NCBI GenBank assembly: GCA_022794035.1
Contig: JAAWDX010000014.1
Coordinates: 1-64,000, forward strand
Origin: Lachnospiraceae bacterium
GTDB taxonomy: Bacteria > Bacillota > Clostridia > Lachnospirales > Bianqueaceae
Length of the DNA: 64,000 nucleotides
Direction of reading: 5' to 3'
How positions within the stretch are numbered: position 1 is the first letter of the stretch; each line of letters opens with the position of its first letter. The notes under the pieces were generated by a model, which saw only the letters and a list, made by a program, of their open reading frames with translations, searched no databases and was not told where the DNA came from. Position numbers and translations under genes: made by a program. Positions 1 through 64,000 of the stretch are shown in pieces.

Positions 1-185
1 AGAAGTGGCATTTGCATGTCGGTAGACGTCCAAGCACCAATACATACCAACATGCAGAAGTGGCATTTGCATGTCGGTAGACGTCCAAGCACCAATACAT
101 ACCAACATGCAGAAGTGGCATTTGCATGTCGGTAGACGTCTAAGCACCAATACATACCAACATGCAAAAGTGGCATCTGCATGCT
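1..185. repeat. 55-bp tandem direct repeat, three full copies plus a decayed fourth
   Basis: Three consecutive 55-bp units (1-55, 56-110, 111-165) are identical except for one C-to-T change at 141. A fourth copy diverges after about 20 bases (166-185). The array touches the window edge, so the true copy number is unknown. The period is not a multiple of three and no long reading frame crosses it, so it is probably intergenic rather than a protein repeat. No spacers separate the units, so it is not a CRISPR array. Confidence 0.9.
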
Positions 186-195
186 GATATAAAAC

Positions 196-237
196 AAACC
201 CCAGTACCCATCAACAAGACAACAAGTACTGGGGTTT
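196..237. terminator. Bidirectional intrinsic terminator
   Basis: A perfect 12-bp stem (196-207 with 226-237; core CCCCAGTAC/GTACTGGGG) and an 18-nt loop. The stem is followed by TTTTT on the + strand and by a T-rich tract on the - strand. It lies just downstream of the - strand ABC exporter gene pair and can end that transcript as well as any + strand transcript arriving from outside the window. Confidence 0.85.
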
Positions 238-255
238 TTAAAGCAATCCCAACTT

Positions 256-2028
256 TTAATCGTTGCTAAGCTGTGAGGTGTAGAGGTGATAATAAAGCCC
301 CTCTTTTTCCATGAGCTCATTATGGCTGCCGGATTCGGCGATCACGCCATCATTGATGTACATGATGCGGTCACAGTCTTTAATCGTGGACAAGCGGTGC
401 GCAACTACGAAAGAGGTACGGTTTTTTAGCAGCTGCTTAATGCCTTCCTGCACCAACAGCTCGGTGTTGGTGTCGATGGAGGAGGTCGCTTCATCCAGAA
501 TGAGGATCTTAGGATCGCTCAGCAGCGTGCGCGCAAAGGAAAGCAGCTGACGCTGACCAGCCGAAAGCATATCGCCTCGTTCATTGATGACGGTGTAGTA
601 GCCTTGTGGCATCTTAGAGATGAAATCATCGGCAAATACCTGCTTAGCGGCGGCGATACATTCCTCATCCGTAGCATCAAGACGGCCATAGCGGATGTTT
701 TCGATGATCGTACCGGAGAAGATAAAGGTATCCTGCAGCATGATGCCCATCTGACTGCGGATAGAACGCAGCGTAGCGCCGGCGATATCGGTGCCGTCGA
801 TTTTAACTGCGCCGCTCTTGATGTTATAGAACCGGGAAATCAGGTTGATAATGGTGGACTTGCCGGCGCCGGTAGGACCAACCAGAGCAATGCTCTCACC
901 GGGAGCCACCTGAAAGCTGACATCCTTTAGAATCGGACGGTCCTTCTCATATTCAAAGATGACATGGTCAAAATCAACGCCGCCCTGGATCTGCGGCAGC
1001 GGCACCGCGCCCTCCGGATCGGTTACCGTAATCGGCTCATCCATCAGCTGGAAGATACGCTCCAAATAAGAAACAGTATTCACCATCTGATTGTAATAGT
1101 TAGAAAGCTGCTGGATGGGGCCCCAGAAACGGTTTGCATAGCTGGTCATAGCCACCAGCATACCCACGGCAATTGCATCGCGCAGATAGATAACGCCAAT
1201 GATATAGATTAAATAGAAAATTGCTTTAGAAATAACCATCGTGATCGGCCAAATGCTGTGGTTGATCGTAACCGCTCGCAGATACGCTTTGCGGGCATCT
1301 GTTGCCAGCTCCTCATTGATCCCATAGTTGACCTCTTCTCTGGCGAAGCTCTGCGTAACGCGCTCGCCGTTGATGCTTTCTGCCAAGTAGGCAGTGAAGT
1401 TACTATGCTTATTGGCCTGCAGCTGCCATGCACGGCGCTGCTTACGCTTGATACTAAAGATATACACGCAGAATACCGGCAGGCCGGCAAACACGACCAG
1501 CGCCAGCTTTACATTCAGCGACAGCATAAAGATGGCAATCAGAATCAGGCTGATGACCTGCAGGATGACGTTGACAATCCCGTTGGTCAGAAAGTCAGAT
1601 ACGGAGTTTACATAGTTAATCACACGCACCAGGATTTTGCCATGGGGGCGGCTGTCAAAGTAGTCAAACGGCAGCTCCTGCAGATGAGTAAACAAATCGC
1701 GACGAATATCGCGGATGATGGCCTGTCCGGCCAGTGCAGAGCACCGGGAGCGGAAGCGGTTGCAAAGCGCCTGAACAACAACGATGACAACCAGAGAAAG
1801 ACCGGCGATGATCAGGCTGCGGATATCCCGGTTAGGGATCATCTCATCGATGGCATTCGCGGTAAAAAGCGGCATCAAGAGTCCGCAGAGAATGGATACC
1901 ATGCTAAAGAAGAAGGCACCGAAGAAAAGCTTTTTATAGCGCTTGATGTACTGGAAGCTTCTCATGAGGTGCTTAAAATTAAACTCAGTTTCCAGCGTTT
2001 CGTCAACATTATATTTGTTGCGTGCCAT
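256..2028 (-). CDS. Heterodimeric ABC exporter, subunit with the catalytic Walker B glutamate
   Basis: 590-residue half-transporter fusing an N-terminal six-helix exporter membrane domain (about residues 30-320) to a C-terminal ATPase domain. Walker A reads GPTGAGKST, Walker B ILILDEATSSID with the catalytic Glu, and the switch His is in VVAHRLST. The signature is LSAGQRQ instead of LSGGQ, so this subunit gives a complete Walker B to one ATP site and a weakened signature to the other. This is the known asymmetry of BmrC/BmrD- and TM287/288-type drug or lipid exporters. Its start codon shares one base with the upstream gene's stop (TAATG), so the two are translationally coupled. The substrate cannot be told from sequence; multidrug or lipid export is the family norm. 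Confidence 0.9.
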   Translation of the reverse strand: MARNKYNVDETLETEFNFKHLMRSFQYIKRYKKLFFGAFFFSMVSILCGLLMPLFTANAIDEMIPNRDIRSLIIAGLSLVVIVVVQALCNRFRSRCSALAGQAIIRDIRRDLFTHLQELPFDYFDSRPHGKILVRVINYVNSVSDFLTNGIVNVILQVISLILIAIFMLSLNVKLALVVFAGLPVFCVYIFSIKRKQRRAWQLQANKHSNFTAYLAESINGERVTQSFAREEVNYGINEELATDARKAYLRAVTINHSIWPITMVISKAIFYLIYIIGVIYLRDAIAVGMLVAMTSYANRFWGPIQQLSNYYNQMVNTVSYLERIFQLMDEPITVTDPEGAVPLPQIQGGVDFDHVIFEYEKDRPILKDVSFQVAPGESIALVGPTGAGKSTIINLISRFYNIKSGAVKIDGTDIAGATLRSIRSQMGIMLQDTFIFSGTIIENIRYGRLDATDEECIAAAKQVFADDFISKMPQGYYTVINERGDMLSAGQRQLLSFARTLLSDPKILILDEATSSIDTNTELLVQEGIKQLLKNRTSFVVAHRLSTIKDCDRIMYINDGVIAESGSHNELMEKEGLYYHLYTSQLSND

Positions 2029-3812
2029 TATGCCTCACCTCCTAAGCTTAAATCAGCGGCGGTTGCATAGCCCTGCTGAATGCGGTAAATATTGTAGTAA
2101 TAGCCCTGTTTTTCAAGAAGCTCCTTATGCGTTCCCTGCTCGGTGATCTTGCCGTCTTCGATGATGAAAATGATGTCAGCATTTTTTACAGACGAGATAC
2201 GCTGCGCAACGATCAAGGTGGTAGCCTTGACCGGTCTTTGCGCTAAGCGCTGCTGTATGTACTGCTCAGTTTCAAGGTCAACAGCAGAGGTGGTGTCATC
2301 GAGAATCAGTACGGGGGATTCCATGGCCAGCGCACGTGCCAGTGCAAGGCGCTGCTTTTGGCCGCCGGAAAGACCCATGCCGCGCTCGCCGACGATGGTG
2401 TCATAGCCATCAGGCAGGCGGGTCACGAAGCTGTCGGCGTCGGCATCCTCAGCGGAGCGGTACACGACCTCATTGGGGGCGTCGGGCACGCCGTAAGCGA
2501 TGTTGGACTCTACGGTATCGGAGAATAGAAATACATCCTGCAGGGCAATGCCGATGCTGCGGCGCAGATCCTGCAGATTGTAGCGGCTCACATCGACGCC
2601 GTCAAGCTTGACATGTCCCTTATTGGGGTCGACAAAACGCGTGATCAGGTTGAGCACAGAGGATTTGCCGGAGCCGGTGGGGCCCATGATGCCAACCACA
2701 GAGCCGGCGGGAATGTGCATGTTGATATCCTTCAGCACAGTGTTGCCGTCGAAGGTGAGAGAAACATGCTCCAGATCAATGTCGCCGCGGATGTTCTGCG
2801 CGGAAACAGGCTGATCGGGGCTGAGAATCTCAGGGGTAGAATCATAAAGCTCATGCACACGTTCACAGCTGACTAAAAAGCGCTGTGTATCGTTGATTAA
2901 AAAGCCCAGCTGCTGCATGGGCTCGTTGAGCATCCATGAAAGAGAAGTGAAAATGACCAGATTACCCACGGAAATGTCACCCGTGATGACGAGGAGCGCG
3001 CCGATAATGATGGCGCAGGCATTCATGATATTGCCGACGGTCTCCATGATGGGCGAATAGGTGACCCATGCCTTGTTGGCGGTCAGGTTCATATCATAAT
3101 ACTTTTCATTTTCGGTATCAAATTTTTCGATCTCGAATTTTTCGCGGCAGAATGCGCGTACCACGCGGTTACCGCTGATGTTTTCCTGGACTACCGTGTT
3201 CAGCTTAGAAAGCTGCTGGCGCGCGGCGCCAAAAATCGGACGTACGGTTTTGCCAAGCTTAATGGCTGTCAGGAGCGCAACAGGCGCCAGACAAAGCTCG
3301 ATTAAGGTGAACTTCCAGCTGATGGAAAAGAACACGATGAGCACAACAATCAGCATGACGAAGCTTTCAAAGATAGAAAAAGCGACCCAGCAAACAAAGT
3401 GGTTGATGGCTTCTACGTCACCGGTGCATTTGTTGATCAGATCGCCGGAGCGGTTCGACATGAAAAAGCTGCGGCTTTGCTCGCCAAGCTTTTTGTAGAG
3501 AGCGCGGCGAATTTCAAAGGTAGCACGCTGTGAAGCCTGTTCACGAAAGATATTCGCAATAAAGCGAAGCGTGGAGCGCAGCACGATGAGTCCAAAGGCC
3601 AGAAGCGCCAGAGGCAGAAGCTGTCCCATGACGGTTTCGGTGGTGATAGAGGCGTCCTCAAACATAGGATAGAGGATATCATCCACGATCTTGCTGACAA
3701 TGGTGGGGTCTACAACTGTTAATAAATTAAACAGTAGTGCAAGCGCCCAAGCCGTGAAGAGCTTGTACTTTGATTTCCCTAAAAAGGAAAAAGCCCACTT
3801 GATTTGATTCAT
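2028..3812 (-). CDS. Heterodimeric ABC exporter, subunit with the degenerate catalytic site
   Basis: 594-residue exporter half-transporter: membrane domain about residues 15-310, ATPase domain about 340-580. Walker A is GPTGSGKSS and the signature LSGGQKQR is intact. Walker B reads LILDDTTSAVD, with Asp replacing the catalytic Glu, and the switch residue is Gln (VAQRISS) rather than His. These substitutions are complementary to those in the partner encoded directly downstream, which argues for an obligate heterodimer with one hydrolysing and one non-hydrolysing ATP site. The gene is first in the two-gene operon. GGAGG precedes the ATG. A promoter candidate lies at 3844-3872. Confidence 0.9.
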   Translation of the reverse strand: MNQIKWAFSFLGKSKYKLFTAWALALLFNLLTVVDPTIVSKIVDDILYPMFEDASITTETVMGQLLPLALLAFGLIVLRSTLRFIANIFREQASQRATFEIRRALYKKLGEQSRSFFMSNRSGDLINKCTGDVEAINHFVCWVAFSIFESFVMLIVVLIVFFSISWKFTLIELCLAPVALLTAIKLGKTVRPIFGAARQQLSKLNTVVQENISGNRVVRAFCREKFEIEKFDTENEKYYDMNLTANKAWVTYSPIMETVGNIMNACAIIIGALLVITGDISVGNLVIFTSLSWMLNEPMQQLGFLINDTQRFLVSCERVHELYDSTPEILSPDQPVSAQNIRGDIDLEHVSLTFDGNTVLKDINMHIPAGSVVGIMGPTGSGKSSVLNLITRFVDPNKGHVKLDGVDVSRYNLQDLRRSIGIALQDVFLFSDTVESNIAYGVPDAPNEVVYRSAEDADADSFVTRLPDGYDTIVGERGMGLSGGQKQRLALARALAMESPVLILDDTTSAVDLETEQYIQQRLAQRPVKATTLIVAQRISSVKNADIIFIIEDGKITEQGTHKELLEKQGYYYNIYRIQQGYATAADLSLGGEA

Positions 3813-3843
3813 TATTTATACCTCCATTTTCAAGTGTCACTGT

Positions 3844-3872
3844 ATTTTACATCATTTAAAAAGGCTTGGAAA
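3844..3872 (-). promoter_or_regulatory. Probable sigma-A promoter for the ABC exporter operon
   Basis: On the - strand, TTTCCA (3867-3872) and TAAAAT (3844-3849) are 17 bp apart, about 30 bp upstream of the first exporter gene. The -35 match is moderate and the -10 good. Confidence 0.5.
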
Positions 3873-3956
3873 GAAGTTTTTTAAAGTGTTTTGAATAGTC
3901 TATTTAAAAATGGAAAATACGCCCCTATGAATTGAAAGGTTCGTTTAAATTCATGC

Positions 3957-3985
3957 TGGAAAAAAGCGATGGCCTGCGCTATAAT
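3957..3985 (+). promoter_or_regulatory. Probable sigma-A promoter for the Gfo/Idh/MocA gene
   Basis: A consensus TATAAT (3980-3985) lies 17 bp after TGGAAA (3957-3962), about 30 bp before the ATG at 4015, which has the ribosome binding site TAGGAGG. Confidence 0.55.
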
Positions 3986-4014
3986 AAGAAAAAATCATAT
4001 TCTTAGGAGGCACT

Positions 4015-5211
4015 ATGCGGTCGATTAATGTTGGAATCATTGGTTTGGGAGGACGAGGAGAAAGTCTGTTAAAGGGCGTGATTCTGCATATGGATCAGGT
4101 ACGGGTAGTAGGCGTATGCGATTTGTATGAGGACAGAACGCAGATCGGCTTTGAGGCGGTAAAGGAAGTGCAGCATGAGGAGCCGGTAAAGAGTCAGGAT
4201 TACCATGATATACTTAAAATAGAAGGACTGGACGCCGTTGTGGTCAGTACCTCCTGGGAGACCCATATTCCGATTGCGATTGATGCAATGAAGGCGGGGG
4301 TGCGTCCCGGTGTCGAGGTGGGCGCGGCATATTCTTTGGATCAGCTGTGGCAATTGGTCAGAGTATCGGAAGAGACCGGCGTGCCCTGCATGCTGTTAGA
4401 AAACTGCTGCTATGGACGCGAAGAGCTGATGATTAAGGGCATGATTGAAAAGGGCGTCTTTGGTTCTATTGTTCATTGCGAGGGCGGCTATCGCCATGAC
4501 CTGCGGGATGAAGTAAGCTATGGAAGAGAGAACCGTCATTATCGCAATGCGAACTATAAGCACCGCAATACAGAGAACTATCCCACACATGAACTGGGGC
4601 CGATCGCGCAGATGCTGGGAATCCACCATGGCAACCGGATGGTCAAGCTCACCAGCACGGCTTCCTGCGCCAGAGGATTGAATGCATATTTAGCTAAAGA
4701 AAAGGGTGCAGAATATGATCTGACAGCATATCCCTTTGCACAGGGGGATGTGGTGACAACGGTGATCACCTGTGCGCATGGCGAAACGATTGTGCTGACG
4801 CTCGATACCACGCTGCCCCGTTTTTATTCGCGTGGACTACTGGTACAGGGAACGAAGGGCATGTATATGGAGGATAACCAGTCAATTTTTATTGACGGCG
4901 TACATAATGAGGATGACTTTTATTGGGATCGTCAATGGGGCAATGCCAAAAAATACAGGGATGAATATGAGCATCCGATCTGGCAGCAGTATCTAAAAGA
5001 AGGTGTGCGCGGCGGACATGGCGGTATGGACTATCTGGTATTAAAAGCATTTTTTGAGAGCGTTGCAGAGCAGACGGAGTCGCCGATTAACGTATATGAC
5101 ATGGCAGCATGGATGAGTATTGGCGTGCTGGCAGAAGAGTCGATTGCCAAAGGCGGCGCGCCGGTGGCGATTCCCGATTTTACGAATGGACGTTGGTTAA
5201 TGGTTCGCTGA
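4015..5211 (+). CDS. Gfo/Idh/MocA-family NAD-dependent oxidoreductase, GH109-like
   Basis: 398 residues. An N-terminal Rossmann fold carries the dinucleotide loop GIIGLGGRG (about residues 8-16), followed by a C-terminal alpha/beta sugar-binding domain. The blocks MLLENCCYG, HDLRDEVSYG and NYPTHELGPIAQ resemble NAD-dependent glycoside hydrolases of family GH109 (alpha-N-acetylgalactosaminidase type) more than simple sugar dehydrogenases. GH109 enzymes remove sugars by transient oxidation at C3. There is no signal peptide, so the protein is probably cytoplasmic and acts on imported glycans. The substrate is an inference. The stop codon lies inside a 13-bp inverted repeat (5200-5228). Confidence 0.8.
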   Translation: MRSINVGIIGLGGRGESLLKGVILHMDQVRVVGVCDLYEDRTQIGFEAVKEVQHEEPVKSQDYHDILKIEGLDAVVVSTSWETHIPIAIDAMKAGVRPGVEVGAAYSLDQLWQLVRVSEETGVPCMLLENCCYGREELMIKGMIEKGVFGSIVHCEGGYRHDLRDEVSYGRENRHYRNANYKHRNTENYPTHELGPIAQMLGIHHGNRMVKLTSTASCARGLNAYLAKEKGAEYDLTAYPFAQGDVVTTVITCAHGETIVLTLDTTLPRFYSRGLLVQGTKGMYMEDNQSIFIDGVHNEDDFYWDRQWGNAKKYRDEYEHPIWQQYLKEGVRGGHGGMDYLVLKAFFESVAEQTESPINVYDMAAWMSIGVLAEESIAKGGAPVAIPDFTNGRWLMVR

Positions 5212-5308
5212 TTACATCAGCGAACCATGGAAGTTGCTTGCGCAACATTTTTGAATAGAAAATAGGAAGCTGACTACGTCAGCGAACCATGGAAGTTGCT
5301 GGCGCAAC
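5200..5308 (+). repeat. Two 40-bp direct repeats with nested dyads, the first spanning a stop codon
   Basis: Copies at 5207-5246 and 5269-5308 match at 37 of 40 positions. Each contains a GCTGA..TCAGC dyad and a GTTGC..GCAAC dyad. In the first copy the outer dyad extends to perfect 13-bp arms (5200-5212 and 5216-5228, 3-nt loop), with the TGA stop of the oxidoreductase gene in the left arm. The first GTTGC/GCAAC hairpin is followed by ATTTTT, so it may act as a weak terminator or mRNA 3'-end stabiliser. Confidence 0.8.
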
Positions 5309-5402
5309 TTTCCTGATCGGGCAGCGTCTGTTTGTTTTTGGCAGAGTGAGCAGTTGGTTATTTAGCTCATATCGAAAATTAACTGCCCTTTTTCCTTTTT
5401 TC

Positions 5403-5570
5403 AACGTTGCTACCTAGTCATCGCATCGCTTTTAACGTACCTAATCTGCTATTTTCTACGTTATTTTGGCCTAGTCTAGCACCATCAACGTACTAATCTG
5501 CCTGTTTGGCACGTTAAAAGCTATTGTTTCTGATTCGCGTAACGTGCTTATGAGTCGTTAAATACGTTAA
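5403..5570. repeat. Array of AACGT / ACGTT dyads with about 53-bp period
   Basis: Three units begin AACGT at 5434, 5487 and 5541 and have the inverted partner ACGTT 24, 24 and 23 bp later (5458, 5511, 5564). Starts are 53-54 bp apart. A further palindromic AACGTT lies at 5403-5408. TAATCTGC is also shared by the first two units. This lies in the 496-bp gap between the oxidoreductase and phosphohexomutase genes. Apart from the 40-bp repeats at 5207-5308, nothing else stands out in the gap, and 5571-5690 has no recognised element. Confidence 0.6.
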
Positions 5571-5707
5571 TTTCCACATTTATTCGCGATTCTAACTACC
5601 ATTGAGGCGATATAAAAATGGCTGTAGGAAAAAGGATTCAGCAGAGCCAAATGGCCCTCTGAAGAGATATACCGTACACGATTACATATCATAAAAAGGA
5701 GGAGAAG

Positions 5708-7123
5708 ATGATTCGATTTGGAACGGGCGGATGGCGCGCCGTGATAGGCGATGATTTTATTAAAGAAAATGTTTATAAAGTAGGGCAGGCCGTATATGAA
5801 TATTTAAAGAGGCATGATCAGCTGGATAAGCCCGTAGTCATTGGTTATGACCGGCGGTTTCTGTCCAGACAGGCTGCTTCCTGGCTGGCGGAGGTACTTG
5901 CAGGAAATGGCGTTTCGATTTTAGCAATGAAGCGGAGCGCGCCAACGCCGCTGACAATGCATATCGTTAAAACGCGCGGACTTCATGCAGGGCTGGAGGT
6001 CACGGCAAGTCATAATCCCCCGGAGTATAACGGCATTAAATTCTTTACCGATGAGGGCCGCGATGCTTCGCTGGAGGTCACGCAGGAGCTGGAGGAGATT
6101 CTGGATAGTCTGACGCCGGAGGAGATTCATGTTTTGCCATTGGAGCAGGCAGTACAGCAGGGGCAGATCGAATATCTGAAGAATCCTTTTAATCCTTTTA
6201 TGGATGATATTTTAAGGCAGATGGATACAGAGGCGATCCGCGAACGCGGGCTTCGTATTTTGCTTAATCCTATGCATGGCGCCGGTGTGTATCCGCTGAT
6301 GGTTATTTTCTATACGACCCGCTGTACGGTAGATCTGATCAATGGAGGGCTCGACGCCTATTTTGGCGGGCATATGCCCGCACCGGAGGAATCTACGCTG
6401 AAGGATCTGATCCAGAAGGTGGTGGATGAGAAATATGATCTGGGCATTGCCGTAGACGGCGATGGCGACCGGCTGGGCATTATCGACAGCAATGGCCGTT
6501 ATATCAGTGCAAATGAAATTCTGGTGATGTTGTATTATTATCTGCATGAATATAAGGGATGGAAGGGGCCGGTGGTGCGCAATCTGGCGACGACACATAT
6601 GCTGGATGCGGTGGCGGCTTCCTTTGGAGAAGAGTGCTATGAGGTGCCGGTTGGATTTAAGTATATTTCGGCTAAAATTGATGAGGTAGAGGCCGTGCTT
6701 GGCGGTGAGTCGTCGGGAGGACTGACGGTGCGCGGGCACATTCATGGAAAGGACTCGATCTATGCGGCTTCGCTTTTTGTGGAGATGATAGCTGTCACCG
6801 GAAAGTCGCCCTCGCAGTTTATGGACGAGCTGGTAGAAAAGTATGGGCGCTATGAGATGGTGGAGGCCAACCTGCGGTTTGCAGCGGAGAAAAAAGATGC
6901 CATCTATGAGCAGCTGATGGTGAAGCGGCAGCTGCCTGATTTTGGGCGGCCCATCCAAAGGACAAGCTATGAGGATGGCTGTAAGGTATATTTTGCGGAC
7001 CGATCCTTTATTATCTGCCGGTTTTCCGGTACGGAGCCGCTGCTGCGGATTTTTGCGGAAAGCAATCGGAAGGACACGGCGGCGGATTATATTGAGCGCT
7101 TTAAGAAGCTGCTTGGCCTGTAA
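5708..7123 (+). CDS. Alpha-D-phosphohexomutase (phosphoglucomutase/phosphomannomutase family)
   Basis: 471 residues. It interconverts hexose 1- and 6-phosphates through a phosphoserine. Visible motifs in order: N-terminal FGTGGWRAVIG, the catalytic serine loop TASHNPPEYNG (Ser101), the Mg-binding loop DGDGDRLG (Asp250, Asp252, Asp254), the sugar-specificity loop GGESSGG (about 335-341), and the C-terminal phosphate-binding RFSGTEPLLR. Length and motif order are complete. Sequence does not settle between glucose and mannose; the GESSGG loop suits phosphoglucomutase or dual activity. The start has the ribosome binding site AGGAGGAG. It appears to be a single-gene transcript closed by the hairpin at 7148-7174. 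Confidence 0.9.
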   Translation: MIRFGTGGWRAVIGDDFIKENVYKVGQAVYEYLKRHDQLDKPVVIGYDRRFLSRQAASWLAEVLAGNGVSILAMKRSAPTPLTMHIVKTRGLHAGLEVTASHNPPEYNGIKFFTDEGRDASLEVTQELEEILDSLTPEEIHVLPLEQAVQQGQIEYLKNPFNPFMDDILRQMDTEAIRERGLRILLNPMHGAGVYPLMVIFYTTRCTVDLINGGLDAYFGGHMPAPEESTLKDLIQKVVDEKYDLGIAVDGDGDRLGIIDSNGRYISANEILVMLYYYLHEYKGWKGPVVRNLATTHMLDAVAASFGEECYEVPVGFKYISAKIDEVEAVLGGESSGGLTVRGHIHGKDSIYAASLFVEMIAVTGKSPSQFMDELVEKYGRYEMVEANLRFAAEKKDAIYEQLMVKRQLPDFGRPIQRTSYEDGCKVYFADRSFIICRFSGTEPLLRIFAESNRKDTAADYIERFKKLLGL

Positions 7124-7147
7124 GGCTGGCAGCAGAAAGAGGATGAA

Positions 7148-7174
7148 GGCGGCAGGGAGAAAATTCCTGCCGCC
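7148..7174 (+). terminator. Intrinsic terminator-like hairpin after the phosphohexomutase gene
   Basis: A 9-bp GC-rich stem (GGCGGCAGG / CCTGCCGCC) with a 9-nt loop, 25 bp past the stop codon. It is followed by TCTTGCATTTTG, a weak T tract. Confidence 0.65.
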
Positions 7175-7176
7175 TC

Positions 7177-7216
7177 TTGCATTTTGTGCTGCTTTGAGTA
7201 TAATAAATCATATGAT
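7177..7216 (+). promoter_or_regulatory. Promoter and candidate TetR operator
   Basis: TTGCAT (7177-7182), a 16-bp spacer and TATAAT (7199-7204), followed immediately by the perfect 10-bp palindrome ATCATATGAT (7207-7216). The position just downstream of the -10 and ahead of a TetR-type gene fits an autorepression site; the operator role is inferred. Confidence 0.5.
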
Positions 7217-7247
7217 GCAAAACATTTGATTTAGAAAGGGGCCAGCT

Positions 7248-7814
7248 ATGCCGCCAAAAGCGAAATTTACAAAGGAGGAAATCATTGAAGCAGCCTTTAG
7301 CCTTGTTAAAACAGAGGGAATAGAAGCCTTAACTTCCAGAGAGCTGGGATCATACCTCGGCAGCTCGGCGAGACCGATCTTTACTGTATTTAAAAGCATG
7401 GAGGAAGTACAGCAGGCCGTGATGGAAGCAGCCAAGACGTTGTATAAAAAATATGTTGATAAAGGACTAAGGCAGGAGCATCCTTTTAAGGGTGTGGGGA
7501 TGCAGTACATTCTTTTTTCGGTTGAGGAGCCCAAGCTTTTTCAGCTTTTGTTTATGACAGAACAAAAGCTGAGGCCGAATCTATCGGGGGTACTGCCTTT
7601 GATCGAGGAAAGCTATCAGGAGATTCTTCTGTCAATTCAGAATGAGTATGATATCAGCGAATCTTTAGCAAAACGGCTGTATCACCACCTCTGGATCTAT
7701 ACGCATGGGATTGCCACGCTCTGTGCTACTCAGATGTGTTATTTTACAGAGGATCAGCTCAGCTCGATGCTTTCAGAGGTATTTCTCAGCATTTTGAAAA
7801 GGATGAAGGAGTAA
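7248..7814 (+). CDS. TetR/AcrR-family transcriptional regulator
   Basis: 188 residues. The N-terminal TetR DNA-binding domain spans about residues 8-55 (FTKEEIIEAAFSLVKTEGIE...SRELGSYLGSS) and is followed by an all-helical ligand-binding domain. It is the first gene of a probable three-gene operon. The ABC ATPase gene starts 5 bp after its stop, using the AAGGAG at the gene's own 3' end. By position it should control the ABC transporter encoded downstream; the inducer is unknown. A palindrome beside the predicted promoter (7207-7216) could be its own operator. Confidence 0.85.
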   Translation: MPPKAKFTKEEIIEAAFSLVKTEGIEALTSRELGSYLGSSARPIFTVFKSMEEVQQAVMEAAKTLYKKYVDKGLRQEHPFKGVGMQYILFSVEEPKLFQLLFMTEQKLRPNLSGVLPLIEESYQEILLSIQNEYDISESLAKRLYHHLWIYTHGIATLCATQMCYFTEDQLSSMLSEVFLSILKRMKE

Positions 7815-7819
7815 AAACG

Positions 7820-8512
7820 ATGATTGAAGTAAAAAACATTATAAAATCATACGGAAACGGAGCAAGCCGGTTTCAGGTGCTGCAGGGAATCAGTCTGGAG
7901 ATTAAGGAAGGGGATTTTGTCGTGATTCTCGGAGCCTCGGGTTCGGGCAAATCTACTCTTTTGAATGTGATCTCAGGACTTGAACGCCCCGACAGCGGCA
8001 GCGTGCTATATGACGGGACAGATATTACAGCGCTTTCTGATCATGAAGTAACAGCGTTTCGCAGGGAGCAGGTTGGATTCATTTTTCAGCAGTATTATCT
8101 GCTGCCGCATATGGATGTGGCTCAAAATGTGAAAATGGGTGCAGATCTGGCGGATAACAAAACGTATAAGGAAATAATCGAAGCAGTTGGGCTTGGGGAG
8201 AAGCTGCATAAGTATCCGGGTGAGCTTTCGGGCGGCGAGCAGCAGCGGGTTTCTGTGGCCAGAGCATTAGCTAAAAGGCCTAAAGTGTTATTTCTCGATG
8301 AGCCAACAGGAGCGCTCGATGAACAAACGGGGAGGCAGGTGCTGGATTATATCTGTACATTAAAAAATCAACATGCTTTTACAGTTGTCATGGTGACGCA
8401 TAATCTGAATATCGCGGAGATGGCTAGGACGGTTGTCAAAATGAACAGCGGCAAAATATCGGATATCTATCAAAACGAAATTCAAAAGACGGCTTATGAG
8501 ATTGGATGGTGA
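7820..8512 (+). CDS. ABC transporter ATP-binding protein, MacB/LolD type
   Basis: 230 residues from the ATG at 7820, chosen over longer in-frame starts because AAGGAG lies 9 bp upstream and the protein then begins with the standard [12 protein letters not shown]. Walker A is GASGSGKST, the Q-loop is in [10 protein letters not shown], the signature is LSGGEQQR, Walker B is [12 protein letters not shown] and the switch His is in VTHN. This family powers FtsX-like permeases that move peptides, antibiotics or lipoproteins by mechanotransmission. It overlaps the permease gene by 17 bp. Confidence 0.9.
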
Positions 8513-9665
8513 TCGTGTGCTGATTAGATTCAAAGATGCCTTTAAGCTGATTGGAATTTCTGTTGTTTTAGGCTGCGCTGTGCTGGTATGCACCATGTTT
8601 CTGAATTTTTATTTGGATGTGCAGGCGATTCAAAATGAAATCACATCAGAGCTATCTATGATTTTTTATAACGCGCAGGTATCGACGGCTAAGGTTGTCT
8701 GTCTTGTGAGCGGCGGCTGCTTGCTCATTACTTCTGTTATTATGCTTTTGTTTTATATTAGACAGTATATCGAGGCTCATAAAAAGGAGCTTGGCATCTT
8801 AAAGGCCCTAGGCTATTCAAATTTAAGGATCGCAAGAAGCTTCTGGGTATTTGGCATGAGCGCCTTGGCGGGAGCGGCCATTGGCTTTGCCGGAGCATTT
8901 CTCCTCATGCCGCAGTTTTATGCTTTGCAAAATGAGGATAAAATGCTTCCCGAGATGATGATACAGTTTCATTCGAGCATTCTGCTGTATCTCGTAGGAT
9001 TGCCAGCCGTGCTTTTGGGCGTGCTTTCCATCGGCTATGCCTGGTATAAATTGCATCAGCCTGTATTGCAGCTTTTAAAAAACAGCGGGCAGTCGGCTGT
9101 TTCCCCTAAAAAACATAGGACGCCTCAAAAAAAAGCGCTTTTATTTATAGAGGATTTGAAAAAGGATACCTTACGGTCTAAAAAGGCGCTCGCATTTTTT
9201 ATGATTTTTGCTTCCTTTTGTTTTTCTGCGATGACGCAGATGTCTTTTAGCATGAAGGATTTGTCAAGTGAAATGATGGGGGTCATGATGCTCATCATTG
9301 GTCTTGTCTTAGCATTTACGACCCTATGTCTTGCCGTTACAACCGTGATTCAGGGAAATATAAAGACAATTGCGATGATGAGAGTTTTTGGGTATTCACA
9401 AAAGGAATGCTGCCGGGCGATTCTCGGCGGATATAGACCGCTGTCGTATATTGGCTTCATCCTTGGAACAGGATATCAGTATGCGTTGCTCCGTGTTATG
9501 GTGGATATTGTGTTTAAAGAGGTGGCGGATATGCCGGCATATCAATTTGACTTTCCGGTTATGCTGGTCTGCTTTGGTGTTTTTGCGGCAACTTATGAGT
9601 TTCTGATGCACCTGTATGCTAAAAGAATCAAAAAGGTTTCCATTAAAGAAATCATGATCGAATAA
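8496..9665 (+). CDS. FtsX-like ABC transporter permease
   Basis: 389 residues. The first membrane helix (about residues 17-37) is followed by a very short extracellular loop, then a block of three helices (about 68-190), and a second block of helices after residue 230 (about 240-380). KKELGILKALGYS (about 95-107) is the FtsX/MacB coupling motif. The extracellular domain is much smaller than in MacB (about 650 residues), so this is a minimal FtsX-type permease, as in Bce-like detoxification systems without the large sensor loop. The ATG at 8496 has no clear ribosome binding site; a GTG at 8517 is an alternative. Partner of the ATPase encoded upstream. Confidence 0.8.
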   Translation: MRLDGDRVLIRFKDAFKLIGISVVLGCAVLVCTMFLNFYLDVQAIQNEITSELSMIFYNAQVSTAKVVCLVSGGCLLITSVIMLLFYIRQYIEAHKKELGILKALGYSNLRIARSFWVFGMSALAGAAIGFAGAFLLMPQFYALQNEDKMLPEMMIQFHSSILLYLVGLPAVLLGVLSIGYAWYKLHQPVLQLLKNSGQSAVSPKKHRTPQKKALLFIEDLKKDTLRSKKALAFFMIFASFCFSAMTQMSFSMKDLSSEMMGVMMLIIGLVLAFTTLCLAVTTVIQGNIKTIAMMRVFGYSQKECCRAILGGYRPLSYIGFILGTGYQYALLRVMVDIVFKEVADMPAYQFDFPVMLVCFGVFAATYEFLMHLYAKRIKKVSIKEIMIE

Positions 9666-9697
9666 TGGAAAGTTTTTTTATAAAAAAGCTTTCCATT
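9664..9697. terminator. Long hairpin after the permease gene
   Basis: AATGGAAAG (9664-9672) pairs with CTTTCCATT (9689-9697), and the interior T7/A6 runs extend the helix. No T tract follows outside the stem, so it may act as a roadblock or 3'-end stabiliser rather than a classical terminator. It also abuts the promoter of the next gene. Confidence 0.5.
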
Positions 9698-9725
9698 GAG
9701 GGAGAAGGAAAAGCATTGCTATAAT
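9696..9725 (+). promoter_or_regulatory. Probable promoter for the GNAT gene
   Basis: TTGAGG (9696-9701), an 18-bp spacer and a consensus TATAAT (9720-9725), 30 bp before the ATG at 9755, which has AAGGGAGATGAG as ribosome binding site. Confidence 0.5.
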
Positions 9726-9754
9726 ACTTTCATTAAAAGAAGGGAGATGAGAGA

Positions 9755-10681
9755 ATGAGGACAATCATCACAAGACAATTTCAGCAATTAACAGACAGTC
9801 AGATGGTCTGGGATCTGCTGGTTGATGCGTATCAGGAGAATGAGGTGAAAGCGCCGTTCTTTGAATATGCGCTTACCTCGAGCTGGGCCGATAAGCGCTA
9901 TTTGCACCGAAATCGTCTGTGGCTAGAGGAGGGTCTGCCGGTGGCCTTTGTGTTTTATGAATCGCCGGTTACGGATATATATTTTTGCCTGAAAAAAGGG
10001 TATGAGGAGCTGGCCGATGAGCTGATCGACTATGCGGAAAATGGTATGCCGGGCAGACCAGAGGAAAAAACACTGAAGCTAAATCCCAAGCAGGAGGCGC
10101 TCATCAGGGCAGCAGAAAAAAGAGGATATCACAGAGCCTATATAGAAGAGGAATATGTGATTGATCTGGATCAGTCAGAATTAAATTATGAGCTGCCGGC
10201 AGGGTTTCACTTTGTCGATGTGCAGAATGTGGATATGGCAGAGCTTGCGCGCTGTACGTGGAAGGGCTTTAACCATGAGGATAAGGGCGCATTTGAAAAC
10301 TGGACAGCAGACGATCCGGGCACGACCTGGAATCCGCAAAAAGCTTATCTGGGCATCGAAAGCAGCTCGATGGCGCCGCCGCCTCACGCGACGCATGACC
10401 TGAATGTAATCATTGCCAATGAGCAGGGAGAGTATGTTTGCTTTTCCGGCATGTGGTGGGTGCCTCAGAATCAATTGGCGTATATGGAGCCGCTTTGCAC
10501 GATTCCAGCATATCGGCATAAGGGGCTGGCCGCCGCCGCGCTTTCCAGGCATTATCATAGAATGAAAGCGCTGGGCGCCGTTTGCATGACCGGCGGTGAG
10601 AGCCCATTTTATAAAAGCATTGGCTATAACAGAAAGATTCAGGAATACGGCTATCGAAAAACAGCGTTCAAGGAGGGATAA
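9755..10681 (+). CDS. GNAT-family N-acetyltransferase
   Basis: 308 residues. The C-terminal half is a GNAT fold: YMEPLCTIPAYRHKGLAAAAL (about residues 246-266) is the acetyl-CoA loop R-x-x-G-x-A, preceded by beta-strands with VCFSGMWW and followed by TGGESPFYKSIGY, typical of the final strand-helix-strand. The N-terminal 140 residues look like a degenerate second GNAT domain. The acceptor is unknown. The next gene starts 3 bp after the stop, with AAGGAGGG inside this gene's end, so the two are translated as an operon. Confidence 0.75.
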   Translation: MRTIITRQFQQLTDSQMVWDLLVDAYQENEVKAPFFEYALTSSWADKRYLHRNRLWLEEGLPVAFVFYESPVTDIYFCLKKGYEELADELIDYAENGMPGRPEEKTLKLNPKQEALIRAAEKRGYHRAYIEEEYVIDLDQSELNYELPAGFHFVDVQNVDMAELARCTWKGFNHEDKGAFENWTADDPGTTWNPQKAYLGIESSSMAPPPHATHDLNVIIANEQGEYVCFSGMWWVPQNQLAYMEPLCTIPAYRHKGLAAAALSRHYHRMKALGAVCMTGGESPFYKSIGYNRKIQEYGYRKTAFKEG

Positions 10682-10684
10682 ACG

Positions 10685-11731
10685 ATGATGAAGCAGGAGA
10701 AACAAAAGCTGCAGGAGTGGCTGCTGCAGAAGATTAAGAAAGAGTATCCGGAGGATATCAGTCTGGTCGTTGTGCATGATCATCTGGTGCTTCCCGGCGA
10801 TGACTTCAAAAAAGCCTTTGACTATTACGTCCCCGCTACGCCGCGGGGCAATGAGCTGGCGCGCACCATGATCATCCACGAGATCGGGCTGGATCTGTAC
10901 CCGCGCTCATGGGAGCGGCTTGAGGGCATGGCGCGCATGGAGGATTTTAACACCTGCGTTTTGGCAGACGCGCGCATTATCTACAGCCGTACGCCCGAGG
11001 AGGCCGCCCGCTTTACAGCCCTGCAGGCAAAGCTGCGCGCCAATCTGCAGGATCCGGCGTTCATGTATCAGAAAGCCCTCGAAAATCTGGACACCGCCAT
11101 GGAGCTCTTCAAAACCATGATCTTTAAGGAAGATATGAGCTCTTTGCGGCTGGCCGCAGGATATATCCAGAACTATCTGGGCATGGCGCTGGCGTGCCTC
11201 AACCATACCTACCTAAAAAATTCCCAAGAGGATCTGTTAGAGGAGCTTCGCGAGATGCCGCTGCTGCCGGAGGGACTGCTGCCAGCGATGCAGCGCGTGA
11301 TTTATACGCAGGAGGGCGCAGCGCTGAAGCAGCTGTGTTATCAGCTGATCCGGATGGTGCGCCATCTGATAGAGCAGCATCCGGCGCCCGCAGAGGCGGG
11401 AAAAGCTTCTAGTCTGCTGGGATTGGCGGATTGGTACCGCGAGCTGTCGTACACGTGGCGCAGGATTCGGTATTATGCAGAGCGCGGCGATGCGCAGCGC
11501 TGCTATCAGTGGGGCTGTATGCTGCAGGAGGAGCTGAATGTGGTGAGCGCGGAGTTTGGGCTGGCGAGCATGGACCTATTGGGATGCTATGATCCTGCAC
11601 ATCTGACAGATTTTGCGGAGAAGGCGGATGAGCTGGAGGCGCAGATTGAGGAGGTGCTGCAGGCGCAGGGTATGGCGCCTGTCCACTATGCCTGTGTGGA
11701 TGATTTTATTAAAGATGAGCAGACGATATAA
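10685..11731 (+). CDS. Uncharacterised protein, possible nucleotidyltransferase-like with helical C-terminus
   Basis: 348 residues, no membrane segment. The N-terminal about 120 residues are alpha/beta-like (ISLVVVHDHLVLPGDDFKKAFDYYV...GLDLYPRSWERLEGMA). They suggest a degenerate nucleotidyltransferase fold without the classical GS-x(n)-DxD site. Residues about 130-250 are helical and rich in Leu and Glu, which could be a HEPN/KNTase-C-like bundle. I do not recognise a characterised homologue, so this is a weak fold inference. It is coupled to the GNAT gene upstream and overlaps the next small gene by 17 bp. Confidence 0.5.
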   Translation: MMKQEKQKLQEWLLQKIKKEYPEDISLVVVHDHLVLPGDDFKKAFDYYVPATPRGNELARTMIIHEIGLDLYPRSWERLEGMARMEDFNTCVLADARIIYSRTPEEAARFTALQAKLRANLQDPAFMYQKALENLDTAMELFKTMIFKEDMSSLRLAAGYIQNYLGMALACLNHTYLKNSQEDLLEELREMPLLPEGLLPAMQRVIYTQEGAALKQLCYQLIRMVRHLIEQHPAPAEAGKASSLLGLADWYRELSYTWRRIRYYAERGDAQRCYQWGCMLQEELNVVSAEFGLASMDLLGCYDPAHLTDFAEKADELEAQIEEVLQAQGMAPVHYACVDDFIKDEQTI

Positions 11732-11975
11732 AAATGCGGCGGATATTCTGCCGGATGATCTGCTGAAGCAGCTGCAGCAGTATGCGGCGGGGGATATCCT
11801 GTATGTACCGTCGCCGGAGAAGAGAAAGCCGTGGGGCGCAACGGGCACGCGGCAGTTTTATCTGCAGCGCAACGAGGAGATCCGGAGGCTTTATGCCGGC
11901 CGGATGTCAATTGCAGAGCTGGCAGAGCGATATGGCCTCTCGGCGGAGACTATTCGCAAGATTATTTATCAGTAA
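11715..11975 (+). CDS. Small HTH protein, Mor-activator/CD3324-like
   Basis: 86 residues from the ATG at 11715, which gives MSRRYKNAADILPDDLL. Longer in-frame starts would add a very Arg-rich stretch read through the upstream gene and are unlikely. The N-terminal half (ILPDDLLKQLQQYAAGDILYVP) and the C-terminal helix-turn-helix (MSIAELAERYGLSAETIRKII) match the Mor-type small regulators common in Clostridia. It is probably a DNA-binding protein of unknown target. It overlaps the upstream gene, suggesting coupling. Confidence 0.7.
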   Translation: MSRRYKNAADILPDDLLKQLQQYAAGDILYVPSPEKRKPWGATGTRQFYLQRNEEIRRLYAGRMSIAELAERYGLSAETIRKIIYQ

Positions 11976-11994
11976 AAACAGGGCTTGACTCTGA

Positions 11995-12025
11995 CGCTGC
12001 GTGATAGCATATACTATGGGCACAC
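11995..12025 (+). promoter_or_regulatory. MerR-type promoter with 19-bp spacer
   Basis: TTGACT (11995-12000) and TATACT (12020-12025) are separated by 19 bp, the over-long spacing that MerR-family activators compensate by DNA distortion. The spacer holds the dyad ACGC-T-GCGT centred near 12008. It directly precedes a MerR-family gene, so autoregulation is likely. Confidence 0.65.
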
Positions 12026-12040
12026 GAGGAGGGAGAGCAG

Positions 12041-12769
12041 ATGCGGACAGTAAAGGAAGTCAGTAATTTAACAGGTGTCAGTGTGCGCACACTGCATTAT
12101 TATGATTCGATTGGCTTGCTGAAGCCGGCGGAGGTTACGGAGGCGGGCTACCGGCTGTATGACGATACGGCGCTGGAACGCCTGCAGCAGATTTTATTGT
12201 TTCGTGAGCTGGAGTTCCCGTTAAAGGAGATCAAGGAGATCCTGGAGAGCCCGAATTTTGACCGCAGCAGGGCTCTGGAGCAGCAGATTACGCTGCTGAC
12301 GCTCAAAAAAGAGCATCTGGAAAATTTGATCGATCTTGCTCGTGGAATTAAAGCGATGGGAGTAAGCAAAATGGATTTTAAGGCATTTGATACCAGAAAA
12401 ATTGATGCGTATGCCGCGGAGGCCAAGGCTGCGTACGGACACACAGCTCAGTACCGGGAGTTTGAGGAAAAGTCCAAGGGCCGTACAGCGGAAGAAACGC
12501 AGCAGATCAATCAGCAGATGATGCAGGTGTTTACCGAGTTTGGCAGTATGCGTCAGCTTTCGCCGGAAGCGGAGAGGGCGCAAAAACAGGTGAAAAAATT
12601 GCAGGCGTTTATCACAAAGAATTTTTATACCTGCTCGGATGAAATTTTATATGGGCTTGCTAAGATGTATGCCGGCGGTGGAGCCTTTACAGAAACGATT
12701 GATACGGCCGGCGGAAGCGGTACAGCGGAATTTGTCTACCAGGCAGTGAAGCGGTACTGCGGAAAATAA
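12041..12769 (+). CDS. MerR-family regulator with TipAS-like effector domain
   Basis: 242 residues. The N-terminal MerR winged helix (VKEVSNLTGVSVRTLHYYDSIGLLKP, about residues 3-28) is followed by the dimerisation coiled coil (about 75-110). The C-terminal domain, about residues 130-240, is like the drug-binding domain of TipA/Mta regulators (KSKGRTAEE..., FYTCSDEILYGLAKMY). Members sense thiopeptides or other drugs and activate resistance genes. The ribosome binding site is GGAGGGAG. The promoter with a 19-bp spacer indicates autoactivation. No obvious target gene follows; the transcript ends at the terminator at 12774-12806. Confidence 0.85.
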   Translation: MRTVKEVSNLTGVSVRTLHYYDSIGLLKPAEVTEAGYRLYDDTALERLQQILLFRELEFPLKEIKEILESPNFDRSRALEQQITLLTLKKEHLENLIDLARGIKAMGVSKMDFKAFDTRKIDAYAAEAKAAYGHTAQYREFEEKSKGRTAEETQQINQQMMQVFTEFGSMRQLSPEAERAQKQVKKLQAFITKNFYTCSDEILYGLAKMYAGGGAFTETIDTAGGSGTAEFVYQAVKRYCGK

Positions 12770-12773
12770 CAGC

Positions 12774-12806
12774 AAAGAGGATGCCTCTGAGAGACATCCT
12801 CTTTTT
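12774..12806. terminator. Bidirectional terminator between convergent genes
   Basis: AAGAGGATG (12775-12783) pairs with CATCCTCTT (12795-12803) and is followed by TTTT on the + strand and CTTTG on the - strand. It serves the MerR gene and the convergent zinc-ribbon gene. Confidence 0.8.
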
Positions 12807-12827
12807 TGTTTATGTGCTTCTGATAGA

Positions 12828-13433
12828 TTATTTTAAGAATGGGAAGGATCCGACAATGGGCGCATCCTTGGCTTTGCCATTGGCAACCTGGAAAAAGCAA
12901 ATGATCTTTACGACAAAGATAATGCCCATGCAGATAACGCCGGCAATCGGAATTAAGATGGTCCAGCACAGTACTAGGCTGATGATACCAATCAGCATGG
13001 TGATGATCTCCAGCTTCAGTGCCTGACGGGAATGGAAGCTGGCATACGGTGAATCGGAAGCAGCCAGCAGAGAAATGATAATGCCCATCGTGCCGAGCAG
13101 ATAAGCCGCCATAGCGGTGACTTTGTTTTTAGAAATATCCTCTGTCGTATAATCAGCGGTGTGATCGTTGCTGGCATATACGGGAGGAGCCTGATAATAC
13201 TGCTGATACCCTTGCTGAGCATTGTTTTGGAAGCCCTGCTCATTGGTCTGCTGTGTCCGAGGTCCGGACTGAGGGGGCGTCTGCTGTGTAGTCTGCTCTG
13301 AAATCTGAGATTCCGGCGCTGTCTGGGGCTCCGGTGCTGTTTCGGTCGCCGCCTGTTTCATGGAAGCTCCGCATTGCGGGCAGAAAGCCGCCTCGTCAGA
13401 AACCTGTGCACCACATTTTGTACAAAAAGCCAT
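12828..13433 (-). CDS. Zinc-ribbon membrane protein with DUF4870-like helices
   Basis: 201 residues from the ATG at 13433, chosen because AAAGGATG sits at proper distance; the ATG 9 bp upstream is too close to it. The N-terminal zinc ribbon CTKCG...CPQCG (residues 3-24) is followed by a Gln/Pro/Thr-rich linker (about 30-85) and three or four membrane helices (about 105-190). The charged motif SPYASFHSRQALKLEI between helices is typical of DUF4870-like proteins. Function is unknown; the zinc ribbon probably faces the cytoplasm. Confidence 0.75.
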   Translation of the reverse strand: MAFCTKCGAQVSDEAAFCPQCGASMKQAATETAPEPQTAPESQISEQTTQQTPPQSGPRTQQTNEQGFQNNAQQGYQQYYQAPPVYASNDHTADYTTEDISKNKVTAMAAYLLGTMGIIISLLAASDSPYASFHSRQALKLEIITMLIGIISLVLCWTILIPIAGVICMGIIFVVKIICFFQVANGKAKDAPIVGSFPFLK

Positions 13434-13587
13434 ATGTATCATCCTTTCGTAACCGGTTCTTGATTAAAAAAGAGACCGGAAATTGATTATTGTTGATAGA
13501 AAGTATAAAACAATTTGTTAAAGTTGTAAATAGTAAATTAAATAAAGATTTGCTTAAGATTTGTTTAGGAGAAAGGGAGGAGGGACC

Positions 13588-14214
13588 CTATTTCACTGCT
13601 TCCCTGACCGAGCGGCAAAGCCGCGTGATGTCATCCCATTTTTTCTCCTTTACCAGCGCATCAGGAGCCATGAAGCTGCCGCCGACAGCCAGTACATTGG
13701 CGAGCGCCAGATACTCATGCATATTCGAGGCATTCACGCCGCCCGTCGGCATAAAGCGGATACCGGCATACGGACCAGCCAGCGCTTTCAGCGTCTTTAC
13801 GCCGCCGTACGCCTCAGCCGGGAAAAACTTGCACACCGAAAGACCGAGCTCAAGCGCCATTTCCAGATCAGAAGGGGTTACCGTTCCCGGAATCACCGGA
13901 ACGCCCTGCTCCTGACACCAGCGCACGACCGAAGGATTGAGCCCCGGCGTCACAATAAAGCGCGCGCCGGCCCGAACGGCCTTTTCTGCCTGCATGGTAG
14001 TATGCACGGTGCCCGCGCCCACCAGAACCTCCGGAACCTCGCGGCTCATGCGGGCGATAGTTTCTTCCGCCGCCGCCGTGCGGAAAGTCACTTCCGCGAT
14101 CGGAATGCCGCCGTCTGCCAGAGCCCGGGCAAAGGGAGCCGCATCCTTAGCGTCGTCCAGTACCACGAGGGGCACAAAGCGGATGGTTTCAAGGACAGAT
14201 ATGATATCAGACAT
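13588..14214 (-). CDS. eda: KDPG/KHG aldolase
   Basis: 208-residue TIM-barrel aldolase that splits 2-keto-3-deoxy-6-phosphogluconate to pyruvate and glyceraldehyde 3-phosphate. Family landmarks: AEVTFRT (catalytic Glu region), VGAGTV, FIVTPGLNP, and the Schiff-base lysine in CKFFPAEAYGG, then FMPTGGV for phosphate binding. It overlaps the upstream sugar-kinase gene by 8 bp. The pair gives the last two steps of hexuronate or ketodeoxygluconate breakdown. It is the final gene of a two-gene - strand operon. Confidence 0.93.
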   Translation of the reverse strand: MSDIISVLETIRFVPLVVLDDAKDAAPFARALADGGIPIAEVTFRTAAAEETIARMSREVPEVLVGAGTVHTTMQAEKAVRAGARFIVTPGLNPSVVRWCQEQGVPVIPGTVTPSDLEMALELGLSVCKFFPAEAYGGVKTLKALAGPYAGIRFMPTGGVNASNMHEYLALANVLAVGGSFMAPDALVKEKKWDDITRLCRSVREAVK

Positions 14215-15160
14215 GAGCTTCAGCCTCCTGCATAAATTGTCTTAGCTGCTGCCGGTTAGGAAGCCCGGTGTTGTCGCCGCGGCTCATTACCTGCAGCGCA
14301 CCGATCGCATTGCCGCGCCGCGCTGCTTCGTCTAAGGTAGCGCCCTCCAGCAGAGCGCTGATCAGTCCGGCGGCAAATCCATCGCCGGCTCCCACGGTGT
14401 CCACGACTTTTTCTACGGCGAAGCCGGGGATGAGGGAATGGTGAGCCGAATCAGCCACATAAGCGCCGCGGCTTCCGAGCTTGGTGATTACAGCGCCGGC
14501 ACCCCGCTGCAGATAAAAATCGCTGATCATCTGGGCGTTGGCACTGCCGCAGAGAATCTCGCCCTCGCCCTCACCGGGCAGAACATAGTCGGCTTTAACC
14601 GCCAGCTCATTTAAGGTAGAGACCATCGTCTCCTGATCGGGCCAAAGCTGCGGCCGTAGGTTTGGATCGAAGCTGATCTTGGCGCCGGCCCTACGCGCCT
14701 TTTGTACGGCGTAGAAAGCGGCTTCGCGCGTGCTTTCAGAAAGGGCGGGGAAGATACCGGTCAGATGCAGCAGAGAACAATGAGAAAAATCAATTGCATC
14801 AATATCTGCGCAGGAAAGCGTGGAAGCGGCGGAGTTCTTACGATAGTAGAAGATCTCGGGATCGCCGCTAGAGACAAGGCTTTTTAGCATGAAGCCGGTC
14901 GTATGGGACGAGCTGTAGCGAATCAGTTGTGTGCCGATCTGGTTATCGGCCAGACAATGAGCAACAACGCGTCCAAACGGATCGGAGCCCAGCTTGGTCA
15001 TATAAGTAACGGCATGCTCCAGCCGGCTCAGGCCGATGGCTACGTTAAGCTCCGCCCCAGCAACAGCAAGGGAGTAGCCCGTAGCCTGATCCAGCGGGCC
15101 CTCGCTCTGCGCCATCAAAAGCCCCATCGGCTCGCCGATTAAAATAACACCCTTTTTCAT
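14207..15160 (-). CDS. kdgK: PfkB-family sugar kinase, probable 2-keto-3-deoxygluconate kinase
   Basis: 317 residues from the ATG at 15160 (GGAGGATG upstream); longer in-frame starts add an unrelated leader. N-terminal IGEPMG, the PfkB signature near the C-terminus with DTVGAGDGFAAGLISAL (anion hole and catalytic Asp), and SFDPNLRPQLW in the middle are typical of KDG kinases. It phosphorylates KDG to KDPG, which the downstream overlapping aldolase cleaves. No uptake or isomerase genes lie nearby, so substrate supply must be encoded elsewhere. Confidence 0.85.
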   Translation of the reverse strand: MKKGVILIGEPMGLLMAQSEGPLDQATGYSLAVAGAELNVAIGLSRLEHAVTYMTKLGSDPFGRVVAHCLADNQIGTQLIRYSSSHTTGFMLKSLVSSGDPEIFYYRKNSAASTLSCADIDAIDFSHCSLLHLTGIFPALSESTREAAFYAVQKARRAGAKISFDPNLRPQLWPDQETMVSTLNELAVKADYVLPGEGEGEILCGSANAQMISDFYLQRGAGAVITKLGSRGAYVADSAHHSLIPGFAVEKVVDTVGAGDGFAAGLISALLEGATLDEAARRGNAIGALQVMSRGDNTGLPNRQQLRQFMQEAEAHV

Positions 15161-15244
15161 AGGAAATGCATCCTCCGTTTCAAAATATAAGGGTATTATA
15201 TTGCATTTAGCAGGCGACTGCAAGAGGAAATAGGGACAGGCAGA

Positions 15245-17341
15245 TTATAGATAATACAGGAGCTGCGTATAGGTGGGCAGCGGCCAATCGGCGGCAGCCA
15301 CCAGCTGCTCAGCCTGATCGGCATCAGCGCGGAGCGACGCCATAGCAGGCAGTACAGTATCCCGATAATAGGCGGCCTGCTCAGAGAGAGAGGGCAGCTG
15401 CTGACTGCTCTGCAGAGAAGATTCGAGCGCCTCCAGCTTGCTCAGGAAGGAGGCCGACAGGTCAGAAAGCTGACGGATCAGCGAGAGCTCCGAATCGCAG
15501 GTGAGCGAGGCGGAAAGAGCCTTTTTGTCCAGAGCCGCCTTGGTGAGCTTATGCGTGTACTGCAGCACAGCCGGAAGGATCTGATGGCGCGCCATATCCA
15601 CCATAATGCGCCCTTCGATGAGAATCTTTTTGCAGTATTCCTCCATGAGGATTTCATAGCGGGAATGGATTTCAGAGACCGTAAAGATTTTATGCTTGGT
15701 GAACAGCGCTATGTTTTTCTGGGCAATAAAGGGGGCGATTGCCTCTGCCGTACTGGAGAGGTTCAGAAGACCGCGGCGCTCTGCCTCCTGCACCCATTCT
15801 TCGGAATAGTTATTGCCGTTAAAGATGATGCGGCGGTGCGCGGCGATATTTTCTTTGATCAGCTGCTGCAGAGCGGCATTAAAATCATCCGCGGCCTCTA
15901 GCGCATCGGCAAATTCCGTTAAAGCCTCTGCCACAATCGTGTTTAAAATGATGTTGGGGCCGGCGATGGAAAGGTCGGAGCCCAGCATACGAAACTCAAA
16001 TTTATTGCCGGTAAAGGCAAAGGGCGAAGTGCGGTTGCGGTCGGTTGTGTCTTTGGGGAAGCGGGGCAAAATATGGACGCCCACCTTCATGACCTCGCTG
16101 GAACGCGCATCATAGCTGGAGCCCTGCTCGATAGAATCCAGAATGCCTGTGAGCTCATCGCCTAAAAACATAGAGACAATCGCGGGAGGCGCCTCTTGTG
16201 CGCCGAGCCGGTGGTCATTGCCGGCGCTGGCGACCGACATGCGCAGCAGATCCTGATACTCATCCACTGCCTTGATCACAGCCGTTAAGAAGAGGAGAAA
16301 TTGTGCGTTATCCTGCGGAGAATCGCCCGGCTCCAAAAGATTCATTCCGGTATTGGTGGAGAGGGACCAGTTATTATGTTTACCGCTTCCATTTACGCCG
16401 GCAAAGGGCTTTTCATGCAGCAGGCAGGCCAGACCGTGGCGGCGCGCTACCTTTTTCATCGTTTCCATCGTCAGCTGATTATGATCGGTGGCTAGATTGG
16501 TATTGGTAAAAATGGGAGCCAGCTCATGCTGCGCAGGCGCTACCTCATTATGCTCTGTTTTGGCATAGATGCCAAGCTTCCAGAGCTCTTCATCCAGCTC
16601 CTTCATAAAAGCAGCCACGCGCGGCTTGATACTGCCAAAATAGTGGTCGTCCAGCTCCTGGCCTTTGGGAGGCATGGCGCCGAACAGCGTACGGCCGCAG
16701 AGGCGCAGATCCTCACGCTGCGCATACAGATCCAGATCAACCAAAAAATATTCCTGCTCTGGACCAACAGTGGTGATCACGCGTGATACATCGGTGTGGC
16801 CGAATAGACGCAGGATGCGAAGCGCCTGCTTGTTGAGCACCTCCATAGAGCGCAGCAAAGGCGTTTTTTTATCGAGGGCCTCGCCGCTGTAAGAATAAAA
16901 AACAGTAGGGATGCAAAGCGTCCCGTCTTTGATGAATGCATAAGAAGAAGGATCCCAGGCGGTATAGCCCCTAGCTTCAAAGGTGGCGCGCAGGCCGCCG
17001 GAGGGAAAGCTGGAGGCATCGGGCTCGCCCTTAACAAGCTCCTTGCCGCTGAACTCCATGATCACGGCGCTGTCGCCCTGCGGCGTAATGAAGCTGTCGT
17101 GTTTTTCAGCAGTAATGCCGGTCATGGGCTGAAACCAATGAGTAAAATGCGTGACGCCCTTTTCGATAGCCCAATCCTTCATTGCGTTGGCAACAACGTT
17201 AGCAATGTCCGGATCCAGATGCTTTCCTAATTCAATAGTTCGGCGCAGCGCCTGATAAGTGGTTTTGGGCAGGCGTTCCTTCATGACACGATCATTAAAA
17301 ACCATCGTACCAAAGGTTTCGGGTACAGATACAAAGTTCAT
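15245..17341 (-). CDS. glnN: Type III glutamine synthetase
   Basis: 698 residues, the usual length of the dodecameric GSIII family and far longer than GSI. The N-terminal GSIII block ([21 protein letters not shown]), the catalytic core [44 protein letters not shown] and [14 protein letters not shown], plus the long helical C-terminus, are all present. It makes glutamine from glutamate, ammonia and ATP. It is divergent from glnA. Its own transcript begins with an ANTAR-type hairpin and terminator (17376-17426), so expression should depend on the antiterminator encoded at 18935-19504. Confidence 0.95.
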
Positions 17342-17375
17342 AGCGATTCCTCCATTTCAAAGCATGTATACTCTT

Positions 17376-17426
17376 CATATAAAAAGGCGCGGCAGAGAAA
17401 ACCCTGCAGCGCCTTTGCTGTATCTG
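17376..17426 (-). ncRNA. glnN leader: ANTAR-type hairpin overlapping a terminator
   Basis: On the - strand the predicted transcript starts near 17426 and enters the hairpin CAGC-AAAGGC-GCTG (17420-17407). Its hexaloop has A at position 1 and G at position 4, the ANTAR recognition pattern. The loop and right arm are also the left arm of a terminator: AAAGGCGC pairs with GCGCCTTT, with an inner GCAGGG/CTCTGC helix, then TTTTTATAT (17416-17376). The two structures exclude each other. Only one hexaloop hairpin is visible, whereas described targets carry two. Confidence 0.75.
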
Positions 17427-17432
17427 CCAGAG

Positions 17433-17461
17433 AGTATAGCGATAATTTGCAGGATTGTCAA
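17433..17461 (-). promoter_or_regulatory. glnN promoter
   Basis: On the - strand, consensus TTGACA (17456-17461), a 17-bp spacer and TATACT (17433-17438), placing the start near 17426, just before the leader hairpin. Confidence 0.85.
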
Positions 17462-17489
17462 TAGAAAATTGCAAAAAATAGAAAAAGCG

Positions 17490-17518
17490 TTGACAGGACA
17501 AAACGAAGGTGCTATAAT
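17490..17518 (+). promoter_or_regulatory. glnA operon promoter, perfect consensus
   Basis: TTGACA (17490-17495), exactly 17 bp, TATAAT (17513-17518). Such a strong promoter suggests that control lies at the terminator in the leader rather than at initiation. It is back-to-back with the glnN promoter, the two -35 boxes being 28 bp apart. Confidence 0.9.
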
Positions 17519-17527
17519 ACCAGCCAG

Positions 17528-17586
17528 TAGACAAGGACGTCTATGGGTAGGCCTTTGGAGGAAGGGCACTCATAGACGCTTTTTTT
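17528..17586 (+). ncRNA. glnA operon leader: ANTAR-type hairpin overlapping a terminator
   Basis: The hairpin TAGAC-AAGGAC-GTCTA (17528-17543) has a hexaloop with A1 and G4, the ANTAR pattern. Its right arm is shared with an 11-bp terminator stem (17538-17548 with 17568-17578) followed by seven T residues (17580-17586). Binding of the ANTAR protein would hold GTCTA in the first hairpin and prevent termination. A second small hairpin, CCTT-TGGAGG-AAGG, sits in the terminator loop but lacks A1/G4. Confidence 0.8.
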
Positions 17587-17607
17587 ATAGATGAAATGGA
17601 GAAAGCG

Positions 17608-18909
17608 ATGAAACAAACCGAACAGGAGCTGCTGCAGTTTGTGCAGGAGCATGATGTGAAATTTGTCAGATTGGTTTTTTGTGATTTGTTTGGACGGCAG
17701 AAAAATATTACGATCATGGCGCAGGAGCTGCCCAAAGCCTTTGCCTATGGCATTTCCTTTGACGGCTCCGCCGTCCTCGGATACGCGACTGTGGAGTGCT
17801 CGGATTTATTTTTGGTGCCGGATTGTTCCACCGTCGTCATTCTGCCATGGGAAGAAGAAGCCGGCCGTATGGTGCAGATGTTTTGTGATATTAAAAGGCC
17901 GGATGGCAGCGATTTGGAGGAGGCGCCCAGAACGATTCTGAGAAAAGCCGTGCAGCGTGCCGCTAAGCTGCGGTATATCTGCCGCATTGGGACAGAATGT
18001 GAGTTTTATCTGTTAAAAACAGAAGAGGGAGCGCCTCTTTTAAAGCCGATGGATCAGGGAAGCTATGCGGATACCACGCCGCTTGATCAGGGCGATTTAA
18101 TCAGAAGAGAAATCTGTACAGCGCTGGAGGCGCTTGGCATGAAGCCGGAAAGCGCCCATCATGAGAGAGGCAAGGGCCAGAATGAAATCGATTTTCGCTA
18201 TTCCGATGCGCTCACGGCGGCCGACAGCTTTATGACCTTCAAGTGGGTGGTCAAATCCGTTGCCCATCGGCACCAGCTTTTTGCCAGCTTTCTGCCCAAG
18301 CCCTTTTGGGAGGACAGCGGCAACGGGCTGCATATCAATCTTTCTCTGGCGCAGGGCGCGCAAAATCTGTTTCAAACGGGAGATCAGCATAACCCCTATG
18401 CGGAGAGCTTTATTCAGGGAATTTTGGATCATGCCGCCGAGATCACAGCCTTTTTGAATCCCATCAACAATTCCTATTGCCGGCTGGGCTGCTTTGAAGC
18501 GCCGCGCTATGTCACGTGGTCGCATCAGAACCGGTCACAGCTGGTGAGGATTCCGGCCTCCTCCGGCGAATACAGCCGCATGGAGCTGCGCTCAGCGGAT
18601 CCGGCCTGCAATCCCTATCTGGCCTTTGCGCTGCTGATTCATGCCGGCATGGAAGGTGTGGAGCAGGGAAAGAAACTGGAGCCGCCCTGCAATCGTAATT
18701 TATATGAGGTTAAAGAAGAAGAGGGACTTCCGCTTTTGCCGCGCAATCTGCGGGAGGCCATAGACATAGCAAGGGAAAGCGAGTTTATCAAAAAGGTACT
18801 GCCCGAATCGCTGCGGCAAAAATATTTTGCGCAGCAGGAGAGATGGTGGCGGGAATACGGCAATGAAAATCTGAAAGAAGAAATTGCCGCGAATCTGTTA
18901 ATTTATTAA
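17608..18909 (+). CDS. glnA: Glutamine synthetase type I (short, non-adenylylated form)
   Basis: 433 residues from the ATG at 17608, chosen because GGAGAAAGCG precedes it; the ATG at 17596 has no ribosome binding site. Motifs: N-terminal DLFGRQKN, GTECEFYLL (metal-binding Glu), FLPKPFWEDSGNGLHINLSL (ATP and metal loop), NPINNSYCRL and APRYVTWSHQNRSQLVRIPA (substrate-binding Arg). The length is that of the GSI-alpha group, without the adenylylation loop of GSI-beta. It makes glutamine at the head of an operon in which three later products (CarA, PyrG, PurF) spend it. The leader has an ANTAR-type attenuator. Confidence 0.95.
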   Translation: MKQTEQELLQFVQEHDVKFVRLVFCDLFGRQKNITIMAQELPKAFAYGISFDGSAVLGYATVECSDLFLVPDCSTVVILPWEEEAGRMVQMFCDIKRPDGSDLEEAPRTILRKAVQRAAKLRYICRIGTECEFYLLKTEEGAPLLKPMDQGSYADTTPLDQGDLIRREICTALEALGMKPESAHHERGKGQNEIDFRYSDALTAADSFMTFKWVVKSVAHRHQLFASFLPKPFWEDSGNGLHINLSLAQGAQNLFQTGDQHNPYAESFIQGILDHAAEITAFLNPINNSYCRLGCFEAPRYVTWSHQNRSQLVRIPASSGEYSRMELRSADPACNPYLAFALLIHAGMEGVEQGKKLEPPCNRNLYEVKEEEGLPLLPRNLREAIDIARESEFIKKVLPESLRQKYFAQQERWWREYGNENLKEEIAANLLIY

Positions 18910-18934
18910 AGAAATAGATAAGGAAGAGCAGCGC

Positions 18935-19504
18935 ATGGAAAAGGTTTTACTGGTCTCTCACGGAGAAAAAAATCGGGATATTTTCACGCAGCTGTTGGCT
19001 GAGTGCGGGCTGACAGAGGTTTATATAGCCAAAAACACAGTGCAGGCCAGACGGCTTCTGGCAGAATATGAGTTTGCGCTTGTGCTGATTGTCTCGCCGC
19101 TGTCGGAGGAATATGGCTGTGAGGTTGCTAAAACGGCAGCGAAAACAACGGCCGGCGTGATGCTGATTGTGAAAAAGGATCACGCGGAGGAGATGACAGA
19201 GAAGATGGAGCCGGAGGGCATTTTGGTATTCACACCGGGAATGGGCAAGGGCTTTTTCCGCCATGCGGCGAAGCTGCTTCTCGCTGTGCATCAGCGGCTT
19301 GTCAAAACCATGCCGCAGCAGGCCAAGCTGGAACAGAAAATCGAAGATATCCGACTGGTAGGCAGAGCCAAATGCCTGCTGATTCAGTATGAAGGCATGA
19401 CAGAGGAGGGCGCGCACCGCTACATTGAAAAGGAGGCCATGAACCGGCGCATCACGCGGCGCGAAATGGCTGAGACCATATTGCAGAGCTATGAAATAGA
19501 ATAA
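18935..19504 (+). CDS. ANTAR-domain RNA-binding antiterminator with pseudo-receiver
   Basis: 189 residues. The C-terminal ANTAR helices (about residues 125-187: LEQKIEDIRLVGRAKCLL, MTEEGAHRYIEKEAM, ITRREMAETIL) carry the conserved RAK.LL and EA..IEK.AM pattern. These domains bind hexaloop hairpins in nascent leaders and block terminators. The N-terminal domain has receiver-like strands but no acidic pair (VLLVSHGEK) and no phospho-acceptor Asp (LVLIVSPLS), so it is probably controlled by a ligand or partner rather than phosphorylation. It follows glnA by 25 bp. The matching hairpins ahead of glnA and glnN are its likely targets. Confidence 0.88.
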   Translation: MEKVLLVSHGEKNRDIFTQLLAECGLTEVYIAKNTVQARRLLAEYEFALVLIVSPLSEEYGCEVAKTAAKTTAGVMLIVKKDHAEEMTEKMEPEGILVFTPGMGKGFFRHAAKLLLAVHQRLVKTMPQQAKLEQKIEDIRLVGRAKCLLIQYEGMTEEGAHRYIEKEAMNRRITRREMAETILQSYEIE

Positions 19505-19516
19505 ACGGAGGAAATT

Positions 19517-20620
19517 ATGAAAACAGTGTATCTATTACTTGAAAACGGCGCATGCCTCGAGGGGCAAGGCTTTGGCGCCCCCATAAACGGCGACGGCGTC
19601 CTCGGCGAAGTCGTCTTCACCACGGCGATGACCGGCTATCTGGAAAGCATTACCGACCCCAGCTACTACGGTCAAATCCTCGTTCAAACCTTTCCGCTCA
19701 TCGGAAACTACGGGGTGATTCCCAGCGACTTTGAAAGCGCAGCCCCCCATCTAACTGCCTATATCGTGAATGACTGGTGTCAGATACCCTCCAACTTTCG
19801 GAGTGAGGGAGATCTTGACACCTTTTTTAAGGCCCAAAATATTCCTGCCGTCTGCGGCATTGATACGCGGTATCTCACCAAGCTGCTGCGTGAGCAGGGC
19901 ACGATGAACGGATACCTCAGCTATGAAAAGCCGGAGTATCAGACGCTTCAGGAGCCGCTTGCCGGCTATCGCATTCAAAATGCCGTCCAAAATGCGGCCA
20001 GAGGCTATTTTAAGGAATATCCTTGTCCCAATGCCCGTTATCATGTGGCCGTATGGGACTTCGGCGCCAAAGAAAACATCATCCGCGAGCTCACAAAGCG
20101 CGGCTGCTGGGTCACGCTAGTGCCGCCGGATGCATCGGCGCAGGAAATCAGCCGCCTGCCGCTCGACGGCCTGATGCTGTCCAACGGCCCTGGTGATCCG
20201 GCTGAAAACACAGCCATCATCAGCGAGCTTCGTCGGCTCTGCCACGAAACCCGCCTGCCGATGTTCGGAATCTGCCTGGGACATCAGCTCCTAGCCCTCG
20301 CGCACGGCGCGAAAACAGGCAGGCTCCCCTATGGACATCGCGGTGCTAATCAGCCGGTTAAGGGGCTGGATTCGGGGCGCATCTATATGACCAGTCAAAA
20401 TCACGGATATGCGGTAGAAAGCTCCAGCCTGCCGCCGGAGGCGCAGGAAAGCTTTATCAATCTAAACGACGGCAGCTGCGAAGGGATCACCTATACAGAT
20501 CATCCGGCTTTTTCCGTGCAGTTTCATCCGGAAGCAAGCGCCGGGCCGCTGGACACTGGATTCTTATTTGACCGCTTTTTAGAAAAAATCGAGGAGGAAA
20601 AGCAACATGCCGCTGAGTAA
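19517..20620 (+). CDS. carA: Carbamoyl-phosphate synthase small chain (glutaminase)
   Basis: 367 residues. The N-terminal CarA-specific domain (about 1-170: GQGFGAPINGDGVLGEVVFTT, TDPSYYGQILVQTFPLIGNYG) precedes a class I glutamine amidotransferase domain. This has the nucleophile in MFGICLGHQ and His/Glu in SVQFHPEAS. It releases ammonia from glutamine and passes it to the large chain. The ribosome binding site is GGAGGAA. It overlaps the start of carB-dapF by 14 bp. The large chain is not a standard CarB, so this subunit pairs with a fusion partner. Confidence 0.95.
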   Translation: MKTVYLLLENGACLEGQGFGAPINGDGVLGEVVFTTAMTGYLESITDPSYYGQILVQTFPLIGNYGVIPSDFESAAPHLTAYIVNDWCQIPSNFRSEGDLDTFFKAQNIPAVCGIDTRYLTKLLREQGTMNGYLSYEKPEYQTLQEPLAGYRIQNAVQNAARGYFKEYPCPNARYHVAVWDFGAKENIIRELTKRGCWVTLVPPDASAQEISRLPLDGLMLSNGPGDPAENTAIISELRRLCHETRLPMFGICLGHQLLALAHGAKTGRLPYGHRGANQPVKGLDSGRIYMTSQNHGYAVESSSLPPEAQESFINLNDGSCEGITYTDHPAFSVQFHPEASAGPLDTGFLFDRFLEKIEEEKQHAAE

Positions 20621-23600
20621 AACCATTCATAAGGTGCTGGTGATCGGGTCAGGCCCCATTGTGATCGGGCAGGCCGCCGAATTTGACTATGCAGGCACGC
20701 AGGCCTGCCGCGCATTAAAAGAAGAGGGCCTGGAGGTGGTGCTGGTCAATTCCAATCCGGCCACCATCATGACCGATCATGCCATGGCCGATCATATTTA
20801 TATCGAGCCGCTGAATCTGGAGACGGTCCAGAGAATCATCGAAAAGGAGAAGCCCGACAGCCTGCTTTCCACCCTTGGTGGCCAGACGGGGCTCACGCTC
20901 TCGATGCAGCTTGCGAAAAGCGGCTTTCTGGCGCAGCATCATGTGCAGCTTCTGGGAGCGGATCCGGAAACCATCGATAAGGCGGAGGACCGGCAGCGGT
21001 TTAAGGATACGATGGAGGCCATCGGCGAGCCGGTGATCCCTTCGGCGGTGGTGAATACGCTGGAGGAGGCGGAGGCCTTTGCCGCGCAGATTGGCTATCC
21101 GGTGATCGTGCGGCCGGCCTTTACGCTGGGCGGATCAGGCGGCGGCATTGCGCAGGATGAGAGGCAGCTGCGGGAGATTGCGGAGGCAGGGCTGCGTCTG
21201 TCGCCGATTACGCAGGTGCTGGTAGAGCGATGCATTGCCGGCTGGAAGGAGATCGAATTTGAGGTCATGCGCGACGGCAGCGGCAACTGCATTACCGTAT
21301 GCTCTATGGAGAATATGGATCCGGTGGGGATCCATACCGGTGATTCGATCGTGGTTGCGCCGGCGCTCACGCTGGCGGATAAGGAATATCAGATGCTGCG
21401 CTCGGCGGCGCTGAATATCATTCAGGCCATGGGCATTGAGGGGGGCTGCAACTGCCAGTTTGCCCTTCATCCGGGCAGCTTTGAATATGCGGTGATCGAG
21501 GTGAATCCGCGGGTGTCGCGCTCCTCGGCGCTGGCTTCGAAGGCAACGGGCTATCCGATTGCACGCGTGGCGGCAAAGATTGCGCTGGGCTACCGGCTGG
21601 ATGAGATCACCAACGAGGTTACGGGCAAAACGAAGGCCTGCTTCGAGCCGGCGCTCGACTATGTGGTGGTTAAGCTTCCCAAATGGCCGTTTGACAAATT
21701 TGTGTACGCAGACCGCAGGCTCGGCACGCAGATGAAGGCGACCGGCGAGGTAATGGCCATCGGAAAGAGCTTTGAAGAGGCACTGCTCAAGGCCGTGCGC
21801 GGCGCGGAGATTGCGCAGTATGATCTAAACAGAGAGAGGATGCGCACTTTGACGGATGAGGCCCTGCAGGAAAAGCTGCTGGCGCAGGATGATGAGCGGC
21901 TCTTTGCCCTCTATGAAGCGCTGCGCCGCGGCGCCAAAACGAGCGAGCTGCATGCGCTGACGGGGATTGATCTATGGTTTTTGGAAAAGCTGCTGCATAT
22001 TCAGAGGCTCGATGAGGCGATGCACCTCCAAGAGGTGGATCAGGCGCTGTACCGTACGCTGAAAAAATGGGGCTTTCCGGATCAGGTGATCCCGGCCGGC
22101 AGCTGGCAGCATGAGCCGGCGGCCTATCAGATGGTGGATACCTGCAGCGCGGAATTTGCCGCGCGCACGCCCTACTTTTACGGCGCGCACGGCTGCTGCG
22201 ACGAGGCCGGCGCTTTTATTGCGGCGCGGCCGCAGAAAAAGCCGGTGGTCATGGTGCTTGGCTCCGGGCCGATTCGCATTGGACAGGGCATTGAGTTTGA
22301 CTATGCCTGCGTGCACTGCGTATGGGCGCTGCAAAAAGCAGGCTATGAGGTCGTGATTGTTAACAACAATCCGGAGACCGTGTCTACGGATTTTAATACG
22401 GCCGACCGGCTCTATTTTGAGCCGCTTACGCCGGAGGATGTGCTGGATATCGCAGCCATTGAGCAGCCCGTCGGCGCCGTGGTCTCGTTTGGCGGTCAGA
22501 CAGCGATCAAGCTTACCCAGTGTTTGGCGGAGCATCAGATCCCGATTTTAGGGACGCCGCCCGACAGCATCGACGCGGCGGAGGACCGCGGTCGCTTTGA
22601 CGCGCTGCTGGAAAGTCTGGGCATCAAACGGCCTGACGGGCGGGTCGTGCACACTGAGCAGGAGGCGCTTGCCGCGGCAAAAGAGCTGGGCTATCCGGTG
22701 CTGATGCGGCCGAGCTATGTGCTGGGCGGCCAGAATATGATCATTGCCTTTGCCGATGCCGATATCGAAGAATATATGAAGATCATCCTCGCGCAGGAGG
22801 GAGAAAATGAGGTGCTGATCGATCAGTACCTGATGGGGACGGAGCTGGAGGTGGATGCGATCTGCGACGGCGAAACAGTCCTGATCCCCGGAATTATGGA
22901 GCATATTGAGCGGGCCGGTGTGCATTCGGGCGATTCCATTGCCGTCTACCCGGCCTGGAACGTATCGGCAAAGCAGACAGAGCGCCTGATTGAGTATTCA
23001 ACGCAGCTGGCGCTTTCCCTGCAGACCAGAGGGCTGATCAATATTCAATATGTGATCTATGAGGATCAGATCTATGTGATCGAGGTCAATCCGCGCTCCT
23101 CGCGCACGGTGCCCTATATCAGCAAGGTGACGGGCGTGCCGATGGTGGAGCTGGCCAGCCGCATCATGGCCGGCGAGACGCTGCGCTCAATGGGCTATCA
23201 GGGCGGCCTCTATCCGCATGGCCAGCAGTACGCGGTCAAGGTGCCGGTGTTTTCCTTTGAAAAGCTGCACAACGTGGACACGCAGCTCGGTCCGGAGATG
23301 AAATCCACCGGCGAGGTGCTGGGCGTGGCGCGGACGATGGAGGAAGCGCTCTATAAAGGCCTCGTGGCCGCCGGATATGAGATGAAGAAGCAGGGCGGCG
23401 TACTGATCACGGTGCGCGACACCGACAAAAAGGAGATCGGCGAGATCGCGCGCCAGTATGCCAAGCTGGGCTTTGCACTGTTTGCGACAGAGGGAACGGC
23501 CCGCGTGCTCAGGGAGCAGGGGCTGACGGCGCAGCCAGTAAAGAAGATTCATGAGGGCGCAGATAACACAAGAGCGCTTCTGGAGAGCGGCCGCATCCAG

Positions 23601-24635
23601 TACATCATTTCGACCTCTGCCAAAGGCCGGATCCCGGCGAGGGACAGCGTCAAAATCCGCCGCAAGGCGGTTGAACTGGGCATCCCCTGCCTGACATCGC
23701 TCGATACGGCGAGAGCGCTGGCCGGCAGCCTGCAGAGCCGCTACCGCGCATACAACGTGGAGCTGGTGGATATGAACCGGCTGCCGCACGAAAGCCGCAG
23801 GAGAGCCTTTGTGAAGATGCAGGGCTGCGGCAATGACTATATCTATTTTGACTGCTTTGAGCAGCCGCTCGAAAATCCGGAGGCGCTCAGCGTGCAGCTT
23901 TCGCAGGAACACTTTGGCATCGGCGGCGACGGCATCATCCTGATCGAACCCTCGGCGGTCGCAGACGGGCGGATGCGGATCTTCAACAAGGACGGCAGTG
24001 AGGGCCGCATGTGCGGCAACGGGATCCGCTGCGTCGGCAAATACTTATACGACAGCGGAAGGGTGAAAAAAACGGAGCTTACGGTCGAGACAAAGAGCGG
24101 CATTAAGCGGCTTTCGCTGGAGGTGTTTGACGGCCAAGTGCTGAGCGTGACGGTGGATATGGGACCGGCGGTGCTGGCGCCGGAGCAGATCCCAGTGCGG
24201 CTGGAGGGGCCGCAGGTGGTGGACCGACCGGCTCTGGTAGGCGGCCGCGAGCAGCGGATCACCTGCGTGTCGATGGGCAATCCGCACTGCGTGATCTTTG
24301 AAACGGATGTAGAAGGGCTGGCGCTGGAAGAACGGGGCGCCTGCGTGGAGACGGATCCGCTGTTTCCGGAGAGCGTGAACACGGAATTTGTACAGGTGCT
24401 GGATGCGCACACGCTGCGCATGCGGGTTTGGGAGCGCGGCAGCGGCGAGACATGGGCATGCGGCACTGGAGCCTGCGCGGCGGCTGTGGCAGCGGTTTTG
24501 AATGGATATTGTGCGAAAAATGAAGAGATTACCGTGCATCTGCGCGGCGGCGATCTGAAGATCCGCTACACCGACGAAACGGTGTACATGACGGGCGCGG
24601 CAGTGACGGTATTTACAGGGGAGGTTGCAATCTGA
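20607..24635 (+). CDS. carB-dapF: Fusion of carbamoyl-phosphate synthase large chain (CarB) and diaminopimelate epimerase (DapF)
   Basis: 1342 residues in one uninterrupted frame. Residues 1-about 1065 are a complete CarB: first synthetase half ([21 protein letters not shown], about 1-400), middle domain, second half ([21 protein letters not shown], from about 550), and the MGS allosteric domain (about 935-1050) ending [13 protein letters not shown]. DapF begins at once with [16 protein letters not shown]. It runs to the end with both catalytic cysteines, Cys1136 in [10 protein letters not shown] and Cys1285 in [10 protein letters not shown], so both parts look active. CarB makes carbamoyl phosphate for pyrimidines and arginine; DapF converts LL- to meso-diaminopimelate. 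DapL, which makes LL-DAP, is encoded two genes later. An internal ribosome binding site and GTG at the junction may give free DapF. A frameshift fusing two genes by sequencing error is unlikely because there is no spare sequence at the joint. Confidence 0.93.
23799..23813 (+). promoter_or_regulatory. Possible internal translation start for free DapF
   Basis: AGGAG (23799-23803) lies 7 nt before an in-frame GTG (23811-23813, Val1069 of the fusion). Starting there would give [10 protein letters not shown], missing only about two residues of a normal DapF N-terminus. The codons could be constrained by the protein alone, so use as a start is inference. Confidence 0.4.
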
Positions 24636-26254
24636 TGGCGGCAAAATATATTTTTGTAACGGGCGGCGTGGTATCCGGGCTGGGAAAGGGCATTACGGCG
24701 GCCTCACTGGGGCGGCTTTTGAAGGCGCGGGGCTTTAAGGTGGCCGCACAGAAGCTGGATCCTTATATCAATATTGATCCCGGCACGATGAGTCCCTATC
24801 AGCACGGAGAGGTGTTTGTGACGGAGGACGGCGCGGAGACCGATCTGGATCTGGGGCATTATGAGCGCTTCATCGACGAAAACCTGAATCAGTATTCTAA
24901 CCTGACAACCGGCAAGGTATACTGGAATGTGCTGAATAAGGAGCGGCGCGGCGAATATCTGGGAGAGACCATTCAGGTGATTCCGCATATTACCAATGAG
25001 ATTAAAGCCTTTATTTATTCGGTGCAGAAGAAAACAGATGCCGATATCGTGATCACGGAGATCGGCGGCACCACCGGCGATATCGAGTCGCAGCCGTTTT
25101 TGGAGGCCATCCGTCAGGTCGGACATGAGGTGGGCTATGAAAACCGGCTGTTCATCCATGTGACACTGGTGCCCTATCTCGAATCCTCGGGCGAGCATAA
25201 GTCCAAGCCCACGCAGCATTCCGTGAAGGAGCTGCAGTCATTTGGCATCATGCCGGATGTGATCGTGGCGCGCTGCGATCAGAGGATTGATGCGCCGGTG
25301 CTGCAAAAGATCGCGGCCTTCTGCAATGTTAAGCCGGACTGCGTGATCGAAAATCTGACGCTGCCGGTGCTGTACGCTGCACCTATGATGCTGGAGGAGG
25401 CCGGACTTGCACAGATCGCGCTCCGGGAGCTGCATCTGGAGGCGCCGCATGCGCCGGAGCTTAGCGGCTGGCAGGCCATGCTCGGCCGCATCGAAGGCTG
25501 CCGGCAATCGGTGCGCATTGCGCTGGTAGGCAAATATGTCAAGCTGCATGATTCTTATCTTTCGGTGAGCGAGGCGCTGAAGCACGGCGGCTATGAGAGC
25601 GGCGTCAGGGTCGAGGTCGACTGGGTGGACAGCGAGCAGATCACGCCGCAGACGGCAGCCGCGCTGCTAGGCGGAGCCGATGGCATCATTGTGCCCGGCG
25701 GCTTTGGCGGGCGCGGCATCGAAGGGATGATCGAGGCCGCCCGCTACGCCAGAGAGCAGCATATCCCCTATTTCGGCATTTGCCTGGGCATGCAGATCGC
25801 CGCCATCGAATGGGCGCGCCATGTGCTCGGCTATGCGGATGCCAATTCCCGTGAATTTGACGAGGCCAGCCAGCATCTGGTCATCGATCTGATGCCCGAC
25901 CAGCAGGGGAATCTGCCTAAGGGCGGCACCATGCGGCTGGGAGCTTATCCGTGCAGGGCTGCCGCAGGCAGCAAGCTGCTCATGGCTTATGGGCAGGACG
26001 AAATCGCCGAGAGGCACCGGCACCGCTATGAATTTAACAACGTCTTCCGCGAGGCCTTTGAGGCCTCCGGCGCCGTGTTTAGCGGCCTATCGCCGGACGG
26101 GCGGCTGGTGGAGGCGCTGGAGCTGCCGTCACATGATTTTTATGTGGGCGTGCAGTACCATCCGGAGTTTAAGAGCCGGCCCAACAAGGCGCATCCGCTA
26201 TTCAGAGAATTTATCCGCGCCGGCATCCGCTATCAGGAAGGGAGAGCAAAATGA
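24635..26254 (+). CDS. pyrG: CTP synthase
   Basis: 539 residues, the family's normal length. The N-terminal synthetase domain begins [16 protein letters not shown] (ATP loop) with [14 protein letters not shown] and [11 protein letters not shown]. The C-terminal class I glutaminase domain has [11 protein letters not shown] (nucleophile) and VQYHPEF. It aminates UTP to CTP using glutamine. Its ATG shares a base with the carB-dapF stop (TGATG), with GGGGAGG just upstream, so it is tightly coupled. It is the second glutamine consumer in the operon. Confidence 0.97.
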
Positions 26255-27438
26255 AATTAAATCATCAGTATGAGAAATTAGAGGAAAGCTATTTGTTTTC
26301 AACGATTGCGGGCAAGGTGGCCGACTTTCAGAAGCAAAATCCGCAGGCCAGCATCATTCGGCTGGGGATCGGCGATGTGACGCGGCCGCTGTGCACGTCG
26401 GTCGATATGGCGCTCGTGGAGGGCGCGCAGGAGCAGGGAAAGGCAGAAAGCTTTCATGGCTACGGGCCTGAGCAGGGCTATGCGTTTTTGCGGGAGGCCA
26501 TTGCCGCATATTATCAGACGCAGCTGCAGGCAGATGTGAAAACAGAGGATATTTTTGTGAGCGACGGTGCGAAAAGCGATCTGGGCAATATTTTAGATCT
26601 GTTCAGCGCCGATAATACCGTGCTGATCCCGGATCCTGTATATCCGGTGTACCGCGATACCAACGTGATGGACGGTCGGCGTATTGTCTATCTGCAGGCG
26701 ACAAAGGAAAACGGCTTTTTGCCGATGCCGCCGGCCGGCCAGCAGGCGGATCTGATTTATCTGTGTTCGCCCAATAATCCCACTGGCGCGGTGTACAGCC
26801 GGGAGCAGCTGGCAGCGTGGGTCGCCTATGCGCTGGAGCAGAAGGCGGTCATCCTGTTTGACGCGGCCTATGAGGCCTTTGTGCAGGAGGGCTATCCGCG
26901 TAGCATTTTTGAGATTCCGGGCGCCAGAGACTGCGCCATTGAGTTCTGCTCGTTATCCAAGACGGCCGGCTTTACCGGCACGCGCTGCGGCTATACGGTG
27001 GTGCCGCAGGAGCTTAGCAGAGAAGGCATGCGGCTGCATGCCATGTGGCTGCGCCGCCAGATAACCAAGTTTAACGGCGTGTCCTATCCGGTGCAAAGAG
27101 CAGCGGCGCAGGTGTTCACGCAGGCGGGCATGATGGGATGCCGGGCGAATCTGGCAGTGTATCAGGAGAATGCGCGGGTCATCGCGGAGACGCTCGATCA
27201 GATGGGCATCTGGTACACGGGCGGCGTGCATTCACCGTATATCTGGATGGAGTGCCCGGATCAAATGACCTCTTGGGAGTTTTTTGATGACTTGCTGGCC
27301 AAAACGGGCATCGTGGGCACGCCGGGCAGCGGATTCGGCCGAAACGGCGAGGGCTTCTTCCGGCTTACTGCCTTTGGCAGCGTAAAGGATACCCGGGAGG
27401 CCATGCGGCGGCTGAAGAGCGTATATGGTGAAGCCTGA
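26251..27438 (+). CDS. dapL: LL-diaminopimelate aminotransferase
   Basis: 395-residue fold-type I PLP enzyme. N-terminal [10 protein letters not shown] and [12 protein letters not shown] are DapL hallmarks. The PLP lysine lies in [15 protein letters not shown], and NNPTGAVY and DAAYEAF are further cofactor contacts. It converts tetrahydrodipicolinate to LL-DAP with glutamate as donor, bypassing the succinyl or acetyl route. The product is the substrate of the DapF domain encoded two genes upstream. ATGA overlap with pyrG and TGATG with purF show tight coupling. Confidence 0.93.
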
Positions 27439-28796
27439 TGCGGAAAATCAATGAGGAGTGCGGCGTTTTTGGAGCGTATCAGGTGGAAGATGCGGCTTCG
27501 GCTGTGTATTTTGGCCTGCACAGCCTGCAGCACCGCGGGCAGGAGGGCGCCGGCATTGCGGTGAGCGACGGCAAAGCGATTGCTCTGCATAAGGGCGCGG
27601 GGCTGGTGACGGAGGTGATGGATGCGGCGCATCTAAGGCAGCTGGGCGGCGTGCATGGGATTGGGCATGTGCGCTATGCGACGGAGGGCGGCGCGGAGCC
27701 GGAGAATATCCAGCCGCTGATTGCGCGGGCGCAGATCGGCAGCCTGGCCGTGTGCCATAACGGGCAGATTGTGAATGCGGCGAAGCTGCGGCTGGAACAG
27801 GAGGAAAAGGGACATATTTTTCACGGCACCAGCGACAGCGAGATTATCCTGCATCTGATCCAGGGGCAGAAGGGGCCGCTGATGGAGAAAATCAAAAAGG
27901 CCTGCCGGCAGCTGGAGGGGGCGTTTGCTTTTTTGATTCTGACGGACCGGAGCCTCTATGCGATCCGCGACCGGCATGGGCTGCGGCCGCTTTCGATCGG
28001 CTATTACGGAGACGGCTATCTGATCAGCAGCGAGACCTGCGGCTTTGATGCGGTGGGTGGCGTTTTTTGGCGCGATGTGGAGCCGGGCGAGGTGGTGAAG
28101 TTTTCGCAAAAGGGGATTGAGTTCTGCTATTACACCGAGGAAATCGAGCAGAGGCTGTGCAGCATGGAGCACATCTACTTTGCGCGCCCTGACAGCAATC
28201 TGGACGGGCTTAACGTGCATACAATGCGCAAAAGGACAGGGCGCCTATTGGCGCAAAAGGACGAAGGCACCTTGGAGGCCGATATGGTTGTGGCGGTGCC
28301 GGATTCGGCTATGTCGGCGGCCAGCGGCTACAGCGAGACGAGCGGACTGCCGCTGGAGATGGGGCTGATCAAGAACCGCTATGTGGGACGGACCTTCATC
28401 GAGCCCACGCAGCAGCAGCGGGAGATGGGCGTGCGCATGAAGCTTTCGGTGAACCGGAGAGTGGTAGAGGGCAAACGGGTTGTCCTGATCGATGATTCTC
28501 TGGTGCGCAGCACGACAGCGCGGCGGATCATTGCGCAGCTGCGCAGTGCCGGCGTGAAGGAGGTGCATCTGCGGATTGCAGCGCCTGAGTACCGCTATCC
28601 GTGCTTTTACGGCGTGGACACGGCTACGCGCGAGGAGCTCATTTCGGCGCAGATGGACCCGGAGGAGCTGTGCGCCTATCTGAAGGCGGATTCTTTAAAA
28701 TTTTTAACGGTGGAGGATCTGAAGAAAGCGTATGGCAGCGACCGCTTTTGCTTTTCCTGTTTCACGGGAGAGTATGTAACAGCGCTTTACAAATAG
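27438..28796 (+). CDS. purF: Amidophosphoribosyltransferase
   Basis: 452 residues. [12 protein letters not shown] has the N-terminal nucleophile Cys8 after a short propeptide. The class II glutaminase domain (LQHRGQEGAGI, HNGQIVNA) is followed by the PRPP-binding phosphoribosyltransferase domain (VVLIDDSLVRSTTARRII). The C-terminal FCFSCFTGEY gives the cysteines of the Bacillus-type 4Fe-4S enzyme. First committed step of purine synthesis and the third glutamine user of the operon, which it ends. No clear terminator follows; the next gene's promoter overlaps its 3' end. Confidence 0.95.
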   Translation: MRKINEECGVFGAYQVEDAASAVYFGLHSLQHRGQEGAGIAVSDGKAIALHKGAGLVTEVMDAAHLRQLGGVHGIGHVRYATEGGAEPENIQPLIARAQIGSLAVCHNGQIVNAAKLRLEQEEKGHIFHGTSDSEIILHLIQGQKGPLMEKIKKACRQLEGAFAFLILTDRSLYAIRDRHGLRPLSIGYYGDGYLISSETCGFDAVGGVFWRDVEPGEVVKFSQKGIEFCYYTEEIEQRLCSMEHIYFARPDSNLDGLNVHTMRKRTGRLLAQKDEGTLEADMVVAVPDSAMSAASGYSETSGLPLEMGLIKNRYVGRTFIEPTQQQREMGVRMKLSVNRRVVEGKRVVLIDDSLVRSTTARRIIAQLRSAGVKEVHLRIAAPEYRYPCFYGVDTATREELISAQMDPEELCAYLKADSLKFLTVEDLKKAYGSDRFCFSCFTGEYVTALYK

Positions 28797-28814
28797 GCCG
28801 GGATTTCTTATAAT
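28786..28814 (+). promoter_or_regulatory. Promoter for the AAA ATPase / two-component operon
   Basis: TTTACA (28786-28791), a 17-bp spacer and TATAAT (28809-28814). The -35 box lies inside the last codons of purF. Confidence 0.7.
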
Positions 28815-28844
28815 AAATAGAAATACGGATGAGGAGGACGGCCT

Positions 28845-29714
28845 GTGATTTATCTTTCTTCTTTTGAATTTCCTAATATCGATCAGGAGCATACTTTTTT
28901 TATGAATCAGAAGCGAAAATGCTATGACAGCTACTATCCGTTTCAGATTCTGTCAAAGCATGCGCTCACGCATCTAGATTTTGAAGAAATCACGATTTTA
29001 TATGGCGGTAATGGCTGCGGCAAGAGTACGGCGCTGAATGTCATGGCCGAGACGCTTCGGCTGCAGCGCGATACGCTGTATAACCGGAGCAATTTTTTTG
29101 AGACCTATATCGACCTGTGCAGCTACGAGGCGGAGCAAGCGATCCCGGCAGCCAGCCATATGATTACGAGCGATGATGTGTTTGATTATATGCTGAATCT
29201 GCGCAGCGTGAACGAGGGGATCGATGAACGGCGCGAGGAGATGTTTCAGGAATATTTGGATGTGAAGCATGCCAAGTTTCAGATGCGGTCGCTGGATGAT
29301 TATGAGCAGCTGAAAAAGATGAATCAGGCGCGGCGCAGGACGCAGTCTAAGTTTGTACGGGAAAATCTGATGGATAATGTGCGCGAGTATTCAAATGGGG
29401 AGAGTGCGTTTACTTATTTTTCCAATAAAATCGGGGATGACGCGCTGTACCTGCTGGATGAGCCGGAAAACAGCCTTTCGCCGGTCAGGCAGCAAGAGCT
29501 GGTTCGTTTTTTGGAGGACTCGGTGCGCTTTTTTGGCTGCCAGCTTGTGATTGCTACGCATTCGCCGTTTTTGCTGGCGATGAAGGGCGCGCGCATCTAT
29601 GATCTGGATGCGGATCCGGTGCAGCTTAGCAGATGGATGGAGCTTCCTAACGTAAGGGCCTACTATGAATTTTTCAAAATGCATGAGCGTGAATTGGAAG
29701 AAGGCTCGGTATGA
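28845..29714 (+). CDS. AAA/ABC-type ATPase of the AAA_15/OLD-like group
   Basis: 289 residues, GTG start with GAGGAGGA. Walker A GGNGCGKST (about residues 55-63), signature-like YSNGESAF (about 184-191), Walker B LYLLDEPENSLSP and a switch-like IATHSPFLL form an ABC-type ATPase head. It has only a short helical insertion (about 110-175) and no nuclease domain. Such free-standing heads occur as predicted ATPases near defence and stress genes. Here it is joined by an ATGA overlap to a two-component regulator, which suggests shared expression; its role is unknown. Confidence 0.7.
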   Translation: MIYLSSFEFPNIDQEHTFFMNQKRKCYDSYYPFQILSKHALTHLDFEEITILYGGNGCGKSTALNVMAETLRLQRDTLYNRSNFFETYIDLCSYEAEQAIPAASHMITSDDVFDYMLNLRSVNEGIDERREEMFQEYLDVKHAKFQMRSLDDYEQLKKMNQARRRTQSKFVRENLMDNVREYSNGESAFTYFSNKIGDDALYLLDEPENSLSPVRQQELVRFLEDSVRFFGCQLVIATHSPFLLAMKGARIYDLDADPVQLSRWMELPNVRAYYEFFKMHERELEEGSV

Positions 29715-30388
29715 GGCACAAAATTTTAGTAGTGGATGATGAGGCCATGATCACGGAGCTGCTCTCCGATCATTTAGACGATGAGGGCTATGAGGTGTAT
29801 GCGGCCAACAGCGCGGCTGAGGCGCTGCAGCTGCTGGGGGAGCAGCCCAATCTGATCATACTGGATATCAATATGCCGGGGACAGATGGCTTGGAGATTT
29901 GCAAAAACATAAGAGATCATGTTGCCTGTCCGATTCTTTTTTTGACGGCCAGAATTAGCGAGCAGGATAAAATAAACGGCCTGCAGTACGGTGCGGATGA
30001 TTATATCACCAAGCCCTTCAGCCTAAAAGAGCTTTCGGCCAGAGTGGCGGCGCATCTCAGGCGGGATGAGCGCATGCGCAGTCATGCGGCTTCGATGCTG
30101 ACATCGGGAGAGCTTCTTGTGGACCTTTCGCAGCGGCGGATTTTTTACCGGGATATAGAAATTGAGGTATCTAAAAGAGAATTTGAGCTGATTGAATTTC
30201 TGCTGACAAATGCCGGGCAGGTATTTGACCGGGAACGGATCTATGAACGGATATGGGGATATGATGCAGAGGGCAGCACAGATGTGATTAAGGAGCATAT
30301 CCGCAGGATCCGCGCGAAGCTCCGTGAGGCGACGGGAGAAGACTATATCGAAACGGTCTGGGGAGTGGGGTATCGATGGAAACGCTGA
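29711..30388 (+). CDS. OmpR/PhoB-family response regulator
   Basis: 225 residues. The receiver domain has the acidic pair in VVDDEAM, the phospho-acceptor in LIILDINMPG, Thr in FLTAR and Lys in YITKPF. The C-terminal winged helix (about residues 130-225) ends RIRAKLREATGEDYIETVWGVGYRW. It overlaps the ATPase gene before it (ATGA) and the kinase gene after it by 13 bp. It probably regulates the adjacent lipoprotein/ABC transporter genes, as is common for this layout. Confidence 0.9.
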   Translation: MRHKILVVDDEAMITELLSDHLDDEGYEVYAANSAAEALQLLGEQPNLIILDINMPGTDGLEICKNIRDHVACPILFLTARISEQDKINGLQYGADDYITKPFSLKELSARVAAHLRRDERMRSHAASMLTSGELLVDLSQRRIFYRDIEIEVSKREFELIEFLLTNAGQVFDRERIYERIWGYDAEGSTDVIKEHIRRIRAKLREATGEDYIETVWGVGYRWKR

Positions 30389-31650
30389 AAAGAAGATGGC
30401 AGAATCTGCCCCTGCGCCGGTTTCTGATGCTGACGGTTTGCCTTTCTATCGCAGCGGTCACATTGCTGTCAGCGCTGATCATTAGCGGCTGCGCTGCGTT
30501 TCGGCACTGGCTGCTGCCGGATCCCAATGCGGTATATCTTACCGTAGAAGAGACTTTTTCTGACGGAACCGTTACTAGCAGCATATATCTGATGAATATG
30601 GGAGAGGGTTTATCGTTTGCACCGTTTATACGCAGTGAACCAACAGAAGAGGATATAGCACAGATGCGCTATTCTATCGAGAAGATTGAAACCGGCATAG
30701 AATCCTTGTCACCGAAAAGAAGGTTCGCTTATCAGTTCTGCGGGATCGTGATGTTCGCCGCGCCGATGGGGCTGGCTTTTGCGGCAATCCTGTGGTGCAG
30801 CATGTATTTTTACCGGCGGAAGCTCAAAACGCCGCTTTCTGTTTTATCAGGAGCGGTCAAGCAGATTGCAGAGCAGAACCTGGATTTTGAACTGGCCTAT
30901 CCCTATGAGGATGAAATGGGTGATCTGTGCCGCTCCTTTGAGGCCATGAGGAGGGCGCTTGATGAAAACTATAGAGCGATGTGGAACATGCTGGAGGAGC
31001 GGCGGCTCATGCAGGACTCTGTCGCACATGATCTGCGTAATCCAATCGCCATTATCGAGGGTTACGCCGAATATCTGGAAAAGGGGCTTAAAACCGGAGA
31101 CATGAGCCGGGAGAAGACAAGCCGTATTGCGCAGAATCTCGGTGCGGCCGCCAAACGGCTGGAGCAGTATACGGAATCCGTCAGGCTTCTGAATCAAACG
31201 GAGGAAATGCAGCTTGAACGGAAGGCTGTCAGTGCAGTGCAGCTTTCAGCGAATATCGGGCAGGATCTAACCCTCTTGGCAGAGCAAAAGGGAATTGCCT
31301 TACAAATAACAGATGATCTGCCGCAGAAGGAAATCCAGATTGATGAAGCTTTGCTGCACCGCGTTTTGGAGAATATCCTGAGCAATGCGCTGCGTTATGC
31401 AAAGCAGGGAATTCAGCTGGCATTTGCAATGGAAGGCCGGATGCTTGTGGTCACGGTAACAGATGACGGAAGCGGTTTTCCTCTGGAAATATTAAAGGAA
31501 ACGGGAAAGCATTGGATCGCGGCCAACCAAGACGGCCATAGGGGAATTGGCCTTTCCATCAGCCGGCTCCTGTGCCAAAAGCACGGCGGGCAGTTGGAGC
31601 TGTCCAATACTTCTGGCGGAGCCTGCGTAAAAATTTCTTTATCGGTTTGA
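30376..31650 (+). CDS. Membrane sensor histidine kinase
   Basis: 424 residues. First membrane helix about residues 15-37, a short extracellular sensor domain (about 38-115), second helix about 117-140, and a HAMP linker (PLSVLSGAVKQIAEQN). The HisKA box is DSVAHDLRNPIAII, with the phosphorylated His. The ATPase domain has an N box in ENILSNALRYA and a G box in VTDDGSGFP, with a further loop in RGIGLSISRLL. Partner of the overlapping response regulator. The small extracellular loop suits sensing of a membrane or envelope signal. Confidence 0.9.
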   Translation: METLKRRWQNLPLRRFLMLTVCLSIAAVTLLSALIISGCAAFRHWLLPDPNAVYLTVEETFSDGTVTSSIYLMNMGEGLSFAPFIRSEPTEEDIAQMRYSIEKIETGIESLSPKRRFAYQFCGIVMFAAPMGLAFAAILWCSMYFYRRKLKTPLSVLSGAVKQIAEQNLDFELAYPYEDEMGDLCRSFEAMRRALDENYRAMWNMLEERRLMQDSVAHDLRNPIAIIEGYAEYLEKGLKTGDMSREKTSRIAQNLGAAAKRLEQYTESVRLLNQTEEMQLERKAVSAVQLSANIGQDLTLLAEQKGIALQITDDLPQKEIQIDEALLHRVLENILSNALRYAKQGIQLAFAMEGRMLVVTVTDDGSGFPLEILKETGKHWIAANQDGHRGIGLSISRLLCQKHGGQLELSNTSGGACVKISLSV

Positions 31651-31675
31651 CAGATTTTTGACCTTTATCTGCTAC

Positions 31676-31710
31676 GATCTCCTTGTATTTTTACAAGGAG
31701 GTCTTTTTTT
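31676..31710 (+). terminator. Terminator hairpin that also contains the next gene's ribosome binding site
   Basis: A 12-bp stem (31676-31687 with 31692-31703, one G-T pair) and a TTTT loop, followed by seven T residues (31704-31710) that run straight into the ATG at 31711. The right arm contains AGGAGG (31696-31701), at ideal distance from that ATG. Transcripts that read through would have the ribosome binding site base-paired. Confidence 0.85.
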
Positions 31711-33093
31711 ATGAAAAAATCAATCATTCTTTTGGCGATAGCTGCGCTGATCTGTTCTTTGCTGGGGGCATGCGGACAAAAAACAGAGCCACCTGAGGCC
31801 AGCAGCAGACAAAATTCAGAGATACAGCAAAGCAGTGTTCCTTCTGAAAACGGAGAGCTGCAGCTTTTGTCAAACCGATATGGCGAAAGCGCCTGCAATA
31901 CGGAAAACGGATATTATTATCTGACGACGGAAGGAGCAAAGCTGAGGGACGATACTTACGGAATGCATCTTATGTATATGGATTTTGCTACCGGACGTGA
32001 GATTTATCTATGCAGCACGGCAGGGTGCAAGCACGACTCGCTTGACTGTCCAGCCGTATTTTCCTATGATGATTTCCCGTTATACAGCACCCTTCTTTTT
32101 GTATTTGGGGATCACCTTTATATAATAAGCCGTGAATATGATTATGACAACACGCTTTCTCAGGGTGTTATAAGCTTCGGAGGAGATGGCAGTACGGTAG
32201 AAAGCCGGTCGGCTGCCTTGTATCGCGCCAACCTTGACGGTACAGATCGGGAAAAAATCTATACCTTTGATGCGGCGCTCACGCTTGAGGATAAAGTAAT
32301 CGGAAACGATAAAGGCATTTATGTCATTACCAAAAAGCTTTCCTCCGATCATGATGGCAATCAGACCTATACCACCTCCTCTGAACGAAAGCTGATGTTC
32401 TTAGATCTGAGCACGCTTTCGCTCAGCGAGGTCTGCTCGATGGATTTTGGTGATTCTATTTCATGGAGGATCCTTGACTGCTGTCAAAACAATTTTTTGC
32501 TGTGCGGCACCGATTTCGGCCGGGAGATTTCGCGGGAGGAGAAATGGGACGAGGATACGTATAAAGAGATATACAGAAATTCCTCTGAGGTGTATGCCCT
32601 ATTAAGCAAAGAGGGTGGTGCGCTGAGAGAAATTGCCAGACAGTCAAACGCATGCAGCAATTCAATAAAGCTTCTGGGAGAAAATCTGTATCTGTCTTCG
32701 GAAGAGAATCAAAATATCGAAGTGCTGAATATCCAAACAGGTGAAAAAAGGACGCTTTGCGCGCTTGCGCAAAATTTGATCATGGATGCGATGGACGATA
32801 TGCTTTGCTGCCGGGCCTGGGATCTTTCCGGAGATCCAATATGGTATTTTGTCGATACAAAAACAGGATCTATCACGAGCTCTCCCTTAGTCAATCTGTG
32901 CAATGGCTGGTCAGTGGAGTTTCGGGCAGAGACAAAGACGGATGTTTTATTTGTATATGATTATGAGGCAACGGATCATCATGACGGTTCCTATGAAATT
33001 CATCAGTATAAGCATGCGCTGATGGCAAAGGAGGACCTGTTTGCCGGAAAGGACAATTACCGAAAAATCGAAATGATCGGACCGGGACAGTAA
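31711..33093 (+). CDS. Secreted lipoprotein, Cys-rich beta-propeller-like
   Basis: 460 residues. Signal peptide with lipobox LLGAC (Cys21), a Ser/Gln/Glu-rich linker (about 25-48), then repeated beta-strand units such as YYYLTTEGAKL, LYIISREYDY and LYLSSEENQ, suggestive of a propeller. The motif CSTAGCKHDSLDC (about 98-110) is frequent in Clostridial surface lipoproteins of this kind. It lies between a two-component system and an ABC transporter, so it may be the sensor or binding partner of that transporter. Translation is probably limited by the hairpin over its ribosome binding site. Confidence 0.75.
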   Translation: MKKSIILLAIAALICSLLGACGQKTEPPEASSRQNSEIQQSSVPSENGELQLLSNRYGESACNTENGYYYLTTEGAKLRDDTYGMHLMYMDFATGREIYLCSTAGCKHDSLDCPAVFSYDDFPLYSTLLFVFGDHLYIISREYDYDNTLSQGVISFGGDGSTVESRSAALYRANLDGTDREKIYTFDAALTLEDKVIGNDKGIYVITKKLSSDHDGNQTYTTSSERKLMFLDLSTLSLSEVCSMDFGDSISWRILDCCQNNFLLCGTDFGREISREEKWDEDTYKEIYRNSSEVYALLSKEGGALREIARQSNACSNSIKLLGENLYLSSEENQNIEVLNIQTGEKRTLCALAQNLIMDAMDDMLCCRAWDLSGDPIWYFVDTKTGSITSSPLVNLCNGWSVEFRAETKTDVLFVYDYEATDHHDGSYEIHQYKHALMAKEDLFAGKDNYRKIEMIGPGQ

Positions 33094-33107
33094 GGAGAGA
33101 AAGAACG

Positions 33108-33851
33108 ATGCTAACACTTGACCATATTACGAAAAAATATAAGGATAAAACCGCGCTGCAGGATGTTGTTTTGGAGCTGGACTGCGGAATATACGGTCTG
33201 CTCGGGCCCAACGGCGCCGGCAAGTCAACGTTGATGAATATAATTACCGGGAATATTAGCGCTACGGAGGGCAGGGTCCTGTGGGATGGTACGGAGATTC
33301 AAAAGCTTGGCGCGCGCTTTCGCAGCCTGATTGGCTATGCGCCCCAGCAGCAGGGCTTGTATAACAGCTTTTCCGGCAGGCGGTTTCTGGCTTATATGGC
33401 GGCGCTTAAGGGAATTCCCTCAAAAGAGGTGCGCGGCGAGCTGGAAAGAGTGCTTTCCTATGTGAATATGCAGGAGGCTGCGGATAGGATGATCGGCAGC
33501 TATTCCGGCGGTATGAAGCAGCGGATTTTGATCGCTCAGGCAATTTTAGGAAGCCCGAAGCTCCTTGTGCTCGACGAGCCCACGGCAGGGCTTGATCCTA
33601 AAGAACGAGTGCGCGTTCGCGAGCAGATCAAACAGCTTGCCGGGGACAAGATTATCCTTGTCTCTACGCATGTGGTCTCTGATATTGCGCCGATTGCGAA
33701 AGAGATCATTTTGATCCGCTCCGGCAGTATCATTGACAAGGCCCCGGTGGAATCGCTTTGCCATCGATATGGGGAGAGCCGTGACCTGGAGGAGGTATAT
33801 ATGCATATTTTCGGAGAGGAGGAGCGCCATGCTGAGGCTGATCCTGTTTGA
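33108..33851 (+). CDS. ABC-2-type transporter ATP-binding protein
   Basis: 247 residues. Walker A GPNGAGKST, Q-loop in YAPQQQGLY, signature YSGGMKQR, Walker B LLVLDEPTAGLD and switch His in VSTHVVSD. The GAGKST/GGMKQR pattern is that of CcmA/NatA-like exporters. It overlaps the permease gene by 23 bp, and the permease's ribosome binding site GGAGAGGAGG lies in this gene's last codons. Together they probably export a peptide, antibiotic or lipid under control of the two-component system upstream. Confidence 0.9.
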   Translation: MLTLDHITKKYKDKTALQDVVLELDCGIYGLLGPNGAGKSTLMNIITGNISATEGRVLWDGTEIQKLGARFRSLIGYAPQQQGLYNSFSGRRFLAYMAALKGIPSKEVRGELERVLSYVNMQEAADRMIGSYSGGMKQRILIAQAILGSPKLLVLDEPTAGLDPKERVRVREQIKQLAGDKIILVSTHVVSDIAPIAKEIILIRSGSIIDKAPVESLCHRYGESRDLEEVYMHIFGEEERHAEADPV

Positions 33852-36105
33852 GCTGAGTAAGATATGGAGAAAACGAAGCTTTCTTTTATCGATGTGCGTG
33901 CTGCTTTTAATCCATCTGTTTCTACTCTGGTATACAAATCTGCCGGATGAAACTACAGCGCCGCTTTCTGCGTACAGGCAGCTTCATGCAGAGCTTTCCG
34001 GCAAAACAGAAGAGGAGAAGGGGCGGTATATAGCCGGGCTGAAGGAGCAGATAGACGGCGTGTGCTCTGTGCAGAATATTCTTTCCCTGCAGTCCTTTGA
34101 AAATGAGATGGGCAGCAGTTTGGCAAAGCAGGAGCTGCAAAATAATCCCGGTGTATTTGAAAAGTATTATGAGCTGTACCAATCGGGGGATTATCTGCAA
34201 TTTACCGACTCACTTGAGCAGGAGCAGGCGTTTATTGAGGAAATTTACGGCGAACAGCAAAAGGTTTCCGGATATGGAGAGTATCTGCGCTCTATTCAGG
34301 AAAATAAAGATAGGCTCAGCGGCATATCTATTTTTGGCGGACAATCAGGCGATGCTTATAGCCTGCGTAACCTGCAGAAGAGCGCGGCGGACTTTGCAGG
34401 TCTAACGGACAGCAATATATGCTTTGCTCTCTCGAAGGGGATTGCAGCTGCTATGCAGGGAATGTGGACCGATCTTTTGCTTGTGCTCGGCATAATGCTG
34501 TTTGTAGGCAGCCTGATTACGGAGGAAAAAGAAAAAGGGCTGTTTTTGATTACCCGCGGTACGCAGCGCGGTGTGCTGCACAGCATCACGGCAAAGCTGG
34601 GAGCGCTATTGATTCACTGTACTTTGCTGGCAGCCTTGTTCTATATTGTTAGCCTGCTCTTCTTCGGGATGACTACTGGATGGGTCAATTTAGGCGCCAG
34701 CCTGCAGTCCATCGCTGCCTATAGGGAAAGCAGCCTGAATATTAGCATATTTGACTATCTTGTGCTTTCGGTGATGACAAAGGCGCTTGTATTATTTGGC
34801 ATCGGGGCAGTGCTGACTGTTTTATGTATAAGGTCCCGCATTGTGGCCCTGCCGTTTCTGGCGGGGATAGGGATCATCGGCATCAGCGCACTGCTGTATT
34901 ATCTGATTCCGGCAGGATCGGCAATGGCGGTGTGTAAATATCTAAGCCCGGTAGGCCTGATGAAAACAGAGAATTTGTACGGCGGATATTTGAACTTTAA
35001 TATTCTGGGGTATCCGGTTTCCAGACTGAGCTTATCCCTTGGGCTGATATTTTTGCTCTGCATAGCTGGCGTAGGGGGCAGTTTTGCCGCGTTTTGCCGG
35101 ATGCAGAGCTTTGCGATAAGAAAGCTGCATCTGCCGTTTTCTATGCCGTTTCATCCGCATACCAATATTTTTCGCCATGAAGGCTATAAGCTGCTGATAG
35201 CGAATCATGGATTACTGATTCTGCTATTGTTTGCAGCTCTTTTGGCATATCAAAGCCTAGACCGCAGCTATACGCCGTCTGTGGGCGAGCAGTATTATCA
35301 AAGTATTATGACGGAGCTAGAGGGAGGCCTTACAGAGGAAAAGGAGTCGCTTATTTTATCGGAGAAAGCGCGGTACGAAGAGGCATTTCAGGAAATCGAG
35401 CAGATTGACAGGATGGCAGAGGCGGGAGAGCTGAGCGCCGATACAGCAGATACCTTAAAATCGCAGGCCAATATGACGCTTGCATTTTACCCGGCCTTCC
35501 AGCGGGTGGAGGCGCAGTATGAGCACGTCAAAGCGGACGGCGGCAGCTTTGTCTATGATACAGGCTATCTTTATCTGTTCGGCATTTTAGAGGATGTTTT
35601 TTCTGGTGATTTTCTAATTCTGTCTATTGGAATGATACTTGCTGTGAGCGGCGCAGTATCCATGGAATATCAGACAGGTTCTTTTTTCCTGATCGGTGCG
35701 ACCAAGGCCGGAAAACGGAAGATATTGATTTACAAAGCATGTATATGTGCCTTGATGGCGGCGGCTCTGACTTTGGTTCCGGTACTATGCCGCATATACA
35801 GGATTTCTGCAGTTTATCCCCTGCATAGCCTGGGGACGGCGATACAGGATGTGCCTCATTTCAGCGGTTTTGCCGTTCCGATGCCGATTTTATGGTTTAT
35901 TCTGCTTTTCGTGTTTTCTCAGATATTGTCGGTGGTTTTGGTTTCGCTGTTTACTATGGTGATATCGGCATGGAGAAAAAATCAGACGCAGACGGTGTTT
36001 TTTACGCTGCTGGTTCTGGCGGTGCCTATGCTGCTGAAGCTGATGGGATTTGAGGTGGCTAAGTGGTTTTCGCTGTATCCGCTGTATGGGTGGACGGGGA
36101 TGTAG
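33829..36105 (+). CDS. Large ABC-2-type transporter permease
   Basis: 758 residues from the ATG at 33829 (MLRLILFELSKIWRKRSF). This start is used because of the strong ribosome binding site; longer in-frame reading is a shadow of the ATPase gene. Two similar halves are visible, each with an N-terminal helix, a long extracellular helical segment (about 35-200 and 470-590) and a bundle of five or six membrane helices (about 215-445 and 595-755). The double-length arrangement lets one chain replace a permease dimer. The gene ends 16 bp before a strong terminator. Confidence 0.8.
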   Translation: MLRLILFELSKIWRKRSFLLSMCVLLLIHLFLLWYTNLPDETTAPLSAYRQLHAELSGKTEEEKGRYIAGLKEQIDGVCSVQNILSLQSFENEMGSSLAKQELQNNPGVFEKYYELYQSGDYLQFTDSLEQEQAFIEEIYGEQQKVSGYGEYLRSIQENKDRLSGISIFGGQSGDAYSLRNLQKSAADFAGLTDSNICFALSKGIAAAMQGMWTDLLLVLGIMLFVGSLITEEKEKGLFLITRGTQRGVLHSITAKLGALLIHCTLLAALFYIVSLLFFGMTTGWVNLGASLQSIAAYRESSLNISIFDYLVLSVMTKALVLFGIGAVLTVLCIRSRIVALPFLAGIGIIGISALLYYLIPAGSAMAVCKYLSPVGLMKTENLYGGYLNFNILGYPVSRLSLSLGLIFLLCIAGVGGSFAAFCRMQSFAIRKLHLPFSMPFHPHTNIFRHEGYKLLIANHGLLILLLFAALLAYQSLDRSYTPSVGEQYYQSIMTELEGGLTEEKESLILSEKARYEEAFQEIEQIDRMAEAGELSADTADTLKSQANMTLAFYPAFQRVEAQYEHVKADGGSFVYDTGYLYLFGILEDVFSGDFLILSIGMILAVSGAVSMEYQTGSFFLIGATKAGKRKILIYKACICALMAAALTLVPVLCRIYRISAVYPLHSLGTAIQDVPHFSGFAVPMPILWFILLFVFSQILSVVLVSLFTMVISAWRKNQTQTVFFTLLVLAVPMLLKLMGFEVAKWFSLYPLYGWTGM

Positions 36106-36121
36106 AGGGGGGGATGATGAA

Positions 36122-36162
36122 ATGAAAGCAAGCGGAGGTAGGCTTCGCTTGCTTTCATTTTA
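36122..36162 (+). terminator. Strong intrinsic terminator
   Basis: A 13-bp perfect stem ATGAAAGCAAGCG/CGCTTGCTTTCAT (36122-36134 with 36146-36158) followed by TTTTATA. It closes the AAA/two-component/ABC transcript. Confidence 0.85.
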
Positions 36163-36209
36163 TAAAAAAGAATTATGTTAAGTTTGATTGACAATATTCC
36201 GAAGATAAT

Positions 36210-36238
36210 TTGACAAAGTTCTTTAATTTGGGTATAGT
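36210..36238 (+). promoter_or_regulatory. Promoter for the HTH/AAA/nuclease gene
   Basis: Consensus TTGACA (36210-36215), a 17-bp spacer, TATAGT (36233-36238). The ATG at 36274 follows GGGGGAGG. Confidence 0.8.
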
Positions 36239-36273
36239 ATACACATGAAATTATACGGGGGAGGTATCGTTCT

Positions 36274-38133
36274 ATGGCTGAAATGATTTCAGTGAAGGAA
36301 GCGGCAGCGCGCTGGCATGTAACAGAGCGGAGAGTTTCTAGTCTCTGCAAAGACGGAAAGATTACCGGAGCAAAGAAACAAGGCAATCGCTGGATGATCC
36401 CGGCTAATACGCAAAAGCCGGCAGACCAGAGAATTAAATCAGGCGTTTATCGAAAAACGAAGCGGACGCTTAAACTTCCTCTTCCCATTGGTGTATCGAA
36501 CTATTGCCTAGCATCCTCCGAATATTACTACATCGATAAGACGATGATGATTAAAGATTTTATTGATGAACGGCCTATGGTGACGCTGTTTACCCGCCCC
36601 CGTCGTTTTGGTAAGACTCTCAATATGGATATGCTGCGCACTTATTTTGAAAAGAGTGACAGAGATACTTCTGTTTATTTCCAAGATAAAAAGGTCTGGG
36701 CCTGCGGTCAGAAATACCGGGATTATCAAGGTAAGTATCCGGTGATTTTCCTGACCTTTAAAGATGTAAAGTTTAATACCTGGGAGAAGAGTTTTAAAGC
36801 AATTCGGGATATTTTTGCGAGGGAGACCCAGCGCCATGAGGAGCTGCGAACTAGCAGCAAGTGTGACGAGTACAATAAAAAAATTTATGAAAAGCTGGCC
36901 AGTGGAAAGGGCAGTGAAGTGGAGCTTGCCTCGGCGCTGCTTGACCTGTCGAAGATGCTCCACAAGCACTATGATATTGCGCCGATCATTATCATTGACG
37001 AGTATGATACGCCTATCCAGCAAGGATATATGCAGGGCTATTATGATAAAGTTATTCAGTTTATGCGCAACTTATTTTCAGGGGGATTCAAGGATAATCA
37101 GCATTTGTCCTTTGGTTTTCTCACGGGTATTCTGCGCGTGGCCAAGGAAAGCATTTTCAGTGGAATGAATAATCTGTCCATCAATTCGGTGCTGGACAAT
37201 AAATATAGCTCCTATTTCGGCTTTACCGCGGATGAGGTGAAGGAGATGGCGGAGTACTATGGTGCAGTTGATAAATACGATGAGATTTGTCAGTGGTATG
37301 ACGGCTACTGCGTTGGTAAGAGCGAAATTTTTAATCCGTGGTCGGTCATTAACTATTTCAGTAACGAATGTGAACCGAGACCATTTTGGGTGTCCACTGG
37401 CAGCAATGATATTATCGGGGAGATCCTTACACAGGCTGATGAGGAAATCTATAATCGACTAACGGCGTTAGTCAATGGAGAAGCCTTCACCACGTTTATC
37501 GATACTGGCGTGATTTATCCGCAAATTAAGAATAATCCCTCTACGATCTACAGCTTTTTGCTGGTAACGGGCTATCTGAAAGTGCTTAAAACAACACCTT
37601 CTTTTAGTGGAGACTTTATGTGTGAGGTGGCATTGCCAAACCGAGAGATTTCTCTGGTGTATAATAAAGAGATTTTGCAGCGGCTGGAAAAGCTGATCCC
37701 TCAGTCTACGGCGATCTCTGTTCAGGAGGCAATTTTTTCCGGGGATACTGTGCGATTGAAATCACAGATTCAAACGCTGCTGACGCAGTCAGTGAGTTTT
37801 TTTGATACAGCGGGAGAAAACTTTTATCATGGTTTTATGCTAGGTCTGTGTGCTTTAATGAGCGGCTTCTTTATAACCTCTAACCGTGAATCCGGAGACG
37901 GGCGCTATGATATTCAGCTAAGACCAACTAAGGCGGGACTTCCGGGTATCCTGATTGAGTTAAAAGCAGAGAAGGGTTGCAGTGATGAGAAGTTGAAAAA
38001 ATTGTCTGAAGCTGCCTTGCAGCAGATCAATGATAAGAATTATGACAGTGAGTTGATCAATGCGGGAGTCAAGACGGTCTATAAGTATGGCGTGGCCTTT
38101 AGTGGAAAGAAGGTTGAAGTGACGGTTAGGTGA
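36274..38133 (+). CDS. HTH + AAA-ATPase-like + PD-(D/E)XK nuclease protein
   Basis: 619 residues. Residues 1-55 form a helix-turn-helix of the excisionase/MerR kind (MISVKEAAARWHVTERRVSSLCKDGKI...NRWMIPA). Residues about 70-340 are an AAA-ATPase-like domain (P-loop-like LFTRPRRFGKT, Walker B IIIIDEYDTPI). The C-terminus has a PD-(D/E)XK nuclease-like domain (GDGRYDIQLRP...ILIELKAEK). The ATPase plus nuclease pair is a large, poorly understood family in gut anaerobes, but an N-terminal DNA-binding domain is an unusual addition. It has its own promoter and stands just ahead of the restriction operon. Function is unknown. Confidence 0.8.
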   Translation: MAEMISVKEAAARWHVTERRVSSLCKDGKITGAKKQGNRWMIPANTQKPADQRIKSGVYRKTKRTLKLPLPIGVSNYCLASSEYYYIDKTMMIKDFIDERPMVTLFTRPRRFGKTLNMDMLRTYFEKSDRDTSVYFQDKKVWACGQKYRDYQGKYPVIFLTFKDVKFNTWEKSFKAIRDIFARETQRHEELRTSSKCDEYNKKIYEKLASGKGSEVELASALLDLSKMLHKHYDIAPIIIIDEYDTPIQQGYMQGYYDKVIQFMRNLFSGGFKDNQHLSFGFLTGILRVAKESIFSGMNNLSINSVLDNKYSSYFGFTADEVKEMAEYYGAVDKYDEICQWYDGYCVGKSEIFNPWSVINYFSNECEPRPFWVSTGSNDIIGEILTQADEEIYNRLTALVNGEAFTTFIDTGVIYPQIKNNPSTIYSFLLVTGYLKVLKTTPSFSGDFMCEVALPNREISLVYNKEILQRLEKLIPQSTAISVQEAIFSGDTVRLKSQIQTLLTQSVSFFDTAGENFYHGFMLGLCALMSGFFITSNRESGDGRYDIQLRPTKAGLPGILIELKAEKGCSDEKLKKLSEAALQQINDKNYDSELINAGVKTVYKYGVAFSGKKVEVTVR

Positions 38134-38192
38134 GAATCTTTTCATCATCAGAAAATGGAACCAGAATGGCTAAAAGATAAGGAGTAACATCA

Positions 38193-39767
38193 GTGGCTGA
38201 TATAAAGAGAGATCAAGAGCGGGACGAGCTGTTCCGCACTATATATAAAATTGCGACCGACCTTGTCCATGCGGGACATGTGTCGGAATGGGATTTCAAA
38301 TCTTATGTTCTCGGTACAATGTTTTACCGCTATATTTCCGAGAATTTTGCGGCCTATATCAATGTGGGTGAACATGCGGCTGGGAATATCGATTTCGATT
38401 ATGCAAAGATGTCCGATTCGGATGCAGAGCCTGCCCGAGAGGGACTAGTGCAGGAAAAGGGATTTTTTATTTTACCGAGCGAGCTATTCTGCAATGTCCG
38501 TGCCCAGGCAGATAAAGACGAAAATCTTAATGAAACATTAGAACGTGTTTTTAATCATATTGAAAGCAGTGCTGCCAGCGGAGAGGCAGAAAATGATTTT
38601 GCAGGTTTGTTTGATGATTTTGACGTGAATAGTAAATCTATTGGCGAAACGGTCGCAAAGAGAAATAAAGTGCTTGCAGAGCTTTTGAATGGTGTAGATA
38701 AAATGCCACTGTTTCAGGCAGATGGTATCAATCCTGATTTGTTTGGTGATGCATATGAATATCTGATGGGTATGTATGCTGCAAATGCAGGGAAAAAAGG
38801 TGGGCAGTATTTCACTCCGGCGGATGTCTCGGAATTGCTTGCCCGTCTCGGTACGATAGGAAAAAAGAGAATCAACAAGGTATATGACCCCGCTTGTGGT
38901 TCTGGTTCGCTTCTTCTTAAAGTAGAGAAGGTTTTGGGCAAGGAGAATATTGAACAGGGATTTTTTGGGCAGGAAATAGACCTGACTACTTATAACCTTT
39001 GCCGCATCAATATGTTCTTACATAACATTGCCTTTGATGAATTTAGTATTGTGCGCGAGGATACACTTCTCAGTCCTCAGCATTGGGATGATCAGCCCTT
39101 TGAATTGATCGTTTCTAATCCGCCCTTTTCTGTTCCATGGGAGGGGGATAAAAATCCGCTGTTGATTAACGATATTCGCTTTTCTCCTGCCGGTGTACTG
39201 GCACCTGCCTCCAAAGGTGATATGGCGTTTATTATGCACAGTCTTTCATGGCTTGCGAATAACGGAGCCGCCGCAATTGTTTGTTTCCCTGGCATTATGT
39301 ACCGCGGCGGCGCTGAACAGAAGATCCGCAAATACCTTGTAGATAATAACTATGTGGACGCAATTATTCAGCTACCGTCAAATTTATTTCTTAATGTTAC
39401 TATATCCGTTGATATTATGCTGTTGAAAAAGAACAAAGCGGATAATGCTATTTTGTTTGTAGATGCATCTAAAGAGTTTGTGAAGGTAACGAAAAATAAT
39501 AGGCTTTCCGAAGCGAACATTCAACGTATTATTTCTGCTGCCGCCGAGCGAAAGAACGAGCAGTATTTCAGCCGGCTTGTACCAAATGACGAGGTTGGCA
39601 ATGAACAGAATGCTTATAACCTTTCAGTTTCTACATATGTGGAACAGGAGGATACGCGGGAAAAGATTGATATTGTAAAGCTGAATGAAGAAATCAAGCG
39701 GATTGTGGCACGGGAACAGGTATTAAGGGACGAGATTGATAAGATTATTGGGGAGATTGAGGGATGA
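38193..39767 (+). CDS. hsdM: Type I restriction-modification methyltransferase subunit
   Basis: 524 residues, GTG start with AAGGAG. The N-terminal helical HsdM domain (about 1-150) is followed by an N6-adenine methyltransferase domain: SAM-binding YDPACGSGSLLLK and catalytic NPPF, in the gamma-type order. The C-terminal helical tail (about 490-524) is coiled-coil-like, for contact with HsdS. First gene of the restriction operon; the next gene overlaps it by 4 bp (ATGA). Confidence 0.95.
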   Translation: MADIKRDQERDELFRTIYKIATDLVHAGHVSEWDFKSYVLGTMFYRYISENFAAYINVGEHAAGNIDFDYAKMSDSDAEPAREGLVQEKGFFILPSELFCNVRAQADKDENLNETLERVFNHIESSAASGEAENDFAGLFDDFDVNSKSIGETVAKRNKVLAELLNGVDKMPLFQADGINPDLFGDAYEYLMGMYAANAGKKGGQYFTPADVSELLARLGTIGKKRINKVYDPACGSGSLLLKVEKVLGKENIEQGFFGQEIDLTTYNLCRINMFLHNIAFDEFSIVREDTLLSPQHWDDQPFELIVSNPPFSVPWEGDKNPLLINDIRFSPAGVLAPASKGDMAFIMHSLSWLANNGAAAIVCFPGIMYRGGAEQKIRKYLVDNNYVDAIIQLPSNLFLNVTISVDIMLLKKNKADNAILFVDASKEFVKVTKNNRLSEANIQRIISAAAERKNEQYFSRLVPNDEVGNEQNAYNLSVSTYVEQEDTREKIDIVKLNEEIKRIVAREQVLRDEIDKIIGEIEG

Positions 39768-40434
39768 TGGCAATGAATGAAAAAGAACTATTAAAAAAAC
39801 TGATTGATGAATCTAAGAAACCTTCTATTAGTGAGTGGGTTTATGAAGTTGAGACATTTCTTATCGATACTAAAAATGAAACAAAAGAATCTTCTGATCT
39901 TATAAGAACTATTAAACTTTTAGGAGATTTTTCTAATAACTGTGAAAATTTAGTTGCGTTACTTCGTCAGATTTATAAGAAAAAATATGATTGTATAACG
40001 ATACCGTCTATAACAAAACGAAACCAAATATTTATTGCAATGATGTTTTCCGATGAAACTAATGTATTCTATGAGCAGGCTTATAAAACTGTTATTCAGT
40101 CTCTTAACTATTCCGCTATGCGTATTGATGAAAAAGAATACACAGGTTCTATTATCGGAGAAATTCAAATCGAGATATCCGATTCAGTTGCTCTTATTGC
40201 CGATTTGACAGGTAACCGAGGCGGCGTTTATTATGAAGCAGGAATAGCAAGGGGATTACAGCTTTGCAATCATCCAATTAAATTGATTTTAACATGTGAG
40301 CAAAGCTTTTTTAGCACAGAAAGAGTTCATTTTGATGTAAGTGGAGATAATATCCTTTTGTATAATTCTGTGGATGATTTGAAAAACAAGTTAAAAAATC
40401 GATTAAAAACAGTTTTGAATAGTGAGGAAAAATC

Positions 40435-40438
<4 letters not shown>
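39764..40438 (+). CDS. Nucleoside-deoxyribosyltransferase/TIR-like protein embedded in the restriction operon
   Basis: 224 residues. Residues 1-85 are helical. Residues about 88-205 look like the nucleoside 2-deoxyribosyltransferase/TIR-like fold: strand QIFIAMMF, then DSVALIADLTGNRGGVYYEAG (about 140-160) with a conserved-looking Asp and Glu158. Related folds cleave N-glycosidic bonds in nucleotides or NAD and act as effectors in several anti-phage systems. It overlaps hsdM and hsdS by 4 bp on both sides, so it is a true operon member. A role in restriction or as a back-up toxin is inference. A homologous enzyme function in nucleoside salvage is the alternative. Confidence 0.6.
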
Positions 40439-41703
<1,265 letters not shown>

Positions 41704-41704
41704 G

Positions 41705-42306
41705 AGCATAATTAGGCTTATTCAGTATGTATTTGGTTGGATACAAATTGAGTTGTCCGATGTCGGTAAGGTATCTATGTGCAAGAGGGTAATGAAAGAG
41801 GAAACATCGCCTGGTGGAGAAGTTCCATTTTTTAAAATTGGAACCTTTGGAAAAAAGCTGATGTATTTATCAGGCAAGAAAAATTTGAGGAATATCGCCG
41901 AACATATTCGTACCCCAAAAAAGGAGATATTTTAATATCTGTTGCAGGAACAATCGGAAAAACAGTTATATATGATGGTGAAGATGCCTATTATCAGGAT
42001 TCAAACATAGTTTGGATTGATAATGATGAAACGATCGTTTTGAACAGATATTTGTATTACTGCTATCAACTACAGCCATGGGTAGCTTCTGCTGGTGGAA
42101 CAATCACAAGGTTATATAATAATATCAGCAGAGCAAAAATCAATGTTCCATCAATAAGCGAACAGAAAAGGATTATTTCGATTCTTGACCGTTTTGATAC
42201 CCTTTGTAGCGATCTTTCATTTGGTCTGCCTGCAGAAATTGAAGCACGACAGAAGCAATACGAATATTACAGGGACAAGCTATTGGCTTTTAAGGAGGTT
42301 TTGTAA
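41705..42306 (+). pseudogene. Frameshifted third specificity half (spare hsdS half)
   Basis: Reading 41705-41850 gives an HsdS recognition-domain start (IELSDVGKVSMCKRVM...GEVPFFKIGTFG). The frame then changes at an A6 run (41851-41856). One extra A restores KKADVFIRQEKFEEYRR...GDILISVAGTIGKT and continues without stops to 42306, ending EIEARQKQYEYYRDKLLAF. That end parallels the conserved helices of the intact hsdS. There is no good start codon and the frame is closed upstream by TAG at 41702. It may be a recombination donor for hsdS or an on/off-switching half-subunit. Confidence 0.8.
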
Positions 42307-42307
42307 A

Positions 42308-42760
42308 ATGTTAATTAAAGGGTATGATATACAAAATGAAACGGTTTTTGAGATTGGAAAATTCTCAATTCTATGGAACTGTTTTGAGCACAACTGGTGT
42401 GATAGCAACTGCAATCCCGATAAAATAAAATCTATCGTAAATTTGATTCGTATTGATATGAAAAAGCAAGCTCAATTTGCCGATGTACTAAATAAACGTC
42501 GTAATTGGTTTGGACAACTTGAAATAGATTATGTTAGGGATTCCTTGCACCCGGGCAACGCCAGAGCATCGACAGAAGTTGATATGCAGATGATGCGTCA
42601 ATTTCTGGCACAAGAAGGCGATGCTTTACTTTATGGTTGTCTTTTAGTGATATATCGTATACGAAATAATCTAATGCATGGTATAAAACTTCTTGAAGAA
42701 TTAGACGGACAAATTGAACTTTTTCGTGCTGCAAATAATGTTTTAGAGAATATTGGGTGA
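42308..42760 (+). CDS. Small HEPN-like protein between hsdS and hsdR
   Basis: 150 residues from the ATG at 42308, directly after the specificity fragment. All-helical prediction. The C-terminal part has RNNLMH (Arg119-x4-His124) in VIYRIRNNLMHGIK, which matches the RX4-6H active-site motif of HEPN RNases. HEPN proteins often act as RNA-cutting toxins in defence systems. The stop overlaps the region of the hsdR start, so it is part of the operon. The catalytic role is inferred from one motif; a structural HEPN is also possible. Confidence 0.6.
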   Translation: MLIKGYDIQNETVFEIGKFSILWNCFEHNWCDSNCNPDKIKSIVNLIRIDMKKQAQFADVLNKRRNWFGQLEIDYVRDSLHPGNARASTEVDMQMMRQFLAQEGDALLYGCLLVIYRIRNNLMHGIKLLEELDGQIELFRAANNVLENIG

Positions 42761-42765
42761 ACAAT

Positions 42766-45700
42766 ATGAGTTATTTTAATATCATTGCCCAATCTGGCGA
42801 AAGCACCGTTGTAACCGAATATAAACCACAGGAGAAACGCTCTGATGCTTACCAAAGTGAAGCGGAGCTTGAAAAAGAATTTATAAACTTGCTTGGTGAG
42901 TTAGGATATGAATATCTGACGATTCATAAAGAAAAAGATTTGATTGACAATCTGCGTGTACAGCTTGAAAAGTTAAATGATTATCACTTTTCTGATGAGG
43001 AATGGAGTCGTTTCTTTCATGAAATTCTTGCTAATTCCAAAGATGGCATTGTTGAAAAGACTCGTCTGATTCAGGAAGATCATGTACAGGTGTTAAAGCG
43101 TGATAGTGGAGAGAGCAAGAACATTACGCTTGTTGATAAAAAGAGTATCCATAACAATACGCTTCAAGTTATCAATCAATACATTGTTTTTGCTGATGAG
43201 GGGGCGGCACATGATAATCGCTACGATGTCACGGTTCTTGTTAACGGTCTTCCACTGATACATATTGAATTAAAGCGCCGAGGTGTGTCAATTCGCGGAG
43301 CGTTTGATCAAATTGATCGTTATCAGCGTGACAGCTTTTGGGCGGCAAGTGGATTGTATGAATTTGTGCAGATATTTGTTATTTCCAATGGTACGAACAC
43401 TAAATATTATTCTAATACCACTCGTTTTAATCATATCAAAGACGCAAATTCCCATAAGGCGAAAAAAGAAAAAATGAGCAACAGCTTTGAGTTTACTTCC
43501 TTTTGGGCGGATGCAAATAATCGTATTATTCCCGATCTTGTGGACTTTACAAAGACTTTTTTCTGTAAACATACGATTTTGAATATATTGACGCGTTATT
43601 GTGTCTTTACAGCGGAAAATATGCTTCTTGTTATGCGTCCCTATCAGATTGTTGCAACGGAGCGTATTTTGAATCGGATTGAAATTGCCAATAATTATAA
43701 GAAATACGGGCGTGTTGCCGGTGGGGGGTACATATGGCACACCACCGGCAGCGGAAAAACATTGACCTCTTTTAAGACGGCGCAGCTTGCGTCTAAGCTT
43801 GCCTATATTGACAAGGTTTTGTTCGTAGTTGACAGAAAAGACCTTGACTATCAAACCATGAAGGAATATGATCGTTTCGAAAAAGGCGCGGCAAACAGCA
43901 ATTCTTCTACGGCGATACTGAAAAGACAGCTTGAGGATAATAATGCCAAAATTATTATTACAACCATTCAAAAGTTGGCCACTTTTATCAAAAAGAATGT
44001 GGGACACAGTGTTTTTGATAAGCGTGTTGTTATTATTTTTGATGAATGTCATCGTAGTCAATTCGGCGATATGCATTTGGCGATTACAAAGTATTTTACA
44101 AAGTATCATTTGTTTGGATTTACGGGAACGCCGATCTTTGCAGCCAATGCCGGAGTGAGTAAAAATCCAACGCTTCGCACTACCGAGCAGGCTTTTGGTG
44201 ATCAGCTGCATACCTATACCATTGTAGACGCTATCAATGATAAGAATGTACTGCCGTTTCGTGTGGATTACATTCAAACAATGGATAAAGAACCAGATAT
44301 CGACGATAAAGAAGTTTGGGATATTGACCGTGAAAAGGCATTTCAGGCACCCAAACGTATTCGCTTGGTAACAGAGTATATTCTTACACATTTTGATCAA
44401 AAAACCTATCGCGGAGTTAGGATCTATACTTATAATGTTTTGCAAAATATTGCGGAGGTAGCTTCTTCAAAAGAGCGGGATGCGATTGAGGAAATCAAGC
44501 AGAAGCAGCGTATCAGCGGGTTTAACGCTATCTTTGCGGTTTCATCCGTGGATGCTGCAAAGTTGTATTATGCGGAATTCAAACGTCAGATGGCTGAAAA
44601 TCCACAACAGCGGCTAAAGGTTGCTCTTATTTATAGCTATGGTGCAAATGAAGCAGAGACAGATGGTATTCTTGACGAGGAAAATCCGGAAGATACCTCT
44701 GCGCTTGATATGGCTTCCCGTGATTTTCTCGATGCAGCTATTGCCGATTATAACGAGATGTTCCATACCAACTATTCAACAGACAGCGATAAATTCCAGA
44801 ACTACTATAAAGATGTGTCCCTGCGAATGAAAAACAAGGAACTTGATTTGCTCATTGTGGTTAATATGTTCCTGACAGGTTTTGACGCAACTACGCTGAA
44901 CACGCTGTGGGTAGATAAAAATCTGAAGATGCATGGCCTGATTCAGGCATATTCCCGCACCAATCGTATTCTCAATTCTATTAAGTCATTCGGAAATATT
45001 GTTTGCTTCCGAAATCTACAGAGACGCACAGACGATGCTATCTCACTTTTCGGCGACAAGCAGGCGGGTGGTATTGTATTGATGCGCGGGTATAAAGATT
45101 ATTATTTCGGTTACGAGGATGACGAGGAAAGATATCATTCTGGCTATACTGATATGATAGAAGAACTGACAACAAAATTTCCTCTTTCCGATGAATCAAT
45201 TATGGGTGAACAAAATCAAAAGGAATTTATCGTCTTGTTTGGTGCGGTTCTACGCATGCGCAATCTGCTGACTTCCTTCGATGAGTTTGCCGGAAATGAA
45301 ATTTTGACTGAACGAGACTTTCAGGATTATCTTGGTCGATACCAAGATCTTCGGGATGAATGGAAAGATCGTAAACCTAGCGGTGAGAAAGAGGATATCA
45401 CCGACGACATCGTTTTTGAAATCGAGTTGATAAGGCAGATCGAAATTAACATTGATTATATTTTGATGCTGGTGAAAAAGTATCATGACTCTCACTGCGA
45501 TGATAAAGAGGTACTTATTACCATTCATAAAGCGGTGGATGCCAGCCCGGAGCTGCGAAGCAAGAAGGCGCTAATCGAAACCTTTATTGCCAATATCAAT
45601 GATGTGTCTGATGTAATGCTAGAATGGCGCACCTTTGTTGCAGAAGAAAAAGAAAAACAGCTTGTTGCCATCATAAAAGAAGAAAATCTTAAAGAAGAGG

Positions 45701-45879
45701 AAACGCGAAATTATATTGATATCACTTTTCGAGATGGCTCGGTAAAGACAAATGGTACAGCAATTGATAAGCTGATGCCGCCAATGTCTCGTTTTGTCGG
45801 AGGAAATCGCGCTGAGAAGAAACAGGGTGTGATTCAAAAGCTGCAGACATTTTTTGAAAGGTTTTTCGGAATAGGATAA
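42766..45879 (+). CDS. hsdR: Type I restriction endonuclease motor subunit
   Basis: 1037 residues from the ATG at 42766; a GTG at 42757 is possible. The N-terminal nuclease domain has the E-x-K pair in LIHIELKRRG, with RGAFDQIDRYQ after it. The SF2 translocase motor has Walker A WHTTGSGKT, DEAD-like IIFDECHRSQFGD, FGFTGTPIF and motif VI-like QAYSRTNRI. The C-terminal helical part binds the methylase core. It cuts unmodified DNA at a distance after ATP-driven translocation. Last gene of the restriction operon. Confidence 0.95.
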   Translation: MSYFNIIAQSGESTVVTEYKPQEKRSDAYQSEAELEKEFINLLGELGYEYLTIHKEKDLIDNLRVQLEKLNDYHFSDEEWSRFFHEILANSKDGIVEKTRLIQEDHVQVLKRDSGESKNITLVDKKSIHNNTLQVINQYIVFADEGAAHDNRYDVTVLVNGLPLIHIELKRRGVSIRGAFDQIDRYQRDSFWAASGLYEFVQIFVISNGTNTKYYSNTTRFNHIKDANSHKAKKEKMSNSFEFTSFWADANNRIIPDLVDFTKTFFCKHTILNILTRYCVFTAENMLLVMRPYQIVATERILNRIEIANNYKKYGRVAGGGYIWHTTGSGKTLTSFKTAQLASKLAYIDKVLFVVDRKDLDYQTMKEYDRFEKGAANSNSSTAILKRQLEDNNAKIIITTIQKLATFIKKNVGHSVFDKRVVIIFDECHRSQFGDMHLAITKYFTKYHLFGFTGTPIFAANAGVSKNPTLRTTEQAFGDQLHTYTIVDAINDKNVLPFRVDYIQTMDKEPDIDDKEVWDIDREKAFQAPKRIRLVTEYILTHFDQKTYRGVRIYTYNVLQNIAEVASSKERDAIEEIKQKQRISGFNAIFAVSSVDAAKLYYAEFKRQMAENPQQRLKVALIYSYGANEAETDGILDEENPEDTSALDMASRDFLDAAIADYNEMFHTNYSTDSDKFQNYYKDVSLRMKNKELDLLIVVNMFLTGFDATTLNTLWVDKNLKMHGLIQAYSRTNRILNSIKSFGNIVCFRNLQRRTDDAISLFGDKQAGGIVLMRGYKDYYFGYEDDEERYHSGYTDMIEELTTKFPLSDESIMGEQNQKEFIVLFGAVLRMRNLLTSFDEFAGNEILTERDFQDYLGRYQDLRDEWKDRKPSGEKEDITDDIVFEIELIRQIEINIDYILMLVKKYHDSHCDDKEVLITIHKAVDASPELRSKKALIETFIANINDVSDVMLEWRTFVAEEKEKQLVAIIKEENLKEEETRNYIDITFRDGSVKTNGTAIDKLMPPMSRFVGGNRAEKKQGVIQKLQTFFERFFGIG

Positions 45880-45942
45880 TCGAGACAGGGGTGAGGACAA
45901 AAAGTTGGACTCTCTAAGGGCTCGGAAAGGAGTTGGAAGAGA

Positions 45943-46164
45943 ATGTATTCACAAGATAAAATTGATATTGCCCTACAGGTCTACCACCAGTGCGGTTCCG
46001 TGACGGAAACAGTCCGTATTCTGGGCTATCCTACTAGAAGAGCCTTATATACATGGATTGAAAATGAGGCAATGCCTAAGTCTCCCCAAAAAGAATTAAC
46101 TCATGTCAACACAGCAGAGCATCCCAGAAATCCGCCCCTTGAAGTAAAAATGGATGCATGCTAG
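45943..46164 (+). pseudogene. IS3-type transposase OrfA remnant
   Basis: 73 codons. MYSQDKIDIALQVYHQCGSVTETVRILGYP reads as the N-terminal HTH of IS3-family OrfA proteins, then sequence diverges and stops; no OrfB follows. Upstream, 45897-45930 (GGACAAAAAGTTGGACTC at its start) resembles an IS3 left end. The rest of the 440-bp gap up to 46319 has only a small GGGCT/AGCCC dyad and no gene. It marks past transposition at the edge of the restriction operon. Confidence 0.65.
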
Positions 46165-46319
46165 AAAGTAGACAAGGGCTAAACAGTATTTCATGCCATT
46201 CAGCCCTCAATCAATCTTATATAATTTTTATTAAACCTATGATTTTTTTCACTAATCTAAGAGGTTTACACAATATTTGTTACACTACTGTTGCTAAATG
46301 GCTAAACGTTTATTTAGGG

Positions 46320-46748
46320 CTATTTCTTGAAGTTGGAATTTTGATTTAGCTCTTCAAGAATTTTCTTGCTCATTTCAGATTGAACCTCGGGGGAATTCAT
46401 AGCTCCGCTCAAAACGCCATTGAACAAGCCTGTCATGACATTTCCCATTGCGTTATATTTTGCAGTATTTTCCTGTTCTTTTTCCTGACGAATCAATTCG
46501 TTTTCATGTTCTTTCTGCATGATTTCAAGTTTATGCTGATGTTCTTTTTCTTTTGATTCTATCTCCAGACGATGCTGCTCTCGAATAGCATCAATATTAA
46601 CTTTATGTTGTTCCATCAGTCGCTCAATTTCGTGTTGGTTAGATAATTGAAGTTTCTTGTTTTCAGATTTTGCTTGACTTTTTGCCAAAACAAAACTGAT
46701 AATGCCGCTTATGATTGCTGGAACACATGCTATCAACAATGTTTCCAT
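46320..46748 (-). CDS. Small membrane-anchored coiled-coil protein
   Basis: 142 residues. One N-terminal membrane helix (about residues 3-21, LLIACVPAIISGIISFVLA) is followed by a highly charged Glu/Lys/Gln coiled coil (about 25-95) and a short hydrophobic tail (GNVMTGLFNGVLSGAM). GAGGTGAA precedes the ATG. I recognise no family. The architecture suits a membrane-tethered scaffold; its place beside defence genes may be chance. Confidence 0.7.
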   Translation of the reverse strand: METLLIACVPAIISGIISFVLAKSQAKSENKKLQLSNQHEIERLMEQHKVNIDAIREQHRLEIESKEKEHQHKLEIMQKEHENELIRQEKEQENTAKYNAMGNVMTGLFNGVLSGAMNSPEVQSEMSKKILEELNQNSNFKK

Positions 46749-46955
46749 ATAAATTCACCTCATTTTGTACATACTTGTCCTTTTATCATCATAAACATAG
46801 ACTAATCACAAAATTTTATTAATTGTATTATATCATAAATCGTGATTTTTCTCAACAAAAAAACAATTACAGAAAAACACCGGCAGCTATTATCTGTCAG
46901 CATAGCTTCCCACGATAAAAGATTAAGATGGAGACATCTTCTATATGAAAACATG

Positions 46956-46993
46956 AAAAAGCTACATTTTGATTTCTTAAAACGTAGCTTTTT
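46956..46993. terminator. Bidirectional terminator-like hairpin
   Basis: AAAAAGCTAC (46956-46965) pairs with GTAGCTTTTT (46984-46993), with further TTTT/AAAA pairing in the loop. It lies 40 bp from a tRNA 3'-end remnant in the 329-bp gap 46749-47077, which holds nothing else recognisable. Confidence 0.6.
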
Positions 46994-47030
46994 ATTTGTC
47001 TAAGCCACATGAAAAAGATATTTTCGGCTT

Positions 47031-47062
47031 TTCGGCGGAGGGATTTGAACTCTTGTAGATTG
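47031..47062 (-). other. Possible tRNA 3'-end remnant
   Basis: On the - strand, AGAGTTCAAATCCCTCCGCCG resembles a T arm plus 3' acceptor strand. No D or anticodon arm adjoins it. A longer tRNA-Ser-like fragment in the same orientation lies at 51825-51905, so the pair may mark old integration boundaries. Confidence 0.4.
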
Positions 47063-47077
47063 ATTTCTCTATTTAAT

Positions 47078-49444
47078 TTATCGTCCGCAACATTTTTTAT
47101 ACTTTTTCCCACTTCCACAAGGACATAATTGGTTTCGCCCAATTTTACCTTTATGCGTTTGATGATATTGAAACATTCGTCTCTCAGCCACTTCTTTTCC
47201 TAATTGGTAAATTTGATCCGATTCTTCTGGTTTGATATCTTGTGAGGTAAAACATTTCAATTCTACTTTAATAAAATTTCCAACGGAGTCAAAACTTAAA
47301 TCGATTAGATACCGATCGGGATCATTATTCCAGGACAAACATGCTAATGTATACTCTCTTTTTTGAGAATAGGAAGGCTCTATTAAGCCTTGTTGACTAA
47401 TAAAGCAGGTATATCTAAGAGAATTATCACCTATACCTGCTGCGTGTATAGGAATCTCTCTCTTTATTTCTTTTTGTCTATTTAGAACATAGTCAACCTG
47501 ATTGCAAAAGTCATTTTTAGCATCAGTGGAAAAATTCAAAAAGTAATTGGCGATGGATGAACGTCCTTCAATAGATTCGACTTCTAAATATGAAATTATC
47601 CTAAGAAATAAATCTGGGATATTAGGTAAAGGTTTCTTCGGAAATAATTGGGGATGATATAATTTGCAAAAATAATCATCTAAATCTTCACGATACCCAA
47701 TAAAATTCCCAACAGATCCTGGGGGAATAATATCCGTTTGGAAGCAATAACAATTATGTTTAATATACATTCCCAAATGATCTAATTCACCATTTAACGC
47801 CAGCTTAGATTCTTGAGTGGCTAAACTTCTTTGTTGAAGAAAATGCAAAAACATTAAAGGCGAATTGAAATATTCTCTATAAACCATCAAATCATCAACA
47901 GCAATACTTATAGCATTGCTTTTTAATTGCATAAAACGTAGTTTTTCAGCTTTGGCCGCAAACGCATTGATATTGTCTATTGTTACCGACATCATAAATA
48001 TCGAAGATATTTTATCCATATCTATAACAGCTTTGACTTTATGATTTTCATCGTATAGTAACGGCTGGGATTTTCCTGTCAAATAGTCTTTTGTTCGTTG
48101 ACACTGCCAGTCAGCTTTTTCTATTAAAGACTTGTATGATTTTATATGAGCGTGAAAATCCAAAATTGGAGGGGTATAGACAAAAGAGCCTGCCTTAACT
48201 TCTACAATTATAAGAACATCATCATATAAAACAATGAGATCATTTTCGGCAGCCTGTTTCATCGAATTATTGATCGGATAATAGTTTGAACGGTAAGTTA
48301 AACAATGTGGTAGAAGTGATTGGAAAATATTTTCGACCATTTTTTCGCTGGCTACTTGCTGATTATCCGACCATCTGTAATGAGGTCTTAATCGAGTAAT
48401 AGTTTTTTGAATTACTCTATAAAAATTATCAATAAATGAATAGTAGTCAAAACAATAAGAAATATTATTTATTCTGATAAACGGACGTTTAAATACCGGC
48501 AAATCTATAATAGGCCAGCCCGCAAAGGGAGAGTCATTAAAAAAATTTGTATTATCATTAAGTTCCCAAGACAGTTCTTTAATAAAGTTCTCTGGCCATT
48601 GTGTAACCTTAGCTACATCGCGCAATTGTGTCCCGAAAAATTTATTGTAAAAGTCCTCGCCTTCTTGCTTATGCTCAGCAAAAAAAGTATCTTGGTCTTC
48701 AACTTCATAATTTTGAAATTCTTCAAAAATATTCTGAAATTGATTAAGAGCATCCGCCTTTGCTTGTGTCAACGAATATTGCAATTTGGAAATACCGTTA
48801 ATAATATCCTCCGTACTAATTCCGAATATATCTTTAAAGATATCGTCGTGTTCTTTTAAAAGTTCCTGGTAGTATTCTATTTCGAATACCTGGTAACGAT
48901 TACCTCTTACCAAATACATCATCTGTGCTTCAACTATACTTTTTAAAATGTCATCTTCTATTCCTGGAAGTAAATCTTCTAATTTTGCTCCCCAGAAAAT
49001 ATAGAAATTTTGTATAAGGATGTGAAGGTCTTCAATATCTTTTAAAATTTCATGAAACAAAGGGGGTGGATCACCATCCAGATGTTCAAGCGAATTACAT
49101 GAAGCTGAGACTAAAACGCTTTGTATGTACTCAGTTGCTCTTACAATAGGGATATCTTGAAAAGAACCTTGAGATTCCGAAAACAAGTTTATAAAAGTCA
49201 GTAGTCCCATGTCAGAAGAGAACGACAAAAGTTGAATAGGATCACATCTTAAGATTTTTTCTTTTATAGCAGAAATTTTCTCATTTACCTTTTGGATTTC
49301 CTCGAAATATTTTGACTTTAAATATGCAGTTAACTGTTTATGCTGATTTGACGACATATTATTTTTTAGCACGATATGTTTACCAAAACGAGCTAATTCA
49401 GCTAAGCCATTATTAAAGTACTCATCAGGAGCTATTCTTTTCAT
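47078..49444 (-). CDS. PD-(D/E)XK nuclease-like protein with C-terminal SEC-C zinc motif
   Basis: 788 residues. The N-terminal 340 residues are helical and unrecognised. The middle has AENDLIVLYDDVLIIVEVKAG: Asp402 then Glu415-x-Lys417, the spacing of a PD-(D/E)XK nuclease core, preceded by a helix with Glu at about 367. The C-terminal GRNQLCPCGSGKKYKKCCG (about 769-787) is a complete SEC-C zinc-binding motif. The combination suggests a DNA- or RNA-cutting protein, plausibly anti-phage given its neighbours. No ATPase domain is visible, so it may work alone. Identification rests on short motifs only. Confidence 0.6.
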   Translation of the reverse strand: MKRIAPDEYFNNGLAELARFGKHIVLKNNMSSNQHKQLTAYLKSKYFEEIQKVNEKISAIKEKILRCDPIQLLSFSSDMGLLTFINLFSESQGSFQDIPIVRATEYIQSVLVSASCNSLEHLDGDPPPLFHEILKDIEDLHILIQNFYIFWGAKLEDLLPGIEDDILKSIVEAQMMYLVRGNRYQVFEIEYYQELLKEHDDIFKDIFGISTEDIINGISKLQYSLTQAKADALNQFQNIFEEFQNYEVEDQDTFFAEHKQEGEDFYNKFFGTQLRDVAKVTQWPENFIKELSWELNDNTNFFNDSPFAGWPIIDLPVFKRPFIRINNISYCFDYYSFIDNFYRVIQKTITRLRPHYRWSDNQQVASEKMVENIFQSLLPHCLTYRSNYYPINNSMKQAAENDLIVLYDDVLIIVEVKAGSFVYTPPILDFHAHIKSYKSLIEKADWQCQRTKDYLTGKSQPLLYDENHKVKAVIDMDKISSIFMMSVTIDNINAFAAKAEKLRFMQLKSNAISIAVDDLMVYREYFNSPLMFLHFLQQRSLATQESKLALNGELDHLGMYIKHNCYCFQTDIIPPGSVGNFIGYREDLDDYFCKLYHPQLFPKKPLPNIPDLFLRIISYLEVESIEGRSSIANYFLNFSTDAKNDFCNQVDYVLNRQKEIKREIPIHAAGIGDNSLRYTCFISQQGLIEPSYSQKREYTLACLSWNNDPDRYLIDLSFDSVGNFIKVELKCFTSQDIKPEESDQIYQLGKEVAERRMFQYHQTHKGKIGRNQLCPCGSGKKYKKCCGR

Positions 49445-49546
49445 TATTCTTCTTCACCTATCTGTTTCAACCACATAATAAGGCTATCAATCGTTTTACG
49501 GTTTGTAGCCAATGATATTTAGTACTTATAAATTTTCAATTTATTC

Positions 49547-50584
49547 TTAGTCATAGCTTTGATTTTTTTCTTGCTCATTTATTTGCAATAAACTTTCATC
49601 CCACAATGGTTCATCTTCTGGAAAAACTTCATCGTGAGTTTTGAAATACGCCTCTCTAATTACATCTATCCAATGGTTGATATTTTGCATTTGAATGATC
49701 GTATCACTCTCTGGAAAAAGGGTGAAAAACATAGCAGAAATTTGAGCGAGAGAAATTGCAGAATGTTCTCCTGGTGTTGTAATTCCATAGTCACTTCGTC
49801 CTACGGGTATCACAGGATGAGTCCCCATATTGCAAAGCCTGCCAAATGTACCTTGTGGTGAAGCATGAACAGTTTTATTTGCAAGGTCATATTGCCTTTT
49901 CCAAACATCTGAATTAATATCGCAAGCTTTTTGTATATCATTAAATGTAATGTGTTTTTTCTTTATTGAAAAGATTTTACTTTCTCTTGCCCATTCGTAT
50001 CGATCATCGGTTTCTGATGCTTCATAAAACTTTTTTGCAATATTTTCTCCATATTGTATGATAAATGAGCTTATAATGGACAACTCATACATAGAACGCC
50101 AGCGAGCATATGCCCCATCAGCAAATCCGTTTTTCATTAAAGTAATTATTTCGAGAAATTCCTGCAAAGCACGTCCGTGAATATGTTGCATTACAACGTA
50201 TGTCCAGTACTTTGCTTGGAATTCATCTTTAGATAACGATTCAACATATTCTGAATATGACTCTGCCGCTTCTAAAGTCATAATATACATTGCTTCAGAA
50301 GCCACAAATGCACGATACCATTTCTGCTCTTGATGAGCTATAAATTCCTGTTCGTCTGCCCGAAATCCCATAACTTCTTCAAACATAGTGGATTTCATAA
50401 ATGAAAAGGTATCTTTTGCTGCGTCTTTCATCATATCATTAAACAGTACTTGAATATCCAAAGATTCAAAATGATCCAAAATTTTTTTAGCTTCTTCTTC
50501 CGTTTCTGCCTTATTAATTTCTTCTTCTAAAGTGGATTTTATGGCTTTTGAAAAAAGTTCCGCAAGGCTTTCGGTTCGTGACAT
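49547..50584 (-). CDS. DUF5677-like protein
   Basis: 345 residues from the ATG at 50584 (AAAGGAAA at suitable distance). The N-terminal 100 residues are acidic and helical. The central part (GFADGAYARWRSMYELSIISSFI, ...DRYEWARESK, ...YDLANKTVHASPQGT) resembles DUF5677, a helical family often found with restriction or abortive-infection genes. RWRSMYEL and NKTVHAS are its best conserved blocks. Function is unknown. It lies between the nuclease-like gene and a KilA-N gene on the same strand. Confidence 0.6.
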   Translation of the reverse strand: MSRTESLAELFSKAIKSTLEEEINKAETEEEAKKILDHFESLDIQVLFNDMMKDAAKDTFSFMKSTMFEEVMGFRADEQEFIAHQEQKWYRAFVASEAMYIMTLEAAESYSEYVESLSKDEFQAKYWTYVVMQHIHGRALQEFLEIITLMKNGFADGAYARWRSMYELSIISSFIIQYGENIAKKFYEASETDDRYEWARESKIFSIKKKHITFNDIQKACDINSDVWKRQYDLANKTVHASPQGTFGRLCNMGTHPVIPVGRSDYGITTPGEHSAISLAQISAMFFTLFPESDTIIQMQNINHWIDVIREAYFKTHDEVFPEDEPLWDESLLQINEQEKNQSYD

Positions 50585-50609
50585 AATCATTTTCCTTTCA
50601 CCCTTTCCA

Positions 50610-51206
50610 TTACTTAATATCTGTTTCCATTCTTGAACTCATGAAATACTTCAGTACCTCATATCGAAACTGCATATCATTCCACATTTCAAAATCACAG
50701 GCAATAAACGGGTGAGCCATTGTGCCTCCGTTTTTGCCTCGCTTGGATTCAAGTCCGATAGCGTTCACAGTTTCAATCCATCTCTTTGGCGTCAATGTAT
50801 AAGAAGGAGAGCGAACATCTTTCAGCAACTTTTGAAATGCTTCCTCGTTGAATTGCTTATTGTTATTGCGCTCCCATTCTCCAAGAAACGCAATCGTATT
50901 TCTGCTGCGCAGCCAGCTTTGAATCAGATAACTCGGATTATCCGGTTGGAATCTCCTCGTAATATCTGTCAGTGATATAGGCTCATCCGTCGGGCGCAAA
51001 TATTTGTATACTGTGTCTTCCAGATATGCATTCATTTTAGGCTCATATATAGATGTCTCGCCTTTACTCATCGCCTCAAATAGAGTATCGCGGATATCTT
51101 CCCAATCCTTTGGATGAAGTTCAACTTTATCATTTACCCGTTTTAGGAACTCCTCACGCGTTATAGCATAAGCCCACAGTAATTCTGTTTTGATTGCTCG
51201 TCCCAT
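50610..51206 (-). CDS. KilA-N domain protein, possibly C-terminally shortened
   Basis: 198 residues. Residues about 60-190 match the KilA-N DNA-binding domain of phage antirepressors: ISLTDITRRF, IAFLGEWERNNNKQFN, SYTLTPKRWIETVNAIGL, KRGKNGGTMAHPFIACDFEMW. The usual C-terminal extension after the domain is short. It overlaps the recombinase fragment upstream by 46 bp. Probably a prophage or mobile-element leftover, or a regulator derived from one. Confidence 0.7.
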   Translation of the reverse strand: MGRAIKTELLWAYAITREEFLKRVNDKVELHPKDWEDIRDTLFEAMSKGETSIYEPKMNAYLEDTVYKYLRPTDEPISLTDITRRFQPDNPSYLIQSWLRSRNTIAFLGEWERNNNKQFNEEAFQKLLKDVRSPSYTLTPKRWIETVNAIGLESKRGKNGGTMAHPFIACDFEMWNDMQFRYEVLKYFMSSRMETDIK

Positions 51207-51556
51207 TCATCCTCATCCTCTATAACTCGATTTGGATTTCGGCAATTACTTTCCTTCAGATTTTCTACAGCTTCAAACATCTCATGGCTAACGATACCAA
51301 AGGTGTATTTGTAGTTATTTAATAACTTATTCAAAACGTCCCGGCTCCATTTTTCTTTCCCGGATGGAGACGGTATCTGTGTTTCAAATAAGTACTGCTG
51401 GATATCTTCTAAACTGTTTCCGTTCAAATAAAGTGCGAATATCCTTGCAACAACTGCTGCTTTATCAGGTATCGTTTCAACAATACCGTCTTTATTTCGA
51501 CGGAATTCATAACAAACCTTGCCGAAAATCTTTGATTCAATATAAGACAATTTCAT
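51161..51556 (-). pseudogene. Serine-recombinase 'Recombinase' domain without the catalytic domain
   Basis: 131 codons. DKAAVVARIFALYLNGNSLEDIQQYL, IPSPSGKEKWSRDVLNKLLNNYKYTFGIVSHEMFEAVENL follows the Recombinase-domain pattern of large serine integrases. The N-terminal resolvase domain with the catalytic serine and the C-terminal zinc/coiled-coil part are absent. It has its own ribosome binding site (AAAGGAAA) and ATG, so it may be expressed as a small DNA-binding protein. Otherwise it is a decay product. Confidence 0.65.
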
Positions 51557-51710
51557 ATCAAAATTTCCTTTCTAATTATATCACTAATTTGTGTGTTTAA
51601 CAATAATAAAATAGATATTAGTGGATTTTCAATTTTCTTTGGGCTGTTGCTTATAGCTATAACACGCAAATTAGTGTATTTATAAATTGTAATTTCAACG
51701 ACAAAAGAAA

Positions 51711-51743
51711 AAACGACCCGATTTTCATCAAAACCAAGTCGTT
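51711..51743 (-). terminator. Intrinsic terminator, - strand
   Basis: AACGAC (51712-51717) pairs with GTCGTT (51738-51743), with CGATTTT/AAAAC pairing inside. On the - strand a run of T residues and TCTTTTG follow. It lies downstream of the methyltransferase/hydrolase gene, in the gap 51557-51948 that also holds the hairpin at 51787 and the tRNA fragment. Confidence 0.6.
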
Positions 51744-51786
51744 ATCAATGCCATAATTCTATTTTTAGCCTATTTGTGGATAAAAG

Positions 51787-51822
51787 AAGAGACAAACCTG
51801 CCCTAAAACAAGTTTGTCTCTT
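51787..51822. terminator. Intrinsic terminator hairpin beside the tRNA remnant
   Basis: An 11-bp perfect stem AAGAGACAAAC/GTTTGTCTCTT (51787-51797 with 51812-51822) followed by TTT on the + strand and by CTTTTATCC on the - strand. It sits 3 bp beyond the 3' end of the tRNA-like sequence. Confidence 0.75.
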
Positions 51823-51824
51823 TT

Positions 51825-51905
51825 TGGCGAAGGGGATGGGATTTGAACCCTTGTGCGATTGCTCGCAAACTGATTTCGAATCACCCCTATTATAACCACT
51901 TCGAT
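51825..51905 (-). pseudogene. Truncated tRNA-Ser(CGA)-like sequence
   Basis: On the - strand a T arm (GGGTTCAAATCCC), a long variable arm (TTGCGAGCAATCGCA) and an anticodon arm with loop TTCGAAA, anticodon CGA (51876-51878), are clear. A D-arm-like CGAAGTGGTT is also present. The 5' sequence does not pair with the 3' acceptor strand CCCCTTCG, so the gene is broken or recombined at its 5' end. This is the pattern expected at an old integration (att) site. Confidence 0.65.
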
Positions 51906-51948
51906 ACTGGTCTGTATTCAATTAATCTAATGAATATAGCCGTCCATC

Positions 51949-53616
51949 TCACCCTACCAACTCCCTCAACAATTTAACCCCCAACACAGTTGCAGGGATC
52001 CGATAGCTCGGTGAGAGATTAGAGAGCACAACAACCGCCGTCCCGGTTTCAACATGAAAGCCCAAATAGCTGTTATAATCCCCTGTACCGCCATTGTGCC
52101 ATATGATTCCATTTTCGTTATCGATGATCCAGGACATTCCAATCCCATCCATACGAATGCCGAGGGTCTCATAAAATTCGGGAGTAGCGTTGATCATGTC
52201 AATTTGCTGATGGCATTCTGTAAAAAGCGGATTGCCTGCAAGCTGCATTTGTGCATATAAAAGTAAATCCGATATATCGGATTTGAGCGCGCCTGCGGGC
52301 AGATAAGCATCTTCATATTTCCAGTCCCAATAGTTTCCTAGATCTCCGTCTTCTGCAAAAACTCCCGTGTTTTTTAAGCCGAGGTCATTTTGTACAAAGT
52401 CATTTATCAGCATTGGATAGTCGGTGTCATATACCGTTTCAAGCACAAGCCCTAGAACTGCATAGCCAAAGTTAGAATAGGTAAAATCGTGGTTTTCTGT
52501 ACCTGCATTTAGATCACCTGCTTTATCAAGCACCATTTCCTTGGTGATACCATAAAAATCATTTCGACCGATAAGAAAATTGATAATCATTGGAGCTTCA
52601 AAATAATAGCTTTCATATCCCGACGTGTGTGTTAAGAGTTCTTTGATTGTTGGATATTTACCGCCTTCGGGGAGAGAAAGATAGGTATCGATTGTACGAT
52701 CAAGATTGATTTTTCCTTCAGTAGCAGCCTTGTAGATCAGAGCAGCAGTGAAGGTTTTGGTTAGAGAGCCGATTTCGTATGTATGGAGCTCAGCGGGGAG
52801 TTCTTTTCCATCTTGACCATAGACGGTATAGGATGACTGTCCATCCTTTATAATTCCGACGGTTATGACGGCATCAGGATTGTTTTTCGTTGTATAGGAA
52901 AGAGCCTCTGCGAAAGTGAGATCCGGCAGTTTATTCATCTGTCTCGTACCGTAAATCGCATAGACACTCAAACCCAGAACCACACAAAGCATGATGGAAA
53001 TGACCCTGATAACCCTCCTTTTCTTTGAACGCGGTCTGTCAAAAATGAAATACCGGCCCGTGCACTTTTGATACGCAGTATAGGCTTCGCCAAAGACCTT
53101 GGTCAGGTATTTTTCCTCCTGTAATATCTGCAGGTGGAGCATGACAGCAGCGTAAAGCACGAAAATCAAATGCAGATAATTGAAAAATGCGATCAGCACA
53201 CCGAAATACAAGAGGTCGAATCCGAGAAAAGCGGGATTTCGGCTGATACGATATATACCGGTTGTGACAAGCTCGGTTTTGTCCTTTTCGGGTATGCCGG
53301 CGCGCCAGCTGTCTCTCATTGTTTTCATAGCTGCGATGAAAATAAGAACGCCGAGGGCTGCAAGAGCTATGCCTATCCAGGCATAAGAGGATTTCCACAT
53401 GCGGAAACTGCATATAACGCTGATTAGCTCTACGGCAACGACCAGATAGGTGGCGATTTTCATCAGTATTTCGATGATCAGCAGTCTTCGGGGCTTGCGG
53501 CCCTTGCCGATCTGATTCGTTTTTAGGCCTTTTCGGCGCTGCAGCATCATTTTAGTAAAGTATGCAATATAAAATACTGCGATTATGGCGAGAGCCACAA
53601 TTTGTATCAATTTCAT
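51949..53616 (-). CDS. Fusion of isoprenylcysteine-methyltransferase-like membrane domain and serine hydrolase
   Basis: 555 residues from the ATG at 53616 (AAAGGA 9 bp upstream). Residues 1-195 form a PEMT/ICMT-like membrane methyltransferase with several helices and the SAM-site pattern TTGIYRISRNPAFLG...EEKYLTKVFGEAYTAYQK. After another helix (about 203-221) comes an extracellular class C beta-lactamase-like hydrolase: SLTK (Ser284, Lys287), YSN (Tyr380-Asn382) and HNGG near the end. All three catalytic motifs are present, so the hydrolase is likely active on peptides or esters outside the cell. The joining of these two activities is unusual; the substrate is unknown. Confidence 0.85.
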   Translation of the reverse strand: MKLIQIVALAIIAVFYIAYFTKMMLQRRKGLKTNQIGKGRKPRRLLIIEILMKIATYLVVAVELISVICSFRMWKSSYAWIGIALAALGVLIFIAAMKTMRDSWRAGIPEKDKTELVTTGIYRISRNPAFLGFDLLYFGVLIAFFNYLHLIFVLYAAVMLHLQILQEEKYLTKVFGEAYTAYQKCTGRYFIFDRPRSKKRRVIRVISIMLCVVLGLSVYAIYGTRQMNKLPDLTFAEALSYTTKNNPDAVITVGIIKDGQSSYTVYGQDGKELPAELHTYEIGSLTKTFTAALIYKAATEGKINLDRTIDTYLSLPEGGKYPTIKELLTHTSGYESYYFEAPMIINFLIGRNDFYGITKEMVLDKAGDLNAGTENHDFTYSNFGYAVLGLVLETVYDTDYPMLINDFVQNDLGLKNTGVFAEDGDLGNYWDWKYEDAYLPAGALKSDISDLLLYAQMQLAGNPLFTECHQQIDMINATPEFYETLGIRMDGIGMSWIIDNENGIIWHNGGTGDYNSYLGFHVETGTAVVVLSNLSPSYRIPATVLGVKLLRELVG

Positions 53617-53748
53617 TTTCATCCATCCTTTCCAGGCCATTGTAGCATATGCATGTGAATTTTTCTATTTATTTTATCCTGCAGGTGTGTATAATAAATC
53701 ATGTTAGGGACTGAGAAAAGCTGTGCAGCACTGTAAGGAGGAGATATA

Positions 53749-54621
53749 ATGCACTTTGTGGAGGCAAAAGGAATATTATCAGCTAAAAATGGGATGAATT
53801 TGTACCGCGGCTGTTCGCATGGGTGCATTTATTGCGACTCCAGAAGCAGATGCTATCATATGGAGCATGCTTTTGAAGATATTGAGGTCAAAGCCAATGC
53901 AATTGAATTATTGGAACATGCGCTTATCCATAAGCGCAAAAAGTGTATGATAGGCACCGGTTCGATGACGGATCCTTATATTCCGCTGGAAATGGAGCTG
54001 GGGCATGTCAGAAAGGCGCTGCAGCTTATCTATGAGCATGGGTTTGGCTTTACGGTTATTACAAAATCCAGCCGCATTGTCAGAGATATAGATCTTTTGC
54101 AGAAAATCAATGAGAGAGCAAAATGCGTTGTGCAGATGACGCTGACTACGTATGATGAAGGGCTCTGTAAAAAGCTGGAGCCGAACGTAAGCACGACGTC
54201 AGAGCGTTTTGAGGTGCTGAAAACGCTGAGAGATGCAGGAATACCGACGGTGGTATGGCTTTCGCCGATTCTGCCGTTTATTAACGATACCAAGGAAAAT
54301 ATTGCGGGCATCCTGGATATGTGTGCAGAGGCGAAAACGTATGGCATTCTTTGCTTTGGAATGGGGCTGACGCTCCGGGAGGGCAATCGGGAATATTTTT
54401 ATGAGCAGTTAGACAGAGTGTTTCCGGGTCTAAAGGAAAAATATATCCGTACATATGGAAATCAGTATATGATAGAAAGCGCGAATAGCAGAGAGTTAAT
54501 GCGGTTTTTTCATCGGAGATGTGAGGAAGAGGGAATTGTGCATCATAATGAGCTGATATTTGAGTATTTGCATTCTATGGAAGAGAAGAAGGGGAGCGAG
54601 CAATTGAGTATTTGGGATTGA
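53749..54621 (+). CDS. Radical SAM protein, SplB/Rv2578c-like
   Basis: 290 residues with AAGGAGGAG before the ATG. The 4Fe-4S motif CSHGCIYC (Cys22, Cys26, Cys29) follows NLYRGC, as in spore-photoproduct-lyase-like radical SAM proteins. GTGSMTDPYIPLE, TVITKSSRIVRD and VWLSPILPFIND outline the barrel. True SplB is longer and has a C-terminal reactive Cys; the Rv2578c-like short group is uncharacterised. A TATAAT at 53690-53695 may be its promoter. It is a single gene. Confidence 0.85.
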   Translation: MHFVEAKGILSAKNGMNLYRGCSHGCIYCDSRSRCYHMEHAFEDIEVKANAIELLEHALIHKRKKCMIGTGSMTDPYIPLEMELGHVRKALQLIYEHGFGFTVITKSSRIVRDIDLLQKINERAKCVVQMTLTTYDEGLCKKLEPNVSTTSERFEVLKTLRDAGIPTVVWLSPILPFINDTKENIAGILDMCAEAKTYGILCFGMGLTLREGNREYFYEQLDRVFPGLKEKYIRTYGNQYMIESANSRELMRFFHRRCEEEGIVHHNELIFEYLHSMEEKKGSEQLSIWD

Positions 54622-54663
54622 ATCGTGGTAGAAAATAAAATCTATTCAATCTGCCTGATTGGA

Positions 54664-54692
54664 TTGACTTGATTGAGTTGATTTGCTATACT
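54664..54692 (+). promoter_or_regulatory. Promoter for the AlbA/Schlafen-type gene
   Basis: TTGACT (54664-54669), a 17-bp spacer, TATACT (54687-54692). Confidence 0.7.
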
Positions 54693-54726
54693 GATGTTAC
54701 TCTACTGGGAGAGGAGGGCCGATATT

Positions 54727-56076
54727 ATGTTTTTTCAGGAGAGTGAAACGATAGAGTTAAAGGAAATAATGGTTGATGATGTGAAGAAGGAGCTGATTGC
54801 TTTTGCAAATGGCGAGGGCGGAATGCTTTATATTGGTGTAAGGGATGATGGAACGGTCGTTGGAGTGGAGAATCCTGATCAGGTTTCTCTGCAGATTAGC
54901 AATATGGCACGGGATGCGATTAAACCGGATATTACGATGTTTCTGCATTATGAAACGCTGGAAATCGAGAGTAAAAAAATTGTGGCAGTCCGTGTCCAGC
55001 GGGGAACGGACCGTCCCTATTATATTGCAAAAAAGGGACTTAGACCGGCGGGGGTCTATGTTCGGCAGGGGTATTCTTCTGTGCCGGCTACGGATAATGC
55101 GATTCGCAGCATGATTAAGGAGACGGATGGAGATCGCTTTGAAGCGATGCGTTCTTTGAGGCAGGAGCTTACTTTTGAGGCGGTGAAAAAGGAGTTTGAA
55201 AGCCGCAATCTGGAATTTAGCGCGCAGCAGATGAGGACTTTGAAGCTGATGGATCATAATGGCATTTATACCAATCTTGCCATGCTGCTGTCAGAGCAGT
55301 GCAGCCACAGTATTAAGGCAGCTGTTTTTCAAGGAAATGATCAGGCGGTATTTAGGGATCGGCGTGAGTTTGTCGGTTCTTTGCTGCAGCAATTAAATGA
55401 GGCATATGCGTTTATTGATTTTCGTAATCAGACGCATGCAACCTTCAGTGGGCTTTTGCGGACGGATACCAGAGATTATCCGGAGGTAGCGGTGCGGGAG
55501 GCGCTTTTAAATCTGCTGGTGCATCGCGATTATTCTTTTAGCGCTAGTGCCTTGATCAGTATCTATGCCGATAGGATTGAATTTGTATCCATCGGCGGCT
55601 TATTGCCGGGAATTGAGCTGGAGGATATCATGATGGGGGTTTCTATATGCAGAAATCAGGATCTGGCTAATATATTCTATCGTTTGCAGTTGATAGAGGC
55701 ATATGGGACCGGAATGGGAAAAATCATGAAGGCCTATGAAGGTACAGCGAAAAAACCGACGATTGAAGTAACGCAAAATGCCTTTAAGATTACGCTGCCC
55801 AATATCAATACTGTATATGAGGCGGAGCCCGCGGCGGCGTCTTCTGTGATGATGCTACATGAGGCAGTGGCGACGCAGTTTGGAAAACTGGACCCCGATG
55901 AGCGCAGGGTACTAGAGCTCGTGAGCAATCAAGGTAAGGTGACGAGAAAGGATGTAGAGGACCTGCTGGAGGTAAGCGCTTCTACGGCCTCGCGGATTCT
56001 CAGGCGGCTGGTAAAGGGCGATCTGCTGACGCCGCAGGGCAAGGCGCGGAGGATCAAATATATCCTGTCCAAATAA
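54727..56076 (+). CDS. Schlafen/AlbA_2-domain ATP-binding regulator with C-terminal winged helix
   Basis: 449 residues from the ATG at 54727, chosen for GGAGAGGAGGG upstream. The N-terminal AlbA_2 domain (about 1-125) starts ESETIELKE and has FANGEGGMLYIGVRDDGTVVG. The middle is a GHKL-like or helicase-like region (VAVREALLNLLVHRDYS, EAYGTGMGKIM). The C-terminal winged helix (about 385-449: VLELVSNQGKVTRKDVEDLLEVSASTASRILRRL) should bind DNA. Members are usually annotated as transcriptional regulators of unknown signal. The gene ends at a strong shared terminator. Confidence 0.8.
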   Translation: MFFQESETIELKEIMVDDVKKELIAFANGEGGMLYIGVRDDGTVVGVENPDQVSLQISNMARDAIKPDITMFLHYETLEIESKKIVAVRVQRGTDRPYYIAKKGLRPAGVYVRQGYSSVPATDNAIRSMIKETDGDRFEAMRSLRQELTFEAVKKEFESRNLEFSAQQMRTLKLMDHNGIYTNLAMLLSEQCSHSIKAAVFQGNDQAVFRDRREFVGSLLQQLNEAYAFIDFRNQTHATFSGLLRTDTRDYPEVAVREALLNLLVHRDYSFSASALISIYADRIEFVSIGGLLPGIELEDIMMGVSICRNQDLANIFYRLQLIEAYGTGMGKIMKAYEGTAKKPTIEVTQNAFKITLPNINTVYEAEPAAASSVMMLHEAVATQFGKLDPDERRVLELVSNQGKVTRKDVEDLLEVSASTASRILRRLVKGDLLTPQGKARRIKYILSK

Positions 56077-56078
56077 GA

Positions 56079-56117
56079 AAAAGCTGTGAAGATAAATCAT
56101 CTTCACAGCTTCTTTTT
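56079..56117. terminator. Bidirectional terminator between convergent genes
   Basis: A 13-bp stem AAGCTGTGAAGAT/ATCTTCACAGCTT (56081-56093 with 56099-56111), followed by CTTTTTT on the + strand and TTTTC on the - strand. Confidence 0.9.
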
Positions 56118-59100
56118 TAGTCAAGCACTTCTTCTAAGGTTTGAATCAGCTTGTCAATATCAATCGGCTTTGCAATGTGCCCATTCATACCAGATTGCAG
56201 AGCGGCCTGCTTATCCTCATCAAAAGCATTGGCCGTCATCGCCAAAATGGGAATGGAGGCGAGAGCCGGATCTTCTAGCTTCCGGATCGCAATCGTGGCT
56301 TCATAGCCATTCATGACCGGCATCTGCACATCCATCAGGATTAGCTGATAATAGCCGGGCTGCGAAGCCTTCAGCATATCCACCGCAATTTGGCCATTGG
56401 CAGCCGTCTCTACTGAAAATCCGGCCTCCTCCAAAATGGCCTGCGCAATCTCCAGATTCAGATCATTATCATCGGTCAGGAGAATGCGTCCGCTATGATT
56501 TCCGATTTGCAGTGGAGAAGCCGGCTCTGCATTTTGATCCTGATGAAGGACCGACTGCAGGCAGCTTTTCAGCTCTGAAAGAAACAGTGGCTTGCTGCAG
56601 AAAGCATTAACGCCCGCCTGCCGTGCCTCTTCTTCAATATCAGACCAGTCATAGGCCGTCAGAACGATAATAGGGACCTCATCGCCTATCTCCTGACGGA
56701 TGCGCCGGGCGACCTCGATGCCATTCATATCGGGCAGGAGCCAGTCGATAATATACACAAAATAGCGATCGTCCCGCATACTGGCCTGACGGGTGCGCAG
56801 CACAGCCTCCTTGCCGGAAAGAGTCCATTCCGCACGCAGGCCGATCTGGTGCAGCATCCAGGACACACTGTCGCAGGTATTAAAATCATCATCTACCACC
56901 AAGGCACGCAGCCCCTTGAGCTCGGGAATGATACGCGGTTCTTTTTCGCCGCCATGAAGGCGGAAGGTGAGGGAAACGATACATTCTGTACCAAATCCCT
57001 GTTTACTTTTAATTTCGATGGATCCATTCATCATATCGATGATATTTTTCGTGATGGCCATGCCAAGACCAGTCCCTTGAATGCCGCTGATCGTCGAATT
57101 ACGTTCGCGCTCAAAGGGTTCGAAGATATGAGAAATAAACTGCTCGCTCATTCCAATGCCAGTATCCTTGACATGGAACTCATAGCTGGCATACCCGGCC
57201 GGAGCGCCTGCCTTTTCAATGACCTTTACGCTCACCATACCGCCGGCGGCTGTATATTTGATGGAATTGCTTAAAAGGTTTAAAAGAACCTGATTGAGGC
57301 GCAGGCGGTCACAGCAGATGTCCTCATTCTGGACATCAACAGCATCCATGTACAGGTCCAGCTGCTTGGCGTGGATATCCGCCTGGATGATGTTATGAAG
57401 ACCGTGCAGAATATCGGGCAGGCTGCAGGGCTCCTCCTTGAGGTGGATCTTGCCGCTTTCAATGCGGCTCATATCCAGAATATCGTTGATCAGGCTCAGC
57501 AGATGATTCCCGGAGGTCATGATTTTTTTGAGGTATTCCTCCACCTGATTGCGCTGCTCGATATGGGTGATCGCAAGCGTTGTAAAGCCGATGATGGCAT
57601 TCATAGGCGTGCGGATATCGTGGGACATATTGGAAAGGAAGGTGCTCTTAGCCTTGCTGGCACGGTTAGCCTGCACAAGAGCATCCTCCAGCAGAGCCTG
57701 CTTCTCTCTTTCCTTATGCATTTCCTCATCGATGCTGCGGCAGCCTAGAACAATGCCATGATTCATATCCCAACTTCCAGAGCGAACAGCCTTCAATTGA
57801 AAATAGCGGATCTCGCCGCAGCAGGTCGTACGGTAATTGATATGACAGATTGTTTTTTCAGAAAGCTCCTTTTCAAGCCAAGAGCGAGAAGTAGCTTCCT
57901 GCATGAAGGCTTTATCTTCTTCATGTACGGCCGTATCTATGTAGCGCTTCATACAGTCTTCGAGGATTAAATTGCCTGAAAAGATATCATTCAGAATATT
58001 GTTTTTACAATCGTTAATTCGCAGTGCCTCGCCATGACCAGTGTCCAGATCAAAGAAGCAAACCAGACTGTATTCGGTGCTGAGGGCATGGATGAGCTCC
58101 ATCTGACGCCGTTTATCTTCAGAGCGCACCTGCTCCTCGCGGAGTTTTTGGTCGGTGTAATCTAAGAGATAGCGCTGATAGAAAAGCTCACCATTTTTCT
58201 CGATGATTTTGATATTGCCCATGACATGCAGGATCTTGCCATCGGCATGCTTTACGCGGTATTCCACGCTGACACTATCGCCTACATTTTTAAGTGCGCT
58301 GATGCTTTCCTGCAGACGTGCTTGATCTTCGGGCAGAACAGAGGAGGCCACCATGTGAAAGCCGCTTTGGACAAGCGCCTCTTGTGAGGCATAGCCCAGA
58401 ATACGCAGCGCGGCCTTATTGACGCTGATAATGTGGGAGCCGTCAAGGGAATGGCACATAACACCGCAGTCCATGGTCGTAAAAAGAAGCTCCAGCGTTT
58501 GATTCTTTTGCAGCAGCTCCTGTGCATAGGCGCGTTCCTTGGTGATGTCGATCGCGACGCCTACCGTGCCCATGACGCTGCCATCAAGATCATACAAAGG
58601 AGATTTGTAAGCGGTAAGCAATTTCATCCCCTCGCCAGTTTGGATCGTTTCTTCAGAGACGAAGGTTTTCTTGCTTTCCATGACAATGCGCTCGGATTCG
58701 ATGCAGGCAGGATCATCCTGTTCTACATCCCAGATATAGGCATGCCGGCGGCCCTGCACCTGCTGCTTGGTTTTGCCGACCGTTTGGCAAAAGCTATCAT
58801 TTACTTTTTCATGGACACCATCTTTGTCCTTGTACCAGATCAAATTCGGGACGCTGTTGATGGTTGACTCCAAAAATTGATTGGTCTCCCACGCATTTTT
58901 GCAGAAGCGATAATGCTGCTGCCATTTAGAAAAACGAAACTGAAGCTCTGCCTCAGACATAGGAAAAAACCAGATATCGGTAATATCTGGCAGATATTCT
59001 GTCAGCTGAGGAAGCTGCTGTTTTTCTGCTAATATAATAAGATCTGCCCCGTCATTTTTGGATGCAATCAGCAGACGAATGGTTTCGGCCGCATTGAGCT

Positions 59101-59269
59101 GCCTGAAGTCTGCCAGAATGACATCCGCATTTTGCGCCAGCGGCGCCTCGGCTTGGCTGCTTTGGAAAAATTCATGTGTAAAAGCTTCAAGGGGAGGCAT
59201 TTCTTGGAGTATCTGAAATAACTCTGGCTGCTGGCTGATGCAATAAAACCGTGTATGACAATGATACAT
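56117..59269 (-). CDS. Hybrid sensor histidine kinase with PAS domains and two receivers
   Basis: 1050 residues from the ATG at 59269 (GGGAGGA upstream). In order: an N-terminal receiver-like region without clear active site (about 1-115), a PAS domain (FLESTINSVPNLIWYKDKDG), a second PAS (CGVMCHSLDGSHI), and a third sensory region with CFFDLDTGHG. Then come HisKA (SNMSHDIRTPMNAI), HATPase (NLLSNSIKYT, TGIGMS, GTGLGMAI), a first receiver (LVVDDDF, IIDWLLPDMNG) and a second receiver (LLTDDND, LILMDVQMPVMNG). No membrane helix is evident, so it is cytoplasmic. It lacks an output domain and must pass phosphate onward. It is divergent from a secreted glucanase across a shared palindrome. Confidence 0.92.
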   Translation of the reverse strand: MYHCHTRFYCISQQPELFQILQEMPPLEAFTHEFFQSSQAEAPLAQNADVILADFRQLNAAETIRLLIASKNDGADLIILAEKQQLPQLTEYLPDITDIWFFPMSEAELQFRFSKWQQHYRFCKNAWETNQFLESTINSVPNLIWYKDKDGVHEKVNDSFCQTVGKTKQQVQGRRHAYIWDVEQDDPACIESERIVMESKKTFVSEETIQTGEGMKLLTAYKSPLYDLDGSVMGTVGVAIDITKERAYAQELLQKNQTLELLFTTMDCGVMCHSLDGSHIISVNKAALRILGYASQEALVQSGFHMVASSVLPEDQARLQESISALKNVGDSVSVEYRVKHADGKILHVMGNIKIIEKNGELFYQRYLLDYTDQKLREEQVRSEDKRRQMELIHALSTEYSLVCFFDLDTGHGEALRINDCKNNILNDIFSGNLILEDCMKRYIDTAVHEEDKAFMQEATSRSWLEKELSEKTICHINYRTTCCGEIRYFQLKAVRSGSWDMNHGIVLGCRSIDEEMHKEREKQALLEDALVQANRASKAKSTFLSNMSHDIRTPMNAIIGFTTLAITHIEQRNQVEEYLKKIMTSGNHLLSLINDILDMSRIESGKIHLKEEPCSLPDILHGLHNIIQADIHAKQLDLYMDAVDVQNEDICCDRLRLNQVLLNLLSNSIKYTAAGGMVSVKVIEKAGAPAGYASYEFHVKDTGIGMSEQFISHIFEPFERERNSTISGIQGTGLGMAITKNIIDMMNGSIEIKSKQGFGTECIVSLTFRLHGGEKEPRIIPELKGLRALVVDDDFNTCDSVSWMLHQIGLRAEWTLSGKEAVLRTRQASMRDDRYFVYIIDWLLPDMNGIEVARRIRQEIGDEVPIIVLTAYDWSDIEEEARQAGVNAFCSKPLFLSELKSCLQSVLHQDQNAEPASPLQIGNHSGRILLTDDNDLNLEIAQAILEEAGFSVETAANGQIAVDMLKASQPGYYQLILMDVQMPVMNGYEATIAIRKLEDPALASIPILAMTANAFDEDKQAALQSGMNGHIAKPIDIDKLIQTLEEVLD

Positions 59270-59313
59270 AGGGTTCCTCCCAGAGTGAGTTGTAAAAGTA
59301 TTCAATATATTTC

Positions 59314-59342
59314 ATTTTAGCAATTCCCGGAATAGATGTCAA
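59314..59342 (-). promoter_or_regulatory. Promoter of the hybrid kinase gene
   Basis: On the - strand, TTGACA (59337-59342), a 17-bp spacer, TAAAAT (59314-59319). Its -35 is the left half of a 16-bp palindrome shared with the + promoter. Confidence 0.8.
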
Positions 59343-59346
59343 TGCA

Positions 59347-59375
59347 TTGACAAGTCCTTTTTAAATCGATATGAT
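59347..59375 (+). promoter_or_regulatory. Promoter of the GH5 glucanase gene
   Basis: TTGACA (59347-59352), a 17-bp spacer, TATGAT (59370-59375). The -35 is the right half of the perfect palindrome TGTCAATG-CATTGACA (59337-59352), so a protein bound there could control both divergent genes. Confidence 0.8.
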
Positions 59376-59401
59376 GGAGAAAAAGTTGTAAGGAGTATTG
59401 T

Positions 59402-60499
59402 ATGAGCGTATATAAAATGAGGCTGCTTTGGATTTGCATGAGTCTGTGTATGCTGGCAGGGTGCGGCGCAGGCCGCAACGAGGAAAGTGTGAAGGAGATA
59501 GAGCCATCGTCCGAGAGGATGAAGGAGGAGTCTGCGGAGGTTTCGGTTTGGGCAAGAGAGGAAAGCGTGCAGACGGTGGAAAGCAATAACGGTTCGGACA
59601 GGGCGCTGCATGTTGAGGGGAGCCAGCTGGTGAATGCAGAGGGCGAGCCGGTGCAGCTAAAAGGGATTAGCACACATGGGTTGGCGTGGTTTCCGGAGTA
59701 TGTGAATGAGGCGTGCTTTCGGCAGCTGAAGGAGGAGTGGCAGGCAGATGTCATCCGGCTGGCGATGTACACGGCTGAATATGGCGGCTATTGCAGCGGC
59801 GGGGATCAGGCGGCGCTGAAGGAGCTTGTGAAAAAGGGAGTAGAGTATGCGACGGACCTGGATCTGTATGTGATCATTGACTGGCATATTTTGTCGGATG
59901 GCAATCCGAATCTATATGTAGAGGAGGCGAAAGCTTTCTTTGCAGAAATGGCAGCCTTATATACCGAAAATGATCATGTGCTGTATGAAATATGCAATGA
60001 GCCTAATGGCGGCACCACATGGGAGGAGATTAAGGCGTATGCTGCTGAGGTCATTCCGGTGATTCGGGCGCAGGATGCAGAAGGAATCATCATTGTGGGG
60101 ACGCCTAACTGGTCACAGTTTGTCGGAGAGGCCGCCGCAGATCCGATTGCCGGATATGATAATATTATGTATGCGCTGCATTTTTATGCGGCGACGCATA
60201 CGGATGAGCTGCGGCATGCCATGACGGAGGCTGTGGCGATGGGGCTGCCTGTTTTTGTGACGGAATACGGAATCTGTGATGCCAGCGGCAGCGGTGCGAT
60301 CGATGAGCAGCAGGCGAATCAGTGGGTAGAAGCGATGGATGCCAGCGGTGTGAGCTATGTGGCATGGAATTTATCTAATAAAAATGAGACCAGTGCGATG
60401 ATCGATAGCGGCTGCAGTAAAACCTCTGGGTTTGCCAGAGAGGATCTGAGCCCATCGGGCAGATGGGTGTATGATATGCTGCAGCAGGGTAATAAATAG
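59402..60499 (+). CDS. Secreted GH5-family endoglucanase lipoprotein
   Basis: 365 residues, AAGGAG before the ATG. Signal peptide with lipobox MLAGC (Cys21), a Glu/Ser-rich linker (about 25-65), then a GH5 TIM barrel: VQLKGISTHGLAWFP, VIIDWHIL, the acid/base Glu200 in EICNEPNG and the nucleophile Glu288 in VFVTEYGI. The layout is that of GH5_2 cellulases acting on beta-1,4-glucans. Anchored outside the cell, it would cut glucans for import. It is divergent from the hybrid kinase, which may sense the same sugars. Confidence 0.92.
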   Translation: MSVYKMRLLWICMSLCMLAGCGAGRNEESVKEIEPSSERMKEESAEVSVWAREESVQTVESNNGSDRALHVEGSQLVNAEGEPVQLKGISTHGLAWFPEYVNEACFRQLKEEWQADVIRLAMYTAEYGGYCSGGDQAALKELVKKGVEYATDLDLYVIIDWHILSDGNPNLYVEEAKAFFAEMAALYTENDHVLYEICNEPNGGTTWEEIKAYAAEVIPVIRAQDAEGIIIVGTPNWSQFVGEAAADPIAGYDNIMYALHFYAATHTDELRHAMTEAVAMGLPVFVTEYGICDASGSGAIDEQQANQWVEAMDASGVSYVAWNLSNKNETSAMIDSGCSKTSGFAREDLSPSGRWVYDMLQQGNK

Positions 60500-60513
60500 G
60501 GCTTATAAACAAA

Positions 60514-60537
60514 AGAACCGCCTAAATTGGCGGTTCT
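60514..60537 (-). terminator. Terminator of the FxLYD lipoprotein gene
   Basis: Stem AGAACCGCC/GGCGGTTCT (60514-60522 with 60529-60537), 6-nt loop, followed by TTTTG on the - strand. Stem and flanks are nearly identical to the tRNA-Gly terminator at 62347-62370. Confidence 0.8.
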
Positions 60538-60561
60538 CATAAAGAGTGGGAGCAAGTATAA

Positions 60562-61806
60562 TTACCAGTATTGAACAAGGGTTATAACTTTATCATAGTC
60601 TGGCATGACATGAGAAGAAGTGCTCATGCTGAAGGGAAGGCTAGAGTCTTTGGGAATATTATCAAGATACTGAGTTTGACCTGCTACGATGCGGTCTTCT
60701 TTATAAAAAATAGTGCAAATCGCTACGCTGCCAGAATCTTTGCCGGAATTATTTTTTACTTCTCCAAGAATAGTATAATTTGAATAATTTCCCAGAGTTA
60801 TCGAAACATTAGAGACTTCGAACAGATCATTTGTGGGGATAACGTTACTTTCAGCTTGTTTGTATTCAGCGTCTTGATTTGTTAGTACGCATTCGATCTT
60901 TGCCGCAGGTTTTCCGCTGTTATTTTGAGTTAAGCTATTATAGGCAAGTGTATCGCCAGGGTTTGCTCTGAAGGTAACAACTTGTTCGGTAGCAACTAAG
61001 TTTCCGTCTGCATCACGAAAAGTCACATTGATTGAAGGATATTCAAGATATTGATCTTTGGTATTATTTTTGATTACAAGGGTGTAGTATATGTATTCAT
61101 CACCTTCATAAAATCCGGCATCAACAGAAAAACGGGAGGTCTCTGCGGTAGAGGCTGAATCTGATTCCGAATCCTTAGAATTATCAGGGGAACTGTCTGA
61201 ATGAGAGTCCTGAGTTAAAAGCCCCAGTTTACTATTTGATGACTCTATAGCCCGAGTGTATGTATTAAAGGTATCAGAAAACGAATTAACATCTCCGGAA
61301 GGATCTGTAACCAGTCTATAGTAGTTATCAAAATTAGTATATAAGGTATCATACTCATTTTTGATTGTGGAAGCAGCCGAGTTGGTACCGATGTCGATTT
61401 GGATGATTTCTTTGTATTGATTACAAATCGTAGTATAATTTTGCACAACCTCATCACGAGATACATTACCCTTATCGAGCAGCCAATTAAAGGCGCTGTC
61501 TACCATAGAGGAATAGTCCATAGTTCCATTGACATTGTTTAATGCATTCCAATAATTATATTCATATTGCCCCAGGTTAGAAAGTAAGATCGCTGTTTCT
61601 TCAATAGCTTGGCGGGATTCCTCGACAAGCTTGGTATAAGCGCTTATATCAAATTCGTTTTCTGGCGGAAGAGAGGATTCAGCGGTAAGGGAGGATTCTA
61701 TTATGCTATTGCTGTCAGCCTCAGGATTGTTTGAAGTGCAGGCTGTAAAGGAAAAAAGTAGAGCTAAAATAAGAGTACAAATAGTAAGTTTTTTAAATTG
61801 AGTCAT
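60562..61806 (-). CDS. Secreted lipoprotein with C-terminal FxLYD-like domains
   Basis: 414 residues from the ATG at 61806 (AGGAG 9 bp upstream). Signal peptide with lipobox FTAC (Cys23), a Ser-rich linker, and a helical segment (about 55-185: VEESRQAIEETAILLSNLGQY...) that may be coiled coil. A Ser/Asp-rich stretch leads to two beta-rich domains with EYPSINVTFRDADGNLVATE and FEVSNVSITLGNYSNYTILGEVKNNS, of the FxLYD type. Probably an envelope-associated protein; no partner is evident. Confidence 0.75.
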   Translation of the reverse strand: MTQFKKLTICTLILALLFSFTACTSNNPEADSNSIIESSLTAESSLPPENEFDISAYTKLVEESRQAIEETAILLSNLGQYEYNYWNALNNVNGTMDYSSMVDSAFNWLLDKGNVSRDEVVQNYTTICNQYKEIIQIDIGTNSAASTIKNEYDTLYTNFDNYYRLVTDPSGDVNSFSDTFNTYTRAIESSNSKLGLLTQDSHSDSSPDNSKDSESDSASTAETSRFSVDAGFYEGDEYIYYTLVIKNNTKDQYLEYPSINVTFRDADGNLVATEQVVTFRANPGDTLAYNSLTQNNSGKPAAKIECVLTNQDAEYKQAESNVIPTNDLFEVSNVSITLGNYSNYTILGEVKNNSGKDSGSVAICTIFYKEDRIVAGQTQYLDNIPKDSSLPFSMSTSSHVMPDYDKVITLVQYW

Positions 61807-62029
61807 AGTCATAATCTCCTAAAGTGATATTGGCCTAAAATAAAGTGCCTCCTTTGTTGGTAGTTAATTTTGGCCAGAAACTAACCTTTTCATATTTGAT
61901 GTATATTATAAAATGAAAGTTAGATAAATAGGGAAAATTAAAGCGTTATTTATTATCGTGCGTATATCGGATATAGATATAAAGATCAAGGCATTAGATT
62001 AAATGTTTTAGTTATTCCCTTAAAATAAA

Positions 62030-62103
62030 TCAGATCTCAAGGTCTTGGAGAAAGCGCCTGCCAATGAAATTGGAGATACCCTTCCTCTGTTCTTGAGATC
62101 TGA
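62030..62103. repeat. Inverted repeat TCAGATCTCAA / TTGAGATCTGA
   Basis: Perfect 11-bp arms (62030-62040 and 62093-62103) enclose 52 bp. The spacing suits a tiny MITE-like element or a structured RNA; no coding potential. Confidence 0.7.
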
Positions 62104-62187
62104 TAACAGCTTATATCTAACCATTTAAAATGTCAAGTAAAAAAGTTTTTATTTGGAGCCGAGGAGGCATCAATAAGATTACAAATA

Positions 62188-62256
62188 AACGGCATTTCCA
62201 ATAGCAATATGGATCAGAGCATTACTGCTCACGCCCAATCTACTGGAAATGCCGTT
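62188..62256. repeat. Inverted repeat AACGGCATTTCCA / TGGAAATGCCGTT
   Basis: Perfect 13-bp arms (62188-62200 and 62244-62256) enclose 43 bp containing an inner CAGAGC/GCTC pairing. No T tract follows, so it is not a standard terminator. Confidence 0.7.
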
Positions 62257-62346
62257 ATTAAAGAGTATACAGATTGAGGATAGAAAAGTCAATTAAAATT
62301 TATTGAGAATGCTTCTTTAGAAGTAACATTCGATCAGAACAACAAA

Positions 62347-62370
62347 AGAACCGCCCCAACCGGCGGTTCT
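62347..62370 (-). terminator. Terminator of the tRNA-Gly gene
   Basis: Stem AGAACCGCC/GGCGGTTCT (62347-62355 with 62362-62370), 6-nt loop, followed by TTTTG on the - strand, 10 bp past the tRNA 3' end. Confidence 0.85.
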
Positions 62371-62380
62371 CATACAAAAA

Positions 62381-62450
62381 GCAGGGTACGGGAGTCGAAC
62401 CCGCCTATCCGGCTTGGGAAGCCGGCGTACTACCGATGTACTAACCCTGC
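62381..62450 (-). tRNA. tRNA-Gly(CCC)
   Basis: Full cloverleaf on the - strand: acceptor GCAGGGT paired with ACCCTGC, a D arm with GGTAGTAC, anticodon stem CCGGC/GCCGG with loop TTCCCAA (anticodon CCC), and T arm GCGGGTTCGACTCCCGT. CCA is not encoded. Promoter at 62466-62494 and terminator at 62347-62370. Confidence 0.95.
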
Positions 62451-62465
62451 GTTTGAAACACATCC

Positions 62466-62494
62466 ATTATACATCGTTCACAGATAAAACGCAA
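62466..62494 (-). promoter_or_regulatory. tRNA-Gly promoter
   Basis: On the - strand, TTGCGT (62489-62494), a 17-bp spacer, TATAAT (62466-62471), 15 bp before the tRNA. Confidence 0.75.
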
Positions 62495-62520
62495 GGCCTA
62501 TTTTAAAATCAGACTTTAGG

Positions 62521-63858
62521 TTACGGGGTCAGCCGATTAGGACCGCGGAAAATAAACATTGCATCCTTAATCGTAAGTCCCAGAAGCAGCATGGTCAGAC
62601 GGTCGATACCCAGGCCAAAGCCGCCGTGCGGCGGGCAGCCATATTTAAAAAACTCCAGATAGAATTTCACATCCTTAGCCAGACCCTTTTCCTCCGCCTG
62701 TTTTTTGAGAATTTCATAGCGGTGCTCGCGCTGAGCACCTGTTGTGATCTCTACGCCGCGCCAAATCAGATCATATCCCTGTGGTACGCCGTTTTCGTCC
62801 CGCATATGATAAAAAGCTCTTTTCTCCGCATCATAATCAGTTACAAACAAAAACTCATGTCCGTAATGCTTTTTTACCCAGTCAAAGCTGAGCCGTTCCG
62901 CCTCTGTAGTCAGATCGCCCTTTTCAGCATCGTCAGGGGTATAGCCAAAATCCTGTGCTAGGCCTTCGTACAGCTCTTTCAATGTCACCACAGGGAACGG
63001 CGCATCAGGCACGATCACCTCAGTGCCAAAGGCCTCGCGGATCTGATCGCCGTATTGGCTTTGGACCGCTTTCAAACCAGCAGTCAGGAGCGCCTCCTCC
63101 AGCTTCATAACATCCCGGAAGGAGTTAATATAGCTAAACTCCAGGTCAAATCCCGTAAATTCAGTTGTATGCTTACTGGTATAGGATTTCTCAGCGCGGA
63201 ACACAGGACCCACCTCAAAGATGCGCTCAAATCCCGCCGCCATAGCCATCTGCTTATAGAACTGCGGACTCTGTGCAAGATAAGCGCTGCGGTCAAAGTA
63301 CTTCACTTCAAAAACATCCGAGCCGCTCTCACTGGCTGTGCCGATCAGCTTAGGCGTATGAATCTCAATAAAATGGGCATCCAAAAGATATTGCCGCATG
63401 GCGGCGACCAAGGCCGTCTGTACCTGAAACAGCAGCTGGTTCTCAGAGGTCCGCAGGTCGATCCAGCGATAATCGATGCGCTGGTCAATGCTTGAGCGTT
63501 CCACCGCCTTTTTCTTTTTCGTTGCCGGAATCTCCTGACGGATAATCGGCAGCGCCTCAGCAAGGCTTTCGATATGAACATCGCTCGGAATCATCTCAAT
63601 GCCGCCCATCTTTACATACTCATTCTCTGCTGCTGTGCCCCAGACCGTCAGTACCGAATCATTGGTCACATGCTCCAGACGCTCAGCCAGCGCCGGATTT
63701 TGTTCCTTCTCCAGCGTCACCTGCAGCTTCCCGGTGATATCCTTCAAAACAATAAAAATCATCGACTTGCTGTTGCGGATAGTATCCACAAAGCCTTGTA
63801 GCTTTACTTTACATCCAAGATGATTTTTAATATCCTTTATATATACGCGATCGTCCAT
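62521..63858 (-). CDS. aspS: Archaeal-type (probably non-discriminating) aspartyl-tRNA synthetase
   Basis: 445 residues, GGAGG before the ATG. The N-terminal OB-fold anticodon domain (about 1-105) is followed by a class II core: TPKLIGTASESGSDVFEVKYFDRSAYLAQSPQ, motif 2 region EVGPVFRAEKSYTSKHTTEFTGFD, and motif 3 GGFGLGIDRLTMLLLGL, ending RGPNRLTP. It lacks the roughly 120-residue GAD insert of bacterial AspRS (about 590 residues), so it belongs to the archaeal/eukaryotic type. Such enzymes often charge both tRNA-Asp and tRNA-Asn, the latter being amidated by GatCAB. Distinction from AsnRS rests on overall resemblance and is fairly secure. Confidence 0.85.
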   Translation of the reverse strand: MDDRVYIKDIKNHLGCKVKLQGFVDTIRNSKSMIFIVLKDITGKLQVTLEKEQNPALAERLEHVTNDSVLTVWGTAAENEYVKMGGIEMIPSDVHIESLAEALPIIRQEIPATKKKKAVERSSIDQRIDYRWIDLRTSENQLLFQVQTALVAAMRQYLLDAHFIEIHTPKLIGTASESGSDVFEVKYFDRSAYLAQSPQFYKQMAMAAGFERIFEVGPVFRAEKSYTSKHTTEFTGFDLEFSYINSFRDVMKLEEALLTAGLKAVQSQYGDQIREAFGTEVIVPDAPFPVVTLKELYEGLAQDFGYTPDDAEKGDLTTEAERLSFDWVKKHYGHEFLFVTDYDAEKRAFYHMRDENGVPQGYDLIWRGVEITTGAQREHRYEILKKQAEEKGLAKDVKFYLEFFKYGCPPHGGFGLGIDRLTMLLLGLTIKDAMFIFRGPNRLTP

Positions 63859-64000
63859 ACCAAACAGCCTCCATTTTTAAATTGTCATTACTGTAGCACG
63901 TTTCAGCGCAAAAATCAATTCACAAATCATGCACCAGCAGAAGAAGACATCAAGGAAGGCGGTCATACTCCACACTATCAACCAAAATACGGTATCCCAC

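Follow-up and report, generated by a model that had tools for sequence, protein, structure and literature searches.

Predicted twin divergent single-hexaloop attenuators in the leaders of two glutamine synthetase genes and a linked NitR-like ANTAR protein in a Lachnospiraceae bacterium

Two glutamine synthetase genes of different types lie back to back in the window (the whole stretch of DNA that was analysed, 64,000 nt), which raises the question of whether both answer to one regulator and by which RNA structures it would act. On the evidence given below, it is very probable that the two leaders are divergent attenuators, and that both are read by an ANTAR protein of the NitR-like type, whose gene belongs to the glnA operon.

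Organization of the Divergent Locus

The gene glnN (15245–17341, minus strand) encodes a 698-aa type III glutamine synthetase (Pfam GSIII_N, 5e-82), while glnA (17596–18909, plus strand; start codon ATG at 17596 or 17611) carries the Pfam domains Gln-synt_N and Gln-synt_C and is closest to type I, as TIGR00653 is its top NCBIfam match, yet under the cut-off of that model. These assignments agree with the initial annotation, which had proposed two different glutamine synthetases, and the 254-nt gap between the two genes holds two divergent promoters. The nitR-like gene for a 189-aa protein (18935–19504, plus strand; Pfam ANTAR, 1e-15) starts 25 nt past the end of glnA, and since it is the only ANTAR gene in the 2.3 Mb genome, it is the likely antiterminator gene that had been placed within the glnA operon. 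The gene nitR is presumably linked to glnA in Clostridium saccharobutylicum as well.

The remainder of the apparent operon, with adjacent or overlapping genes, comprises carA, a carB::dapF fusion, pyrG, dapL and purF (19517–28796, plus strand), giving seven genes in all (17596–28796), which bring glutamine synthesis together with nucleotide steps that use glutamine and with two genes of the lysine/DAP pathway. Gene spacing and a similar order in two relatives (L358, L359) point to cotranscription from glnA to purF, in which case nitR would regulate its own synthesis. Carbamoyl-phosphate synthase, CTP synthase and PurF consume glutamine, and the predicted operon might therefore couple glutamine supply and use. 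The carB::dapF gene (20607–24635) encodes a 1342-aa protein joining the carbamoyl-phosphate synthase large subunit to diaminopimelate epimerase; an assembly error is unlikely, because a congener (L358) carries the same fusion as a 1348-aa frame. The genome also has a second type III glutamine synthetase (L316, G000:C2:3600-5200) in another gene context, and neither the motif nor an attenuator was found at this second glnN copy.

Promoters, Hairpins and Terminators of the Two Leaders

Both promoters are close to the consensus, as had been proposed: the glnA promoter TTGACA-17-TATAAT (17490–17518, plus strand) matches at 12/12 positions and the glnN promoter TTGACA-17-TATACT (17433–17461, minus strand) at 11/12, and promoter-like sites number three against 0.9 expected from shuffled sequence. 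Just past each promoter, the leader opens with a hairpin whose hexaloop has A at position 1 and G at position 4 (A1/G4) and is closed by a C:G pair. In the glnN leader this hairpin is CAGC-AAAGGC-GCTG (17407–17420, minus strand; −4.2 kcal/mol), and in the glnA leader it is GTAGAC-AAGGAC-GTCTAT (17527–17544, plus strand; −5.0 kcal/mol), so that the loops are those that the initial annotation had picked out. The glnN hexaloop stem has just 4 bp and is not the optimal fold of the isolated 42-nt 5′ segment.

Each hairpin is overlapped by an intrinsic terminator. The glnN terminator (17381–17416, minus strand; −21.8 kcal/mol, z −5.51) ends in a T5 run at 17385–17381, and its 5′ arm includes the hexaloop 3′ arm, while the glnA terminator (17535–17586, plus strand; −24.4 kcal/mol, z −5.75) pairs 17538–17548 with 17568–17578 and ends in a T7 run at 17580–17586. 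A simple terminator scan reported neither of them, whereas folding reveals both and bears out the shared arm that had been proposed. Because the hexaloop 3′ arm and the end of the loop also form the terminator 5′ arm, the two folds are mutually exclusive in both leaders. By folding, the terminator beats the hexaloop in free RNA on both sides, which fits an attenuator that needs help for readthrough. Rfam searches at gathering and relaxed thresholds returned no relevant family and no riboswitch match for these leaders.

The NitR-like ANTAR Protein

The 189-aa protein has a C-terminal ANTAR domain (PF03861, 57.7 bits against a cut-off of 27.3), while NCBIfam has no model for it. Its predicted fold (AlphaFold2, mean pLDDT 92.8) consists of a receiver-like N-terminal domain, a long helix or coiled coil and a three-helix ANTAR bundle, and the nearest solved structures are Rv1626 and EutV, the best PDB matches, and also AmiR. 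Among 93 aligned family members, the phospho-acceptor position is Asn in 71 and Asp in 10, being Val in the window protein, and the first position of the acidic pair is acidic in none of the relatives; the window protein therefore does not have the combination of phospho-acceptor Asp and acidic pair that marks EutV-type phosphorylation. The EutV residues that contact G4 or plug the loop (K149, E160 and M172) are retained in the NitR-like family, the position of EutV Y164 is His in 93/93 members, and that of R142 is not retained, while the adjacent R140 is nearly invariant. Judging from the sequence and the modelled fold, the protein probably binds hexaloops yet is not switched by phosphorylation. 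A receiver without a phosphorylation site implies that a partner protein or a ligand probably conveys the signal, a role that AmiC has for AmiR, and glutamine synthetase itself is a candidate for this partner.

Conservation of the Attenuators

The glnA leader of a congener (L017) keeps the hairpin as GTAGAC-AAGGGA-GTCTAT, and two other species of the source's own family (L018, L019) keep it in both divergent leaders. The initial annotation had tied its proposal to conservation, and other genera indeed have the pair of hairpin and terminator in front of their glnN and glnA orthologues. Twin divergent leaders recur outside the source's genus, and the single-hexaloop design recurs in many Clostridia. 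In three loci of further genera (L035, L036, L037), hairpin and terminator stand on both sides of the gap, where glnN is opposed by a divergent gene for a glutamate-synthase-like amidotransferase. In 80 named Clostridia loci, most of which have the glnA-ANTAR gene pair, ACAGC-AAAGGC-GCTGT or a near variant occurs in 13 of 15 divergent glnN leaders, and 9 of 13 divergent glnN/glnA pairs have the motif on both sides, with Clostridium cuniculi, Sedimentibacter saalensis and Fusibacter paucivorans among the species.

The attenuator rule was run alike for each of the 16 base combinations possible at loop positions 1 and 4. For the 15 divergent glnN leaders of named Clostridia, it found A1/G4 in 10 and any other class in at most one. 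The contrast is weaker for glnA leaders (A1/G4 in 8 of 71, other classes at most 4), most of which gave no attenuator, perhaps because glnA lies inside a longer operon in those Clostridia. Weight is placed on this combined rule since hexaloop counts taken without the terminator barely separate A1/G4 from other loops at glnA. A finer division into 256 classes, by loop positions 1, 2 and 4 and by the closing pair, put C(AAnG)G at the top in the glnN leaders of ANTAR-positive genomes (27, followed by 13, with a class mean of 1.8).

The motif also follows the regulator. It is present at glnN in 45 of 90 ANTAR-positive against 1 of 21 ANTAR-negative genomes (Fisher 1e-4), as split by PF03861, under which some genomes without a NitR-like protein hold other ANTAR proteins, and the association holds within families (permutation p 0.00015). 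In the sole ANTAR-negative genome with the motif (G011), glnN sits close to a contig end, and the assembly may therefore have missed an ANTAR gene. Compensatory changes in the stems fill 44 cells against 15.4 after shuffling, in sites that had been selected to pair.

Alternative Explanations and the Number of Hexaloops

Ordinary leader terminators might happen to hold an A..G hexaloop, and a hexaloop on a stem of at least four pairs is indeed frequent by chance within 450 nt. However, the layout of hairpin, terminator and promoter is kept across many families with compensatory stem changes, and the controls with 16 and 256 loop classes contradict a chance origin, which leaves this explanation with a negligible probability. 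It is also quite improbable, if less so, that the attenuators are read by another factor, such as a feedback-inhibited glutamine synthetase, an RNA-binding protein or a metabolite, with the ANTAR protein as a bystander. Such a factor would account for the absence of the motif at glnN in half of the ANTAR-positive genomes, but the loop bases are those that mark ANTAR targets, the motif goes with the presence of ANTAR even within families, no Rfam riboswitch matches, and the gene for the genome's sole ANTAR protein lies beside the leaders.

A further question is whether these are genuine ANTAR targets working by the canonical mechanism of two hairpins (P1 and P2, joined by a short linker), with a degenerate second hexaloop missed by the pairing rules. 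The ANTAR targets that have been described carry a pair of hexaloops (PMC3369931); EutV can bind either hexaloop singly, but antitermination needs both, and altered spacing abolishes it (PMC8934654). From the EutV-RNA structure, its authors took a single hexaloop as the new minimal motif for binding, and they raised the questions of why a pair is required and how important lone hexaloops are (PMC8934654). The leaders of the window carry one hexaloop each, a point that goes beyond the initial annotation. A candidate for a degenerate second one does lie in the glnA terminator loop (GAG-g[AAGGGC]a-CTC, with a G.A mismatch closing AAGGGC), and in some relatives a second A1/G4 hexaloop is evident (L032, ggaaaac-AAGGGT-gttttcc; the glnA leaders of L018 and L019), but the terminator loops of glnN and gltB are too short for a second hairpin. 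Over 65 attenuator sites, a set that contains a handful of likely false ones, second A1/G4 hexaloops are not enriched (11 sites, where the 15 other loop classes average 9.4), and a P1-like hairpin lies upstream at 4. The stem starts a median of 11 nt past the −10 box, hence a few nucleotides after the expected start, with no space left for a P1 hairpin. The canonical mechanism is thus unlikely here, although it is the strongest of the alternatives. Rather, it is more likely than not that one hexaloop right after the transcription start suffices for ANTAR antitermination, as a distinct and widespread class of switch that would be missed by dual-hairpin searches and would work with a phosphorylation-independent ANTAR protein.

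The gltBD Leader and the Predicted Regulon

A covariance model (R2) built without any sequence from the source organism's family ranked the glnN hairpin first in the genome (24.0 bits) and a site upstream of gltB (G000:C5:87667) second (23.2 bits), with the next match at 18.0; the E-values of the top two, 0.046 and 0.074, are not significant on their own. The glnA site, with its unusual loop AAGGAC, was missed by the same search of the source genome. The gltB leader has its own promoter, the hairpin AGAAC-AATGGC-GTTCT and a terminator of −22.1 kcal/mol, and the site lies 60–70 nt upstream of a gene whose 1503-aa product is a complete glutamate synthase; next comes a gene that was named gltD-like by inspection of its sequence. 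This gltBD operon (L357, G000:C5:82000-88200), which the initial annotation did not include, is a predicted third target of NitR with a single-hexaloop attenuator, and since both top matches sit in the leaders of glutamine synthetase (GS) and glutamate synthase (GOGAT) genes, the two enzymes form one predicted regulon.

In relatives, hexaloop attenuators were also seen upstream of purF-like genes (L332, L339) and a glmS-like gene (L355), all named by eye, and these sites suggest that NitR may control glutamine-consuming steps too. Another match in the source genome (C8:39744) was rejected, having the loop AAAGGG, a weak terminator and an ABC-type permease gene 396 nt downstream, and many matches in relatives were set aside as having no terminator nearby and resembling coding sequence.

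By default, both promoters would fire and the terminator would end the majority of transcripts before they exceed some 60 nt. Under nitrogen limitation, a NitR dimer would bind the single A1/G4 hexaloop once the 5′ end of the RNA emerges, and the bound hexaloop would hold the arm required by the terminator, letting the polymerase read through into glnN on one side and glnA-nitR-carA-carB::dapF-pyrG-dapL-purF on the other. The third attenuator, before gltBD, would place GS and GOGAT under one protein, and readthrough into nitR would amount to positive autoregulation. In this scheme, we infer the binding of NitR to the leaders, and take the direction of its effect and the nitrogen signal from known ANTAR systems.

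Comparison with Known Systems

Control of nitrogen genes by ANTAR proteins is not new, as NitR of C. saccharobutylicum and coexpression in Clostridium thermocellum are already known. Going by the sequences, the new points are the promoter-proximal design with a single hexaloop, the divergent twin on two types of glutamine synthetase and the wide conservation; a literature search covering open-access and a few subscription journals found no description of these points. Natural single-hexaloop attenuators on central nitrogen genes offer a ready test system for the question of one hexaloop versus two, and there would be additions to the ANTAR regulons predicted for Clostridia, gut species among them. 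Moreover, given the degenerate receiver, one may ask by what route NitR senses nitrogen status.

In C. thermocellum, the ANTAR gene of the Clo1313_2030 cluster is coexpressed with GS-GOGAT genes, and the available portion of that report contains no leader analysis (PMC4676874). The predicted ANTAR regulons of Desulfotomaculum include the gene of glutamate synthase and further nitrogen genes as targets, but they came from a dual-hairpin model, among whose output single-hexaloop leaders are not expected (PMC3369931). A review reports that in C. saccharobutylicum NitR acts by antitermination to induce GS/GOGAT genes on nitrogen limitation (PMC6316151). It resembles the system predicted here in the ANTAR protein, the genes and the mode of control, whereas the present locus adds a divergent glnN of type III and a leader with one hexaloop, and the review describes no hexaloop architecture. 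Pseudomonas aeruginosa AmiR (1qo0) likewise combines a receiver-like domain with ANTAR and has His at the G4-stacking position, but it is controlled by AmiC and acts on amidase genes. The EutV protein and eut leaders of Enterococcus faecalis (PMC3369931, PMC8934654) have in common with the window the ANTAR fold and an A1/G4 hexaloop that excludes a terminator; K149, E160 and M172 are common to both proteins, while Y164 of EutV is His here. The eut leaders carry two hexaloops, both of which are needed, and EutV is activated by phosphorylation, whereas the leaders described here carry one hexaloop each and belong with a NitR-like protein that has no phospho-acceptor Asp.
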